Assembly (NCBI RefSeq): GCF_007004135.1
Contig: NZ_VJMG01000043.1
Location: 1-64,000 of the forward strand
Direction: 5' to 3'
DNA from: Affinirhizobium straminoryzae
GTDB taxonomy: Bacteria; Pseudomonadota; Alphaproteobacteria; Rhizobiales; Rhizobiaceae
DNA: 64,000 bases
Shown: piece by piece, positions 1 to 64,000 of the stretch
Layout: every line of letters starts with the position of its first letter
How positions within the stretch are numbered: the first letter of the stretch is position 1
Notes under the pieces: model-generated
What the model was told of the DNA's origin: nothing
Seen by the model: the letters and a program-made list of their open reading frames with translations, nothing else
Database searches by the model: none
Program-made: the position numbers and the translations under genes

Positions 1-24
1 GGCCGGGCGGTCTTCCGCCCGGCC
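1..24. terminator. Perfect hairpin at window edge, terminator-like
   Basis: Positions 1-10 (GGCCGGGCGG) pair perfectly with 15-24 (CCGCCCGGCC) around a TCTT loop. No T-run follows on the plus strand within view. It probably ends a gene lying to the left of the window, or acts bidirectionally together with the convergent end of the autotransporter gene. Confidence 0.5.
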
Positions 25-319
25 ATCAATCCGCTCCTGAAAAGCGCCTTGTGCGATCGACAATCGCCGAGGTGGCCCAGAAGACCCCGCCGCCTCACTG
101 GAGCCGACCGGATCCGGCGGCACCAATCCCGGATAACGGGATACAGGCTGCAGCCTCGACAAGGCCGCGCGCATGCTATTGCCGCGAAACCGCGGTCTCA
201 CATTCGCTGGAAATGCCCCAGAGTTTCCGGTGAAAACCGGATCACCTGCAATGCTCGATCTCTTTGTTTTCACGCAGTCCGGACGCAAAACCGCTCACGC
301 ACTTTTGGCCCGGACGTGC
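25..319. other. Intergenic, no gene recognised
   Basis: This stretch lies between the edge hairpin and the stop codon of the autotransporter gene. Short open frames here have no ribosome binding site or recognisable product. Nothing else is seen. Confidence 0.5.
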
Positions 320-3300
320 CTAGAACCGCAGCTTCCAGTCCGCCTTGATGCCATGGGCAGCCGTGCCATCGCCGAATTGGCCATCATAACCGATCGACAG
401 GCTGCTGTTTTGCGTTGGCGCCATCGAGACGCCGAGCCCCAGCACGACGGCGTCCTTCGCCGCCTTGACGCCAGCAACGGTGAAACCGTCGCCACCGGAG
501 AGGAAGGCCATCCGGCGATCGCTGGCGTCATCGCCGAAGGCATGACGCCAGCCCGCATGCGCCGTCACGGCGGCATTCTCCAGGCCTGAGACCGGCACAT
601 TCCACGCAAGGCGCAGGCCAAGCGTCGAATAAAGGGTGCTGTCCGACATGCCCTGCCCGGCAAGCGCCGTGGTGCCACCGCTTTCCGCAAACCCGTCGCT
701 GTCGTAATGCACGAAGACGAGGTTGCCGAAGGGCTGCCAGTGAAGATCGCCCTGACCGATCAGCGTACTGACTTCGCCGAATGCCTGAAGGCTTCGCGCA
801 TCATAGCCGGCGGTCAGTTCCTCGTTGACGGTGCCGAGGGCGACCGAGCGGGTCGTATCGATGCTGCGGAAGGTGTAGGCGCCGCCCAGGCTGACACGGA
901 AGGCACCGACATCCCGCGCGGCGGAGAGGCCAAGGAAATAGCTGTCCGCTTCGGACCGGCCGCTGCCGGAATCATTGGTGACGTGGTCCGTGCCGATTGC
1001 ACCGGCAACGCCGAAAGTCCACTCGTCGCCCAGCATGGTCGTTGCGCCGAAGGCAAGGCCGCGGCTGTTGTCGGTCATGTCGGAACCGAGGCCGTTCCCG
1101 TCCCGCTCCGCACGGCGGCCGAAACCGGACATCCAGAGGCTGGTCTCTTCGCCGACGCGCCGCGTCTCGCCGGCGGTGGTCGACCCGACCGAAGGCTGCA
1201 GATGCGAGAGCATCAGGCTGCTGAACAGAAGATCCGATTCCACCTGGCCGCCGATCTGCGAGACATGCAGCGAACCGGAGAGCTGATCAAAAACGGATTG
1301 CGCCGAAGCCGCCTGGCTCCACAGAAGATCGTCATAGAAGGAAGAGGCTGCGCCAAAGCTGTCGAGTGCCGCCGCGACCGCCCGCGCATTGCCGCCGAGC
1401 GCCGCATCCGCAAAGGTGGTTCCCGTCCGCTGGTAGCCGAGCGTCACGCTCGAGGGATTGTAGTTGACGTCGAGATCGATGAAGGCCCAGGGATCACGCA
1501 GGGCCGTGAAGGACCCGGTGACAGCCCCGGTCGCGGTGATCAGCTGATAGACGGTCGTCAGCGGGTTGGCGACACGCAGGTTTTCCACCACCAGTGTGGT
1601 GCCGCTGGCAATACTGACATTGCCGCTGACAACAATGGTGTCGCTGAGACCGGTCGTCGTGAGATCGGCCACATAGCTGGAGCCGGTCTGGAAGGACAGG
1701 TCACCATAGACATACAGCGTTCCGGGAGAATGCCCGGGCGCAACGGCGCCGCCATCAGCGACAGTGAGGTCGCCGACATTGCCGGTGCCACTCAGCGTGA
1801 CCCCGCGGCCGACGAGGAAGGCCGCATCGCGGATATCGCCATCCACCACGACATTTCCGCCCGACAGCGACACCAGACCGGAATAGTCGCTGGTGCCGAT
1901 CATGGTCAGAAGCCCCGCGCCGGTGGCCGATATCGTATCGAAACCGCGATACTGGGCGCCGTCGCCCAGAAGCGCGGCGTCCAAGGTGGTGGCACCGGCA
2001 AAATCGAGTTGAAGCGTGGCATCACCCGCGGCAGACACCGTGCCGGAAATCGACGAGCCATCCCTCAGGATCAGCCGACTGGTAGCGCCCGAAAGCGATA
2101 CGGCACCACCGCCGGAGGCTTCAATCGTCCCGCTGTTGGTCAGCGTCACGCTGTCGCCGGTCAGCAAAACGCCGGTGCCGGCCGTGGCAGTGATCGTGCC
2201 GGCGTTGACGACATCGACACGACCCAGATTCGTCCGGGCATAAACACCGTTGGCGCCGGAAATGCTGCCGTCATTGGTCACGGAAACAGCGCCATTGATC
2301 GTGACGAGATGCAGGCCCGTGTCCGACGTTCCGACCATCTCGCCCATGGCCCGGTTCTCGACGGTGATGTCACCGAAGCCGGCGCCGCCCGTTTCCGTCC
2401 CGGCACTCACACGCACGCCGTAGGCTTCGGCCTGGGCGAGACCCGAGTTGACGACGGTGGCATTCCCGTATTCGGATGCGACACGGATGCCCGCCTTTTT
2501 GTCTGCCGAGGCCGCAGTTGAAACGGCAGAGCCTGAATTGGTGACGGAGATTGCTCCGGTCGTGTCGGACCAGGCATAGATCGCCGATTGGGTCTGCGAC
2601 GTCACGTCCCCGGAATTCTCGGCGCGGATATCGCCGTGATACTGGATCATGCGGATCGCTTCCGCATAGGCCGTTACATCACCGCTGTTGGTGACGGAAA
2701 CCAACTCGCCGCCCGTGGAATCGTGGCCGCCATCGGCATAGATGCCGCGATCGCTGTCCGAGGACAGGTTGCCGGTGTTGACGATGGAGACGCTGCCGTC
2801 ATTCGTTGTGGCTGTCAGCGCAGGGCTGCCGCCTGTGCTGGTGATGCCCGCCCCGCTGTTGATGGTGATGTCGCCGCCCAGCTCGGCCCGCACCCACAAT
2901 CCACCGAAGCCGCCGTTGTTGACGATGGTCACGGTCGGATCCAGCCTAATGTCGATGCTGTCCACCCGCACCTTCGGCGCGACGTTGATGCCGCCATAGT
3001 CCGGCGTGTTGATGGTGGTATTGCTGACGGAGAGCGTCAGCGTTCCAAAGACATCCGGATCGGTATCGGACGGGAAGAAATCGATCTTGTTGTCGCTGCC
3101 CGAAATCGTCAGCCCGTCGACACGGAGGGACGCATCCCCCTGCTGCGGTTGAACATAGACACCGTCATTGCCACACTTGATGGTGATGACGTCCCCCGTC
3201 ACCGCACAGCCGGCAAAGGCCGGATCGGCAGTGCCCACCATCGAACCCAGAACAGCCGTCACCCCGACAATTCCGCCAAAGGCCGTATGGCCAAGCAACC

Positions 3301-3361
3301 ACGTCCTTCGGCACCGCAACCTGACATCCCCCATCATGCTTCCACCCCGAATCTTTATCAT
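320..3361 (-). CDS. Autotransporter with C-terminal beta-barrel
   Basis: A 1013-residue type V secretion protein. A signal-peptide-like start (Arg-rich segment, hydrophobic stretch, probable cleavage after ADPAFA near residue 50) is followed by a long passenger with many degenerate repeats built on V(T/V)NSG and SGTI-type units, expected to fold as a right-handed beta-helix. The last ~270 residues (about 743-1013, starting near SLWMSGFGRR) form the autotransporter beta-domain and end in the outer-membrane signature KLRF with terminal Phe. The passenger has no recognisable enzyme domain, so adhesion is the likeliest role, by inference. The start is ambiguous: the first ATG is at 3361, but an ATGATG at 3337 follows a good GGGTGGA site. 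The gene stands alone, with repeats in its promoter region. Confidence 0.9.
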   Translation of the reverse strand: MIKIRGGSMMGDVRLRCRRTWLLGHTAFGGIVGVTAVLGSMVGTADPAFAGCAVTGDVITIKCGNDGVYVQPQQGDASLRVDGLTISGSDNKIDFFPSDTDPDVFGTLTLSVSNTTINTPDYGGINVAPKVRVDSIDIRLDPTVTIVNNGGFGGLWVRAELGGDITINSGAGITSTGGSPALTATTNDGSVSIVNTGNLSSDSDRGIYADGGHDSTGGELVSVTNSGDVTAYAEAIRMIQYHGDIRAENSGDVTSQTQSAIYAWSDTTGAISVTNSGSAVSTAASADKKAGIRVASEYGNATVVNSGLAQAEAYGVRVSAGTETGGAGFGDITVENRAMGEMVGTSDTGLHLVTINGAVSVTNDGSISGANGVYARTNLGRVDVVNAGTITATAGTGVLLTGDSVTLTNSGTIEASGGGAVSLSGATSRLILRDGSSISGTVSAAGDATLQLDFAGATTLDAALLGDGAQYRGFDTISATGAGLLTMIGTSDYSGLVSLSGGNVVVDGDIRDAAFLVGRGVTLSGTGNVGDLTVADGGAVAPGHSPGTLYVYGDLSFQTGSSYVADLTTTGLSDTIVVSGNVSIASGTTLVVENLRVANPLTTVYQLITATGAVTGSFTALRDPWAFIDLDVNYNPSSVTLGYQRTGTTFADAALGGNARAVAAALDSFGAASSFYDDLLWSQAASAQSVFDQLSGSLHVSQIGGQVESDLLFSSLMLSHLQPSVGSTTAGETRRVGEETSLWMSGFGRRAERDGNGLGSDMTDNSRGLAFGATTMLGDEWTFGVAGAIGTDHVTNDSGSGRSEADSYFLGLSAARDVGAFRVSLGGAYTFRSIDTTRSVALGTVNEELTAGYDARSLQAFGEVSTLIGQGDLHWQPFGNLVFVHYDSDGFAESGGTTALAGQGMSDSTLYSTLGLRLAWNVPVSGLENAAVTAHAGWRHAFGDDASDRRMAFLSGGDGFTVAGVKAAKDAVVLGLGVSMAPTQNSSLSIGYDGQFGDGTAAHGIKADWKLRF

Positions 3362-3367
3362 GATTAA

Positions 3368-3396
3368 GGGTCACCTTACCTATAATGCGGGTCACC
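3368..3396 (-). promoter_or_regulatory. Direct repeats GGTGACCC flanking a -10-like element
   Basis: The octamer GGGTCACC occurs at 3368-3375 and 3389-3396, 21 bp apart (two helical turns), immediately upstream of the autotransporter start. Between the copies the minus strand reads ATTATAGG, resembling a -10 element. This is a candidate operator-promoter; the binding factor is unknown. Confidence 0.35.
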
Positions 3397-3698
3397 CGCT
3401 TTGCGGGAATTGCAGTCGAACGCCGACACAAATCTGAAATTCCGGGCAGCGTTACTTTTTAGCAACTCAAATTGCACGATCAACCCCATTTACAGCACAG
3501 ACCTGAACATCCCGCTCCCAAAAGCAGGCCGGGAGGCACGAACAAAACTTCCGATCAACACCGATCATCGAAGAAAGTACGCTAGTCGCGATGAGACTAT
3601 TGCATTGCAATAAAAACTGCAGAGGAAGGGCAGTGGATATCGGAAAGCCCCATCGCAACACAGCGCGGCCCAAGCAGCTGGCAATGCAGAAACGCAAA

Positions 3699-3722
3699 GG
3701 CCGGACGCTTTCGCATCCGGCC
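3699..3722 (-). terminator. Probable ilvC terminator
   Basis: GGCCGGA at 3699-3705 pairs with TCCGGCC at 3716-3722. On the minus strand the stem is followed by TTTGCGTTT. It lies about 60 bp past the ilvC stop codon. The rest of 3397-3784 has no gene. Confidence 0.6.
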
Positions 3723-3784
3723 CAGAAGTGGCAGAGGCTGCGCCCCTCATGCCGTCAGGCATGGAGGTGGCGCAATGACAGCAA

Positions 3785-5504
<1,720 letters not shown>

Positions 5505-5524
5505 CTCGAAAACCTCCCCTGTTG

Positions 5525-5543
5525 CGTACCGTACCGTACGGTT
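5525..5543. promoter_or_regulatory. Candidate TetR operator
   Basis: A perfect 10-bp palindrome ACCGTACGGT lies at 5533-5542 inside a tandem run of GTACC units (5526-5535). It is between the TetR start (5504) and the divergent DUF4087 gene, a usual position for an autoregulatory TetR operator. Confidence 0.5.
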
Positions 5544-5660
5544 CCTTTCGTTTAAAAGGACGGGGTCACAACGTCAAGGGGCTTTGCCACGGATCTGGAA
5601 AGATTTCACTATTGACGCTAAGCAGAGAACCGTGAGCACACCGGGAGGCAGAACACCGCC

Positions 5661-6041
5661 ATGCGCAGCAGATCCGCAACCATGACCGCCGCCGCGGGTC
5701 TCGTCCTGGCGACGCTGCTTGCTGGTCAGGCAGACGCAGCGGAAAAGCGGTGCGGCTGGGTGCAGAATCCCACACCCGGCAATTTCTGGCTGGACGACCG
5801 GGAGGGTTCCTGGACCATCCTGACGCAGGGCGACCGCGCCGAGCCCGAGGGGATCGACGCTCTGCCGGATCTCTCCGCCGGCGAGTTCGTCGAGACCAAC
5901 GGCCATTACGGCTATGCCTGCGCCTGCATGTCGGTTGAAACGAACCGGACCGAGATGCGAATCACCCGCATCAACAGCGTGCAGCAACTGCCTGTCGCGA
6001 AATGCCGCAATGACCGGACGCTTCCACGCGCCGGCGACTGA
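5661..6041 (+). CDS. DUF4087-family exported protein
   Basis: A 126-residue protein with a signal peptide (hydrophobic core about residues 8-25, cleavage near ADAA). The mature part begins EKRCGWVQNPTPGNFWLDD, the hallmark start of the DUF4087 family. It has further Cys residues (CACM, AKC) that could form disulfides in the periplasm. Function is unknown. GGGAGG 13 bases upstream supports the start. It is divergent from the TetR gene, so the palindrome between them could control both. Confidence 0.8.
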   Translation: MRSRSATMTAAAGLVLATLLAGQADAAEKRCGWVQNPTPGNFWLDDREGSWTILTQGDRAEPEGIDALPDLSAGEFVETNGHYGYACACMSVETNRTEMRITRINSVQQLPVAKCRNDRTLPRAGD

Positions 6042-6433
6042 AGCACCGGCATCGCGCCGCATCACCGAGGCAATGGCGAGCCACTCGACCATCACCGATC
6101 CGTGCGGCCATCAGCCCACAGCCACGTCGCGCCAAACCGCCACGACAAGCCTGCACCCGTTCATTTGATGGATCTGTCCAGTCAATCCGGCATCACCGAG
6201 GTGTGAAGACGCGCCAATTCGTGTCAACACGCCCGCAGACCTGACACACGGAAAACGCAAGCGCCTGAAACGCTTCGACTTCGATTGTCACAAACAGACG
6301 CACGCGGCCAGCACATTGCTGCAATGCAAAAACACGGCAACTTATACCGATTGCGATGCAACATGCGCATGACTAAGTCTCCGGGGCAGGAAGATCGCCT
6401 TCCGCGAGAACACAGAAACTGAGGAAACACCCC
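6042..6433. other. Intergenic region, no gene recognised
   Basis: About 390 bp without a supported gene. A 12-base repeat (GCATCACCGAGG) occurs near 6059 and 6190. The part just before 6434 is likely to hold the promoter of the next small gene (TTATAC at about 6341-6346 resembles a -10 box). No structured RNA is evident. Confidence 0.4.
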
Positions 6434-6628
6434 ATGCGCACCCTGATTGCCGCCTCGATGATCGCCATGCTGGCCGGCGCAACACTGGCTGAAGCCGCCG
6501 CTCCCAAGAAGGCACCGGCCAACAGCCATCCGCAGACAACGCAGACCTCCACCCAGCCGCAAGCGACCAAGCAGGCCCCGGCTCCCGCACCGTTCAAGTG
6601 GCATCACCGCAACAAGTTCACCGGCTGA
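6434..6628 (+). CDS. Small exported Pro/Thr/Gln-rich protein
   Basis: A 64-residue product. A clear Sec signal (MRTLIAASMIAMLAGATLAEA, cleavage near AEA/AA) is followed by a low-complexity tail rich in Pro, Gln, Thr and Lys that ends in WHHRNKFTG. GAGGAAA seven bases upstream and a terminator-like hairpin just downstream support it as a real gene. It is probably periplasmic; function unknown. Confidence 0.65.
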   Translation: MRTLIAASMIAMLAGATLAEAAAPKKAPANSHPQTTQTSTQPQATKQAPAPAPFKWHHRNKFTG

Positions 6629-6647
6629 ACTCTCACGTCACGGAGAT

Positions 6648-6688
6648 GCGGGGGCGGGCACCGTCATGCCCTTCCCCGCGTCCTTTTC
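6648..6688 (+). terminator. Rho-independent terminator
   Basis: An imperfect GC-rich stem (GCGGGG plus GGGCA pairing with TGCCC plus CCCCGC) is followed by TCCTTTTCTC. It lies between the convergent 64-residue gene and the HxlR regulator and may serve both. Confidence 0.6.
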
Positions 6689-6705
6689 TCTCAACCGGCC
6701 GGGGA

Positions 6706-7116
6706 TCAGCCGGCCAGTTCGGTCTGGTCGAAGGCAAGTCTCGCCGCCCGCACAGCCTCATGATTTTCGGTCGCCCAGCGCATGACCCTGGACAAAGGCG
6801 CAAACAGCGAGCGTCCAAGCGGCGTCATGCTGTATTCCACGCTCGGCGGCTTGGTCGGAAACACCACGCGCGCCACATAGCCATCCCGCTGCAGATCGCG
6901 CAGCGTCTGGGTGAGCATGCGCTGTGAAATATCGGGAACAAGGCGACGCAATTCGCCAAAGCGATAGGGCCTCTCCGAAAGCGCCAGCAGAATGAGCGTC
7001 GACCACTTGCCCGCAATATGGCTCATCACATCCCGCACAGGGCAGTTGTCCGCATTCCACTCGGACATGCACTCGGTCGTGGCGGGCAAAAGATCGGCAG
7101 GCGTCCGCTGGTCCAT
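6706..7116 (-). CDS. HxlR-family winged-helix regulator
   Basis: A 136-residue MarR-superfamily regulator with a single HxlR domain. The diagnostic Cys and motif [20 protein letters not shown] lie near the N-terminus, followed by [21 protein letters not shown] (recognition helix and wing). AAGGGA before the ATG at 7116 decides the start over an upstream ATG. It is divergent from a QorB-like reductase gene. The same arrangement is known in enterobacteria (ytfH/qorR next to ytfG/qorB), where HxlR-type factors respond to quinones or aldehydes, so redox sensing through the Cys is a reasonable inference. Confidence 0.88.
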
Positions 7117-7251
7117 GATGGTTCCCTTCAGGTAACGATCTCCCGCGAAACTGCCTTCTTTACAGCATGCGGTCAATTCCTATTCTAGCGCTACTCTCAA
7201 AAAGAGAGCAAGCTTTACCGCGGCGACCGGCCGCGACAGAAGGAACAACAG

Positions 7252-8133
7252 ATGACCAAAGTTCTCGTGACAGGCGCCTCGGGTCAGCTTGGCCGCGGCG
7301 TGATCGCGCATCTTCTCAGGGACGGCAAGATTGCCGCTGCCGACATCGTGGCCGCCAGCCGCAATCCGGACGCGCTTTCGGACATCGCAGCCCAGGGGGT
7401 CGAAACCCGCGCCGCGGATTTTGATGATCCCGCCGGTCTGGAAGCAACCTTTACGGGCATTGACCGCCTGCTCATCATTTCCGGCAACGACCTTGCCAAT
7501 CCGGGCAAGCGCCTTCAGCAGCACAAGGCAGCCGTTGCGGCAGCCGCAGCCGCCGGCGTGAAACACATCTTCTACACCTCGATGCCGAACCCGGACAAAT
7601 CGCTTGTCAGCTTTGCGCAGGATCACCTCGGCACCGAAGAGGCAATCAAGGCGACCGGCATACGCCACACGATCATTCGCAATTCCTGGTACCTCGACAA
7701 CTACTTCATGAGCATGCCGCACAATCTGCAGGCGGGCACATGGTATACCTCGCAGGCAGGCGGCAAGGTCGCCAACATCTCGCGTGACGACTGCGCGGCC
7801 GCTGCAGCCGCCGCTCTGGCAAACCCGCCGGCAGGCAGCACGACGCTGACGTTGACGGGAGCAGAGGCGCTGACGGCAGAAGAGATCGCAGCTGCGATTT
7901 CCGAAATCGCCGGCAAGTCGCTGACCGTGGTCCAGATTTCCGATGAACAACTGGCCGGCGGCATGCGCGGTGCCGGACTGCCGGATTTTGTGGTGAACAT
8001 GCTCGTCTCGACGGATGCCAATATCCGCGCCGGCAACTTCGATCTCGTCACCGCTGATTTCGAAGCGCTGACCGGCCGCAAGCCGCAGGCGCTTGCAGCC
8101 TTCTTCGCCGCACACAAGGCAGCACTGGGCTGA
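7252..8133 (+). CDS. NAD(P)H-dependent quinone reductase-like SDR (QorB/NmrA type)
   Basis: A 293-residue atypical short-chain dehydrogenase. The N-terminus VLVTGASGQLGRGVI is a dinucleotide-binding GxxGxxG motif. The catalytic-site segment lacks the classical Tyr-x3-Lys, as in the NmrA/QorB branch. Length and composition match NAD(P)H:quinone oxidoreductase 2 (QorB). It probably reduces quinones in the cytoplasm. The divergent HxlR regulator ends the intergenic region on the other side. A strong hairpin follows the stop codon. Confidence 0.85.
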   Translation: MTKVLVTGASGQLGRGVIAHLLRDGKIAAADIVAASRNPDALSDIAAQGVETRAADFDDPAGLEATFTGIDRLLIISGNDLANPGKRLQQHKAAVAAAAAAGVKHIFYTSMPNPDKSLVSFAQDHLGTEEAIKATGIRHTIIRNSWYLDNYFMSMPHNLQAGTWYTSQAGGKVANISRDDCAAAAAAALANPPAGSTTLTLTGAEALTAEEIAAAISEIAGKSLTVVQISDEQLAGGMRGAGLPDFVVNMLVSTDANIRAGNFDLVTADFEALTGRKPQALAAFFAAHKAALG

Positions 8134-8144
8134 AGACGGTCCGC

Positions 8145-8174
8145 TCGCCGACGGCAGATTGATGCCGTCGGCGA
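8145..8174 (+). terminator. 12-bp perfect hairpin after the qorB-like gene
   Basis: TCGCCGACGGCA at 8145-8156 pairs without mismatch with TGCCGTCGGCGA at 8163-8174, with a six-base loop. There is no following T-run, so it may be a processing or 3'-protection structure rather than a strict intrinsic terminator. Confidence 0.55.
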
Positions 8175-8178
8175 ATGA

Positions 8179-8191
8179 TTGACTCAGTCAA
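8179..8191. promoter_or_regulatory. Candidate MarR operator TTGACTCAGTCAA
   Basis: A perfect inverted repeat TTGAC-N3-GTCAA lies about 38 bp before the MarR-GNAT start codon. The TTGAC/GTCAA half-sites resemble known MarR-family operators. Autoregulation of the downstream gene is the natural inference. Confidence 0.5.
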
Positions 8192-8228
8192 ATAAATGTC
8201 GGACAAAGTCCTTGATAGGAGGCGCCGC

Positions 8229-9152
8229 ATGTCCGACATTCTCGATAGCATAAGAAGCTTCAACCGCTTCTACACCGATCATCTCGGCCTGTTGTCGCAG
8301 GTCTATCTCCAATCCCCCTATTCGCTGACCGAAGCCCGGGTGATCTATGAGATCGGTGCCAGACCGGGTGTCACCGCTGCGGAACTGACGCGCGACCTTC
8401 ATCTCGACGCAGCCTATCTCAGCCGCATCCTGCGGCGCTTGCGCAGCGAGGAACTTGTTCACACCGAACCGGACGCGCATGACCGGCGCAGCCAGAACCT
8501 GTTTCTGACGGAAACCGGCCTGGCAAGGTGGCGAGAGCTTGGTGAACAGTCACGCCAGCAGATTGACAAGTCCCTCTCCGCTCTGGATGCGGCAAGGCAG
8601 GGCGCGCTGGTGAAAGCCATGCGAAGCATACAGTCGCTGCTGGAGGGTAAGTCGGTCAATGCAGGCCCAATCGTACTGCGCTCGCACCGTCCAGGCGACA
8701 TGGGCTGGGTGATCGAGGCACAGACCCGCTTCTACACCGAAACCTTCGGCTGGAACGACCAGTTCGAGGCGCTGGCCGCAGAGGTGGCGGGACAATTCCT
8801 GAAGACCTTCGATCCCGCACTGGAGCGGGGATGGATTGCAGAGCGCGAGGGAGAGAGGCTCGGCTCCATCTTCATCGCCAATGGCGGCGACGGGATCGCA
8901 AAGTTGCGGCTACTCTATGTCGACCAGGCGGCGCGGGGCATGGGTCTTGGCAAGCTATTGGTCGACGAGGCCCTGCAGTTCGCCCGCCGCTGCGGCTATC
9001 ACCGGATCAAGCTGTGGACCAACGACAATCTGGCAGCCGCCCGTGCGCTTTATCTGAAGACGGGCTTTCGCCTGGTGTCCGAAGAGCGTCACAGCCTGTT
9101 CGGGCCGGAACTGACAGGCCAGACCTGGGTGCTGGATCTGAAGACGGACTGA
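8229..9152 (+). CDS. MarR-GNAT fusion: winged-helix regulator with acetyltransferase domain
   Basis: A 307-residue two-domain protein. Residues about 1-140 form a MarR winged helix (YSLTEARVIYEIGARPGVTA, then LDAAYLSRILRRLRSEELV, then the DRRSQNLFLTETG wing). Residues about 155-305 form a GNAT domain with the acetyl-CoA loop motif in RLLYVDQAARGMGLGKLLVD and the C-terminal NLAAARALYLKTGFRL. AGGAGGC seven bases upstream of 8229 decides the start. Such fusions are widespread, but few have known substrates. A palindrome upstream suggests self-control. It may act as an acetyl-CoA-dependent switch or acetylate a partner; the substrate is not inferable. Confidence 0.88.
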   Translation: MSDILDSIRSFNRFYTDHLGLLSQVYLQSPYSLTEARVIYEIGARPGVTAAELTRDLHLDAAYLSRILRRLRSEELVHTEPDAHDRRSQNLFLTETGLARWRELGEQSRQQIDKSLSALDAARQGALVKAMRSIQSLLEGKSVNAGPIVLRSHRPGDMGWVIEAQTRFYTETFGWNDQFEALAAEVAGQFLKTFDPALERGWIAEREGERLGSIFIANGGDGIAKLRLLYVDQAARGMGLGKLLVDEALQFARRCGYHRIKLWTNDNLAAARALYLKTGFRLVSEERHSLFGPELTGQTWVLDLKTD

Positions 9153-9177
9153 CGCTCTGCGCCGCTTCGGACGCTCC

Positions 9178-9930
9178 TCAGATCTTTTCGCCGCAGGCGC
9201 GGCGGAAGCGACGAACGGTTTCGGCCATGCCGTATTCCAGCGCATCGGCCGTCAGCCCATGGCCGATGGAAACTTCCGCCAGATGCGGAATGCGAGCTGC
9301 GAGCGCCGGCAGATTGGCGACCGTCAGGTCATGACCGGCATTGACGCCGAGGCCCTCGGCCTTTGCCGCATCGGCGGTCCGTCCGAGCAGGTCAAGAAAC
9401 ACACTGGCCTCTTCCGGCCTGTCAAAACAGCCGCCATAGGGGCCGGTGTAAAGCTCGATGCGATCGGCGCCGGTGGCCTTGGCAAGCCGCACCGCCGCCT
9501 CATCGCCATCGCCATCGGCAAACAGCGAAACGCGCATGCCCTTCTCTTTCAGGCGCGCGACGATGGGCTTCAGCATCTCGCCCTGGGTGCGGAAATCGAA
9601 ACCATGGTCGGAGGTGGCCTGGGCCGGATCGTCCGGAACCAGGGTCACCTGCTCCGGCTGGGTCTCCTCGCACAAGCGCAGGAAATCCTCGCTCGGATAG
9701 CCTTCGATGTTGAATTCGGCGGCCGGAAACTCGTCATCAATCAGGGCCCGCAGCACCGGCAGATCGGAAAAGCGGATATGCCGCTGGTCCGGGCGCGGAT
9801 GCACCGTCAGCCCATAGGCGCCCGCCTTCAGCGCCACGCGCCCCAGATGCCGGACATCCGGCCAGGGCAAATCGCGACGATTGCGCAGCATGGCGACAGC
9901 ATTCAGATTGACGGACAGCTTGGCGGGCAT
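9178..9930 (-). CDS. pdxJ: Pyridoxine 5'-phosphate synthase
   Basis: A 250-residue TIM-barrel enzyme that condenses 1-deoxyxylulose 5-phosphate with 3-amino-2-oxopropyl phosphate to make pyridoxine 5'-phosphate. The N-terminal [16 protein letters not shown] and [21 protein letters not shown] segments carry the phosphate and active-site residues, and [13 protein letters not shown] near the C-terminus is the expected His-containing motif. The start at 9930 matches family N-termini and has GAGGATC upstream. It stands alone and converges on the MarR-GNAT gene. Confidence 0.96.
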
Positions 9931-10156
9931 GGCAGAAGATCCTCGGCTGGGAGTGGCCGAATGTCTAAAGCAAAGCCCGTTTGCTCGGCAACGGATTTGT
10001 CGGCGGCAATCCAAGCAAATTGCTGAAGCATCTATCAATTTCCGTGGTGCCTCGGGCGCACGGCCGCTGGCGGACTTGAATTATGGCAAAACCATGATTG
10101 CCAACTTGTAACGTGACCGCAGCGATATCCACGGCTAGCTAGGGATCCATCGGACC

Positions 10157-10687
10157 ATGCTTACCTTCGGAAAGACCGACATGCCCTCCATCCTGATGCG
10201 TTACGCCACGCCCTTCATCACCGGCCTCTTCCTCGTTTCGCTGATCTCGGGGATCGCGCTTTTCTTCCACTGGGGTCCCGGCCAGTTCCACGGCATCCAC
10301 GAATGGCTGAGCATGGTGCTGATCCTGCCCTTCCTGCTGCATCTTTGGAAGAACTGGCGGCCGATGGTGCTTTATTTCAAGCGGGTGCCGATGGCGGTTG
10401 CGCTGGTCGTGTCGCTTGCCGCATCGCTGGCCTTCTTCATTCCGTTCGGCACCTCCGGTGGCGAACGGGGTGCACCGCCGCAGGTGGCGCTGATCCAGAT
10501 GGTGACGAAAGCAAAGCCCGCACAGGTCGCCGCTCTCGTCGGAAAAAGCGAGGAGGACATCATTTCCACGTTGAAGGCCGCCGGCTTTGCCGCGGCGGCG
10601 TCCGATCTGTCGCTCGCCGAGATCGCCAGATCCTCGGGCAAGAGCGACCGGGAACTGCTGGGTCAGGTCACGGCGCTCGGCCGCTGA
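10157..10687 (+). CDS. DUF4405-like integral membrane protein
   Basis: A 176-residue protein with three predicted membrane spans in the first ~100 residues (FITGLFLVSLISGIALFF; MVLILPFLLHLW; MAVALVVSLAASLAFFI) and a soluble helical tail. The His residues in GIHEWLSMV and LLHLWKNW fit the haem-type arrangement of DUF4405 proteins, so a role in electron transfer is possible. The start may be 10157 or the ATG at 10181. It converges on the RecD-like helicase gene. Confidence 0.7.
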   Translation: MLTFGKTDMPSILMRYATPFITGLFLVSLISGIALFFHWGPGQFHGIHEWLSMVLILPFLLHLWKNWRPMVLYFKRVPMAVALVVSLAASLAFFIPFGTSGGERGAPPQVALIQMVTKAKPAQVAALVGKSEEDIISTLKAAGFAAAASDLSLAEIARSSGKSDRELLGQVTALGR

Positions 10688-10705
10688 CGGCAAGGGTTTG
10701 CGCGA

Positions 10706-11830
10706 TCACCGGACGATGGTGATCGTCTCGGCGGCGCGGGTGATCGCGGTGTAGAGCCAGCGCTCGCGGGTATCGCGAAACGCCCAGCTTTCATCGAACA
10801 GCACGACATTGTTCCACTGCGAGCCCTGCGCCTTGTGCACCGTCAGCGCATAGCCGAAATCGAACTCGTCATAGCGCTTGCGGGTGGACCAGGGGATTTC
10901 CCCCTCCTCCTCGAAAGCCTGTTTCAGGAGCTTGATCTTCGCCGCACCCCGATCCATGTCGTCGTCCTCGGGGCGGATCATCAGGTTGATGCCGGGCTTC
11001 ACCGTTTCGCGCGAGGAGCTCATCACCTGCCAGAGCGAACCGTTCAGCAGGCCCTTGGCCGGATCGTTGCGCAGGCAGACCAGCTTGTCGCCCGACTGCG
11101 GATAGGCCTGGGAAAAGCCCTTGAGTTCGCGCAGACGCTGGTTGTAGCGCCGCCGCGTCTTGTTGGTGCCGACCAGCACCTGATCGGCCTCCAGCACCAG
11201 CGGCTGGGTGACCTCGTTGCGGGAAATCACCTGGGCGGTGCCGTAATCGCCATACATGATCTCCTTGCCCTCGCGCACATGCATGGCAAGCTGGATGATC
11301 GGATTGTCGCGCGCCTGGCGATGGATCTCGGTCAGGAGATAGTCCGGTTCCTGATCGGTGAAGTATCCGCCGCCCGAGACCGGCGGCAGCTGGCCGGGAT
11401 CGCCGAGCACCAGGATCGGCGTGCCGAAGCTCATCAGGTCCTTGCCGAGCTGCTCGTCCACCATCGAGCATTCGTCGATGATGATCAGCGCCGCCTTGGC
11501 GACGGGGCTCTGCCGGTTGATGGAAAACATCGGCGCAATCGAGGTCTTGCCGGTTTCCTCGTCCTCCACCGCCTCTTCGCCGCGCGGGCGGTAGATCAGC
11601 GAGTGGATCGTCTTCGCATTGGAGGCGCCGCGCGAGCGCAGCACCTGCGCGGCCTTGCCGGTAAAGGCCGCAAACAGCACGTCGCCATCGACATTCTCGG
11701 CGAAATGCCGGGCAAGCGTCGTCTTGCCCGTGCCGGCATAGCCGAACAGGCGAAAGACCTGGCTGCGGCCTTCCTTGAGCCATGTCGAAACGGCCTTCAG
11801 GGCCTCGTCCTGTTGCGGTGCGAACTGCAT
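10706..11830 (-). CDS. RecD-like 5'-3' DNA helicase (short form)
   Basis: A 374-residue superfamily 1B helicase without the RecD2 N-terminal extension. Walker A GYAGTGKT has Lys36, Walker B is IIIDECSMVD, motif III is LGDPGQLPPV, and the C-terminal UvrD_C_2 part ends with ALTVHKAQGSQW and LYTAITRA. It is ATP-dependent and probably processes DNA ends or replication intermediates. A nitrile hydratase operon ends 48 bp upstream on the same strand, so read-through is possible, but function suggests an independent gene. Confidence 0.88.
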   Translation of the reverse strand: MQFAPQQDEALKAVSTWLKEGRSQVFRLFGYAGTGKTTLARHFAENVDGDVLFAAFTGKAAQVLRSRGASNAKTIHSLIYRPRGEEAVEDEETGKTSIAPMFSINRQSPVAKAALIIIDECSMVDEQLGKDLMSFGTPILVLGDPGQLPPVSGGGYFTDQEPDYLLTEIHRQARDNPIIQLAMHVREGKEIMYGDYGTAQVISRNEVTQPLVLEADQVLVGTNKTRRRYNQRLRELKGFSQAYPQSGDKLVCLRNDPAKGLLNGSLWQVMSSSRETVKPGINLMIRPEDDDMDRGAAKIKLLKQAFEEEGEIPWSTRKRYDEFDFGYALTVHKAQGSQWNNVVLFDESWAFRDTRERWLYTAITRAAETITIVR

Positions 11831-11878
11831 TCCTCTTCCTTCACGGATTCGGAACAGAATAGCAACCTGAAAGAAGGA

Positions 11879-12256
11879 TCAGACCCCTTGGTGGGTCGAG
11901 CATCGCTGCGGATCATTCTCCAGCACGATTGGCTCGCCATGGGGTGTTGCCTCGGCCGCGCGCTGCCAGCTCTGCTGCAGGGCCAGCACCATCCCCTCCT
12001 CAGCCACGCCCTTGTCTATGAGAAGATGCGTCAGCGCGGCCACCCAGGCGTCGAAATAATCAGAAGCATCCGCCGCCCGGCCGTCGCGATGAACCTCATG
12101 CGCGAGATGCTGCGCCCATTCCGTCCAGGTAAACAGTCCGCGCTCATGCAGATGCACGGTCAAGGCGAAGGCCTGCGCCTGCCAGGGTTCTGCAAACACC
12201 GGATCTCCCTCCCGGCTGCGCGGCAGGCCGGGGGAGGAAACAAGGGCCGAAGCCAC
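11879..12256 (-). CDS. Nitrile hydratase accessory/activator protein
   Basis: A 125-residue protein whose core (DPVFAEPWQAQAFALTVHLHERGLFTWTEWAQ) is shared with nitrile hydratase beta-subunit N-termini and with the P14K/NhlE-type activators that deliver cobalt-loaded alpha subunit. I chose a GTG start at 12256, two bases beyond the beta-subunit stop, because the frame further upstream lies inside nthB and encodes Arg-rich non-family sequence. Tight spacing implies translational coupling in the nthA-nthB-accessory operon. Confidence 0.85.
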   Translation of the reverse strand: MASALVSSPGLPRSREGDPVFAEPWQAQAFALTVHLHERGLFTWTEWAQHLAHEVHRDGRAADASDYFDAWVAALTHLLIDKGVAEEGMVLALQQSWQRAAEATPHGEPIVLENDPQRCSTHQGV

Positions 12257-12257
12257 A

Positions 12258-12917
12258 TCACACCGGCTCAAGATAGCTCTCCCAGGCATCGATCGAGACC
12301 GTGAGCGTCGGATCGCTTCCCTCACCCCAGATTTCCGGGCCATCGAACACTACCGTATAGACCCATTGGGGGTTTTCACCCTGACCATGGGCATTGTCAT
12401 CGGGAAAGACGAAGGAGCCCTGTACCGCCTCGACAAGACCCGTCTTGCCGCGGGCATAGCGTGGCAGGCGCGTATGGGTGGTCGGATGAAAATTGCGGGT
12501 CCGCACGCGGGCACCGGCAGCAAAGCGCGGCGCTTCCGCGACGGGCCGGTCGCATGGCCCGCCACGCGCCAGAACGGCCGGCACCATTTCCGCCGTCAGC
12601 ACACGCTTCGGCGCAGCACCAGCAGCACGGCTTTGCCCGAGAGCGATTTCGTCCGCCGCCACAAAACCATGCCGCTGCAGCAGAACCTCCAGAGCACGGA
12701 TCCAGATCTCGTAATAGCTGGCGGAGAGATAGACGGCGGGCGGAATGTTTTCCCGAGCGTGCCGGCTTTCATCGATCGTCCAGGCGCCGAACGCGCCGCA
12801 GGCCAGCGTGATTCCAAGCGCACGTCGCTCCCAGTCCGCATGAAACCAGGGCTCGTCCACCTCAGGCGCGACAGGCCCGAAGCCCATCTGCCCACCCAGA
12901 TCATGCGGCCCGTTCAT
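12258..12917 (-). CDS. nthB: Nitrile hydratase beta subunit
   Basis: A 219-residue beta subunit that forms the heterodimeric, metal-dependent enzyme converting nitriles to amides in the cytoplasm. The N-terminus [16 protein letters not shown] is diagnostic, followed by [10 protein letters not shown]. The C-terminal SH3-like domain contains [20 protein letters not shown], including the Arg that contacts the oxidised cysteines in known structures. The start codon overlaps the nthA stop (ATGA at 12914-12917). Confidence 0.93.
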
Positions 12918-13537
12918 GTGGACACCTCCGGGCGGTGGAGAAGACCGGTGCCGATCATGCTGTCGCGCGTGACAAGGCTCGCGAGATCTGTCTCGCTCCA
13001 GCCCTCGGTGCCCGCCGGTCGCTGCGGCACGACGAGATAACGCAATTCCGCCGTGGAGTCCCAGACGCGGATATTTACCCCTTCCGGCAGCGTCACGCCG
13101 AATTCGGCAAGCACGCCCCGCGGATCGATCACCGCGCGCGAACGGTAGGCTGGCGCCTTGTACCAGACTGGCGGCAGGCCAAGCACGGACCAGGGATAGC
13201 AGGAGCAGAGCGTGCAGACGACGAGGTTATGCGTGTCTTTGGTATTGAACACCGCCCGCATATGTTCTCCCTGCCGACCGGTATAGCCGAGACTGGCAAT
13301 GGCAGCGGTCGCATCGCGCAAAAGCCAGTCGGCGAAAACCGGATCGCTCCAGGCCCGGGCAACGACATGCGCTCCATTTCGCGGCCCGACCTTCGTCTCA
13401 TAGGTCTCGACGATGACGTCGAGCGCAGCCGGATCAATCAGACCCTTCTCCGCAAGGACTGTTTCCAGCGCCCGCACACGCGCCTGCATGTCCGAATAGT
13501 GGTTGTCGTGATCATGATCGTGATGCTCGCCGCTCAC
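12914..13537 (-). CDS. nthA: Nitrile hydratase alpha subunit, cobalt type
   Basis: Catalytic subunit of nitrile hydratase. The metal-binding claw is VCTLCSCY; the Thr between the first two cysteines indicates the cobalt rather than iron enzyme. With the start used here (GTG at 13537, seven bases after AAGGAG, giving about 207 residues) the cysteines are 108, 111 and 113. Alternative starts are GTG 13561 and ATG 13555. The N-terminus is rich in His and Asp ([12 protein letters not shown]), which could help collect metal. It is first in the nthA-nthB-accessory operon and divergent from an AraC-type regulator. No cobalt transporter gene is nearby. Confidence 0.93.
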
Positions 13538-13667
13538 GGACAGTTCTCCTTCCATCGGCACCGACCCTCACCATGCGGGAAAGCACGCGCCATCGCAAGA
13601 AGATGTGATTCGGCAACGCATTACAACCAAGGAAACAACCCAAGATAGAGATAGATTGTCTTAACCA

Positions 13668-13700
13668 GAAAAGGAATATTTTCTGAAAAGGATTATTTTC
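13668..13700. promoter_or_regulatory. Direct repeats in AT-rich divergent control region
   Basis: GAAAAGGAATATTTTC (13668-13683) and GAAAAGGATTATTTTC (13685-13700) differ at one position and lie 17 bp apart. Each half is itself near-palindromic (GAAAA/TTTTC). They sit between nthA and the divergent AraC-type gene, in a strikingly AT-rich patch (about 13630-13800). AraC-family proteins typically bind direct repeats, so this is a candidate operator. Confidence 0.5.
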
Positions 13701-13819
13701 CAGAAACTCCATCTAACGAACGGAACGAATCATGAATAAATACCTGAAAAATACGGGAAAAATCTAAAAGGAATTTATTCTTAAGTTTTGCATTGAAAGC
13801 TGAGTCTCACTCAGCGAGC

Positions 13820-13843
13820 CATCTCCAAGACAACCTGGAGATG
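13820..13843 (+). promoter_or_regulatory. Hairpin masking the AraC-gene ribosome binding site
   Basis: CATCTCCA (13820-13827) pairs perfectly with TGGAGATG (13836-13843), which contains the GGAG ribosome binding site of the AraC-type gene. A second perfect hairpin, GCTGAGT-CTC-ACTCAGC, lies just before it at 13799-13815. Together they suggest translation-level control. Confidence 0.4.
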
Positions 13844-13846
13844 AAA

Positions 13847-14899
13847 ATGAAACATTCCCGCACTTCTAACGCAGCATCCTCTCCCTTCCCGTCCAGCCCC
13901 CTTCACATCCAGCCCGCATCGGAGGACGATCCGTGGGCCTTCTGGGCGCATGCACTGGCGCCACTGGCCGTGGCAGCGTTGCGCCCGTCCCCCGACGGGA
14001 CAGATACCGCATTCCTTACGGCCCATCATGCCGGCCTGTTCCTGCTTCTGCACAGCCATCTGCCGGCACTGGCCCTGCAGCGCTCGCGCCTGCGATGCAC
14101 GGAAGACGGGCTGGACCATCTGGTGATCACCTGCCTGCTGAGCGGTCGCGCCCGCTGGCGCAGTGACCGATTGGCGCGGCTAGAACCCGGTGATTGTGGC
14201 TTCTGTGATCTGGCAAGCCCGCTTGCGCTGCGCACCACCGGCGGCACCCAAGCACTGCATTTCATCATCCCCAGACTGGCACTGCCAGCCAGCGTGGCAC
14301 CCCTTGTGCCGATACGGGAACGCCGCTTTGCCGCCGGCAGCAGTCCGGCCCTTCTGTTGCAGGGACTTGCCGCCACGCTGCTGCGCGCCTTGGCCGCGCC
14401 GGCCCCGATGGAGCTATCCGCCTTCTCACGCCCGTTGATGGACCTGATGGCGCTGATTCTCGGTCCTGCCGGGAAAGACGCGGGCACCGCCGCGCATGCG
14501 GACCTGCGTCGACGCCTGCGACGGCACATCCAGGACAATCTCGCCTCCGACGGCATGACTGCGGACAGCATTTGTGCCGACCTCAGACTGTCGCGCAGCC
14601 AGCTCTATCGCCAGTTCGAGGGCGAGGGCGGAGTGGAAACCTATATCCGTCGCCGGCGGCTTGCCCGCAGCCTTCAGATGCTGAGCGACCCCGCATGCGC
14701 CGAGCGCCGCATCGGCGAGATCGCCTACGAGGCGGGCTTTGCCGACGAGGCGCATTTCAGCCGGCTGTTTCGCCAGCATTACGGGCTTTCCCCGCGCGCC
14801 TTTCGCAAATCCGGCAGCGTCGCGCCCGCTTTACCGATCGGGTCGGGCAACAGCCAGGACGCCAGTGCCACCTTTGCCAGATGGCTTCGACAGCTGTGA
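13847..14899 (+). CDS. AraC-family transcriptional regulator
   Basis: A regulator of about 350 residues. The N-terminal ~190 residues are an AraC-binding-like cupin domain (LLSGRARWRSDRLARLEPGD is the sugar/effector-domain style segment). The C-terminal ~100 residues contain two HTHs: MTADSICADLRLSRSQLYRQF, then IGEIAYEAGFADEAHFSRLF with RQHYGLSPRAFR, the AraC signature. The ATG at 13847 is favoured over those at 13793 and 13841 by GGAG spacing. It may control the divergent nitrile hydratase operon, the downstream RhiA-like genes, or both. Confidence 0.9.
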   Translation: MKHSRTSNAASSPFPSSPLHIQPASEDDPWAFWAHALAPLAVAALRPSPDGTDTAFLTAHHAGLFLLLHSHLPALALQRSRLRCTEDGLDHLVITCLLSGRARWRSDRLARLEPGDCGFCDLASPLALRTTGGTQALHFIIPRLALPASVAPLVPIRERRFAAGSSPALLLQGLAATLLRALAAPAPMELSAFSRPLMDLMALILGPAGKDAGTAAHADLRRRLRRHIQDNLASDGMTADSICADLRLSRSQLYRQFEGEGGVETYIRRRRLARSLQMLSDPACAERRIGEIAYEAGFADEAHFSRLFRQHYGLSPRAFRKSGSVAPALPIGSGNSQDASATFARWLRQL

Positions 14900-15042
14900 G
14901 AGTCGATCGCGACCGGAGACGCTGGTGCAAGTTTTTGGAACGGGAGGCCAAGACAGAATGTGAGGTTGTGTATAAATTCAAAAACAACCGAGAGACGAAA
15001 CCAGTCTCCGCCCACACCGAAAAGAATACGGAGAGGAAACCC

Positions 15043-15144
15043 ATGACGCAAGACCAAAGCCGCGTCGACGACCCCGGGGTAGCCGTGCGCACGATACGGG
15101 CTGCAGCCCCCTCTCCGGTCAGATTGTCCCTTTCCCGGCCCTGA
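15043..15144 (+). CDS. Possible 33-residue leader or small protein
   Basis: ATGACGCAAGAC at 15043 follows GGAGAGGAAACCC, a good ribosome binding site. The frame ends at 15144 after 33 codons and has an Arg/Ser/Pro-rich C-terminus. It lies 140 bp before the first RhiA-like gene, on the same strand. It could be a leader peptide for that operon or a chance frame. No homologue is recalled. Confidence 0.3.
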   Translation: MTQDQSRVDDPGVAVRTIRAAAPSPVRLSLSRP

Positions 15145-15200
15145 CAGGCCGGCCCACCGATCCCTCCGTCGATTTCCTCCGCCCAGGCGACGGACGGGAT

Positions 15201-15242
15201 GGAGCCGGTGCCTGCCGCACCCCACACCCCGGCACCGGCTCC
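15201..15242 (+). promoter_or_regulatory. 12-bp inverted repeat before RhiA-like gene 1
   Basis: GGAGCCGGTGCC (15201-15212) pairs perfectly with GGCACCGGCTCC (15231-15242) across an 18-base loop. No T-run follows. It ends 42 bp before the start codon at 15285. It may be a leader structure, an operator, or a terminator for the preceding transcript. The remainder of 14900-15284 has nothing recognisable beyond the small frame at 15043. Confidence 0.45.
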
Positions 15243-15284
15243 CCCTCACCCCAACGAAAACGTCCAACAGAAAGGCATATCTCC

Positions 15285-15893
15285 ATGACGTCCTATTCCC
15301 TGACCTGCCTCAACAATTCGACGCTCTCCGGCAGCTTCGCCGTCTTCCAGAAGGCGCCGCCGACCACGGTCCCGGGCAACATCTTCTCGCTCGCCTGGTT
15401 CACCCGGCCGACGGCACCGAACACCAAGGTAACCTTTACCTGGAACCTCGATTACAGCTTCGTCTGGTCCGAAACCGGCATCCTGCAGCCCGGCATCAAC
15501 TTCAACGCCTCGCAGGTGGTGCCGGCCAATCCGAACGGCCAGAACCTGATCCAGCTGAAGCTCGACAATTATGGCGCGACGACCTTCGCCAACCAGAGCG
15601 CCAGCGGGGCCATCGGTTCGCTCACCATCGAGCAGCTGTCGAACGTGGCCCCGAACCGTACCTCGGTCGGCATCGGCATGGCCGGCTCCGGCACCTTTGC
15701 CGTGCAGGCACAGCCGAACATGACCGCCGTCTTCACGCCCCACCCGAACTACTGGGTGATCTTCGGCAATTTCGAGACCGGTGACGTCATCGACATCGAA
15801 GATGTCACGGGCGCCGTCGAGGTGACCTATGGCGGCGCGCTGACCTCGCGCACGGCAGTGCTCGGCCTCGACAACATGATCACGGTCTCCTGA
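15285..15893 (+). CDS. RhiA-like protein 1 (tentative)
   Basis: A 202-residue protein without signal peptide or membrane span. It is rich in Asn, Thr, Phe and Trp and predicted to be mostly beta. Features shared with the next gene: YxLxCxNxSxxxGxFxxxQ at the start, LAWFTRP/LAWLSRP, VTFTW followed by SFVW, ASQVVPANP/ACQQVPAHP, VGIGMAGSGTF/VGIAIGGSAVY and YWVIFGNFETGDVID/YWVTFGGYSPGEAID. From memory this pattern resembles RhiA of Rhizobium leguminosarum, an abundant rhizosphere-induced protein of unknown biochemistry; I could not check it. A 12-bp inverted repeat precedes the gene. Confidence 0.6.
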   Translation: MTSYSLTCLNNSTLSGSFAVFQKAPPTTVPGNIFSLAWFTRPTAPNTKVTFTWNLDYSFVWSETGILQPGINFNASQVVPANPNGQNLIQLKLDNYGATTFANQSASGAIGSLTIEQLSNVAPNRTSVGIGMAGSGTFAVQAQPNMTAVFTPHPNYWVIFGNFETGDVIDIEDVTGAVEVTYGGALTSRTAVLGLDNMITVS

Positions 15894-15901
15894 TGCCAGA
15901 C

Positions 15902-15926
15902 GGTGGCCGCACGATGTGCGGCCACC
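15902..15926 (+). promoter_or_regulatory. 11-bp perfect hairpin between the two RhiA-like genes
   Basis: GGTGGCCGCAC (15902-15912) pairs perfectly with GTGCGGCCACC (15916-15926) around a GAT loop. There is no T-run. It lies 8 bp after the first gene and 32 bp before the second. It probably stabilises the upstream mRNA or attenuates the downstream genes, giving unequal expression. Confidence 0.55.
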
Positions 15927-15957
15927 ACAACCTTTCCGGTTCGAGAGGAGAGCCGCC

Positions 15958-16575
15958 ATGCCCGATTATCGACTGATCTGCGCCAACACCTCCCGCATGC
16001 ACGGGAATTTCTCGATCTATCAGATGCCGCCTCAGACGGAGAGCATCCAGCAGGTTGTCAGCCTCGCCTGGCTGTCGCGCCCCGCTCCTCCCTCGAGTTC
16101 GGTTACGTTCACATGGTCCACGGCCATGTCCTTCGTCTGGGGGGAACGCGGAAGGTTCCGCGGACGATCCTATTTCGCCGCCTGCCAGCAGGTTCCGGCC
16201 CATCCGGAGCGGGAGAACCTGATCGATCTGACCTCTGAGGAGTTGGGCTCGCCGTTTTTTGCAAACCTGCGCGGCGGCGGCCCCTCCGGCGCGCTGACCG
16301 TGCGGCAGCGCAACGCCATCTTCAACTATCCCGTCCATGTGGGAATCGCGATCGGCGGGTCCGCCGTCTACACCGTCGAATTCCAGGCCAACATCTCGAC
16401 CAGCTTCATCGCCCACCGCGACCGCTACTGGGTGACGTTCGGCGGCTACAGCCCCGGCGAGGCCATCGATGCCACAAGCGTGACGAATGGCGTCGTGCTG
16501 GACTTCAGCCCGATCAACCCGACGCTGAGCGTGGTCATGGGGCCGGACAACATCCTGCGGCACGGGCCTGCGTGA
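15958..16575 (+). CDS. RhiA-like protein 2 (tentative)
   Basis: A 205-residue paralogue of the preceding protein, alignable along its whole length with moderate identity: same N-terminal motif (YRLICANTSRMHGNFSIYQ), same LAW-RP, VTFTW and SFVWGERG block, same YWVTFGGYSPGEAID block near residue 165, and a matching C-terminus (VMGPDNIL versus VLGLDNMI). GAGAGGAG nine bases upstream fixes the ATG at 15958. No signal peptide. It differs in charge from its partner (more Arg), so the two may have diverged in partner or ligand. They may form a heteromeric assembly, by inference. Confidence 0.6.
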   Translation: MPDYRLICANTSRMHGNFSIYQMPPQTESIQQVVSLAWLSRPAPPSSSVTFTWSTAMSFVWGERGRFRGRSYFAACQQVPAHPERENLIDLTSEELGSPFFANLRGGGPSGALTVRQRNAIFNYPVHVGIAIGGSAVYTVEFQANISTSFIAHRDRYWVTFGGYSPGEAIDATSVTNGVVLDFSPINPTLSVVMGPDNILRHGPA

Positions 16576-16679
16576 GCAAGCGACGCCCATTTGGCCGGCG
16601 CCCTGACGGAGCGCGTGCCGGAATACACAAGCAGAACAAAGGCAACTCTCTTTTTCCACCTCACAAGGAGAATATCGAC

Positions 16680-17123
16680 ATGACAAGAACTCGTTTCATG
16701 CGCCTTACCAATCCATTTACCGGCATCATGTACCTGCTGCTGGCCCTTCTTCTCGTCGCCGGCATGCCGGCACGCGGGCACGCCGCCGGAGAATGCGGCG
16801 TCGATCCGGGCCGGCACGCCGACCTCGCGACCAAAATCGCCTATGGTCACGCATTCACCAAGCATTCTGGTGAATTCGTAAAAGGTGTAGTCATCGCAAG
16901 GCTCGCGTTTCCGGACAAGACCATCGAGGATGCAGAGAAGTTTGCGGAGTTTCTCACCAAGATTCTGGATCTTCCCTCCGTCAGCAAGTCACTCACCAAC
17001 AGCCGGGCTGCTTACTGGGACAGCCGGACGGGAACCGTCATCATCTTCAATCCCCTTCCCGAGGATTGCGGAACGGCCTTTCGCCCGACCAGCGGAAAGG
17101 CCTACTTTGACAATCTGAGGTGA
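16680..17123 (+). CDS. Exported small protein resembling polymorphic-toxin C-terminal domains
   Basis: A 147-residue protein. A Sec signal (MTRTRFMRLTNPFTGIMYLL onward, cleavage near GHAA/GE about residue 36) precedes a compact ~110-residue domain. Key residues are the HAFTKH pair of histidines near the domain start, then SRAAYWDSRTGTVIIFNP, and the ending GTAFRPTSGKAYFDNLR. From memory this H-x4-H plus RxAYWD-TGTVxI-NP-GTxFxP-YFD pattern recurs at the C-termini of contact-dependent-inhibition and RHS-type toxins, probably nucleases; this was not verified. AAGGAGA seven bases upstream fixes the start at 16680. It is unusual in being a stand-alone exported module. A tiny gene that could encode immunity follows. 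Confidence 0.6.
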   Translation: MTRTRFMRLTNPFTGIMYLLLALLLVAGMPARGHAAGECGVDPGRHADLATKIAYGHAFTKHSGEFVKGVVIARLAFPDKTIEDAEKFAEFLTKILDLPSVSKSLTNSRAAYWDSRTGTVIIFNPLPEDCGTAFRPTSGKAYFDNLR

Positions 17124-17146
17124 TCGTCACACAGAGACGTCGGACG

Positions 17147-17166
17147 CCGCCCGCCCTGTCGGGCGG
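17147..17166 (+). terminator. Hairpin between toxin-like and small gene
   Basis: CCGCCCG (17147-17153) pairs with CGGGCGG (17160-17166) around CCCTGT, followed by TGTTACG. It could partly terminate transcription from the toxin-like gene before the next small gene. Confidence 0.4.
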
Positions 17167-17198
17167 TGTTACGCAATGAGAGAAAGGCAGGCGCGACC

Positions 17199-17396
17199 AT
17201 GCAGAGGCAGACCAGCATCGAGCTCTTGGACGAAGAGATGACCGCCATGTTGAACATGCTGAATTATTTCGGCTATGCCTTGAGCGAGGGAGAATGCTCC
17301 ACCCTGTCGGGGATGGACCAAGATGCCGTTCAAGCGCTTTTCCGACGGCTCGAAAAGCTGGCAAATCGCAACGGGACGGACAGAAAACCGCGATAG
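17199..17396 (+). CDS. Small acidic-helical protein, possible immunity partner
   Basis: 65 residues from ATG 17199, or 76 from GTG 17166. No signal peptide, so cytoplasmic. Predicted helical, with an acidic N-terminal half (IELLDEEMTAMLNMLNYFGY) and a basic C-terminus (LEKLANRNGTDRKPR). It is not recognised as a known family. Its position directly after an exported toxin-like gene on the same strand makes an immunity role plausible, as in polymorphic toxin loci. CAGG upstream of 17199 is a modest ribosome binding site. Confidence 0.45.
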   Translation: MQRQTSIELLDEEMTAMLNMLNYFGYALSEGECSTLSGMDQDAVQALFRRLEKLANRNGTDRKPR

Positions 17397-17479
17397 GTGC
17401 GACATATCGTCGGATTGTCGCATCTGCGCGTTTCAAGGCGCAGCGCTCTCAGGCCGCATCACGACGAAACAGGCATCTG

Positions 17480-17514
17480 CTGCGTGCGGCATTCCAAAAC
17501 GGTGCCGCACGCAG
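17480..17514 (-). terminator. Terminator of the ilvI-ilvH operon
   Basis: CTGCGTGCGGCA (17480-17491) pairs perfectly with TGCCGCACGCAG (17503-17514), loop of 11 bases, 16 bp past the ilvH stop codon on the minus strand. A weak T-run (CTGTTTCG) follows a few bases further on. Confidence 0.65.
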
Positions 17515-17529
17515 ATCGTCAGAGCAGGC

Positions 17530-18102
17530 TCACATCCCCTGCGGGCCGCGGTTCATCGCGGCAATGCCGGTGCGGCAGACCTCGATCAGGCCGAGCGGCT
17601 TCATCACCGCGACGAACTGGTCGATCTTCGAGGATTTTCCGGTGATCTCGAAGATGAAATGGGAAACCGTCGCATCCACCACCTTGGCGTGGAAGGCATC
17701 CGCCAGGCGGAGCGTCTCGGCGCGGCCTTCGCCGGTGCCGGCCACCTTGACGAGGGCGACCTCGCGTTCGATCGGGCGTTCCTGGCCGAGCTGGCTGGCG
17801 CGCACCGTCAGGTCCACCACGCGGTGAACCGGGACGATGCGATCAAGCTGCGCCTTGATCTGCTCCAGAACGCTCGGCGTACCTGTCGTGACGATGGTGA
17901 TGCGCGACAGGTGTGCCTCATGCTCCGTTTCGGAGACCGTCAGGCTTTCGATGTTGTAGCCGCGGCCGGAAAACAGGCCGATGACGCGGGCCAGCACGCC
18001 CGGTTCGTTGCTGACGAGAACCGAGAGCGTATGGCGTTCCTGGCGGGCGCTTTCCTGCTGGATGAAATAGGCCGAGCCGGTGGGTTGAAGGTGTGCGTTC
18101 AT
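17530..18102 (-). CDS. ilvH: Acetolactate synthase small (regulatory) subunit
   Basis: A 190-residue regulatory subunit that activates the catalytic subunit and confers valine feedback inhibition. The N-terminal ACT domain is visible as HTLSVLVSNEPGVLARVIGL with FSGRGYNIESL; the C-terminal ALS_ss_C domain follows from about residue 110 (REVALVKV). It is 32 bp downstream of ilvI in the same operon, under the leader attenuator at about 20 kb. Confidence 0.95.
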   Translation of the reverse strand: MNAHLQPTGSAYFIQQESARQERHTLSVLVSNEPGVLARVIGLFSGRGYNIESLTVSETEHEAHLSRITIVTTGTPSVLEQIKAQLDRIVPVHRVVDLTVRASQLGQERPIEREVALVKVAGTGEGRAETLRLADAFHAKVVDATVSHFIFEITGKSSKIDQFVAVMKPLGLIEVCRTGIAAMNRGPQGM

Positions 18103-18134
18103 GGATGCGTTCCTCTCAAATGTCCGGTGGCGGC

Positions 18135-19913
18135 TCAGACGAGCTGCCGGCCCTTCGCGTCGATGGCATTGGCAACGGCTTCGTCGGTCGCCTCGTCCGG
18201 CAGCAGCATCTCGTTATGCGCCTTGCCCGAAGGGATCATCGGGAAGCAGTTGGCGAGATTGGCAACCCGGCAATCGAAGATCACCGGACGGTTGACGGCA
18301 ATCATCTCGGCGATCTTGTCGTCCAGTTCCGCGGGCTTGTCGCAATACATGCCGACTGCACCATAAGCCTCCGCCAGCTTGACGAAGTCCGGCATGGCTT
18401 CCGTATAGGAGTTCGACAGACGGTTGCCATGCAGCAGCTGCTGCCACTGGCGCACCATGCCCATATACTGGTTGTTGAGGATGAAGATCTTCACCGGCAA
18501 GCCGTACTGGATGGCGCAGGACATTTCCTGGATGCACATCTGGATCGAGGCGTCACCGGCAATGTCGATGACGAGCGCTTCCGGATGTGCCACCTGCACG
18601 CCGATCGCCGCCGGCAGGCCATAGCCCATCGTGCCGAGGCCGCCCGATGTCAGCCAGCGGTTCGGCGCCTCGAAGCCGAAGAACTGCGCCGCCCACATCT
18701 GGTGCTGGCCGACTTCCGTCGTGACATAGGTCTCCCGCCCCTTCGACGCCTCATAGAGCCGTTGGATCGCATATTGCGGCATGATGACATCGTTGGAATT
18801 CTTGTAGGCGAAGGAATTGCGGGCGCGCCAGCGGCTGATCTGCTGCTGCCATTCCTCCGTCTGTGCCTTTTCGGGCTTCTTCGGCAAGGCGCGCCACAGG
18901 CGAACCATGTCTTCCAGAACGCGACCGACATCGCCGACGATCGGAATGTCGACGCGGACATTCTTGTTGATCGAGGACGGGTCGATGTCGATGTGGATCT
19001 TGCGCGAGTTCGGCGAAAACGCATTCAGGCGGCCGGTGATGCGGTCGTCGAAGCGTGCGCCGATGCAGACCATGACGTCGCAATCATGCATCGCCATGTT
19101 CGCCTCGTAGGAACCGTGCATGCCGAGCATGCCGAGCCAGTTCTTGCCGGAGGCCGGATAGGCGCCCAGGCCCATCAGCGTCGAGGTGATCGGGAAATCC
19201 GTCAGCTCCACCAGTTCGCGCAAGAGCTTGGTCGCTTCCGGACCAGAATTGATGACCCCGCCACCGGTATAGAGGATCGGGCGACGGGCAGACGCCATCA
19301 GTTCGACGGCGGCGCGCACCGCGTTCAGGTCACCCTCGACCTTCGGCTTGTAGCTCTTCTGGACGACATGATCGGCCTTCGGCGTGTAGGTGCCGGTGGC
19401 AAACTGGATGTCCTTCGGAATATCGACGACGACCGGACCCGGACGGCCGGTCTGGGCGATGCGGAAGGCTTCGTGAATGGTGGCCGCCAGTTCGTTGACG
19501 TCCTTCACCAGCCAGTTGTGCTTGGTGCAGGGGCGCGTGATGCCGACGGTATCGCATTCCTGGAAGGCGTCGGAACCGATCAGCGTGGTGGGCACCTGGC
19601 CGGTGAGGCAGACGAGCGGGATCGAATCCATCAGCGCGTCCTGCAGCGGCGTCACCGCATTGGTGGCACCCGGACCGGAGGTGACCAGCATCACGCCGAC
19701 CTTGCCGGTGGAGCGCGCATAGCCTTCCGCCGCATGGCCGGCGCCCTGCTCGTGACGGACAAGAATGTGCTGGATGTCGTCCTGCTGGAAGATCTCGTCA
19801 TAGATCGGCAGCACGGCGCCGCCCGGATAGCCGAAAACATGCTCGACCCCGTTGTCCTTCAGGGCTCTCAGAACGATTTCCGCCCCTGTCATCCGATTGT
19901 CTGTGTCCGTCAT
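18135..19913 (-). CDS. ilvI: Acetolactate synthase large (catalytic) subunit
   Basis: A 592-residue ThDP-, FAD- and Mg2+-dependent enzyme that condenses two pyruvates, or pyruvate plus 2-oxobutyrate, as the first committed step to Val/Leu/Ile. N-terminal VFGYPGGAVLPIYDE and LVRHEQGAGHAAEGYAR include the catalytic Glu. The ThDP motif GDASIQMCIQEMS with downstream NNQYMGMVRQWQ is near the C-terminus. The ATG at 19913 matches family N-termini (MTDTDNRMTGAEIV); a GTG at 19943 would add ten residues. Expression is likely set by the attenuator ending at 19969. Confidence 0.96.
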   Translation of the reverse strand: MTDTDNRMTGAEIVLRALKDNGVEHVFGYPGGAVLPIYDEIFQQDDIQHILVRHEQGAGHAAEGYARSTGKVGVMLVTSGPGATNAVTPLQDALMDSIPLVCLTGQVPTTLIGSDAFQECDTVGITRPCTKHNWLVKDVNELAATIHEAFRIAQTGRPGPVVVDIPKDIQFATGTYTPKADHVVQKSYKPKVEGDLNAVRAAVELMASARRPILYTGGGVINSGPEATKLLRELVELTDFPITSTLMGLGAYPASGKNWLGMLGMHGSYEANMAMHDCDVMVCIGARFDDRITGRLNAFSPNSRKIHIDIDPSSINKNVRVDIPIVGDVGRVLEDMVRLWRALPKKPEKAQTEEWQQQISRWRARNSFAYKNSNDVIMPQYAIQRLYEASKGRETYVTTEVGQHQMWAAQFFGFEAPNRWLTSGGLGTMGYGLPAAIGVQVAHPEALVIDIAGDASIQMCIQEMSCAIQYGLPVKIFILNNQYMGMVRQWQQLLHGNRLSNSYTEAMPDFVKLAEAYGAVGMYCDKPAELDDKIAEMIAVNRPVIFDCRVANLANCFPMIPSGKAHNEMLLPDEATDEAVANAIDAKGRQLV

Positions 19914-19968
19914 GTCAAAAAGTCCGTCTGCTTTGATTGTCACGAGGCCGAAGCCAGATTGAAGGCAT

Positions 19969-19994
19969 AAAAAAAGGCCCCTTGAGGAGCCTTT
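19969..19994 (-). terminator. Attenuator terminator upstream of ilvI
   Basis: On the minus strand AAAGGCTCC pairs with GGGGCCTTT (one G-U) around TCAA and runs into seven T residues: a textbook intrinsic terminator placed 55 bp before the ilvI ATG. With the branched-chain-rich leader peptide upstream it forms an attenuator. An upstream stem, GCGCATGGG (20046-20038) with CCCATGCGC (20007-19999), encloses a second hairpin, GGACGG with CCGTCC (20035-20030 with 20024-20019), overlapping the leader stop codon. Confidence 0.85.
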
Positions 19995-20024
19995 GGTAGC
20001 GCATGGGTGGCTGTCGCCGGACGG

Positions 20025-20081
20025 TTACACCGTCCTGCCCATGCGCCTTCCCACCACGATAAGTGCGTTCGATACGATCAT
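20025..20081 (-). CDS. ilvL: ilvIH leader peptide MIVSNALIVVGRRMGRTV
   Basis: An 18-codon frame (ATG 20081, TAA 20027-20025) rich in the regulatory amino acids: two Ile, four Val and one Leu, with Ile-Val-Val and Ile-Val runs. It is followed by competing hairpins and a terminator before ilvI, the classical layout of branched-chain amino acid attenuation: ribosomes stalled on scarce Ile/Val-tRNA would favour antitermination. No Shine-Dalgarno sequence precedes it; the promoter-like elements place transcription start at or near the ATG, so it may be translated leaderless. The symbol is by analogy. Confidence 0.75.
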   Translation of the reverse strand: MIVSNALIVVGRRMGRTV

Positions 20082-20089
20082 GGGAAGAA

Positions 20090-20118
20090 CCGTTAGCCAG
20101 AAAATTGCGGCTCGTCAA
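20090..20118 (-). promoter_or_regulatory. Probable ilvIH promoter
   Basis: On the minus strand a -35-like TTGACG (20118-20113) is separated by 17 bp from TAACGG (20095-20090). This spacing predicts a start about 7-9 bases on, at 20083-20081, coinciding with the leader ATG. The -10 match is weak compared with TATAAT. Confidence 0.45.
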
Positions 20119-20286
20119 CGCAAATGCGCAACAAAACATCAGGCCTTGTCGTAATTCGCCCGTAAAACCGGCAGTTTCCGCAATCCTCCCGCAAGGGCCT
20201 GTTAAGCCCGGTGGCTCTAGTCTGGCCGCATCACCGGCACTGGCCGGAATGCGCCGCTGCTCCCACCCGGACCGAAGGGTTTCCCC

Positions 20287-22224
20287 TTGCACGATCAAAA
20301 CCCTGCCCTCTCCGCCCGCCTGCCGGACCGGCGCGATGCCGAGGCGGCCGGCAACCGTCTGCTCGGGCGCGTGGTGGCCTGCACAGGTGCCCGCGCCACG
20401 ATTGCAGCAAGCTCGGAGGCCGGCTCTACCACCCATGCCGAACTCTGGGCCGTCGGGCGGCTGGTCTCGATCGCGGTCGGCCGCAACCGCGTGGTCGCGC
20501 TCGCCTATGCCATGCAGGCGGCCACGCAAGAATGGTCGGCCACGGATGCCAACGCCTTCCGGGTGGAGGTGGAACTGCTCGGCGAAGTGCGGGTGGGCGC
20601 CGATGGCAGCGACCTGTTTTCGACCGGCATTTCGCGCTATCCGCATCTCGGCGCGGCCGTGCACCGCATCCGCGCCGGCGACCTGCAGCGCATCTACGAT
20701 CCCGGCACGCCGGACAGCTGCAGCATCGGCCGGCTGACGCAGGATGCGGCAATCGATGCGACGATCCACATTCCCTCGATGCTCGCCAAGCATTTCGCCA
20801 TCGTCGGCTCCACCGGCGTCGGCAAATCGACGGCGGCGACGCTGCTGCTCCGCAAGGCGATCGAGGCCGATCCGAAGCTGCGCGTGCTCATCCTCGATCC
20901 GCACAATGAATTTGCCGCCGCGTTTCCGGATCTTGCCGTGGTGATCGACACCGACACGCTGGACCTGCCCTTCTGGCTGATGCGGCTCGAGGAGTTTTCC
21001 GAAGCGGTGTTTCGCGGCCGTCCGCCAGTGGCCGAGGAACTGGATGTGCTGCGCGACCTGATACCGGAGGCAAAACGCGCCTTTCGCGGCGGCGATCCGG
21101 GCCGACGCCCCGCAGATCGCGGCACGATTACCGCTGACACGCCCGTGCCCTACCGGATGTCGGACCTGATCGCGCTGATCGACGAGCGGATGGGAAGGCT
21201 CGACGGACGTGACGAGAAGCCGGCGCTGCGGGCGTTGAAGGTGCGGCTGATGTCGGTCGTCAATGATCCGCGCTACCAGTTCATGTTCTCCAGCAATACG
21301 ATCCATGACACGATCCTGGAGACGATCACACGCATCTTCCGGATTCCGGGCGGTGACAGGCCGATCTGCACCTTCCAGCTGGCGGGTATCCCCTCCGAAG
21401 TGGTGAATTCCGTCGCCTCCGTGCTTTGCCGGATGGCTTTCGAGATTGGCCTGTGGAGCGAAGGCGCGGTGCACATGCTGGTGGTCTGCGAGGAAGCGCA
21501 TCGCTATGTACCGGCCGATGCCACGCTCGGCTTCCTGCCGACGCGCCAGGCCATTGCCCGCATTGCCAAGGAGGGCCGCAAATACGGCGTCTCGCTCGGC
21601 ATCATCACCCAGCGCCCCGGCGAACTCGACCAGACGATCCTGTCGCAATGTTCCACCGTCTTCGCAATGCGCCTTGCCAATGAGCGCGACCAGGAGATCA
21701 TCCGCTCGGCCTTGCCGAATTCCGGCGCCTCGACCGTCAGCTTCCTGTCGGCAATCGGCAATGGCGAGGCGATTGCCTTCGGCGAGGCGATCAGCGTGCC
21801 GATGCGCTTGACATTCGAGCGGATCGAACCCCACCGTCTTCCGACAGCCCACGGCCTTGCCGCACGCACAGCGGAGACCACGCCCGAAACCGTGGATCTG
21901 CGCCGGATCGTCTCCCGCATGCGGTCCATTGCGGAACTGGATATTTCCGATTTCCAGAAAAGCGTGCTGGGAAGCCTGCCGGACGAGGAGCCGGATCTGT
22001 TTGCGCCCCCTGCCCCTTCCTCGCCGATGGATGCCGCCCTCGAACCCTATCGCCCGGACATGCTGCCCGGCACCCGGCTGTCGGCCCATCCGCCAGAGAC
22101 GCGGCTGATCCGGCGCGAATGGTCACCAGCCAGCGGCTCGTCCATCACGTCCGGCTCCGGCAGCAATGAACGCTCCCCGCGCGATCCGTTCCGCCCGCCG
22201 CGAGAGGGCTGGCGCGAGGAGTGA
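20287..22224 (+). CDS. HerA-like ATPase (HAS-barrel plus DUF87)
   Basis: A 645-residue HerA/FtsK-type translocase ATPase. The N-terminal ~130 residues resemble a HAS-barrel. Walker A GSTGVGKST has Lys180; Walker B is VVCEEAHRYVP; sensor-like segments ITQRPGELDQTILSQCSTVF and MRLANERDQEIIRSALP follow. HerA proteins form hexamers that work with NurA nuclease in end resection, or with other nucleases in defence systems; no nuclease gene is adjacent. The start is a TTG at 20287 after GAAGGG. The C-terminal ~60 residues are Pro/Ser/Arg-rich and probably disordered. Confidence 0.85.
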   Translation: MHDQNPALSARLPDRRDAEAAGNRLLGRVVACTGARATIAASSEAGSTTHAELWAVGRLVSIAVGRNRVVALAYAMQAATQEWSATDANAFRVEVELLGEVRVGADGSDLFSTGISRYPHLGAAVHRIRAGDLQRIYDPGTPDSCSIGRLTQDAAIDATIHIPSMLAKHFAIVGSTGVGKSTAATLLLRKAIEADPKLRVLILDPHNEFAAAFPDLAVVIDTDTLDLPFWLMRLEEFSEAVFRGRPPVAEELDVLRDLIPEAKRAFRGGDPGRRPADRGTITADTPVPYRMSDLIALIDERMGRLDGRDEKPALRALKVRLMSVVNDPRYQFMFSSNTIHDTILETITRIFRIPGGDRPICTFQLAGIPSEVVNSVASVLCRMAFEIGLWSEGAVHMLVVCEEAHRYVPADATLGFLPTRQAIARIAKEGRKYGVSLGIITQRPGELDQTILSQCSTVFAMRLANERDQEIIRSALPNSGASTVSFLSAIGNGEAIAFGEAISVPMRLTFERIEPHRLPTAHGLAARTAETTPETVDLRRIVSRMRSIAELDISDFQKSVLGSLPDEEPDLFAPPAPSSPMDAALEPYRPDMLPGTRLSAHPPETRLIRREWSPASGSSITSGSGSNERSPRDPFRPPREGWREE

Positions 22225-22279
22225 GCACTCTGGGCTAAGGACCGGGGTTCCCATCCGCAAGCCCGGCGCTGAGCCTCCG

Positions 22280-23182
22280 TCAGACCAGTGGGTCGAAGCG
22301 TGTCCAGCTCTCGTCCATCTGGTTGCGGAACCAGGTCATCTGCCGCTTGGCATATTGTCGGGTCAACGCCGAGCCCCGCTCGATCACCTCGGCGCGGCTC
22401 ATGGAGCCAGCCAGCAGGGCGGCAATTTCCGAAACACCGATCGCCCGCATGACCGGCGCATCCGGCGCCAGTTCGAGCGCCAGAAGCGATTGCACCTCGT
22501 CGATGGCGCCGGTCTCCAGCATGATATCGAAGCGACGGTCGATGCGCGCATGCAGCGCCTTGCGATCCGGCAGCACGACAATTTTCTCCGCCTTGTCTGG
22601 ATCGACCAGCATCGGTCCGCGCGCGGCCTGGAAATCGGCAATAGAACGACCGGTTGCCGCAAAAACCTCCAGCGCCCGGACGATCCGCTGGCCGTCGCCA
22701 GGCATCAGACGTGCGGCCATGGCCGGATCGCAGGCGGCAAGTTCTCCATGCAGCACCGACGCCCCTTCGCCCAGCAGCCGGGCGCGAAGAGGGTCGCGGA
22801 TATCCGCCGGAATGGCCGGCATTTCGGAGAGGCCACCGGTGAGCGCCTTGAAATAAAGCCCCGTGCCGCCGACAAACACCGGCAGGCGGCCTTCGCGGCG
22901 CAGAACCGGCAAAAGGACCTCCACGTCACGGAGCCATTCGCCGGTGGAATAGGCGGTGGTCGCCGGCACATGGCCATAGAGGTGATGGGCAATGCCCTGC
23001 ATCTCCTCTTCGGCAGGGCGCGCGGTCAGCACCCTCAGCGTGTCGTAGACCTGCATGCTGTCGGCATTGATCACAACGCCGCCATGCCTCGCCGCCAGTT
23101 GCAGCGCAAGCGCCGACTTGCCGCTGGCCGTCGGCCCGGTTATCAGGATGGCCTCGCAATTGTCCCGAAGGTTTTTCATCAT
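22280..23182 (-). CDS. miaA: tRNA dimethylallyltransferase
   Basis: Transfers a dimethylallyl group to N6 of A37 in tRNAs reading U-starting codons. About 300 residues, the usual length. P-loop GPTASGKSALALQLA lies near the N-terminus, followed by NADSMQVYDTLRVLT and the substrate motif VFVGGTGLYFKALTGG. The start is ATGATG at 23182/23179, overlapping the serB start head to head (serB ATG 23181). Longer upstream frames lie within serB and are not family-like. Confidence 0.95.
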   Translation of the reverse strand: MMKNLRDNCEAILITGPTASGKSALALQLAARHGGVVINADSMQVYDTLRVLTARPAEEEMQGIAHHLYGHVPATTAYSTGEWLRDVEVLLPVLRREGRLPVFVGGTGLYFKALTGGLSEMPAIPADIRDPLRARLLGEGASVLHGELAACDPAMAARLMPGDGQRIVRALEVFAATGRSIADFQAARGPMLVDPDKAEKIVVLPDRKALHARIDRRFDIMLETGAIDEVQSLLALELAPDAPVMRAIGVSEIAALLAGSMSRAEVIERGSALTRQYAKRQMTWFRNQMDESWTRFDPLV

Positions 23183-24071
23183 GGCTTTCGTTGCCACGCT
23201 CATTGCCCATCCGTCAAATCCCGTTCTCACAGGAAAACTGGGAGAACAGGCCGCCGAAGCGGTCAAAGCCGCAGGCCTTTACTGGCTGACGGACGGCGTT
23301 GCCTGCGATCTTGCGTTGCGCGACGAGACCGATCCGAAGGCAGCGGAGGCATCGCTTCGCGCCTTTCTCGCCGGCCAGCCGGTGGATGTGGTGGTGCAAC
23401 CGGCAGAAACGCGCCGCAAGAAGCTTCTGATCGCCGACATGGATTCGACCATGATCGGCCAGGAATGCATTGACGAACTCGCCGATGTGGTAGGCCTGAA
23501 AGACAAGGTGGCGACGATCACCGCCCGCGCCATGAATGGCGAGATCGCCTTCGAACCTGCACTGCGCGAACGCGTCGCCCTGCTGAAGGGCCTGCCGATC
23601 GGCGTGGTGGACGAGGTGATCGCCAAGCGCATCACGCTGACGTCTGGCGGGCCGCAACTGATTGCCACCATGCGCGCCAGGGGATTTCACACCGCGCTCG
23701 TCTCCGGCGGCTTCACGGTGTTCACCAGCCGGATCGCCGCCATGCTCGGCTTCCACGAAAACCGCGCCAACATTCTCCTGGAACAGGATGGCGTGCTGAC
23801 CGGCGAGGTGGCGGAGCCCATTCTCGGCAAGCAGGCCAAGGTGGACGCGCTGGAAGAGATTGCAGCGACCCTCGGCATCTCCCCGACAGAAGCCATGGCG
23901 GTCGGCGATGGTGCCAACGATCTCGGCATGATCAAGCTTGCCGGTGCGGGTGTCGCCCTGCATGCCAAGCCGACGGTGGCCGCCGAGGCGGGCATGCGCA
24001 TCGACCATGGCGACCTGACGGCGCTTCTCTATATCCAGGGCTACCGCAGAAGCGACTTCGCAACGCCATGA
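23181..24071 (+). CDS. serB: Phosphoserine phosphatase
   Basis: The last step of serine synthesis, O-phosphoserine to serine. 296 residues. HAD motif I is LIADMDSTMIGQECIDELAD, with nucleophile Asp86 and Asp88. Motif II is in TALVSGGFTVFT and motif IV is VGDGANDLGMIKLAG. The N-terminal ~75 residues are the extra domain common in bacterial SerB. The start at 23181 follows GAAGG and shares bases with the divergent miaA start. The stop overlaps the following GNAT gene by 4 bp (ATGA). Confidence 0.95.
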   Translation: MAFVATLIAHPSNPVLTGKLGEQAAEAVKAAGLYWLTDGVACDLALRDETDPKAAEASLRAFLAGQPVDVVVQPAETRRKKLLIADMDSTMIGQECIDELADVVGLKDKVATITARAMNGEIAFEPALRERVALLKGLPIGVVDEVIAKRITLTSGGPQLIATMRARGFHTALVSGGFTVFTSRIAAMLGFHENRANILLEQDGVLTGEVAEPILGKQAKVDALEEIAATLGISPTEAMAVGDGANDLGMIKLAGAGVALHAKPTVAAEAGMRIDHGDLTALLYIQGYRRSDFATP

Positions 24072-24652
24072 GCGAGCGCGATCCGGTCGTCATTGCCGAA
24101 ACGCCGCGGCTTCTCCTGCGCAGCTGGCTGGAGCGCGACCGCGATCTGTTCCGCGAAATCAATGCCGATCCGAAGGTGATGGAGTTCTTTCCGTTTCGCC
24201 GCAGCCATGCCGAAGCGGACCAGCTGATGGACCGCGTCAACGGCATGATCCGCGACGACGGGTTGGGCTTCTACGCGCTGGAACTGAAGGAGACCGGCGA
24301 GGCCATGGGCTTCTGCGGGCTGGCGCCGGCCAATATGCCCGAAATCTTTCCCATCGGAACGATCGAGATCGGCTGGCGTCTGGCAACCCGGTTCTGGGGC
24401 AATGGCTACGTGACGGAGGCCGCCGAAGCAACGCTGACGCATGGCTTCGACCAGCACGGCCTGCCGCACATCATCTCCTTTGCGGTGGCCGGCAACGCCC
24501 GCTCCATCGCCGTCATGCGCAGGCTCGGCATGCAGCACCGCCCGGATCTCGATTTCGACAGTCCCCGGGTGCCCGACACACATCTGCATCTCAAGCGGCA
24601 TGTGACCTATCAGCGCCTGCGCCCGGCAGCAGCGGCAGGCGATATCGGGTAA
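24068..24652 (+). CDS. GNAT acetyltransferase, RimJ/RimL type
   Basis: A 194-residue Acetyltransf_3-type protein: ETPRLLLRSWLERDRDLFREI at the N-terminus, IGWRLATRFWGNGYVTEAA as the acetyl-CoA site, and NARSIAVMRRLGMQH at the end. It is translationally coupled to serB (4-bp overlap). It could acetylate a protein N-terminus, but the substrate is not known. Confidence 0.88.
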   Translation: MSERDPVVIAETPRLLLRSWLERDRDLFREINADPKVMEFFPFRRSHAEADQLMDRVNGMIRDDGLGFYALELKETGEAMGFCGLAPANMPEIFPIGTIEIGWRLATRFWGNGYVTEAAEATLTHGFDQHGLPHIISFAVAGNARSIAVMRRLGMQHRPDLDFDSPRVPDTHLHLKRHVTYQRLRPAAAAGDIG

Positions 24653-24712
24653 AGCGCCGAGAGCGGGGCACAATGCGCCGCTCTCCAGAATCTGCCGGCT
24701 TTCGGACCAATC

Positions 24713-26305
<1,593 letters not shown>

Positions 26306-26418
26306 CAGGCATCCTCGGTTGCAAATCGCCATGTGTCACAAAGCATAAGGCGGAAAGAGGGCGGAGGAAATTACCTTTTCGTGAGTCCCCAGAAGATGAA
26401 CACCCCCTTTGAATCGAG

Positions 26419-26443
26419 AAGGGGCGGCTTGAAGCCGCCCCTT
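26419..26443 (-). terminator. Terminator-like hairpin after hflC
   Basis: AAGGGGCGGC (26419-26428) pairs with GCCGCCCCTT (26434-26443) around TTGAA, 8 bp past the hflC stop. It may separate hflKC from degP transcription. Confidence 0.6.
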
Positions 26444-26450
26444 GCCGGGA

Positions 26451-27377
26451 TCAGTTGGACGGAGCCGCAGCCGGTGCCGCCGGAGCCGCCTGTGCCGGAT
26501 CGCCGCTCTGCTTGAAGTAGCGGAAGAACTGGCTGTCGGGCGACAGCACCATGGTCGTGTTCTTGTCCGAGAGCGCGCCGACATAAGCACGCATCGAGCG
26601 GTAGAACTCGAAGAAGGCAGGATCACGCGTGAAGGCTTCGGCGAAGATGCGGTTGCGCTCGGCATCGCCCTCACCGCGCATGATTTCCGAATCCCTCTGC
26701 GCTTCGGACACGATCTCGACGACCTGACGGTCGGCGATGGCGCGGCGACGCTGACCGGCTTCGTTACCGCGGGCGCGAATCAGCTCGGCCTCGGCCAGAC
26801 GTTCCGCCCGCATGCGCTGATAGGTCTGCTGCGAGACTTCGCGGGTCAGATCCGTGCGGCGGATGCGGACATCGCGGACCACGAGACCGAGCGATTCGGC
26901 GGCGTTCTGCAGGTCGGCACGCACTTCCTGCATCATCGAGGAGCGTTCGTCGGAGAGCGCTGCCGAGAAGTTGCGCAGACCGTAGACGCGACGAAGCGCT
27001 GCATCGAGACGGGTGCGCAGGCGCGCTTCCGCCGAATCGCGATCGCCGGAAACGGTCTGGCGGAAGCGGCGGGCATCGGTGATCTGGTAGACCACGAAGG
27101 CATCCACTTCATAGAAGGCACCGCCGCGCACCTGCACGCGGATATTGTCGAGATCGAAGCGCAGCGCGCGATCTTCGATGTACTGTACACGGTCGGCATC
27201 CATGAAGGCGAAGGGCAGCTTGAAGTAGATGCCGGGCTCGGTCTTCACGTCCTGGATATTACCGAAGCGCAGCACGATGGCCTGCTGGCGCGCACTCACC
27301 ACGAAGATGGAGGAGTAGGCGAGGAACAACAGGATCGCCACACCGATGATGGTGGCCGGGAGACGGTTCGAAGTCAT
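26451..27377 (-). CDS. hflC: FtsH protease modulator HflC
   Basis: A 308-residue SPFH/prohibitin-family protein. One N-terminal membrane span (PATIIGVAILLFLAYSSIFV) leads into AIVLRFGNIQDVKTEPGIYFKLPFAF. A coiled-coil C-terminal half follows, ending Ala/Pro-rich. With HflK it forms the membrane cage around FtsH that restrains its protease. Its start overlaps the hflK stop (ATGA at 27374-27377). Confidence 0.95.
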   Translation of the reverse strand: MTSNRLPATIIGVAILLFLAYSSIFVVSARQQAIVLRFGNIQDVKTEPGIYFKLPFAFMDADRVQYIEDRALRFDLDNIRVQVRGGAFYEVDAFVVYQITDARRFRQTVSGDRDSAEARLRTRLDAALRRVYGLRNFSAALSDERSSMMQEVRADLQNAAESLGLVVRDVRIRRTDLTREVSQQTYQRMRAERLAEAELIRARGNEAGQRRRAIADRQVVEIVSEAQRDSEIMRGEGDAERNRIFAEAFTRDPAFFEFYRSMRAYVGALSDKNTTMVLSPDSQFFRYFKQSGDPAQAAPAAPAAAPSN

Positions 27378-28492
27378 GGGTTGCCTCCCCGGTTCGCGGC
27401 GCCGGCTGCCTGGCTGTTCTGACGCATCATCTCGTTCAGCGGCAGGTAGGGCACGGCACCCTGCTTTTCGTCCAGGATGACCTTGTTGGAATTCTTCAGC
27501 ACGTTCTCCATGGTTTCCAGATAGATGCGGTCACGCGTCACGTCCGGAGCATTGCGATACTCGTTGTAGATCGAAACGAAGCGCTGTGCTTCACCGGTCG
27601 CCTCGTTGACGACGCGATCCTTGTAGGCGGAGGCTTCTTCGCGAACCTGGGCTGCCTGACCTCGGGCCTGACCGAGCTGCTGGTTGGCATACTGGTTGGC
27701 TTCCTCGACGAAGCGATCCTCGTCCTGCTCTGCGCGCTGGACTTCCTCGAAGGCATCGGCCACTTCGCGCGGCGGCGCGGCATCCTCGATCGGCACCGCA
27801 TTGATCGCAATACCGGAGCCGTAGGTATCCATCGTACCCTGGATGATGTCGCGTACTTCCGTGGAGATCTGCTCACGGTTGTCGCGGAAGACATCCTGCG
27901 CCGGACGACGACCGACGACCTCGCGCATGGCGCTTTCGGCGACCTGCTGGAGGGTCGCGGTCGGCGCCTCCAGATTGAAGAGATAGGTGCGCGGATCGGT
28001 GACGGTGAACAGGACCGAGAACTGCACGTTGACGATGTTCTGGTCGCCGGACAGCATCAGGCCTTCGGAAGAGCTGGCATTGCCACGCCCGCCAATGTTC
28101 AACTGCTGCTCTGTCACCTTGACGATCTCGACGGTCTCGATCGGCCAGAAGTGGAAATGCAGGCCCGGACCGGAGATTTCGTCCTTCGGCTTGCCGAAGC
28201 GCAGCTCGACGCCACGCTCATCCGGCTGCACGGTGTAGACGGACTGGATGCCGACGAAGGCAAGCACGATCAGCAGAACGATGAGGAAGGCACCGCCGTT
28301 GAAGCCGCCGGGAACAATGTTGCGGAGCCTGTCCTGGCTGCGGCGGATGATATCCTCCAGATCCGGCGGACCACCATTGTTGCCACCGCCGCCCCCGCCA
28401 CGCGGACGATTGGGGCCTTGACCCCATGGCCCCTGATTGTTGCCGCCGCCGCCCCCCCAGGGGCCGCCGCCATTCTGATTGCTCCAGGGCAT
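27374..28492 (-). CDS. hflK: FtsH protease modulator HflK
   Basis: A 372-residue partner of HflC. The N-terminus has the typical Gly/Asn/Pro-rich region (GGGPWGGGGGNNQGPWGQGP), then a membrane span (FNGGAFLIVLLIVLAFVGIQ) and the SPFH domain (RGVELRFGKPKDEISGPGLH). The ATG at 28492 after AAAGAGG is used instead of an upstream ATG at 28561. It is first of the hflK-hflC pair. Confidence 0.95.
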   Translation of the reverse strand: MPWSNQNGGGPWGGGGGNNQGPWGQGPNRPRGGGGGGNNGGPPDLEDIIRRSQDRLRNIVPGGFNGGAFLIVLLIVLAFVGIQSVYTVQPDERGVELRFGKPKDEISGPGLHFHFWPIETVEIVKVTEQQLNIGGRGNASSSEGLMLSGDQNIVNVQFSVLFTVTDPRTYLFNLEAPTATLQQVAESAMREVVGRRPAQDVFRDNREQISTEVRDIIQGTMDTYGSGIAINAVPIEDAAPPREVADAFEEVQRAEQDEDRFVEEANQYANQQLGQARGQAAQVREEASAYKDRVVNEATGEAQRFVSIYNEYRNAPDVTRDRIYLETMENVLKNSNKVILDEKQGAVPYLPLNEMMRQNSQAAGAANRGGNP

Positions 28493-28637
28493 CAAAACCT
28501 CTTTGTTCGTGTCACTCCCACCCCGCCAGCCGCCGCATGGAACACGCAGCAATCGGGTCATGCCCCGTTATAGGTATGCGAAGGGCTGCTTTCAACGCAG
28601 GGCAGTCTCACTTCCCGGTGTAAGGTAACGAAATGTT

Positions 28638-29174
28638 TCAGTTTGCCGCAGGCCGGCGACGATAAGTTGTGAAACGGGTAGGAAAGCTGTCCTTCTCACC
28701 GGCCGGCACCGCGATCTCCTCGACCTTCTCGAAGAGGGCAGGATCGATGGCCGGAAAGAAGGTATCGCCATCGGGAATCTGTGTTTCCACATGGGTGATG
28801 TAGAGCCGGTCGGCATCGTCTATCGCCTGGGCATAGATCTCGCCGCCACCGATCACGCAGATTTCCGCGGCACCGGTTTCGGCGGCAATCTGCCGGGCCA
28901 GCACCAGAGCCTCCGGCAGCGACGCGACCATGCGGCACCCCTCCACCTGCAACGCGGGATTGCGGGTAATCACCACATGCGGGCGCCCCGGCAGCGGTCT
29001 GCCGCCAAAACTCTCCAGCGTCTTTCGCCCGAGGATCACCGGTTTGCCGAGCGTCATCGCCTTGAACCGCTTCAGATCCGTCGACAGCTTCCACGGCATG
29101 TCGCCATCGCGACCGATGACGTTGTTTTCCGACACTGCAGAAATCAGGACAACGGGAACAGGCGCGTCGTTCAT
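28638..29174 (-). CDS. folA: Dihydrofolate reductase
   Basis: A 178-residue NADPH-dependent enzyme that regenerates tetrahydrofolate. N-terminal [20 protein letters not shown] contains the substrate loop, then [14 protein letters not shown] and [12 protein letters not shown]. Its start overlaps the thyA stop (ATGA at 29171-29174), which fits its job of recycling the dihydrofolate produced by ThyA. Confidence 0.96.
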
Positions 29175-29965
29175 ACCGCCACCGGTGCCTTGATGTTGGG
29201 ATCCGCTTCGTAGCCGACCAGTTCGAAATCCTCGAAGCGGAAACCGAAGATGTCGGTCACGTCGGGATTGATCCTCATGACCGGCAACGTCTTCGGCACG
29301 CGCTGCAGAAGGGTTTTCGCCTGCTCGAAATGGTTGGCATAAAGATGCGCGTCACCCAGCGTATGGATGAAGTCGCCGGACTTCAGCCCCGTTACCTGCG
29401 CCACCATCATGGTCAGCAGCGCATAGGAGGCGATATTGAAGGGCACGCCGAGGAAGATATCGGCGGAGCGCTGATAGAGCTGGCAGGACAGTTTCCCGTC
29501 CGCCACGTAGAACTGGAAGAGGCAGTGGCAGGGCGGCAGCGCCATCTCGTCCACCTGCGCCGGGTTCCAGGCAGAAACAATGTGGCGGCGTGAATTGGGG
29601 TTTTTTCGGATGCCTTCGACAAGGTTTTGGATCTGGTCGACGCTGCCGCCTTCCGGCCGCGGCCAGGAACGCCACTGGTAGCCATAGACGGGTCCGAGTT
29701 CGCCCTTGTCGTCTGCCCACTCATCCCAGATGGAAACGCCGTTTTCCTTGAGATAGGCAATGTTGGTATCGCCCTTCAGAAACCACAGAAGCTCGTGAAT
29801 GATGGAGCGCAGGTGCAGCTTCTTCGTCGTGAGCACCGGAAAGCCCTCCGACAGATCGAAGCGCATCTGGTAACCGAAGACGGAGCGCGTGCCGGTGCCG
29901 GTGCGGTCGCCGCGATCGGTGCCGTTCTCCATCACGTGGCGAAGAAGATCGTGATACTGTTTCAT
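29171..29965 (-). CDS. thyA: Thymidylate synthase
   Basis: 264 residues, as in E. coli. Methylates dUMP to dTMP with methylenetetrahydrofolate. The nucleophile is Cys146 in [30 protein letters not shown] is the phosphate/folate site, and [11 protein letters not shown] precedes the active site. It is first in the thyA-folA pair. Confidence 0.97.
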
Positions 29966-30137
29966 GCCCTGTCCTGCCGTCCAGATTCGTCGCGCGCATC
30001 ATAGGCGGGCGGACCGCCAAGATACAGGGCCGGGCGAACCAATCCCCGCCTTTCGGGCTTGCCGCCCCGCCCGCTTTGCCGCGAATAGGATGAGGCCGCC
30101 AGAGGCATCCCGAATCGCAAGGCCGGAGAGACGATCC

Positions 30138-30974
30138 ATGACCACTCCCCTTTCCTTCCGCCAGGTCGACGTGTTCAGCGGCGAGCGGCTGCGCGGCAAT
30201 GCGCTGGCCGTTGTCCATGACGCAGACGGCCTCTCGGATGCCGACATGGCCGCCTTCGCCCGCTGGACCAATCTCAGCGAGACCACCTTCCTGCTGAAAC
30301 CGACAAGGGCAGGCGCGGATTACCGGGTGCGCATCTTCACGCCGCGCGAGGAACTGCCCTTTGCCGGCCATCCGACGCTCGGCTCCTGCCATTCCTGGCT
30401 GGAGGCCGGCGGCAGGCCCGCCGGCGATCATGTGATACAGGAATGCGGCGCGGGCCTCATCCCGGTCCGGCGGAGCGGCGAGACGCTTGCCTTCCAGGCG
30501 CCGCCCATGCTGCGCACCGGCGCCGTGGAGGAGGCAATCCTCGTCCGCATCATGGAGGGTCTCGGCCTGCCGCGGGAGGCAGCGCTGGCGGCGGAATGGG
30601 TGGACAACGGGCCGGGCTGGCTGGCGGTGCTGCTCGCCTCGCGTCAGACGGTTCTCTCGGTCATGCCGGATTTCCAGCGTCTCAGGGGCATGCGCGTCGG
30701 CATCTTCGCCCGCTGCACGGCCGATGACGCCACCGATGCCGATATCGAGGTGCGCGGCTTTACCGCCGCGGGCTTCGAGGATCCGGTGACCGGCAGCCTG
30801 AACGCCGGCCTTGCCTGCTGGCTGACGAGCGCAGGCCTTGCACCGGCACGCTATGTCGCAGCCCAGGGCACCGCGATCGGCCGGGCCGGCCGCGTTGCGG
30901 TCCAACAGGACGGCAATGGCCTGTGGATCGGCGGCTCAGTGGCAACGGTGATCACCGGCACGATGACGCTGTGA
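30138..30974 (+). CDS. PhzF-family isomerase-like protein
   Basis: A 278-residue protein of the PhzF/diaminopimelate-epimerase fold. N-terminal FRQVDVFSGERLRGNALAVV, then NLSETTFLL with the catalytic Glu, ELPFAGHPTLGS, and AAGFEDPVTGSLNAGLACWL near the end. No phenazine genes are nearby, so the substrate is unknown. The ATG at 30138 is chosen by homology-like start; the upstream frame is not family-like. Confidence 0.9.
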   Translation: MTTPLSFRQVDVFSGERLRGNALAVVHDADGLSDADMAAFARWTNLSETTFLLKPTRAGADYRVRIFTPREELPFAGHPTLGSCHSWLEAGGRPAGDHVIQECGAGLIPVRRSGETLAFQAPPMLRTGAVEEAILVRIMEGLGLPREAALAAEWVDNGPGWLAVLLASRQTVLSVMPDFQRLRGMRVGIFARCTADDATDADIEVRGFTAAGFEDPVTGSLNAGLACWLTSAGLAPARYVAAQGTAIGRAGRVAVQQDGNGLWIGGSVATVITGTMTL

Positions 30975-31059
30975 ACCCGGCCTCACCCAGCAGAAAGGCG
31001 CGCCGATGACGTTTGCACGACAGAGGCCTTTTCATCCTCCCCGGAAACTCCTATATGGG

Positions 31060-31370
31060 GAGTGCCGGGGCTTGCTCCGGCTATGGCAATAAACGGTCGG
31101 TGTAATAAACCTATTGGACCCGGGGGCGGTACCCGGCGCCTCCACCAGAAACCGGTCGGTCTTTTCCGTGTGAAAGACCGGCTTCTGATGGGGGCGAAAT
31201 AGGATCGACAAGGGCGTAAAGATCGAACTTTTGCTCGGCATGATACCGCCGTTATCGGGTCACAAGTGTAGTTGCAAACGACAACAACGCTAAGGAATAC
31301 GCTCTCGCTGCCTAATGGCGGTGCGGGAATTCCGCTCCAAGTCCTCTAGGTTAGCCCCTTGAGGCGGGGT
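31060..31370 (+). ncRNA. ssrA: tmRNA, circularly permuted two-piece form
   Basis: The order is acceptor piece first, coding piece second, as in alphaproteobacteria. The acceptor piece runs to CCTCCACCA at 31139-31147, with the T-arm in the preceding CCCGG/CCCGG segment. After an excised spacer of about 40 bases the coding piece begins GGGGGCG at 31190, which pairs with CGCCTCC of the acceptor end. The tag frame is 31274-31315 (GCA resume codon, TAA stop) and encodes ANDNNAKEYALAA. The ends are approximate: 5' near 31060, 3' near 31370. sspB follows, whose product binds this tag. Confidence 0.9.
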
Positions 31371-31372
31371 CC

Positions 31373-31420
31373 GAAGGCACCTGGCAACAGAAGCCTTCAC
31401 CTTCCCTTTTCCCTGTTTTT
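31373..31420 (+). terminator. Probable ssrA terminator
   Basis: GAAGGC (31373-31378) pairs with GCCTTC (31393-31398), then a pyrimidine-rich run ending CCCTGTTTTT. The position fits the 3' end of the tmRNA precursor. Confidence 0.45.
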
Positions 31421-31533
31421 CGCCAAGACCATGCCACAGGCACGTGCGGGACTTCCGCGAGCGGCGGAGGTGCCTTATAACAGGCAATGGCAAATCGCCG
31501 GAACAAGACGAAATTGATTGGAAGAAGGCACCG

Positions 31534-32040
31534 ATGGGGCAGGATCACATCCGTTACGACATTCTGGCACAGGACGCCCTGCGCGGCGTCATCCGCAAGG
31601 TTTTGACCGAAGTGGCCGCCACCGGCCGGCTGCCGGGTGATCATCATTTCTTCATCACGTTCCTGACCGGCGCGCCGGGTGTTCGCATCTCGCAGCACCT
31701 CAAGACAAAGTATGTCGAGCAGATGACCATCGTCCTGCAGCACCAGTTCTGGGACCTGAAGGTGACCGACACCCATTTTGAAGTGGGCCTGTCCTTCTCA
31801 GACACGCCGGAGAAGCTGGTCATCCCCTTCAACGCCATTCGCGGCTTCTATGATCCTTCCGTGAATTTCGAGCTGGAATTCGAGGTTCCGCTGGCCGAGG
31901 AAGACGAAAGCTCTGCGGAAATCACCGCCTATCCCGTGGAGACTGCGGCCAAGCCGCAGGCCGCGGAAGAACAGGGTGCCGGCGAGGAGAAGAAGCCTGC
32001 TTCCGTCGTTTCCCTCGATGCCTTCCGCAAGAAGCAGTAA
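31534..32040 (+). CDS. sspB: ClpXP adaptor SspB (alphaproteobacterial type)
   Basis: A 168-residue protein (DUF1321-like SspB). It tethers ssrA-tagged substrates to ClpXP. The globular domain spans about residues 1-120 (HIRYDILAQDALRGVIRKVL; HHFFITFLTGAPGVRIS; LVIPFNAIRGFYDPSVNFEL). A flexible acidic linker follows, ending in VVSLDAFRKKQ, the ClpX-docking tail. GGAAGAAGG upstream fixes the start. It lies about 160 bp after ssrA on the same strand. Confidence 0.93.
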   Translation: MGQDHIRYDILAQDALRGVIRKVLTEVAATGRLPGDHHFFITFLTGAPGVRISQHLKTKYVEQMTIVLQHQFWDLKVTDTHFEVGLSFSDTPEKLVIPFNAIRGFYDPSVNFELEFEVPLAEEDESSAEITAYPVETAAKPQAAEEQGAGEEKKPASVVSLDAFRKKQ

Positions 32041-32058
32041 GCCCCGGGAGGTGCGCCG

Positions 32059-32262
32059 ATGAGTGGGGATGTCGTCAATCTTCGCCAGTTCCGCAAGGCC
32101 AAGGCGCGCAGCGAAAAGGACAGGCAGGCGGACCAGAACCGCCTGACCTTCGGTCGCACGAAGGACGAAAAGAAGCTCACCCGGGCGCTGAACGACCAGG
32201 CCGCGCGCCGCCTCGACCAGGGACGCCTGGAGCCCAGGGGCGACGACGACAAGGCGGAGTGA
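32059..32262 (+). CDS. DUF4169-family small protein
   Basis: 67 residues, highly charged. NLRQFRKAKARSEKDRQADQ and NRLTFGRTK are the family hallmarks. It is 18 bp after sspB and likely co-transcribed. Function unknown. Confidence 0.85.
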   Translation: MSGDVVNLRQFRKAKARSEKDRQADQNRLTFGRTKDEKKLTRALNDQAARRLDQGRLEPRGDDDKAE

Positions 32263-32358
32263 CCTGCCCTCACATGATCAAACCGCTTTGTTTCCAGACA
32301 CTTGCACCCATTACCGGAATCAGTTCGAAAACCTCTTGAATCAGGATGTGAGGTGGTC

Positions 32359-32601
32359 GTGATCCGCAAGCATTCAGCCACGCTGCACGGCCACCGCACC
32401 AGCTTTTCGCTGGAAGACGCCTTCTGGGCGGATCTCAAGGCCATCGCGGCCACGCGCCGCATGAGCCTAGCCGGCCTGATTGCCGAAATCGACGATGCCC
32501 GCGAACCGGACAGCAATCTCTCCTCGGCGCTGCGTCTCCATGTGCTCTCCTGGATCAAGCAGCATGGGGCGCCGAAAGCCGACGGGTTGACGGGCGAATA
32601 G
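32359..32601 (+). CDS. Ribbon-helix-helix domain protein
   Basis: 80 residues from a GTG start (32359) after GAGGTGG; earlier TTG and GTG starts would add up to 19 residues. HGHRTSFSLEDAFWADLKAI is the DNA-binding strand and first helix, and RRMSLAGLIAEIDDARE the second; it ends LRLHVLSWIKQ. This RHH_4-type protein is often next to sspB and DUF4169 in rhizobia. It is probably a DNA-binding regulator. Confidence 0.82.
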   Translation: MIRKHSATLHGHRTSFSLEDAFWADLKAIAATRRMSLAGLIAEIDDAREPDSNLSSALRLHVLSWIKQHGAPKADGLTGE

Positions 32602-32681
32602 CCTTCCTCCGCCTTGGACGGGTTAAAGGCCGACGCGGCGGCAAGCGCCTCGACCCCACCGTCGCGCGCGAGACGTCGTGA

Positions 32682-35600
32682 TCAGTTGCCGGGCGGCGCG
32701 TTTGGCATGGCTGTTCCCGGCCGCATCAACTCACCCAATGGCGGCACCTGCAAGACGGGCGCCTGTTCGCGCTGGAGACGCTCGATCTCCTGACGCTGCC
32801 GCTCGGCCTCCGCCTGGCGTCGCTGCTCGTCTTCGCGGCGGGCCTGCTCTTCCTGCTGTGCCTTTTCACGGGCCACGCGACGCTCGTTCTCGCGCGCGGT
32901 ATAGAGCATCACCTCGCGGCGCAGGCGCTGCTTTTCGAGCACGCTGGCCTGCAGGGTTTCAACGCGCCGCCGTTCCCGCTCGAAGGCTCGCAGCGACAGG
33001 AAATTGGTCATGGCCTCGACATCGAGGCCTTCCTCCGGATCGGTCAGGTCACCAGAATAGGACAGCCGGATTGACGGCTGCCCGCCCTCGATGGCGTTCT
33101 CGCCTGCGTCGTAGGCGAGTTGCAGTTCGGCACCGAGCAGATGCCGGGGAATGTTGACACGCAGCTCGCCGCCCAGCGAGAGATCACCCGCCCGCGCCAT
33201 CAGATTCTGCGCCCGCACAAGACCGCCATTGATGGTGAAGGGCACGGAGACGGTCCCGATCTGAACGCTACCGGCATGCACGAGGTCGCGGACGAACGGC
33301 AGCACCTTTGCGGCGGTCACCTCGCCCTCGATCGCATCCGCCTTGGGCAACAGGGCCGGAAGAAGATTGCCATTGATCATCGGCAGGGACACGTCACTCA
33401 GACGGATCGCCCCGGAACCGCTAACGGCGGACAAGAGATCGCGCGGGCTCCTGGCTGTAGCCTCCGCCGCAAGCTCGCCGCCGAGGCGACCGCGAAGGAC
33501 CGGTGTGTCGCCCTGCCGCCAGGCAAGGGCCGCGAGATCGGCACCGTCGACGGAGAGGCGCGTCTGGAACAGGCCAACGCCGCCGCTGTTCGACAGCGAG
33601 AGCCGGCCGGCCACCCGTCCATTCATCCAGGTCCCGGCCAGATTGTCGAGGGCAATGCCGCCGGACTTGGCGGCAAGCCGGCCGGACATTTTCTCCACCG
33701 TGCCGAAACCTGGCGTCGTCAGCGCTGCCGCCGTCACATCCGCCGTCACATCCCAGCCGGCAAACAGCGGCGCCGCGAAAGGTTTGGCCGAGACCGCCCC
33801 CGTGCCGGCATCGTTCAAGGGCCCGTAGACGGCCTCCGCAAGCCAGGACAGGTCGAGCGCGCCAAGCGACAGCCTGGCGGAGACGGTCGGCACCAGAGCG
33901 GCGCGATCCATCGAGACCTCACCCGAAACGGCATTGCCGGCAATCGTGCCGGTGAGGCCGGAGATACCGATCGTCTTCGCGGCCACCGTCATGCTGCCGT
34001 TCAGATCGAGCGGCAACCCGACTCCGAACTGCGGCAGGCCGAGCCCTGTCGTCATCAGCGTCGGCTCGATGTCGCTGCTCTGCAGGCCGAGGACAAGCGT
34101 GCCCTCGCCGAATGTCTGCGGGGATAGCGCCAGCGTCCCTGCGGCCGTAAAGCGGGTGCGGTCGGTCTGGTAGGAAAGCTTCGTCGTAGCCGGTGCACCA
34201 TCGACGCTGGAAAGATCGAGCGACAGCGTGGCTCCGGAATCGCCATCGAAAGGCAGGATGTCGAGGCCCGCCTGCCCGAGCAGCGTGGACGCCTCAGGAT
34301 TGCTGGCCGTGACCGCCACGCGCAGTTCCGTCGGCGCCGTCAGATCGAACAGATTCGGCAGCGCCACATCCCCATCCACCTTGCTGCCATTGACCGTGCC
34401 TGTCACCCGCGCGGCAAGACCATTGCCGAGGGTGACGCTCGCCTGAAGGCTGGTATCGGCATAGAAGCCGGCATTCGCGGCCAGCCGGTCGAGCAGCGGA
34501 TGACGCGGCAATTGCTGGCGCAGCATGGCGATGAAGGATTGCGGGTCTGCCGCGTTGAAACTCAGTGACCCGCTGCCGGAATAGGCGAGGAAGGAGCCCT
34601 CTGCCTTGCCGCGCGCCGAGATCCTCGCCCCGGCCAGATCACCGATCGTCAGCCGCTCCAGCGAAACCGAACCGGCCCCGAGCGCGAAGGTGGTTTCCAC
34701 CTTGTTGGCGGCGATGCCGAGCATCGTCAGCCGATCCGCCTTCAGATGCGCGGCCAACCGGTGATCGAGGACCATCTGACCGGCATCCTCGTCCGTCAGG
34801 AGCGAACCCAGCGCGCGCAGCGCATCGAGGTCAATCTCGTTACCGGACAGATCCATGCTGAGATCGGGCATGCGGTCGGCATGCGACTGGCGCTCGACGC
34901 GGCCCTTCAGCAGGGCCGGCCCGACAGCCAGTTCCAGCGATTCGAAGCGCTGCAGTTCCGGCGTGAGATTGACGCGCGCCGAAAAGCCGGCGCTCTTCAA
35001 CTGGCGTATGGCAGGATCGACCTGTCCCTTGAGCCAGTCGGCAAGCCCCGAGGGCTGGGTCGAGGCGAGCAGCATGGTGCCGACGAAGGAGGGACCATCC
35101 TGCAGCTTCAGCAGCCCCTGGGCCTCCACCTGGGTGCGGCCCGGCAGAACGGCGACCGCATTGTCCACGTTCCAGCCATTGCCGGCCGGGCGCAGGTTCA
35201 GTTCGACCTCACGGATCGTCGTGCCGCCGGCCACAATCGCCGGAAGGCGGATCGTGGCGCGTCCCGGCACCGGCGGCACAGGAATGCGCGCCGCCATCTC
35301 CACCAGCGCATTCAGCCGGCGCTGCGCCGAAGCATGCGGATCGCGCGCCGTCTTGCCCTTGACGGCGTCGCTGGTGAGACGGTTCACATCCACCTGCTGT
35401 CCTTCGGCCGTCAGCAGAAATTCCGGCTTGTCGCCGGTATCGAGGGTTGCCTCACCGGTGACAACATAGGGATTATCGAGCGCGCCCGCCTCCAGCCGGT
35501 ACTGGGGAATGCGGATACGGTCGTTGGTCAGTTCGAACTTGCCCTTGGTGCGCGGCGGCGGTGGCGGCTTGACGCCCGGGGCCACGACCGGGCTTACCGG

Positions 35601-36344
35601 CTGCTCGACGAAGGCGAGATTGAAGTCACCCTTGTAGGCCGGACGGCCATCCGCAACAGATAAGGCGCCGTCCATCTGCACCTCGACCGGCTGCACATCC
35701 GGCCAGAGCTTCAGCCGCAGCGGCACGACATGCGCATTCGTGTCCGCCTCGGCGCTGGAAAGCGAAAACTTCGCCTCGTAGCCGTCAAGGGTGGCATTGC
35801 CTTCGGCCCGCCAGGGTCCCGCCAGCGAATGCGCCGACATTTCCGCGGTCAAACCGGTCAGCCGGCGCGTGCGACCGCTGGCCTCATCGATGAACTCCAC
35901 CTCGCCACCGATGACATGGACATCCTCCAGCACCACGTTGCGGGCAGGGATTTCGGCGCGGCTGCCGCGCATCCAGTCCAGGCGACCGTCCTTCAACAGG
36001 CGAATGCGCGCCTTTGGCCGATCGATGCGCATGTCGAAGATGCGCGCCTCGCCGGAGAGGAAGGGGGCAAGTTCCATATCCATGGAAAACTGCGCCACCT
36101 GCACCAGCGGCGTGCCGTCCACGTCCTGCCCGACGCGCACATCATGCAGCGTGACGGAGGGAAAGGGCAGGATGCGCGCATCGACGGCACCGTGCACCGT
36201 GACCTTCTTGCCCAGTATACGGCTGGCCTGGTCCTCGAAGTCACGCCGGAAATTGGACCAGTCCACGAAGAACGGCGCCAGCAAGGCCGTGAACAGGGCG
36301 ACAACCACGAGGCCGCCGATCAAGAGCATGATCCGTCCAAGCAC
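32682..36344 (-). CDS. Large AsmA-family inner-membrane protein
   Basis: A 1220-residue AsmA-like protein. One N-terminal membrane anchor (MLLIGGLVVVALFTALLAPF) is followed by the AsmA signature FVDWSNFRRDFEDQASRILG and a very long periplasmic beta-rich region, as in AsmA/TamB-type bridge-like lipid-transfer proteins. The C-terminal AsmA_2-like block (about 870-1090) is followed by an extended charged coil of about 100 residues (QEEQARREDEQRRQAEAERQ) and a Pro-rich tail. Probable role: phospholipid movement between membranes, by family inference. Confidence 0.88.
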   Translation of the reverse strand: MLGRIMLLIGGLVVVALFTALLAPFFVDWSNFRRDFEDQASRILGKKVTVHGAVDARILPFPSVTLHDVRVGQDVDGTPLVQVAQFSMDMELAPFLSGEARIFDMRIDRPKARIRLLKDGRLDWMRGSRAEIPARNVVLEDVHVIGGEVEFIDEASGRTRRLTGLTAEMSAHSLAGPWRAEGNATLDGYEAKFSLSSAEADTNAHVVPLRLKLWPDVQPVEVQMDGALSVADGRPAYKGDFNLAFVEQPVSPVVAPGVKPPPPPRTKGKFELTNDRIRIPQYRLEAGALDNPYVVTGEATLDTGDKPEFLLTAEGQQVDVNRLTSDAVKGKTARDPHASAQRRLNALVEMAARIPVPPVPGRATIRLPAIVAGGTTIREVELNLRPAGNGWNVDNAVAVLPGRTQVEAQGLLKLQDGPSFVGTMLLASTQPSGLADWLKGQVDPAIRQLKSAGFSARVNLTPELQRFESLELAVGPALLKGRVERQSHADRMPDLSMDLSGNEIDLDALRALGSLLTDEDAGQMVLDHRLAAHLKADRLTMLGIAANKVETTFALGAGSVSLERLTIGDLAGARISARGKAEGSFLAYSGSGSLSFNAADPQSFIAMLRQQLPRHPLLDRLAANAGFYADTSLQASVTLGNGLAARVTGTVNGSKVDGDVALPNLFDLTAPTELRVAVTASNPEASTLLGQAGLDILPFDGDSGATLSLDLSSVDGAPATTKLSYQTDRTRFTAAGTLALSPQTFGEGTLVLGLQSSDIEPTLMTTGLGLPQFGVGLPLDLNGSMTVAAKTIGISGLTGTIAGNAVSGEVSMDRAALVPTVSARLSLGALDLSWLAEAVYGPLNDAGTGAVSAKPFAAPLFAGWDVTADVTAAALTTPGFGTVEKMSGRLAAKSGGIALDNLAGTWMNGRVAGRLSLSNSGGVGLFQTRLSVDGADLAALAWRQGDTPVLRGRLGGELAAEATARSPRDLLSAVSGSGAIRLSDVSLPMINGNLLPALLPKADAIEGEVTAAKVLPFVRDLVHAGSVQIGTVSVPFTINGGLVRAQNLMARAGDLSLGGELRVNIPRHLLGAELQLAYDAGENAIEGGQPSIRLSYSGDLTDPEEGLDVEAMTNFLSLRAFERERRRVETLQASVLEKQRLRREVMLYTARENERRVAREKAQQEEQARREDEQRRQAEAERQRQEIERLQREQAPVLQVPPLGELMRPGTAMPNAPPGN

Positions 36345-36420
36345 CTAGTCATTCTCCTTGTCTGGCGTTTTCGAGTTTAGGTCCGCCAGTACATGCTTCA
36401 AGCCACAGGCCGGTGAATGT

Positions 36421-37842
36421 TCACGCGCCCGGACGCAAGATCTTGCCGGGATTGAAGATATCCTGCGGATCGAGCGTTTTCTTGATGGCCCGCATCAGGG
36501 GCAGCGACGAACTCGCCTCCTGCTCCAGAAAGCTCATCTTGCCCTGGCCGATGCCATGCTCGCCGGTGCAGGTGCCGTCCATCGACAGCGCCCGGCGGTT
36601 CAGCCGCTCTACAAAGGCTTCGGCCCGGGCAATATCGGCCGGATCCTTTTCATCGAACAGCAGCAGGATGTGGAAGTTGCCATCGCCGGCATGGCCGACG
36701 ATCGGCCCCAGGAACCCGCTGTCGCGGATATCCGCATGGGTCTCGGCCACGCAATCGGCAAGCCTCGAAATCGGCACGCAGACGTCGGTGGACAAGGCGC
36801 CGAGATGCGGCGCCAGTGCCCGCGCCGCCCAATAGGCATCGTGACGCGCCTTCCACAGCTTGGCGCGCTGCTGCGCGTCGCCGGTGAACTGGAAATCCTC
36901 GCCGCCGCATTCGGCGGCAATCATCGAAAACTGCTCCGACTGCATCGGCACCGTGTCCTCGGTGCCGTGGAATTCCACGAACAGCGTTGGCTTCTCGTCA
37001 TAGCTCAGGCCGGAATAGGCATTGCAGGCACGCATCTGCATTTCATCGAGAAGCTCGATGCGCGCGACCGGGATGCCCATCTGGATGGTCATGATCACCG
37101 CATCGCAGGCAGCCTTGACCGTGGGAAAGGAGCAGACCCCGCCGCCGATCTTTTCCGGAATGCCCTGCAACTTCAGGGTGATGGAGGTAATGACGCCCAG
37201 CGTGCCTTCGGATCCGACGAAGAGGCGCGTCAGGTCATAGCCGGCCGACGACTTCTTGGCGCGCGTGCCGGTGACGATCTCCTCGCCGTCGGCCGTCACC
37301 ACGGTCAGCGAGAGTACATTGTCCTTCATCGTGCCATAGCGCACAGCATTGGTGCCGGAGGCGCGCGTCGCCGTCATGCCGCCGATCGAGGCATTGGCAC
37401 CGGGATCGATCGGGAAGAACAGGCCGGTATCGCGCAGATAGGTGTTCAGCGCCTCGCGGGTGACGCCCGGCTGCACCGTCACGTCGAGATCCTCGGGCGA
37501 GACGCGCAGCACCTTGTCCATGCGGGAAAAATCGAGCGAGATGCCGCCGCTCGGGGCATTCACCTGCCCTTCCAGCGACGAGCCGGTACCGAAGGGAATG
37601 ACCGGCACCCGATGCGTGGCGCAGGCCCTTACCACGGCCTTCACATCCTCGACGCTTTCGGCGAAGACCACGCCATCCGGGATCTGCCGCGGCAGATAGG
37701 TGGTGGTGTGGGAATGCTGTTCGCGAAAGGCCTGACCGGTCTGGAGTTTTTCGCCAAGCTGCTGCTTCAGGATACCGAGCACAGCAGCGATGCCCTCCTC
37801 GTTGCGCTGCCCGGTCTGCACGTCTCTCATTACCATGGTCAT
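36421..37842 (-). CDS. FAD-linked oxidase, D-lactate dehydrogenase-like
   Basis: A 473-residue flavoprotein. The FAD_binding_4 domain has VPVIPFGTGSSLEGQV and GANASIGGMTATRASGTNAV. The C-terminal FAD-oxidase domain ends with HAGDGNFHILLLF and the signature TCTGEHGIGQGKM. This matches the LDHD/GlcD group, which oxidises D-2-hydroxyacids such as D-lactate. It stands alone, with no GlcE/GlcF partners, which favours D-lactate dehydrogenase over glycolate oxidase. Confidence 0.9.
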   Translation of the reverse strand: MTMVMRDVQTGQRNEEGIAAVLGILKQQLGEKLQTGQAFREQHSHTTTYLPRQIPDGVVFAESVEDVKAVVRACATHRVPVIPFGTGSSLEGQVNAPSGGISLDFSRMDKVLRVSPEDLDVTVQPGVTREALNTYLRDTGLFFPIDPGANASIGGMTATRASGTNAVRYGTMKDNVLSLTVVTADGEEIVTGTRAKKSSAGYDLTRLFVGSEGTLGVITSITLKLQGIPEKIGGGVCSFPTVKAACDAVIMTIQMGIPVARIELLDEMQMRACNAYSGLSYDEKPTLFVEFHGTEDTVPMQSEQFSMIAAECGGEDFQFTGDAQQRAKLWKARHDAYWAARALAPHLGALSTDVCVPISRLADCVAETHADIRDSGFLGPIVGHAGDGNFHILLLFDEKDPADIARAEAFVERLNRRALSMDGTCTGEHGIGQGKMSFLEQEASSSLPLMRAIKKTLDPQDIFNPGKILRPGA

Positions 37843-37969
37843 GCCTCCAGATCCGGCCGGTCATGGCCGTCAGTCTCTTCCCCGCTTGGTAAGGGAGACA
37901 TCCGGGGTTGTCCATATGCGAAACAGGTGCGGCCGTCTTCGCCCGCCCCTGCTTCGTCCAGCGACACAC

Positions 37970-40900
37970 CTATTCCGCCGCCAGCAGCGGCTTTTCCTCG
38001 GCATTGGCAGCGCGATGCCCCGCCCGCTCCAGTTCGTCCTGCAGCCGCTGCTCCTCATGGGCATGCGGCTTGGCAAAGCGGGCAAGCAGAAGATAGGCGA
38101 CAGGCGTGATATAGAGCGTCACCAGCGTCGCCATCCCCAGTCCGCCGACAATGACCCAGCCGAGCGCGATGCGCGCTTCGGCACCGGCTCCTTGCGCCAG
38201 CACCAGCGGCACACCGCCGAGAATGGTGGCGATCATCGTCATCATCACCGGCCGCAGGCGCAGGCTGCAGGCCCGTTCGATCGACTGGCGAACACCCTCG
38301 CCGTGGTCCCGCAGCTGATTGGCGAACTCCACGATCAGGATGCCGTTCTTCGCCATGACACCGACGAGAAGCACGAGACCGATCTGGCTGTAGACATTGA
38401 GGCTCGATCCCGTCAGCACAAGCGCGAAGACGGCGCAGGCCAGACCGAGCGGCACCGTCGTCATGATGATGACCGAGGACAAGACACTCTCGAACTGCGC
38501 TGCCAGCACCAGAAAGATGATGGCAATGGCAAAGCCGAAGGTGATCGCCATGCCGCTCGAATTCTCGCCAAGCGTCTTGGCTTCGGCAAGGGGCATCAGG
38601 CGGGCGCCGTCCGGCAGGAGGGGTGCTGCCAGGCGCTGCACCTCGCTCAGGGCATCGCCGAGCGATACGCCGCTCTTGAGGCCCGACGACAGCGAGACGG
38701 AAGCAAGCTGCTGCTCGCGGTTCAGCTCCGGCGCCACAGCCCCTTCCCGCAACGTCGCGATCGTCGATATCGGCACCACCTTGCCATCGCCGGTGCGCAG
38801 GAAGATGTTTTCGAGATCGGTCGGATCGTTGATCGGCTGCAGGCTGGAGGTGAGCTTGACCGGGATCGCCTCGCCCTGAACGAAGACGTCGACCACCGAA
38901 CGGCCGTCCAGCAGCGCCTGCATGGCGGCGGAGAGACCGGAAATATCGATACCGAGATCGGAGGCGCGCTCACGATCGATGGAGACGGAGAGCTGCGCCT
39001 GCGTCGGCTCCTTGTCGAGCCGCGGCGTCTCGAACGCGGGGCTCTGCTCCATGGCTTGAACAAGCTTGATCGCCGCCTGGGTCAACCGCGCATGATCGGC
39101 ACCGACGAGCGCGACCTGCAGCCCGTTGCCTGCGCCGCGGATGCGCAGGCTGTTGCTCTGCAGTGCAAAGCCGCGTAGCGCCGGAACTCTTGCGGCGGCT
39201 GCGTTCACGTCATTGGCGATCTCGTTCTGGCTGCGGCTGCGTTCGTCCCACGGTGCCAGCGTCAGCACCATGAAGCCGCTATTGGTGGAATTGCCCATGC
39301 CGGAAATAGAGAAAATGTTCTGGATTTCTCCGGAATCGAGCAGCGGCTGCAGGTTTTCCTCCACCCGTTTCAGCTGGTCCTGCGTGTATTCGAGGCTGAC
39401 GCCCTCCGGCGCCGTCAGCCGAAGCTGGATCGCCGCCCGGTCCTCACGTGGCGTCAGTTCGTTCTTGACGGTTCCGAACGTGACGAAGGCGGCAAAGCCG
39501 AACAGCAGCGAGCCGGCGATTACCACCAGCGGCGCATTGAGACAGAAGCGCAGGCTTGCGGCATAGGTGCGCGCAAAGAGATCGCCGAAGGCGGAGAGCA
39601 GCCCCTTCGGCTCCTGCATCGGCCGCGTCAGCATGCGCGAGGCCAGCATGGGGCAAAGCGTGAGTGCCGTGATCGAGGAAAGCCCGACCGCGAACGCCAG
39701 CACGAAACCGAATTCACGGAACAGGCCGCCGATCTGGCCTGGCAGGAAGGAGAGCGGAATGAACACGGCCGCCAGCGTCGCCGTGGTGGCGAGCACGGCG
39801 AAGAACACCTGCTGCGTGCCGATGACGGCGGCGGCCCGCGGCCCCATGCCTTCGCTGCGCCGGCGCACGATATTTTCCAGCACCACGATCGCATCGTCCA
39901 CGACAAGGCCTGTTGCCAGCACGATGGCAAGCAGCGTCAGGATATTGATCGAAAAGCCAACCAGATAGATCGCCGTCAGCGTGCCGATCAGCGCCACCGG
40001 CATGGTCAGCGCCGGGATCAGCGTTGCCCGCCAGTCGCGCAGGAACAGATAGAGCACGACAACGACGATCAGCGCGGACAGGCCGAGCGCCAGCTCCACC
40101 TCGTGCAGGGCGCCGCGAATGAAGACAGCATCATCGCTGGTGATGAAGATGCGCGTGCCCACGGGCATTGCCTTCTGCAACTCGTCAACCACCGCCTTGA
40201 TGCCGGTCGAGATATTCAGCGTGTTGGACTGTGCCTGTCGGATCACGCCAAGGCCGATGCCCTGCACGCCGTTGGAGCGCAGCGTGGTGGACCGGTCGTC
40301 CGGCCCCAGCATCACATTGGCGACGTCGCGCAGCCGGATCCTGTCCTTGATCAGCACATTGCCGAAATCCTCCGGCGTCGCGAGGTTGGCGGTGGCGCGC
40401 ACCACGATATCCTGCGTGCGGCTGGTGAGCGACCCCGCCGGCACGTCGAGGGCCGCGCTGGCAAGCGCAGTCGCCACATCGGCCACCGTCAGACCGCGAC
40501 TGGCAAGCGCCGCCTGATTGATGTCGACGCGAAAAATCTTTTCCTGGTCGCCGTAGAGTTCCACGTCGGCCACGCCATCGACGGCCGCCAGACGGTCGGT
40601 GATCACCTTGTCGACCATCTGCGTCAGGTCTTCCATCGAGAGCGTCGAGGAGGTGACGGCAAGACGCATGATCGGCTGCGAATCGGAATCCGCCTTCACG
40701 ATACGGGGCTCGTCGGCATCTTCGGGCAGCTGGAAGGTGACGCGGCCAATGGCATCACGCACGTCATTGGCGGCCTCGGCCAGATTGACCGAGTCGGAAA
40801 ATTCCATCGTTACGCGGCTCGAACCGAACTGCGAAGAGGAAGAGAGCGCCTTCAGCCCGCTGACGCGCGCCACGGCCCCCTCGATCACCTGGGTCAGTTC

Positions 40901-41137
40901 CTGATCGACCGTCTGCGGCGAGGCCCCGTCATAGGTGGTTCGCACCGTGATGACGGGCTGGTCCACATCCGGCAGTTCGCGCACCTCCACGCCCACCAGC
41001 GCCGCAAGCCCGGCAACGACCAGCAGGGTATTGAGGACGGCAGCGAGGATCGGGCGGCGGACGAACAGCGCCGTGAAGGTGGACTTTCCGTTGTCCGGCG
41101 AAAGCCTGTTGTGATCACGCGGGGTGTTCTCGCTCAT
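37970..41137 (-). CDS. RND efflux permease, HAE1-like
   Basis: A 1055-residue inner-membrane proton antiporter with 12 membrane spans and two large periplasmic loops. The TM4 Asp pair lies in TGLVVDDAIVVLENIVRRRS. N-terminal FVRRPILAAVLNTLLVVAGL and C-terminal ARIALGWVIVGGLGMATLVT are typical. It exports drugs or other amphiphiles with the adaptor encoded just upstream (4-bp overlap). No outer-membrane channel gene is adjacent, so it likely shares a TolC-type channel. Confidence 0.93.
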   Translation of the reverse strand: MSENTPRDHNRLSPDNGKSTFTALFVRRPILAAVLNTLLVVAGLAALVGVEVRELPDVDQPVITVRTTYDGASPQTVDQELTQVIEGAVARVSGLKALSSSSQFGSSRVTMEFSDSVNLAEAANDVRDAIGRVTFQLPEDADEPRIVKADSDSQPIMRLAVTSSTLSMEDLTQMVDKVITDRLAAVDGVADVELYGDQEKIFRVDINQAALASRGLTVADVATALASAALDVPAGSLTSRTQDIVVRATANLATPEDFGNVLIKDRIRLRDVANVMLGPDDRSTTLRSNGVQGIGLGVIRQAQSNTLNISTGIKAVVDELQKAMPVGTRIFITSDDAVFIRGALHEVELALGLSALIVVVVLYLFLRDWRATLIPALTMPVALIGTLTAIYLVGFSINILTLLAIVLATGLVVDDAIVVLENIVRRRSEGMGPRAAAVIGTQQVFFAVLATTATLAAVFIPLSFLPGQIGGLFREFGFVLAFAVGLSSITALTLCPMLASRMLTRPMQEPKGLLSAFGDLFARTYAASLRFCLNAPLVVIAGSLLFGFAAFVTFGTVKNELTPREDRAAIQLRLTAPEGVSLEYTQDQLKRVEENLQPLLDSGEIQNIFSISGMGNSTNSGFMVLTLAPWDERSRSQNEIANDVNAAAARVPALRGFALQSNSLRIRGAGNGLQVALVGADHARLTQAAIKLVQAMEQSPAFETPRLDKEPTQAQLSVSIDRERASDLGIDISGLSAAMQALLDGRSVVDVFVQGEAIPVKLTSSLQPINDPTDLENIFLRTGDGKVVPISTIATLREGAVAPELNREQQLASVSLSSGLKSGVSLGDALSEVQRLAAPLLPDGARLMPLAEAKTLGENSSGMAITFGFAIAIIFLVLAAQFESVLSSVIIMTTVPLGLACAVFALVLTGSSLNVYSQIGLVLLVGVMAKNGILIVEFANQLRDHGEGVRQSIERACSLRLRPVMMTMIATILGGVPLVLAQGAGAEARIALGWVIVGGLGMATLVTLYITPVAYLLLARFAKPHAHEEQRLQDELERAGHRAANAEEKPLLAAE

Positions 41138-42348
41138 GTGCGCTGCGCCTCCGCCACCTTCTGCGGGGACGCCCCCTGCACCCGCAACGGCTGGCCCTCG
41201 CGCACCCGCTGCAGCCCTTCGGTCACCACATGATCGTCACCCTCCAGCGCCGCTTCCACCAGCACGCGGTCGGGATTGCGCTGGATGATCTTCACCCGCA
41301 CCTTGCGGGCCTTTGCCTCTTCCACCGCCCAGACATAGGCACCCTCCGCATCCCACTGGACCGAGAGCGGATCGACGGCCGGATAGGAATCGCCCGGAAA
41401 GCGCATGGCCACACTGAAGGACATGCCGGCGCGCAAGAGGTCGCTTGCATTGTCGATGCGGGCGCGCACGCGGATGGTGCGGCTGGCGGAATCGACGCGG
41501 TTGTCGATCGACTGCACCTCGCCGCGGAAGGTCTGGCCGGGACGGCTGACGGCGTTTGCCTCCACGGCAAGGCCGGGCTTCAACTGTGTGACGAAGCGTT
41601 CCGGCGCCCAGAAATCGACGAGGATTTGCGACCTGTCGTCCAGCATCACGATGCTGGTCTGCGGGGTAACGTTGTCGCCGATATTGACCGCGACGATACC
41701 TGCCACGCCATCGATGGGCGCCACGATGTCGCGGCGGCGCAGGTTGAGTTCGGCGGTGCCGAGCGCAAGCCGCGCCGATTCCTCGGCAATCTGGGCATCC
41801 AGCACATCGAGCCGCGCGACCGACTGCAGATTCCTGTAGGATTGCGACTTCTCGACCGCGCTGCGCAGCGCCACCTGCGCCTTGTCGCGTTCGATGCGCT
41901 GCTCGTCGTCATCGAGGCGCGCCAAGATATCGCCCTTGCGCACCTTCTGGCCCGAAGCGACACGGATTTCCGTCACGGTCCCGCTGGCCTGCGGCATCAC
42001 CACCACCGACTGGATGGCCTGTCCGTCACCAATGGCATTGAGGTGATCGTTGACCGTACCGGTCTCGACCTGCCGAGTGACAACCAGCACACCGCGCGCC
42101 GCGCCACTGCCCTGCCCCGCCTGGCCTGCGCCCTGCGCAACCTGCTGGGCCCCAGACGGAAGAGATGGCTTGCCAGTGCCTTGGGCGCCAGTGCCTTGTC
42201 CGGCAGGCGCGAGGAAGGACACCAGCGGACGAGGCACTCCGAGGTTCACCAGTGTCGATGCAGCATCCGGACGAACAAAAAGCCAGAGACAGAGGCCGCC
42301 CGAAAGAACGGCAAGACTGAGGGTGACTTGCTTCCAGATCCGCATCAC
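41134..42348 (-). CDS. RND efflux periplasmic adaptor (membrane fusion protein)
   Basis: 404 residues. One N-terminal membrane or signal segment (QVTLSLAVLSGGLCLWLFV) precedes a Gly/Gln/Ala-rich linker (about 45-80). The lipoyl/barrel-sandwich domain follows (VTEIRVASGQKVRKGDILAR and RRRDIVAPIDGVAGIVAVNI), with a short coiled-coil hairpin and beta-barrel between. It is first in the operon and overlaps the permease start (ATGA). Confidence 0.92.
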   Translation of the reverse strand: MMRIWKQVTLSLAVLSGGLCLWLFVRPDAASTLVNLGVPRPLVSFLAPAGQGTGAQGTGKPSLPSGAQQVAQGAGQAGQGSGAARGVLVVTRQVETGTVNDHLNAIGDGQAIQSVVVMPQASGTVTEIRVASGQKVRKGDILARLDDDEQRIERDKAQVALRSAVEKSQSYRNLQSVARLDVLDAQIAEESARLALGTAELNLRRRDIVAPIDGVAGIVAVNIGDNVTPQTSIVMLDDRSQILVDFWAPERFVTQLKPGLAVEANAVSRPGQTFRGEVQSIDNRVDSASRTIRVRARIDNASDLLRAGMSFSVAMRFPGDSYPAVDPLSVQWDAEGAYVWAVEEAKARKVRVKIIQRNPDRVLVEAALEGDDHVVTEGLQRVREGQPLRVQGASPQKVAEAQRT

Positions 42349-42597
42349 AACTCCCGAACTGACGACTTATGCGCGAAGTATCATGTTTTGTGAAAACGAC
42401 GGCAATGCCAACGTGTCCAACCTTGCCGAAATGTAACGTTTGCGCGATCACTCTGACGTGAGCATGACGCAGGCCGCCGCAAATTTGCCGCAGCACCGAC
42501 CGGTTCTGCCGCATTTGTCTGCAAATGCCGGCCGCTCTGGAATAAAACCAGAACATGCTCTATGGCCTTGTCGCCCCGGAATCATTAGATTGGCCTG

Positions 42598-45111
42598 ATG
42601 ACGAACAGTTTCGATGACATTCCGTTCTTCGACGAGGAACCGGATCACGCCCCGCGCCGCACACCGACCACGCCGCCCGTGCCGCCTGCTTCGCAGCAGA
42701 GCCAGCATGCCACCGGCGGCCTCGGCATTGCCGCGCGCGCCATGGCGGCCCGCGACCAGCACCGGGCGCCTGATTATCTCTCCGGCCTCAATCCGGAGCA
42801 GCGCGAGGCAGTGGAAACGGTGGACGGTCCTGTCCTCGTGCTGGCCGGCGCCGGCACCGGCAAAACGCGCGTGCTGACCACGCGCATCGCCCATATTCTG
42901 GCGACCGGCCGCGCCTTTCCGAGCCAGATTCTCGCCGTCACCTTCACCAACAAGGCGGCGCGCGAGATGAAGGAGCGTATCGGCGTTCTGGTCGGCGGCG
43001 CAGTCGAGGGCATGCCCTGGCTCGGCACCTTCCACTCCATCGGCGTGAAGCTTCTGCGCCGTCATGCCGAACTGGTCGGCCTGCGCTCCGATTTCACCAT
43101 TCTCGATACGGACGACGTGATCCGGCTGATCAAGCAGCTGATCCAGGCGGAGGGCCTCGATGACAAGCGATGGCCGGCCCGCCAGTTCGCCGGCATGATC
43201 GATGGCTGGAAGAACAAGGGGCTGACGCCCAAGGATATTCCGGAGGGCGATGCGCGCGCCTTTGCGAACGGCAAGGGCCGTGAGCTTTACGCCGCCTATC
43301 AGGCGCGGCTGAAGACGCTAAACGCCTGCGATTTCGGCGATCTGCTGCTGCACCCCATCGATCTCTTCCGCCGCAACCCGGATGTGCTGAGGGACTATCA
43401 CCAGAAGTTCCGCTATATCCTGGTGGACGAGTATCAGGACACCAACACCGCGCAGTACATGTGGCTGCGGCTGCTGGCCCAGCGCCCGAAGGACGTGCCG
43501 CAAAATGTCTGCTGCGTCGGCGACGACGACCAGTCGATCTATGGCTGGCGCGGCGCGGAGGTGGACAATATCCTGCGCTTCGAGAAGGATTTTCCAGGCG
43601 CCAAGGTCATCCGGCTGGAGCGGAACTATCGCTCCACGGAACATATCCTCGGCGCGGCCGGCCACCTGATCGCCCATAACGAGGGCCGCCTCGGCAAGAC
43701 GCTGTTCACCGAACGCCGCGAACCTGACGACGAGAAGGTGGTGGTGCACGCCGCCTGGGATTCCGAGGAAGAGGCGCGCGCCGTCGGCGAAACCATCGAG
43801 CAGCTGCAGCGCGGCGATTCGACCGGCAAGAAACACAATCTGAACGACATGGCGATCCTGGTGCGCGCTTCGTTCCAGATGCGCGAATTCGAAGACCGGT
43901 TCGTCACGCTTGGCCTGAACTATCGTGTCATCGGCGGCCCGCGTTTCTATGAGCGGCTCGAAATCCGCGATGCGATGGCCTATTTCCGCCTGGTCTGCCA
44001 GCCGGCCGACGATCTCGCCTTCGAGCGCATCGTCAACACGCCGAAGCGCGGCCTCGGCGACACCACGGTGCGCGCGCTGCACGATTACGCCCGCGCCCGC
44101 GACATCCCGATGCTCGCCGCAGCCGCCGACATCATCGAGACGGACGAGCTGAAGCCAAAGGCGCGCAAAGCGCTGTTCGACGTGATCCAGAGCTTCAAGC
44201 GCTGGTCCGAGCTTCTGGAAAACACGCCCCACACGGAACTGGCCGAACAGATTCTCGATGAATCCGGCTATACCGACATGTGGAAGAACGACAAGTCGGC
44301 GGAAGGCCCGGGCCGGCTGGAGAACCTGAAGGAACTCATCCGGTCGATGGAAGCCTTCGAGAGCCTGCGCGGCTTCCTCGAACATGTCTCGCTGGTGATG
44401 GATGCCGAGCAGAATGAGGACATGGATGCGGTGTCGATCATGACGCTGCATTCGGCCAAGGGTCTGGAATTCGAGACCGTCTTCCTGCCCGGCTGGGAGG
44501 AAGGCCTGTTTCCGCACCAGCGGGCGCTTGATGAAGGCGGCCGCTCCGGTCTGGAGGAAGAGCGCCGCCTCGCCTATGTCGGCCTGACGCGCGCAAAACG
44601 CCGCTGCCACATCTGGTTCGTCTCCAACCGGCGCATCCACGGGCTCTGGCAATCCACCATGCCCTCGCGCTTTCTGGACGAGCTGCCGCCGGCACATGTG
44701 GATGTCGCCGAATCCGAGAGCAGCTATGGCGGTTACGGGCGCGGCGGCTACGGCCAGTCACGCTTCGACAAGGCCGATCCCTTCGCCAATTCCTATTCGA
44801 CACCCGGCTGGAAGCGCGCCCAGGCCAACAAGACCGATGCCACCCGCGACAACTGGGGCAGCCGCTCCGGCCATGCGGTGGAACGCATCGGCTATGGCGA
44901 AAGCGGCCCGCGCGCGAAGACGATCGACGGCGAACTGATCGCCAAATCCGTGGCCGACACGCCGTCCAAATTCGCGGTCGGCGACCGCGTCTTCCACATC
45001 AAGTTCGGCAACGGCAATGTCGTTTCCGTCGAAGGCAACAAGCTGACGATCAACTTCGACCGCGCCGGCGAAAAGCGCGTGCTGGACGGGTTTGTGGAGC
45101 GGGTGGGCTAA
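42598..45111 (+). CDS. uvrD: UvrD/PcrA superfamily 1A DNA helicase
   Basis: An 837-residue 3'-5' helicase for nucleotide excision and mismatch repair. Walker A AGAGTGKT has Lys89; motif II is VDEYQDTNTAQY; motif III is VGDDDQSIYGWRGAE; then MTLHSAKGLEFETVF and YVGLTRAKRR. About 70 N-terminal residues precede the helicase core. The C-terminal tail after a Gly/Tyr-rich linker ends in a Tudor-like domain (FAVGDRVFHIKFGNGNVVSV) that binds RNA polymerase in UvrD. The ATG follows an intergenic region of about 250 bp shared with the RND operon. Confidence 0.95.
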   Translation: MTNSFDDIPFFDEEPDHAPRRTPTTPPVPPASQQSQHATGGLGIAARAMAARDQHRAPDYLSGLNPEQREAVETVDGPVLVLAGAGTGKTRVLTTRIAHILATGRAFPSQILAVTFTNKAAREMKERIGVLVGGAVEGMPWLGTFHSIGVKLLRRHAELVGLRSDFTILDTDDVIRLIKQLIQAEGLDDKRWPARQFAGMIDGWKNKGLTPKDIPEGDARAFANGKGRELYAAYQARLKTLNACDFGDLLLHPIDLFRRNPDVLRDYHQKFRYILVDEYQDTNTAQYMWLRLLAQRPKDVPQNVCCVGDDDQSIYGWRGAEVDNILRFEKDFPGAKVIRLERNYRSTEHILGAAGHLIAHNEGRLGKTLFTERREPDDEKVVVHAAWDSEEEARAVGETIEQLQRGDSTGKKHNLNDMAILVRASFQMREFEDRFVTLGLNYRVIGGPRFYERLEIRDAMAYFRLVCQPADDLAFERIVNTPKRGLGDTTVRALHDYARARDIPMLAAAADIIETDELKPKARKALFDVIQSFKRWSELLENTPHTELAEQILDESGYTDMWKNDKSAEGPGRLENLKELIRSMEAFESLRGFLEHVSLVMDAEQNEDMDAVSIMTLHSAKGLEFETVFLPGWEEGLFPHQRALDEGGRSGLEEERRLAYVGLTRAKRRCHIWFVSNRRIHGLWQSTMPSRFLDELPPAHVDVAESESSYGGYGRGGYGQSRFDKADPFANSYSTPGWKRAQANKTDATRDNWGSRSGHAVERIGYGESGPRAKTIDGELIAKSVADTPSKFAVGDRVFHIKFGNGNVVSVEGNKLTINFDRAGEKRVLDGFVERVG

Positions 45112-45181
45112 CCCCCGCGTCCAGCCTTGCCGGCAAAGAGACGAGGCGCTACCTCTCCTTGCTCTGCAGAAGGAGACCCGC

Positions 45182-46327
45182 ATGCCCCTGTCCGACACCG
45201 ATCTTGCCGATCTCGTCCGCTGGCGCCGCTATCTGCATACCATGCCGGAGATCTCCGGTGACGAGCATCAGACGGCGGCGGCGGTGGTACGGTTTCTGGA
45301 CGGCGCTGCGCCGGATGCGATCGTCACCGGGCTTGGCGGCACCGGCGTCGCGGCTGTGTTCAACGGTGCCGCGCCGGGACCGACGGTCATGTTCCGCGCC
45401 GAGCTGGATGCGCTGCCGATTGCAGAAATATCGGAGATTGCGCATCGCTCGCGGATCGCCGGCAAGGGGCATATGTGCGGCCATGACGGGCACATGGCGA
45501 TCCTTGCCGGCCTGGCCCTCGTCTTCGGCCGCGCGCGGCCGGCGAAAGGCCGCGTGGTTCTGCTGTTCCAGCCCGCCGAGGAAAACGGTGCCGGTGCCGC
45601 AGCCGTGCTGGCCGATCCGAAGTTTCATTCGCTGAAACCGGATTTTGCCTTTGCCCTGCACAACATGCCGGGCATTCCGCTGGGTGTCAGCTGGATCAAG
45701 GAGGGGCCGGCCAATTGCGCCTCCTGCGGCCTGAAGATCACCTTTTCCGGCAAGACGGCGCATGCCTCGATGCCGGAAACCGGCATGTCGCCGGCGCCGG
45801 CCATTGCGGCCCTCATCCCTGCCTTGTCCGCCCTGCGGACCGGCACGCTCGCTGGCGGCGATCTGGTGCTGGCAACCGTGACCCATGTCACGATCGGCGA
45901 GCCGGCCTTCGGGATCGCCCCCGGGCATGGTGAGTTGTGGGTGACGCTGCGCACCGTCTGGGATGCTGACATGGCGGATCTGCGGGCGCTGACGGAAGAC
46001 ATGGCGCGGGCAATGGCCGCCGAACACGGGCTTCAGGTGAGCTTCAGCTATCACGACGAATTCGGCCACTGCGTCAACCACCCCGAGGCCGCGGCCATCA
46101 TTCGCCGCGCGCTGGAAGCGGAAGGACTGCCGCATGCCGAAGGCGAAGCCTTTCGCGCCTCGGAGGATTTCGGACGCTTCGGTACGGTCGCGAAATCGGC
46201 GATGTTGTTTCTGGGGGCCGGAGAGACGCATCCAGCCCTGCACAATCCGGATTACGATTTTCCCGATCAGCTGATCCCGACCGGCGCGCATATCTTTCTC
46301 GCCATCGCTCGGGACCTGCTTGGCTGA
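45182..46327 (+). CDS. M20-family amidohydrolase
   Basis: A 381-residue metal-dependent hydrolase of the hippurate/IAA-amino-acid hydrolase group. Motifs: MFRAELDALPIAE, GHMCGHDGHMAILAG, VVLLFQPAEENGAGA, and the dimerisation-domain motif FSGKTAHASMPETG; ASEDFGRFG and GAGETHPALH near the end complete the site. It cleaves an acyl or peptide amide; the substrate is not inferable. AGAAGGAGA upstream fixes the start at 45182. Confidence 0.92.
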   Translation: MPLSDTDLADLVRWRRYLHTMPEISGDEHQTAAAVVRFLDGAAPDAIVTGLGGTGVAAVFNGAAPGPTVMFRAELDALPIAEISEIAHRSRIAGKGHMCGHDGHMAILAGLALVFGRARPAKGRVVLLFQPAEENGAGAAAVLADPKFHSLKPDFAFALHNMPGIPLGVSWIKEGPANCASCGLKITFSGKTAHASMPETGMSPAPAIAALIPALSALRTGTLAGGDLVLATVTHVTIGEPAFGIAPGHGELWVTLRTVWDADMADLRALTEDMARAMAAEHGLQVSFSYHDEFGHCVNHPEAAAIIRRALEAEGLPHAEGEAFRASEDFGRFGTVAKSAMLFLGAGETHPALHNPDYDFPDQLIPTGAHIFLAIARDLLG

Positions 46328-46336
46328 GGCCTGGCC

Positions 46337-47737
46337 TCAGCCGTCGCGCTTCAGGTAGTCCATCAGCGTGCGGCGATTGCCGCCCTCATCGGCAACCGGG
46401 GTGGCCGCCACGCCCGAGCCGCTGCCGCCGCGCGGGTTGATCTTGCGCAGGGCCGCCATCGGGATGGTGCCGTCGTGGCGGTTGACGATGATCATGTGCG
46501 TCACCTCCCCGCGCCTGTAGGCATTGAGGAACTTGTTGTAATCGGCAAAGGCCACGCAGCCGTGGGAATCGCCCGGCGCGCTGCGCAGGAGATAGGTATG
46601 GGCCAGCAGACCGGTCCGGCCAAGCGGTGCCACGCCGTCGGTCGGCGTCAGGCGGATGGCTGCCACGCCATGGAAGGGTGTTTCACGCATCGACAGCTTG
46701 TATGTGCCGGGCGGCGTCGGGCCGCGCATCTTCACATGGGTGAACTTCGGATTGTCGCGCATCTCGCCGATGCCCGAATGCGCTTCCATGACCGTGCCGT
46801 TCGGCATGTAGACCTTGGCGGCCGTGATGTCGTAAACGGCGATCTTCACATTCTGGTCCGGCCACGGCACGGCGCGGCTGATGTTCTTGGTCGGATTGTC
46901 CGGGCGGGCGAAGGCCAGCGCCTTCGGAGCATCCTCCTCCTCGTCATCATCCGCCTCGGCCACCACCGGCTGCGGCTTGATGCGCGAGGCGGGCTTGCTG
47001 TCAACCGGCTTCGTCTCTGCGGAGGGGGCGATGGCCATGGCAAGCGCATTGGCCGCCGGGCGGCGGATCGGCAGCGGCCCCTCCATCGGAAGACCGGTAT
47101 CTGCGCCCGGTCCCACGGCTTCGGCCACCGCCAGTTCCGCAGAACTCTGCAGATCCGCCACTTCCACCTGCCCGTCTTCGGCATTGCCCACAGGCTGCGC
47201 ATCCCAGGCCGTCTCGGTCGGCGGTGCCACCAGAACACTGTCCTGCAATGCAGAAACGAGCGCACTCTTAACGTCAGAGGTGGAGGGGCGCTTGTTCGTC
47301 AGTGCGGCAAACTGCTTTTCCGTCTCTTCCCGGGCGATGGCCGCGGCAAGCCCCTGCTTCACGCTCGGGTCGGCCGGACGCAGCGCCTGCAACTGCGCCA
47401 TATGCGCACCCTCCAGACGGCCGGCCTTTTCAGCCGCCCCTCCGGCCAGGCGGGAAAATTTGGAAACGCGGATCACGCGATCGGCCGAAACCTGCTGCGA
47501 CAACGGCTTCAGATCGAGCGATGCACGCATATCATAGGAAAAATCGGTGGGCTTGATGCTCGCCACGCTGTGCACGGTTGCCAGCGCGCCGATCATCCAG
47601 GCACCCGCGGCCAGTGTCGTTCCCACCAGCATCGCATATTTGACGAAACCACCCGAGACCGCATCGCTGGCATTGAGCCTGGAAGATCGGGAGACGGATC
47701 GCTCCGTCGCAAAAGCCAGTGCCATGATACGCGTCAC
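46337..47737 (-). CDS. L,D-transpeptidase-like protein (DUF2778 type)
   Basis: A 466-residue protein. One membrane span (FVKYAMLVGTTLAAGAWMIG, residues about 32-51) is followed by a long, poorly ordered linker. The C-terminal catalytic domain (about 300-430) has GIGEMRDNPKFTHVKMRG, then LLAHTYLLRSAPGDSHGCVA with catalytic Cys394. This matches the DUF2778/Tlde1-like group of L,D-transpeptidase folds that act on peptidoglycan. In rhizobia such housekeeping forms probably remodel the cell wall. An in-frame ATG at 47725 is an alternative start. Confidence 0.85.
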   Translation of the reverse strand: MTRIMALAFATERSVSRSSRLNASDAVSGGFVKYAMLVGTTLAAGAWMIGALATVHSVASIKPTDFSYDMRASLDLKPLSQQVSADRVIRVSKFSRLAGGAAEKAGRLEGAHMAQLQALRPADPSVKQGLAAAIAREETEKQFAALTNKRPSTSDVKSALVSALQDSVLVAPPTETAWDAQPVGNAEDGQVEVADLQSSAELAVAEAVGPGADTGLPMEGPLPIRRPAANALAMAIAPSAETKPVDSKPASRIKPQPVVAEADDDEEEDAPKALAFARPDNPTKNISRAVPWPDQNVKIAVYDITAAKVYMPNGTVMEAHSGIGEMRDNPKFTHVKMRGPTPPGTYKLSMRETPFHGVAAIRLTPTDGVAPLGRTGLLAHTYLLRSAPGDSHGCVAFADYNKFLNAYRRGEVTHMIIVNRHDGTIPMAALRKINPRGGSGSGVAATPVADEGGNRRTLMDYLKRDG

Positions 47738-48263
47738 CCTTTACTCGCAACTCGGATACGCGGCGCTGAAGCGCCGTACACGGACGGGAAGCCCAGACAG
47801 GGCACACGGCCTAAGCCCACGCCCGCACACTTCCACGAAGTGCGATCAGGATGACGAATTATGGTAACCAATTTCTTTACGTGGCCCCTCTTGAGCGTCA
47901 TGCCCATTATAGCCGGATGCTGACAGAAGTTTAGCGAAAATGCGAAGATCGCGCGGCAATGCCGCAGCAAGGCCCGGATCCGCAGGCCTGCGCGGGCTTC
48001 CGGCGCCTGTTTGAGCGGCAGCAAGGGCAGCTTTCCCGACATGGTAAAAATTTTCTCAGCAGCCACGCTTAAGATCACGTTTTCGGGAGGATGAGAGTGT
48101 TTCGAGCGACGGCACATGGGGCAGGACGCGGTGCGTCGCGAATCATCCGGCACGCATCGGCTGCCATTGGCAGTGAAAGGCACCGGTCGGATCGTATTGC
48201 GGCTTGATTGCCGCAGGCGGGCTTGGCATCCTTTGCCGGCAAAAAGACCGGGGAGAACGGACC
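47738..48263. other. Intergenic region of about 525 bp, no gene recognised
   Basis: This holds the promoters of the two divergent flanking genes. Frames across it lack family features. The minus strand near 47855-47885 reads TTGGTTACCATAATTC, a possible -10 region for the L,D-transpeptidase gene. No tRNA or structured RNA is seen. Confidence 0.4.
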
Positions 48264-48890
48264 ATGAAGGCCCTTTTGATCATCGACGTGCAGAACGGGT
48301 TCTGCCCGGGCGGCAACCTGCCGGTTCCGGAGGGTGACAAGGTGGTGCCGGTCATCAACCGGCTGATCGAGGACGGCTCCTACGATCTCGTGGTGGCCTC
48401 GCAGGATTGGCACCCCGCCGATCATGGCAGCTTCGCCTCGCAGCATCCGGGCGCAAAGCCTTTCGACATGGGAACCCTGTCCGGAAAGCCGCAGGTGCTG
48501 TGGCCGGACCATTGCGTGCAGACGACGCCCGACGCCGATTTCCATCCGGATCTCAACACGGATGCCATCGACTACATCCAGCAGAAGGGTGAAAATCCTG
48601 CCGTCGACAGCTACTCGGCCTTCCGCGACAACGATCAGGCCGCCGTGACGGGCCTTGCCGGCTACCTGAAGGCACAGCAGGTCAAGGAGCTCGATATCTG
48701 CGGGCTGGCCACCGATTACTGCGTGAAATTTTCCGCCCTCGATGCCCGCGACATGCTGCCCGACGCCAAGGTGTGCTTCATCGAGGATGCCAGCCGCGGC
48801 ATCGACCCGGAAGGGGTCAAGGCCGCCATCGCCGAGATGCGCGAAAAGGGTGTCGCCATCATCACCAGCCGCGACGTGTTGTCGGACTGA
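48264..48890 (+). CDS. pncA: Nicotinamidase (pyrazinamidase)
   Basis: A 208-residue cysteine hydrolase converting nicotinamide to nicotinate in NAD salvage. The catalytic triad is Asp8 (LIIDVQNGF), Lys108 (QQKGENP) and Cys153 (ATDYCVKFSALD). Metal ligands are Asp48, His50 and His54 in SQDWHPADHGSFA. The start follows GGAGAACGGACC. Confidence 0.95.
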   Translation: MKALLIIDVQNGFCPGGNLPVPEGDKVVPVINRLIEDGSYDLVVASQDWHPADHGSFASQHPGAKPFDMGTLSGKPQVLWPDHCVQTTPDADFHPDLNTDAIDYIQQKGENPAVDSYSAFRDNDQAAVTGLAGYLKAQQVKELDICGLATDYCVKFSALDARDMLPDAKVCFIEDASRGIDPEGVKAAIAEMREKGVAIITSRDVLSD

Positions 48891-49085
48891 GGATCGCCGC
48901 TCCCTCCGTCACCGCCCCGCCATCTCCGCCCGTCGAGAAAACTCCCGCACGGCAGCAACCCGACCGGCCGGCTGTGTGTTGAAGTGCCGCACGACCATCA
49001 GAATCCTGCATGGCAGCGTCAATTCTGTTGGCTTGTGCTTCGCCTCGCGTTTGCTTACGAGCCCGCGGTGCACAAGGAAACACGC

Positions 49086-49793
49086 ATGCATAAGACGCAT
49101 TTCTGGCAGGGTGCCCGAACCGGGCTCGTGGTAGGCCTGTCGACCGCCCCTTTCGGCCTGCTGTTCGGCGCCGTGGCCGTCGATGGCGGCGTCTCGCCGC
49201 TGGAAGCCACGATGATGAGCGGCATCATCTTTGCCGGCGCCAGCCAGTTGGTCGGCGTAAAACTGTTCGGCACCGATGTGCCGGCCTGGCTGGTCGTGCT
49301 GTCGGTGTTTGCCGTCAACTTCCGACATATCCTCTATTCGGCCGCCCTGACCCCGCATCTCGACGACAAGAACCTGACGTCCAAGGCCGGCATCTTCTTC
49401 TTCCTCACCGATCCGCAATTTGCCGAGGCGATGAAGCAGGTGGACCGCACCGGGCGGCTGGAGACCGGCTGGTATCTCGGTGTCGCCGCCATCATCTACC
49501 TGCTCTGGGTCCTGAGTTCCGCGCTCGGCGCCGTGTTCGGCAGCCTGATCGGCGATCCGGTCGCACTTGGCGTCGACGTGCTGCTGCCGGTCTATTTCCT
49601 CGGGCTCGTGCTGGGCTTTCGCAGGCGCCCGCTGTTCGGCCTCGTGGTGCCAGTCAGTGCGGCGGCCTCGATCATCGCCATGCATGTGGTGGGATCGCCC
49701 TGGCATGTCAGCCTCGGCGCGCTGGCGGGAATCGTCACCGCGCTGATCGCCCATCGTCCGCCGCCGGCTGCGGCCGAACGGGAGGTACGCTGA
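49086..49793 (+). CDS. azlC: AzlC-family branched-chain amino acid exporter, large subunit
   Basis: A 235-residue membrane protein with several spans. AzlC hallmarks are VVGLSTAPFGLLFGAVAVDGG, IIFAGASQLVGVKL and NFRHILYSAALTPHL. AAGGAAA upstream decides the ATG at 49086. It works with AzlD; the start of azlD overlaps its stop by one base (TGATG). It probably exports branched-chain amino acids or related compounds. Confidence 0.92.
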   Translation: MHKTHFWQGARTGLVVGLSTAPFGLLFGAVAVDGGVSPLEATMMSGIIFAGASQLVGVKLFGTDVPAWLVVLSVFAVNFRHILYSAALTPHLDDKNLTSKAGIFFFLTDPQFAEAMKQVDRTGRLETGWYLGVAAIIYLLWVLSSALGAVFGSLIGDPVALGVDVLLPVYFLGLVLGFRRRPLFGLVVPVSAAASIIAMHVVGSPWHVSLGALAGIVTALIAHRPPPAAAEREVR

Positions 49794-50107
49794 TGGACAG
49801 GCTCACCGATCTCCACACCGCGCTCGTCATCCTCGCCGCCGGTCTTGCAACCTACCTAACCCGCATCGGCGGCTATCTGCTGGTGAGCCGCATGGCCCGC
49901 ATTCCGCCGCGCATGGAAACAGCGCTGAATGCCGTTCCGGCCGCCGTGCTGACCACGCTGGTCGCACCCGCCTTCTACGATGGCGGCCTCGACGTGAAGA
50001 TTGCCATGGCGGTTGCGGTTCTGGTCGGGCTCCGGTGGCAGGGTTTTGCCCTGATCGCGGCCGGATGGGGCACAGCCATGGTTCTGCGCCACCTCATCCT
50101 GGCCTGA
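49793..50107 (+). CDS. azlD: AzlD-family exporter small subunit
   Basis: A 104-residue membrane protein with about four spans: ALVILAAGLATYLTRIGGYL, ALNAVPAAVLTTLVAPAFYD, and a C-terminal pair. Translationally coupled to azlC. Confidence 0.9.
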   Translation: MDRLTDLHTALVILAAGLATYLTRIGGYLLVSRMARIPPRMETALNAVPAAVLTTLVAPAFYDGGLDVKIAMAVAVLVGLRWQGFALIAAGWGTAMVLRHLILA

Positions 50108-50153
50108 TGCCCCCTTGCCCCGCAGCGCATCCGCATGCGGGGCCACATTCCGT

Positions 50154-51983
50154 TCAGAGCGGCGCGGTCGCCCGTTCCAGCCAGTCGCGCACATCCGGCT
50201 CGGCAATCAGCGGCGCCAGCTTTTCGCGCACGGTGGCGTGGTAGCTGTCGATCCATGCCCGCTCTTCCGCGGTCAGCAGCGCGGTCAGGATCAGCCGTCG
50301 GTCTATCGGGCACCAGGTTAGCGTCTCAAAGCCCATCATCGGCAGGTCGCCACCCTCGATCGGCTCGAGTTCCCGTACATAGATCAGGTTCTCGATGCGA
50401 ATGCCAAACGCGCCGGGGCGATAATAGCCGGGCTCGTTGGAGAGAATCATGCCCGGCAGCAGTTCCTGCGTGGACACGCGCGAAATGCGCTGCGGCCCCT
50501 CATGCACCGAGAGATAGGAGCCGACGCCATGGCCGGTGCCATGCGCGTAATCGGCGCCGGCCTTCCACAGCGCAATGCGCGCCAGGGGATCGAGATCACA
50601 GCCGCGCGTGCCCTTCGGAAAACGCGCCGCGGAAATGGCGATCATGCCCTTCAGCACCAGCGTGAAGAACTTTTTCTGCTCTTCGGGCACCGCCCCGAGG
50701 GCCACCGTGCGGGTAATATCGGTCGTGCCGTTCACATATTGGGCGCCGGAATCGATCAGGAACAGCTCGCCCGCCTGCAGGCGCCGATCCGTTTCGGTCG
50801 TCACCCGGTAGTGGATGACCGCGCCATGCTCCCCTGCCCCGGAAATCGTGTCGAAGGAAATATCCTTCAGCGGGTTCTGCAGGCTTTCGCCGACCCGGGC
50901 GCGAAACCCTTCCAGCGCGGTGACGGCGGAAATCTCGGTGACGCTCTCCGGCACCTGGCTGTCCAGCCAGTACAGAAAGCGCACCATGGCCGCTCCGTCC
51001 TGCACATGCGCCTCCGCCGAGCCCCGGAGCTCGACGGCATTCTTGATCGCACGCGGCAGGCGGGCCGGATCGGCGGCCTCGACCACGATGCCGCCGGCCG
51101 CCGCGATCGCCCGCGTCAGCGCGATCGAGGCAACATCGCCATCGACGAGGATTTTGCGGCCGCCTGCGGCATGGACTGCCAGCCGATCGAGAAGGGCGGC
51201 GGGTTCATGGCGCGTTACAAGCGCATCGAGATGCGAGGCAGCCTCGCCCAAAACCTTGGCGGGCTCGATGAACAGCTCGGCTGCACCTTCCGCTGTGATG
51301 ATCGCACGGGCGAGCGGATGCGGCGTGTGGGGCACGTCGGCACCGCGAATGTTGAAGATCCACGCAATCGACGAGGGATCGGCAACCAGCAGCGCATTTG
51401 CGGCCTTGTCCGCCACGGCAGCGGCCATGGCGGCGATCTTTTCAGCCGCCGGCCGGCCCGCATGCTGCTCCTGCTGCACGCTGACGACACCCATCGGCGC
51501 GGCCGGACGGTCCTGCCACAGCCCATCAACCGGATTGCCGTCGAGGATGACGAGGCTACCGCCACAGGCCGATAGCGCGGCTTCGAGGCGCGCCACGTCC
51601 TGCCCGCTGTGCAGCCAGGGATCGATACCGAGGCGCAGCCCGCGCGATCCATGGGCCGCGATCCATTTGTGCGGCGGTTCGCCCACCAGATCGCCGGCCG
51701 TGAAGGTTGCCTGATCCACCTGCTGCACGAACTGCGTGGTGTAGCGGCCATCCACGAAGACGATCGCCTGCTGACGCAGGATCAGGGCGATCCCGGCAGA
51801 ACCTGTGAAGCCGGTCAGCCAGGCCAGCCGCTCGGCCGAAGCCGGCACATACTCACCCTGAAACTCGTCGGCGCGCGGCACGAGAAAGCCATCGATCCCG
51901 AGGGCGTCGAACCTTGCGCGAAGTGCCTCGACGCGGGCCGGGCCGAGCGCGGGGGACGAGGTGGTTTCAAAGGACTGGAACAT
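50154..51983 (-). CDS. pepP: Xaa-Pro aminopeptidase P family metalloprotease
   Basis: A 609-residue three-domain aminopeptidase P of the long (eukaryote/rhizobium) type. The C-terminal creatinase-fold domain has LFLIDSGAQYVNGTTDITRT (two Asp ligands), HGTGHGVGSYLSVHEGP (His), and ILSNEPGYYRPGAFGIRIEN (two Glu ligands). It removes N-terminal residues before proline. I start at 51983 (MFQSFETTSSPALG); the frame continuing upstream only shadows prmA. The symbol is by family. Confidence 0.9.
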   Translation of the reverse strand: MFQSFETTSSPALGPARVEALRARFDALGIDGFLVPRADEFQGEYVPASAERLAWLTGFTGSAGIALILRQQAIVFVDGRYTTQFVQQVDQATFTAGDLVGEPPHKWIAAHGSRGLRLGIDPWLHSGQDVARLEAALSACGGSLVILDGNPVDGLWQDRPAAPMGVVSVQQEQHAGRPAAEKIAAMAAAVADKAANALLVADPSSIAWIFNIRGADVPHTPHPLARAIITAEGAAELFIEPAKVLGEAASHLDALVTRHEPAALLDRLAVHAAGGRKILVDGDVASIALTRAIAAAGGIVVEAADPARLPRAIKNAVELRGSAEAHVQDGAAMVRFLYWLDSQVPESVTEISAVTALEGFRARVGESLQNPLKDISFDTISGAGEHGAVIHYRVTTETDRRLQAGELFLIDSGAQYVNGTTDITRTVALGAVPEEQKKFFTLVLKGMIAISAARFPKGTRGCDLDPLARIALWKAGADYAHGTGHGVGSYLSVHEGPQRISRVSTQELLPGMILSNEPGYYRPGAFGIRIENLIYVRELEPIEGGDLPMMGFETLTWCPIDRRLILTALLTAEERAWIDSYHATVREKLAPLIAEPDVRDWLERATAPL

Positions 51984-52060
51984 GGATCTACTTTCGCTCC
52001 GGATGTTGCCGCCGGGCGCCGCAGGACGCCCCGTTTGCCTGTGCGCCGAAGGCGACGCCT

Positions 52061-52942
52061 TCAGCGGTCGTGTCTCAGGTGGATCGTCACCCAGCCATTG
52101 CGCCAGAGGGTACGGACATGGGCAAGGCCCGCGCCCGAATAGGCGGCAATCACCTTCCAGCGCTGCGCGGCCAGAATGCCCGACAGGATGACGTCGCCGC
52201 CGGGCGACAGATGGGTCACAAGCTGCGGCGCCATGCGGATCAGCGGACGCGCCAGAATGTTGGCAATGATCAGATCGAAGGGACCGTGCCGGTCGAAGGC
52301 GGAAGAATGGAAGCCCGGCGCCGTTTCCAGCGAAAGCCCCTCGACAATGCCGTTCAGGCGCACATTGTCCTTCGCCACCCGCACCGCGACCGGATCGATA
52401 TCGGTCGCCAGAACAGGAATGCGGCGCAGCTTGCGCACGGCTATCGCCAGAACGCCGCTGCCGGTCCCGAGGTCGAGCGCATTTTTCGGCGGATGGGCAC
52501 GCATCACCTGCTCGATCATTTCCAGGCAACCTGCCGTCGTGCCGTGATGGCCGGTGCCGAAAGCCTGGCCGGCATCGATCTCGATCGCGACATCGCCGGT
52601 GCGCACCTTGTCGCGGTCATGCGAACCATGCACCAGGAAACGACCGGCGCGCACCGGCTTCAGCCCTTCCAGCGACTTGGCGATCCAGTCGATCTCGGGC
52701 AGGTCCTCGCGCTCGATCACAAGTCCCGGATAGGCTTCGGCAATCGTCTCCTCAAAGCGCGCCCGGACGGCGTCTTCATCCTCACGCATCATGTAGACGG
52801 AGGCCTCCCAGCGATCGGCCTTCTCGTCCACTTCGGTGGTGCCGATGGCAAAATCCTCCTCGCCGAAACACAGGGAGAGCAGCTCGAGAATATCTTCCGA
52901 TTCCCGTTCGGTAACGGTGACGAAGAGGCGGATTTCACTCAC
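52061..52942 (-). CDS. prmA: Ribosomal protein L11 methyltransferase
   Basis: A 293-residue SAM-dependent methyltransferase. LDLGTGSGVLAIAVRKL is motif I and LIIANILARPLIRMAPQL is the catalytic NI(L)A region. The N-terminal substrate-recognition domain precedes them. It trimethylates ribosomal protein L11. Same orientation as the downstream aminopeptidase P, 77 bp away. Confidence 0.94.
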   Translation of the reverse strand: MSEIRLFVTVTERESEDILELLSLCFGEEDFAIGTTEVDEKADRWEASVYMMREDEDAVRARFEETIAEAYPGLVIEREDLPEIDWIAKSLEGLKPVRAGRFLVHGSHDRDKVRTGDVAIEIDAGQAFGTGHHGTTAGCLEMIEQVMRAHPPKNALDLGTGSGVLAIAVRKLRRIPVLATDIDPVAVRVAKDNVRLNGIVEGLSLETAPGFHSSAFDRHGPFDLIIANILARPLIRMAPQLVTHLSPGGDVILSGILAAQRWKVIAAYSGAGLAHVRTLWRNGWVTIHLRHDR

Positions 52943-53053
52943 GGTCTGGCTCTTTCTACGGCTTCATGGCGTGCGGCATGTCGAAATGAGGGGCAGCAAT
53001 GCCACAAAACCGCAGCCCGCTTCAAGAAGCAGCGCAGGACCCGCAAAGGCTTG

Positions 53054-53653
53054 TCAGCCCTTCAGCAGGTTTTCCAGCTTCTTCACCGCCGTTTCCGGAT
53101 TCTCGCCATAGGCGATGGTACCGGCAAATCGGCCGCCATGGTTCAGCAGGAAGACGGAGGCTGTGTGATCCATGGTGTAGTCGCCATTGGGATCCTTCTC
53201 GTCGACGGGCACCTTGCGGGCATAGACGCGAAAGCCCTTCACCATCTCGCCCACCTTGTCGACCGGGCCGGAAATGCCGACGACGCGATCCGTCACATTG
53301 GTGATGTACTGCTTCAGTGTATCCGGCGCGTCCCTCTCCGGATCGACGGTGACGAAATAGGCATTGAGCTTGGTGCCGTCAGGGTCCACCCGATGCAGCC
53401 AGCCGTTCATTTCAAAGAGCGTGGTGGGGCAGACTTCCGGGCAATGGGTAAAACCGAAGAACAACGCCGTCGGACGCTCCTGGAAGGCCTTTTCGGTAAT
53501 CGGCGCGCCAGTCTGCGACACCAGTTGGAAGGGCACCCCGAAAGGCCCCTCGGCGATCTCCTTGGTGGAACGCGTCATTTCCAGCGTCAGCCAGCCCAGC
53601 ACGCCGGCCATCAGGGCAACGGCGATCCACAGCACGATTCTGATCGTCTTCAT
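53054..53653 (-). CDS. SCO1/SenC-family copper chaperone
   Basis: A 199-residue thioredoxin-fold protein with an N-terminal anchor (IVLWIAVALMAGVLGWLTL). The copper ligands are Cys71, Cys75 (THCPEVCPTT) and His163 (YTMDHTASVF). It delivers copper to the CuA site of cytochrome oxidase, or acts as a thiol redox protein. No oxidase genes are nearby. Confidence 0.92.
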   Translation of the reverse strand: MKTIRIVLWIAVALMAGVLGWLTLEMTRSTKEIAEGPFGVPFQLVSQTGAPITEKAFQERPTALFFGFTHCPEVCPTTLFEMNGWLHRVDPDGTKLNAYFVTVDPERDAPDTLKQYITNVTDRVVGISGPVDKVGEMVKGFRVYARKVPVDEKDPNGDYTMDHTASVFLLNHGGRFAGTIAYGENPETAVKKLENLLKG

Positions 53654-53792
53654 GCGACACGACTCCCGGCTTCAGAACTTGCCCCTTTCCGTAGGCTCGC
53701 ATCACAGATGCGGCAAGACAAGAATGTGTGGGAGGCAAAGGGGCGCGGTGTTTTGTCCCGGCACGACACGGCGCCCGGCATGGCCCGGAGGG

Positions 53793-53948
53793 TTACATGC
53801 ACCAGGCGGCAAGGCTGTCGGACATGGCGAGAAAGATCGACAGACCATGCCGCAACCAGCCATAGGCGGCAAAGCCCGTCGCCAGCAGCAGCGAGAGGCT
53901 GATCGCCAAAGCCAAGGGCAAGTTTGCGGGGGTCTGGGGTAACCTCAT
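53793..53948 (-). CDS. Small single-span membrane protein
   Basis: 51 residues from ATG 53948, which follows AAGG at five bases. LPLALAISLSLLLATGFAAYGW is one membrane span, followed by HGLSIFLAMSDSLAAWCM. Upstream codons in frame up to 53999 look untranslated. Unknown function; it seems a genuine small gene from its start signal and composition. Confidence 0.5.
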   Translation of the reverse strand: MRLPQTPANLPLALAISLSLLLATGFAAYGWLRHGLSIFLAMSDSLAAWCM

Positions 53949-54173
53949 GGCAACCTTATAGTTCAAGACTGGAAGCCTGCCCAGCCGAATTGGCGGCATA
54001 TCAGGATTAACGAATGTTCAACACCTGTCTGAGACAGTTTGCGGGAGAGTCGCAGAGAGCTGCCGGCGCATGAACGCGCCATTCCCAAGAACCATCCGGG
54101 GAAGCGGCCAAGACCTGCCACAACACATTCACGACATCGGTAGCACGTTCTCAACAGGGATCCCGAGAGCCAC

Positions 54174-56138
54174 ATGACCACCATAGCCGGCAAGAAAACT
54201 CTATCCGTGAGCCACCGGCTCATGACGCTTGGCATCACGGCGTTTGTCGGCATGGGCACGATTCTCGGCGTCGGCTGGTATCAGCAGCAGCAGGTCGAGG
54301 ACGGCCTGCAGGACGCAGCCGCAATCTGGAAACAGAGCAACGAGCTCAATGACCTGAAATCCGCAAGCCTGGAAATGATCCTGGCCGCAATGGACACCAT
54401 CGTTGACCGCCACGACGGAAAGGTCACGCCGGAACGCCTGGCACTGATGGCCGAGACGAGCCAGAAGCTCAAAAGCGGTGCCGCGACCGTCAGCAGTCTG
54501 GCAAAGATCGTGGCTCATCCCGAACTTGCCTCCGGTTTCGAGGCAAAGGTGGAGACTGCATCACGCGCCATCCAGACCGATCTGCGGCGTCTGGTGGAAA
54601 CGCGCGGCTCCGACGAGGAATTTGATGCGATCGACGATGCGATCGACGGTGCGGGCGATGCGATCGGCAAGGTGCTGGAACAGCTTTCGGCCTTCGGCAC
54701 GGATCTCGCCAACCAGCAGATCGCCGAGATGCAGGCCCTGTCGCGCCAGGCGCTGTGGATCCAGCTGATCTGCGGTGCGATCGCCATGGCGATCGTAGGC
54801 CTGCTGCAGGTCATCCACGGCGGCGCCATCCAGCGCGGGGTGCGCAACGTCAAGGACAGCATGGCCCGCATCGTCGCCGGCGACTGCCAGACGCCGGTGC
54901 CGGGCACCGATGGCATGGATGAACTGGGCGAGATGGCCCGCGCAACGGAAGTGTTCCGCCAGGCAGCGCTCGAAAAGATACGGCTTGAGCAGCAGACCGC
55001 CGAGGAGCGTCAGCGCATTGCGGCCGAAAACGCCGTGCGCGAAGCGGAAGAGCGCGCCGACACGGAAGCCGTCCGCACCGCCACCCAGGCACTGGCCTCG
55101 GCGTTGACCCGTCTCTCTGAGGGCGACCTCAACGTCACCATCGAGCGCCCGTTCCGCGCGGATCTCGAACCGGTGCGCGCAGACTTCAACAGGCTGACCG
55201 CCAAGCTGCGCCTGATCATGGCGGAGATCGCCGGCAGCTCCAGCTCCATCCAGGCCAACGCCCAGCAGATGCGCTCGGCCGCCGACGATCTGGCCAAGCG
55301 CACGGAACAGCAGGCCGCATCGCTCGAGCAAACCTCCGCAGCCCTCGAACAGATCACCCGTACGGTGCGAACCGCGACCGAACGTGCGGAAGGCGCCAGC
55401 CACCTCGTCAGCCAGGCGAAGGATTTCGCCGAATCCTCCTCTCATGTGGTGACCGATGCCATGGCCGCCATGGAGCGCATCGAGGACGCGACAGGCGAAA
55501 TCGGCAAGATCATCAACGTGGTCGAGGAAATCGCCTTCCAGACGAACCTGCTGGCGCTGAATGCAGGTGTCGAGGCTGCCCGCGCCGGCGAGGCCGGCAA
55601 GGGTTTTGCCGTCGTGGCGCAGGAAGTGCGTGAACTTGCAGGACGCGCCGCCGGCGCTGCCAAGGACATCAAGTCGCTCGTGACCCGCTCCAGCGCCGAG
55701 GTTCAGACCGGTGTCGAACTGGTGAAGGCCACGGGTGATGCATTGCACCGCATCGGCGACGACGTGCTCAAGATCAATGATGACGTCGGCGCCATCGTCA
55801 CCTCCGCGCGCGAACAGTTCATCGGCCTGTCGGAAATCAATTCCGCCATCGGCCAGATGGACCAGACGACGCAGCAGAACGCGGCGATGGTGGAGGAAAC
55901 CAACGCCTCCAGCCATACGCTTGCCAGCGACGCCGATACCCTGACCCGCCTGATGGCCCAGTTCAGCATGGATACCAGCGCCCGGCCCCGCGCCGTGGAT
56001 GCGTCCGGCACGCCGGCCCAGGCCCGCCCCTCTCCCGCCCGCAGCCTGATGAACAAGGTTGCGAGCGCCATCTCCAGCAGCAGCCCCGCCGCAAGGTCGC
56101 TTGCGACGGCCACCAAAGAAAAATGGGAAGAGTTTTGA
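54174..56138 (+). CDS. Methyl-accepting chemotaxis protein with CheR-docking tail
   Basis: A 654-residue chemoreceptor. TM1 is at about 15-37, a helical sensor region at about 38-195, TM2 at about 196-218 (LWIQLICGAIAMAIVGLLQV), then HAMP domains and a long signalling domain. The hairpin tip reads EEIAFQTNLLALNAGVEAAR and GEAGKGFAVVAQEVRELAGR. The C-terminus KEKWEEF matches the xWxxF pentapeptide that tethers CheR/CheB. Signal unknown. It is followed immediately by cheW, suggesting a dedicated coupling protein. Confidence 0.93.
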   Translation: MTTIAGKKTLSVSHRLMTLGITAFVGMGTILGVGWYQQQQVEDGLQDAAAIWKQSNELNDLKSASLEMILAAMDTIVDRHDGKVTPERLALMAETSQKLKSGAATVSSLAKIVAHPELASGFEAKVETASRAIQTDLRRLVETRGSDEEFDAIDDAIDGAGDAIGKVLEQLSAFGTDLANQQIAEMQALSRQALWIQLICGAIAMAIVGLLQVIHGGAIQRGVRNVKDSMARIVAGDCQTPVPGTDGMDELGEMARATEVFRQAALEKIRLEQQTAEERQRIAAENAVREAEERADTEAVRTATQALASALTRLSEGDLNVTIERPFRADLEPVRADFNRLTAKLRLIMAEIAGSSSSIQANAQQMRSAADDLAKRTEQQAASLEQTSAALEQITRTVRTATERAEGASHLVSQAKDFAESSSHVVTDAMAAMERIEDATGEIGKIINVVEEIAFQTNLLALNAGVEAARAGEAGKGFAVVAQEVRELAGRAAGAAKDIKSLVTRSSAEVQTGVELVKATGDALHRIGDDVLKINDDVGAIVTSAREQFIGLSEINSAIGQMDQTTQQNAAMVEETNASSHTLASDADTLTRLMAQFSMDTSARPRAVDASGTPAQARPSPARSLMNKVASAISSSSPAARSLATATKEKWEEF

Positions 56139-56140
56139 CC

Positions 56141-56605
56141 ATGAGCAATGCCATCAAACAGTCCGGCGCCTATCTCGAAATCGTATCCTTCCACCTCGGC
56201 GATCAGGAATTCTGCATCGACATCATGGCCATTCGCGAAATCCGCGGCTGGGCTCCGGTGACGCCGATGCCGCATACGCCGCCTTACGTGCTCGGCCTCA
56301 TCAACCTGCGCGGCGCGGTGATCCCGGTCATCGATATGGCTTGCCGTCTCGGCATGAAGATGACCGAGCCGTCGGAACGTGCCGCCATTATCGTCACCGA
56401 CATCGCCGGCAAGCTGGTCGGCCTCCTGGTGGAACAGGTGTCGGACATGATGACCATCAAGTCGGAAGACCTGCAGCCGGCACCGGAAATCATTCCGGAA
56501 GCCCAGCGCGCCTTCTGCCGCGGCATCGTGGCGCTCGAAAAGACCATGGTCTGCTTCCTGAACCTCGATACCGTCATCGCGGACGAACTCGCACAGGCTG
56601 CCTGA
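56141..56605 (+). CDS. cheW: CheW chemotaxis coupling protein
   Basis: 154 residues. A single CheW domain: EIVSFHLGDQEFCIDIMAIR, PPYVLGLINLRGAVIPVID, and GLLVEQVSDMMTI. It links the receptor to CheA. The stop codon of the chemoreceptor lies 2 bp before its ATG; GGGAAGAG inside the receptor gene is its ribosome binding site. Confidence 0.93.
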   Translation: MSNAIKQSGAYLEIVSFHLGDQEFCIDIMAIREIRGWAPVTPMPHTPPYVLGLINLRGAVIPVIDMACRLGMKMTEPSERAAIIVTDIAGKLVGLLVEQVSDMMTIKSEDLQPAPEIIPEAQRAFCRGIVALEKTMVCFLNLDTVIADELAQAA

Positions 56606-56724
56606 ACCGGGTAACCCGACAGAGACGACGTGATTGCGCTGATTGCTGGATGGCGCTGCCCCGGTTTCCCGCCGGGGCTTTCGCCGTTGCAGGCGCCAAG
56701 GCCTCCCAGACCTCCCCGTGGCGA

Positions 56725-57228
56725 TTACTTCGGCGCTCCGCCCTTCCACACCACGGGCTGGTTGAACAGCGGCACGGTGGAGATCGCCATCTTGGCAGAA
56801 CCATCGGTCAGCTGGCGCGAATGCACGAGATAGATCAGGGTGTTGTTGGCCTTGTCATAGATCCGGTTGACCACGAGCTTCTTCCAGATCAGCGACATGC
56901 CCTGCTTGAACACTTCCTCGCCATCTTTCGACAGATCGATATTGCCAATCTCGATCGGCCCCGTCTGGCGGCAGGCGATGGAATTGTTGGAGGGATCCTC
57001 GAACCAGTTGCCGTTCTTCAACCGGTCCAGCATGCCGCGATCGAAATAGGTCACGTGGCAGGTCACCCCGCTGACCTTGGGATCGGTCAGTGCGTCGATG
57101 ATGATGTCATTGCCCATCCAGTCCACGCCGACCTTGCCGACCACTTCGGCGCGGGCAGGAACGAAACCAGACCCAGATAAAGCGATAAATGCGGCAAAGG
57201 TGGCTGCAAGGCGGGCAATCGGGTGCAT
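56725..57228 (-). CDS. creA: CreA-family periplasmic protein
   Basis: A 167-residue exported protein: signal peptide to about residue 27, then EVVGKVGVDWMGNDIIIDAL, DPKVSGVTCHVTYFDRG and DPSNNSIACRQTGPIEI (two conserved Cys), then FKQGMSLIWKKLVV. These are CreA (DUF1131-type) hallmarks. Function unknown. The start at 57228 (MHPIARL) is set by the signal peptide. Confidence 0.9.
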   Translation of the reverse strand: MHPIARLAATFAAFIALSGSGFVPARAEVVGKVGVDWMGNDIIIDALTDPKVSGVTCHVTYFDRGMLDRLKNGNWFEDPSNNSIACRQTGPIEIGNIDLSKDGEEVFKQGMSLIWKKLVVNRIYDKANNTLIYLVHSRQLTDGSAKMAISTVPLFNQPVVWKGGAPK

Positions 57229-57432
57229 GGCGGGCTCCAGTCGGGCAATCGTGATCAGCAGATAGGCACGCCCCGCATGATTGCAAGCTGCGCGGGACAG
57301 ACCTTGACCTGCCGCAAAAGAAAAGACAGTGTCACCTCCATGATCAATCGCGCCACCCAGCTTGTGATGACCCACACCCTTCGCCCGGCAGGGTGCGTGG
57401 ACCGTCGGCATATGGCCTGATCATTTCCCCGC

Positions 57433-57455
57433 AACCCTGCCAGGACGGCAGGGTT
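57433..57455. repeat. Perfect 9-bp hairpin
   Basis: AACCCTGCC (57433-57441) pairs with GGCAGGGTT (57447-57455), loop AGGAC, 45 bp before the GNAT gene and between two divergent genes. A related CGGCAGGGT sits at about 57389-57397. No T-run. It is a possible transcript 5' structure or intergenic repeat. Confidence 0.35.
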
Positions 57456-57499
57456 GGCGACAGTCTTCTCTGCCTCGGCTTCTCCGAAGGACAGATGAC

Positions 57500-58033
57500 A
57501 TGACGCAAGACCGTTTTCCGATCGCTTCCGATGCGCGATGGCCTGAGGGCCTGATCATCCGCGTCCGCACGCCCGTCGATGCGGAGGGCATTGCCGCGCT
57601 GCACAACCTTCCCGGATACCGCTTCGGTACGCTGCGCACGCCCTATCACAGCGCCGACGACATCCGCAAAGGCATCGAAGGGCAGCCCGCCACCGTCACG
57701 GCGCTGGTGGCCATTCTTGGCGAGCAGATTGTCGGCGATATCGGCCTCACGCGTTTTGCCAGCCGGCGCGCGCATGCCGGCAGCATTGGCATGGGGGTGC
57801 ATGATCGCTTTACGGGGCGCGGCATCGGCCGCGCGCTGCTCGGCGAAATCGTTTCCATCGCCGACAACTGGCTGAATCTCCGGCGGCTGGAACTCACAGT
57901 CTACACCGACAACGCGCCGGCTGTCGCGCTCTACCGGCGCTTCGGATTTGCGGTGGAAGGCACGCTTCAGGATTTTGCCTTTCGCGACGGCGCCTTCGTC
58001 GATGCCCACACCATGGCGCGGGTGAGACGCTGA
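57500..58033 (+). CDS. GNAT acetyltransferase
   Basis: 177 residues. The Acetyltransf_1 core is visible as IGMGVHDRFTGRGIGRALLG (acetyl-CoA loop) and VYTDNAPAVALYRRFGF; the protein ends with GAFVDAHTMARVRR. Resembles PhnO/YhhY-type N-acetyltransferases. Substrate unknown; monocistronic. Confidence 0.88.
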   Translation: MTQDRFPIASDARWPEGLIIRVRTPVDAEGIAALHNLPGYRFGTLRTPYHSADDIRKGIEGQPATVTALVAILGEQIVGDIGLTRFASRRAHAGSIGMGVHDRFTGRGIGRALLGEIVSIADNWLNLRRLELTVYTDNAPAVALYRRFGFAVEGTLQDFAFRDGAFVDAHTMARVRR

Positions 58034-58196
58034 ACACCAGCGGGAGCCGCCGGACAGCCCCGTCAGCCTCACAGAGCCCCACCCGGCACCAATCAGCCTG
58101 CGGCAGGCCTTCATCCTGTCGCGCTGTCTTCGCTATCAACACAGACACATCGTTACGCGATGCGTCCGGGTGTCGTTATTCACTCTTGCCGGAAAT

Positions 58197-58658
58197 CTAG
58201 TGGATGGGACGGGCGAGCGGCACCGGCACCGAGCCGGTGGAGATGAAATCGTCGCCGCGGAGCGTCTGGTTGTTGGCGACCCGCTGCGGCAGGGGCTGAC
58301 GCGCGCCGCGCGGCACGTCGACCACGGTGGGCGCACCGGTCGACTCGACAGATTTCGCGACCTGATCAGGTGCCTTGTCCTCGGAAAGCTGGCTGTCGAG
58401 GAACTGGAAGGCGACGCGGGCCCCTTCCTTGGCGCGGAAGCCAAGTGCCGTCAGCGTTTCGCTACCCTTCTGACAGACATCCGGCTTTTCGACACAGATC
58501 GCGCTGAGATAGGAATAAGCTTCCGTTGCCGCGTTGATGGCATCCGAAACCTGGAACGTTTTTTCTCCGGCAGTCACGGGATTCGGGTTCGTGCTGAAAT
58601 AGGACAGCACGACCAGACCCATCGCAAAGAAAACGCTACCCTTGATCAGAAACCACAT
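58197..58658 (-). CDS. DUF5330-family protein
   Basis: A 153-residue protein with one N-terminal membrane span (MWFLIKGSVFFAMGLVVLSY). The middle has the family pattern AYSYLSAICVEKPDVCQKGS with two Cys. The tail is Pro-rich and probably disordered. Rhizobiales-restricted as far as I know; function unknown. It is anchored with a periplasmic domain. Confidence 0.8.
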   Translation of the reverse strand: MWFLIKGSVFFAMGLVVLSYFSTNPNPVTAGEKTFQVSDAINAATEAYSYLSAICVEKPDVCQKGSETLTALGFRAKEGARVAFQFLDSQLSEDKAPDQVAKSVESTGAPTVVDVPRGARQPLPQRVANNQTLRGDDFISTGSVPVPLARPIH

Positions 58659-59106
58659 CTGCTTTCACCCGCCTGACCGGCACTTCCTCAGACCCTTGTC
58701 CGAGGCACAACACCGAGCCTAGAGGCACTGGAAAAACGCGCTATTACAGCAACTGCTCAACTTCTTCTCGAATTTAAATCGCATTCTAACGATCATCCCC
58801 GGCGGAAGGTTCCATACCCGTTCCGTTCGCTTTTTAACGGATGACGTTAACCTTCATTACCGCGCCTCCCCGGGAAAACAAAGCGAAACTTTCAGGCCAC
58901 CTGCATCAAAACCTAACATTTTTGCTAAAATAAGGCCTGTTCTGGCGCTTACGGCACGTTAACCACAACGATAGATGCCTCAAAGCGAAACATCTAAAAC
59001 GGCAAATTGCGCCGTGCGGTGCCCTCCAGCCGCGGGATTTTTATCCTTTCCTTAAGCCACTGCCGCCTATGGTCGGGCCATCAAGAGTTCGCGGTAAGGT
59101 ACAGGC
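58659..59106. other. AT-richer intergenic region with two GTTAACC sites
   Basis: About 450 bp divergent region without a supported gene. GTTAACC occurs at 58846-58852 and 58958-58964; TTAACC half-sites are typical of CtrA boxes, but the spacing to the nearest TTAA (9 bp) is not the canonical 7. The kinase promoter is probably here. Confidence 0.4.
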
Positions 59107-60613
<1,507 letters not shown>

Positions 60614-60642
<29 letters not shown>

Positions 60643-61450
60643 CCGCAGAAAGGCTTCGGCTCGCAGGCCGAGCCTTGTGGTCCAGGTCTTTTCGGCAGCC
60701 GGCAGCCAGATCGCCCGCTATCCCCGCACTGTCTTCGGCACGCTCGGTCTTTGCGTCGTCTTCTCCTTCGTTGCCGGCAATGCGCTTTGGTACCAGCCGC
60801 GCAGCCACCCCTCGCCGTTTCTCGCGACGCGGGATCCCGGCGACATGGAGGCGATCGCCGGCTATCGCCCCAATCGCTTCCCCGCACAGGGGGATGTGAC
60901 GACCTTCCACATTGCCCGCGCGCCGGAACAGCCGGATCAGGCGGCTGCCGCCACAGAACCCCCGGCACGACCCATCGCGGCACCGGTGGCTGCGGTTCAG
61001 CAGGTGATCCCGCAGACGGGCGCCACACCGGTCGCAGGCGATTCGACGCCGGCCGTCATTCCCCACGTCGTTCCGCAGCCGCGGCCTTTGCTGAAGGCGC
61101 AGGCGGAGGATCCGGTGGCAGCTGCCATTCGCGCCGCCAGCGACCTGCAGGCCCCGGTTGCCCCACCACCACGACCGCCTGCCGATATCGCTTCGGTTTC
61201 ACGCGCCAAGCAGGTCGTGCAGGATCCCCTGAAGCCGGTTCCGGTTTCCGCCAGCGCGGAAGTGCAGCGTGTGCTCGAGATCCAGCGCGGACTGCAGAAC
61301 ATCGCCTATCGTGACGTGACCGTTGATGGCGTGGTCGGCGACACGACAAAGGCCGCCATCCGGCATTTCCAGAAGCATTACCGCTTGCCGGTCACCGGCG
61401 AGCCGTCACAGGCGGTTCTCGACAAGCTGAAATCGATCGGCGCACTCTAG
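60614..61450 (+). CDS. Peptidoglycan-binding domain protein, membrane-anchored
   Basis: 278 residues. Cytoplasmic basic N-terminus (RKRKSPDRRKASARR), one membrane span at about 40-58 (TVFGTLGLCVVFSFVAGNAL), a Pro/Ala-rich periplasmic linker, and a C-terminal PG_binding_1 domain (about 215-275: VQRVLEIQRGLQNIAYRDVT, then VVGDTTKAAIRHFQKHYRLP). It overlaps the histidine kinase gene by 29 bp, so the two are translationally coupled and may act together on the cell envelope or its sensing. Confidence 0.88.
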
Positions 61451-61512
61451 GTTTTTCACCCGCCACGCTGCGAACCACCTCCGTCAAAGCCAAGCGGCGC
61501 GGCAACAGAGCC

Positions 61513-61746
61513 TCACTTCGGATGTTCCTGGGCAAAGACGAGCATCATCCAGGACACCGGCCCGAGAACGGGATGGGTGTGATGATCGCGCGGCAGCGCC
61601 TGTCCCTTGCCGACCGCCACCTCGTCGCCGCAGGTCTTGCAGCGGTAGATGCCGGAATTGAGCGGCACCTGTCCGGGCTGCCACTCCTTGTCGAAGGCCG
61701 GCACATTGGACGAAACCAGATGCTGCTGGTATTTGTATTTCGCCAT
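61513..61746 (-). CDS. Small zinc-ribbon protein
   Basis: 77 residues. A single CxxC pair, CKTCGDEV, lies around residue 36, with HHTHP His residues later that could complete a metal site. The start MAKYKYQQHLVSSNVPAFDK matches the proteobacterial small zinc-ribbon protein sometimes annotated protein L. Role unknown. Confidence 0.8.
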   Translation of the reverse strand: MAKYKYQQHLVSSNVPAFDKEWQPGQVPLNSGIYRCKTCGDEVAVGKGQALPRDHHTHPVLGPVSWMMLVFAQEHPK

Positions 61747-62024
61747 TTCCCCTCCTGTGCATGACCGGGCGGTCGCTTCTGCCGCTCACGATGATGCTGA
61801 TAGAGGCTCAAGCTTGCGCGAAAGCCACGAGGATGCTGCAGCGCAATCGATAAGATATGCTGAAGACCGCCGCATGACTGTCCCGGCTCCCGCCCATGAA
61901 GCGCATGCGATGCCCGTGCGCGTATCAAGCGTGTCGATGCGCCAATCGCCGGTCGCTGGCTTGTATTGCCGGTGACGTTGGCGCAGAAGGCTCACAAATT
62001 CCGGTCCATGACAGCGAGGGCAGC

Positions 62025-62363
62025 ATGCGTCTCCGATCCGATATCTTCGTGTCCGCCCTGCTCAGGCGGGTGTTTTCCGCCGGCGGCTTTGCGGCGGTGG
62101 AACAGCGCGGCGCCGAACAGGCCGGCGCCATCTTCATCCGCCACCGGTTCCGGGACGGCACGGAAGACCTCTACGGTCCGGCACCGCAGATGCTCGCCGA
62201 CGACGACGGGGAGCGTCGCTTCGAACGCCGCCTTCAGCGGGTGGAGGCCCCGGACGTGGACACGCTCATCGCACGCGAACGCCGGTTCGACAGCGATCTC
62301 TGGCTGATCGAACTGGACACGGAGACGATCGAAGGGCTTTTTGGCGTGGTGAACGCCGACTGA
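62025..62363 (+). CDS. DUF1491-family protein
   Basis: 112 residues. Starts MRLRSDIFVSALLRRVFSAG, then AVEQRGAEQAGAIFIRHRFR and a C-terminal RRFDSDLWLIELD. These are typical of alphaproteobacterial DUF1491. Function unknown. The start at 62025 follows GCGAGGGCAGC. It converges on ligA. Confidence 0.85.
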   Translation: MRLRSDIFVSALLRRVFSAGGFAAVEQRGAEQAGAIFIRHRFRDGTEDLYGPAPQMLADDDGERRFERRLQRVEAPDVDTLIARERRFDSDLWLIELDTETIEGLFGVVNAD

Positions 62364-62429
62364 CCGACCGCGCCCGCGATCCGCCGGATGGCAGGCCATC
62401 GGCCCCGGATCAGGGTCGCAGCCGAACCA

Positions 62430-64000
<1,571 letters not shown>

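Follow-up and report, generated by a model that had tools for sequence, protein, structure and literature searches.

How expression of the acetolactate synthase genes of rhizobia may be coupled to the supply of branched-chain amino acids (BCAA), and whether this coupling follows the classical attenuation scheme, is the question raised by a short region upstream of ilvI in Affinirhizobium straminoryzae, studied here within a window of 64,000 nucleotides, the whole stretch of DNA that was analysed. The products of ilvI and of the neighboring ilvH match Pfam acetolactate synthase families. The first-pass annotation had recognized an 18-codon frame, a 9-bp stem, an inner stem over the stop codon and a terminator in this region, and had read them as ribosome-mediated attenuation. 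All four parts were recovered on the minus strand: the frame runs from an ATG at 20081-20079 to a TAA at 20027-20025, GCGCATGGG (20046-20038) is exactly complementary to CCCATGCGC (20007-19999), GGACGGT (20035-20029) pairs with ACCGTCC (20025-20019), and a hairpin (19994-19973) with seven T residues (19975-19969) lies 55 nt before the ilvI ATG at 19913. The features considered are as follows.

20090..20118, minus strand: promoter-like pair, TTGACG (20118-20113) and TAACGG (20095-20090), with a 17-nt spacer
20025..20081, minus strand: leader ORF MIVSNALIVVGRRMGRTV with stop codon TAA; control codons Leu7 Ile8 Val9 Val10 (20063-20052)
19998..20047, minus strand: helix P1, 20047-20038 with 20007-19998; GCGC clamp at 20046-20043
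20019..20035, minus strand: helix P2 around the stop codon, 20035-20029 with 20025-20019 (folding)
20009..20018, minus strand: small hairpin P2b, GGC (20018-20016) and GCC (20011-20009) (folding)
19969..19994, minus strand: intrinsic terminator, hairpin 19994-19973 and seven T at 19975-19969 (sequence and folding)
18135..19913, minus strand: ilvI, acetolactate synthase large subunit (Pfam; start from the match at 19913)
17530..18102, minus strand: ilvH, acetolactate synthase small subunit (Pfam)

Folding of 20081-19960 recovered the stems named in the annotation, with a predicted energy of -55.2 kcal/mol (z = -4.17) that none of 200 shuffled sequences reached. The outermost P1 pair (20047 with 19998) is a G-U pair without covariation support, and the P1 clamp begins 8 nt past the first base of the last Val codon. 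The Rfam model RF02502 ('Rhizobiales sRNA Atu_C8') matches 20079-19959 of the minus strand (score 110.9 bits, gathering cut-off 50 bits), covering model positions 1-122 of 122, and this is its single match in the genome; since the model spans practically the same stretch, the leader is this catalogued RNA. The long-range helix of the Rfam structure, which joins bases before P1 to bases after the T run, lies past the terminator and so cannot guide termination. A second ORF, which begins at an ATG within the 3' strand of P1, crosses the terminator and ends 1 nt short of the ilvI ATG, is open in the window, yet many relatives have ATG CGC TAG at this place, and it was rejected as a candidate. Elsewhere in the window, a HerA/DUF87 ATPase gene (20287-22224, plus strand) diverges from the ilvI leader, and the arrangement DUF87, element, ilvI and ilvN recurs in a Sinorhizobium meliloti record. 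Two adjacent plus-strand ORFs of about 200 codons each (15285-15893 and 15916-16575) look alike by eye, and a search for a Pfam match to either found none; an alphaproteobacterial tmRNA gene (RF01849, 301.6 bits) occupies 31025-31401 of the plus strand.

Nearly every genome of the family has the element; in the order it is common, and outside the order it is rare. Matches to RF02502 at E <= 0.001 occur in 240 of 247 Rhizobiaceae genomes (234 over the cut-off), in 161 of 297 genomes at the order level (49 over the cut-off) and in 3 of 142 at the class level, the window's own genome included, while control genomes gave 0 of 14 at each of the three levels. Five of the seven family genomes that lack the element also lack IlvI at E <= 1e-30, and the other two do have ilvI. 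Among 80 ilvI loci picked by IlvI protein similarity alone, 79 carry a stretch similar to the window's leader, 78 of them at E <= 0.0055; locus L106 has such a stretch only at E = 1 and locus L110 has none. A further 60 order-level loci were picked from the listed Rfam matches, and ilvI lies downstream in 59 of these; the position of their helices was partly predetermined by the search, codon identity and the downstream gene being independent of it. As a check on this bias, 51 ilvI loci were selected by IlvI similarity, most of them from genomes without an Rfam match; a crude rule applied to the 420 nt upstream picked out a short BCAA leader with a T run after it in 13 of them, some of these being spurious.

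The 170 leaders collected yielded 153 distinct core-to-terminator sequences, 93 in the family/IlvI set and 60 in the order set. Two leaders (L083 and L100) were unparseable and were left out; L083, from a metagenome-assembled genome, has GGGGGCC and a T run directly after the leader stop and lacks the P1 3' strand and the terminator 5' arm, either through natural deletion or through an assembly fault. In every parsed leader a run of Ile, Leu or Val codons, mostly at least four, stands at the same place before the stem. As the core was defined as a run of these residues, its end has fractions of 1.00 by construction, which carry no weight as evidence; the fourth position from the core end is Ile, Leu or Val in 0.94 of the leaders, the fraction falls to 0.00-0.15 at positions 0 to +6 after the core, and it reaches 0.66 at +7, which is the final Val of many peptides. 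The last two core positions are Val in 125 and 136 of the 153 leaders, and synonymous variants of the core codons are in use among them. The residues that follow vary by clade, RMGRMV being present in many Rhizobiaceae and others elsewhere in the order, as expected if the RNA and not the peptide is selected there. The annotation had made its reading depend on conservation of the leader codons in relatives, and the codon run is indeed kept across the order.

Helix P1, with at least 8 bp around the stop codon when single bulges are allowed, is present in all 153 leaders, and a second helix inside it around the stop in 151; P2b is found in 87 and absent in 66. Covariation, which the annotation had named as a check, was assessed independently of any fold by anchoring both strands on the GCGC motif alone, which succeeded for 132 leaders (75 distinct strand pairs) and not for 21. 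P1 covaries at five positions inside the clamp: pairing there is 0.87-0.89 and at every one of them exceeds the highest value from 1000 permutations (0.87, 0.75, 0.57, 0.84 and 0.63), the first only just, and these statistics ignore the kinship of the sequences. At positions six to eight, pairing among the anchored leaders is not above the permutation maximum, and at the pair adjoining the clamp (position -1) the observed 0.45 equals it, for which reason no covariation is claimed there. Within Rhizobiaceae there is almost no variation in the upper P1 sequence; outside the family the P1 sequence changes and the pairing is kept. GCGC is found in both P1 arms in 142 of the 153 leaders, and in 135 (88 of 93 in the family set, 47 of 60 in the order set; 133 overall if only the first GCGC is counted) it stands exactly 8 nt past the first base of the last branched-chain codon. 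The helices of frameshift signals stand at about the same 8-nt offset relative to the A site. With this offset, P1 would be in contact with a ribosome paused on the last Val codon and would not have to be opened by it. On the other side, the distance from the P1 end to the GC part of the terminator is 1-10 nt, with a median of 7.

A three-way junction whose sequence is strongly conserved in the family could also be expected of a metabolite-binding aptamer, in which case P1, P2 and P2b would form a riboswitch and the ORF would be secondary. Such an aptamer would have to dispense with P2b in 66 of the 153 leaders and to tolerate compensatory variation of P1 and P2 across the order, while both the codon run and the spacing between it and P1 are preserved; a riboswitch is accordingly regarded as very improbable.

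The position of the leader ORF relative to its promoter is also conserved. TTGACG and TAACGG of the window are taken here to be promoter hexamers, and TTGAC starts 37 nt before the leader ATG; it does so at 35-38 nt in 84 of the 93 family leaders (64 of them at 37), against 1% in shuffled sequences, and a Shine-Dalgarno-like sequence is seen in 2 of the 93. In the order set, TTGAC is found at 35-39 nt in 13 of 60 leaders and a Shine-Dalgarno-like sequence in 29 of 60. To judge from the promoter spacing, the Rhizobiaceae leader ORF appears to be leaderless, with a putative transcription start at or beside the ATG. The rhizobial trpL has been described as a leaderless leader ORF in the cited account (PMC10117765) and offers a precedent.

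The element is also found away from ilvI. It matches 15 plasmid records, 10 of which are the same places found independently by a protein search with a Bcr/CflA-type transporter; the other five matches are in records all of at least 3.5 Mb, and the one examined lies upstream of ilvI and ilvN. Together with eight further genomes, the 10 plasmid loci make up 18 exporter loci chosen for an element or a transporter match (L286-L288, L290-L296, L242, L243, L247, L256, L257, L258, L262 and L263). All 18 have a BCAA leader (e.g., MKIAMVLVVVIGRMGRMV) and a terminator before a Bcr/CflA-type MFS transporter, with TTGAC lying 36-39 nt ahead of the leader ATG and both strands of P1 present. The 30 top-ranking homologues of the transporter that were fetched from the family include nine with at least 46% identity, of which five have the element and perhaps a sixth (L264); none of the 21 below 46% has it convincingly. 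Two of three transporters tested score above the TIGR00710 cut-off and one below. In Rhizobium sp. Kim5 the exporter gene follows genes for a cytochrome P450, a 2Fe-2S protein and an oxidoreductase.

This distribution bears on the possibility that the RNA acts mainly in trans, as the small RNA Atu_C8, with the leader peptide and the terminator as by-products. Rfam assigns the family the type 'sRNA', the upper part of P1 hardly varies in Rhizobiaceae, and trans functions have been described for the rhizobial trp attenuator RNA, as far as the cited source goes (PMC10117765); the trans-acting and attenuator roles are, besides, compatible. An RNA acting chiefly in trans is nevertheless considered improbable, given that the element is positioned before ilvI or before one type of exporter, that the codon run is kept despite synonymous changes, and that outside the family the P1 sequence is free to vary so long as pairing is retained.

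If the leader is an attenuator, the classical scheme requires an antiterminator, and the annotation had offered GTGGTGG in the leader with CCACC downstream as one option. The letters exist in the window and the pairing is unsupported: it is not kept in relatives with GTAGTAGG or CTCCCATGCGC, the match being gone where the Val codons are GTA or the 3' strand is CTCCC. A first measure, the equilibrium probability of the terminator under a masked ribosome, predicted the terminator at every ribosome position in the window; it was dropped after the E. coli controls were run, five of the six showing no switch (0.89 or more at every codon) and only phe a fall. It was replaced by a purely thermodynamic test, the strand-3 test, which asks whether the terminator 5' arm is paired before the 3' arm exists, comparing a ribosome at a control codon (the best codon taken) with one at the stop, for three assumed ribosome fronts (+8, +11 and +13) and a threshold difference of 0.4. 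A second measure, the cost of losing the terminator, was given a difference threshold of 4 kcal. Seven controls were used, the E. coli thr, ilvG, leu, trp, his and phe leaders and the trp leader of the window's genome, whose ORF MKTSMIMVIWWWAR was located about 200 nt before trpE (locus L177).

In the strand-3 test the controls gave 0.60-0.84 when stalled versus 0.01-0.37 at the stop over the three fronts, and 5/7, 7/7 and 7/7 reached 0.4 at +8, +11 and +13, the two misses at +8 being E. coli leu and trp; the trp leader of the window's genome shows a classical antiterminator. The ilvI leaders reach the threshold in 2, 4 and 9 of 153 cases at the three fronts, with a median stall-minus-stop difference of -0.01, 0.01 and 0.03, and the window reaches it at no front (0.19, 0.32 and 0.36 stalled versus 0.36, 0.47 and 0.47 at the stop). 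The cost of terminator loss differs by at least 4 kcal in 5/7, 6/7 and 7/7 controls and in 2/153, 2/153 and 24/153 ilvI leaders. In the window this cost is 11.8 kcal stalled versus 5.5 at the stop at +8, 9.4 versus 9.6 at +11, which is no difference, and 6.1 versus 9.8 at +13, with the sign reversed. The terminator is thus favored more with P1 intact at +8, so that folding alone is opposite in sign to what ilvIH would need. As the strand-3 test finds no antiterminator, the GTGGTGG:CCACC option fails, and no classical antiterminator is predicted in the ilvI leader. The BCAA leader peptide, the intrinsic terminator before ilvIH and the order-wide codon run of the original attenuation reading stand, and its suggested antiterminator does not.

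A textbook attenuator could still operate if stalling freed a strand that pairs with the 5' or the 3' arm of the terminator in a way invisible to nearest-neighbor folding, the pairing being a pseudoknot, short-lived or aided by a protein. The list of parts is the same as in known attenuators, a few leaders do reach the threshold at each front, the cost measure at +13 leans this way in the 24 leaders just mentioned and by 3.7 kcal in the window, and the test is imperfect in that two controls fail at +8. The near-zero medians over 153 leaders weigh against it, as does the success of all seven controls at +11 and +13, and in the predicted fold of the window the loops left free within P1 have only 3-4 nt, which leaves little room for a pseudoknot. 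A hidden antiterminator is therefore thought unlikely, with a small but appreciable chance.

The preferred reading is that the ilvIH leader is probably a variant of the ribosome-mediated attenuator that senses charged Ile, Leu and Val tRNAs and in which the state of P1, and not a competing antiterminator, is decisive. Transcription would start at or beside the leader ATG and the ribosome would begin at the RNA end. When branched-chain tRNAs are short, the ribosome would wait with one of the LIVV codons in its A site, its front touching the GC clamp of P1 without having to open the helix; when they are plentiful, it would reach the stop codon inside P2 and open P1. The state of P1 would then determine whether transcription stops at the terminator, yielding an RNA of about 120 nt that would correspond to the 'Atu_C8' RNA, or reads through into ilvIH. 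Because ilvIH should rise in starvation, intact P1 is presumed to hinder termination by proximity, favoring read-through via its closeness to the terminator or to the polymerase. The sensor side of this model (codons, ribosome and P1) is well supported; the output side is more conjectural.

More tentatively, it is proposed that P1 may be an antitermination device that works without strand exchange, placed between the front of the stalled ribosome, which it abuts, and the terminator, which is within 10 nt of it. Such a device would be portable, because no sequence need be shared with the terminator, and may in this way have been moved before the Bcr/CflA-type exporter in rhizobia.

Attenuation before these genes is not in itself new. 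PMC1273637 cites Vitreschak et al. (2004; PMID 15135544) on an alphaproteobacterial ilvB leader peptide, a table listing 'ilvIH cis regulatory' in S. meliloti cites the same work (PMC2573895), and attenuation of Caulobacter ilvIH, with a named leader CDS, is described in PMC4117421, where Tarleton 1994 is cited for the ilvBN/ilvIH attenuator; according to these sources, an ilvIH attenuator had already been predicted in this group. The predicted alphaproteobacterial ilvB/ilvI and Caulobacter attenuators share with the present element an Ile/Val leader peptide before ilvBN or ilvIH, and in the cited passages neither a promoter-to-ATG rule nor a clamp offset is mentioned, nor a test for an antiterminator or a copy before a transporter. 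Likewise, no mention of the exporter copies was found in the titles and abstract openings searched, one query among them being on transporters. RF02502 covers the same stretch, but is filed as a small RNA gene, whereas here it is read as a terminated ilvIH leader with a conserved ORF. The seven control leaders have cognate codons and a terminator, as the ilvI leader does, and switch in the strand-3 test, whereas the ilvI leader does not; with respect to a trp-type attenuator, the leader ORF with a run of end-product codons and the terminator before the first structural gene are both present, and the thermodynamic test found no antiterminator that takes up a terminator arm on stalling. In the Corynebacterium ilvB-II motif and ilvBNC leader, as outlined in the cited accounts (PMC10272879, PMC11857589), a short BCAA uORF lies within a helix P1 followed by a terminator helix, as here, but their authors propose an antiterminator overlapping the terminator, of the kind not seen in the ilvI leader. 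To this prior knowledge the present analysis adds the exporter copies, the rule for the clamp offset and the lack of a predicted antiterminator.

If a hidden antiterminator exists, the element would be an ordinary ilvIH attenuator of the kind already predicted. If the preferred reading is true, attenuation would proceed without an antiterminator, the distances among a stalled ribosome, one helix and a terminator being sufficient as a switch; a function would be assigned to an Rfam family whose sole listing is as a small RNA, and BCAA sensing would be tied to an export pump in nodule bacteria. Should P1 also act as the portable device suggested above, the exporter would be switched on by starved or blocked charging of branched-chain tRNAs, for example by an antimetabolite.
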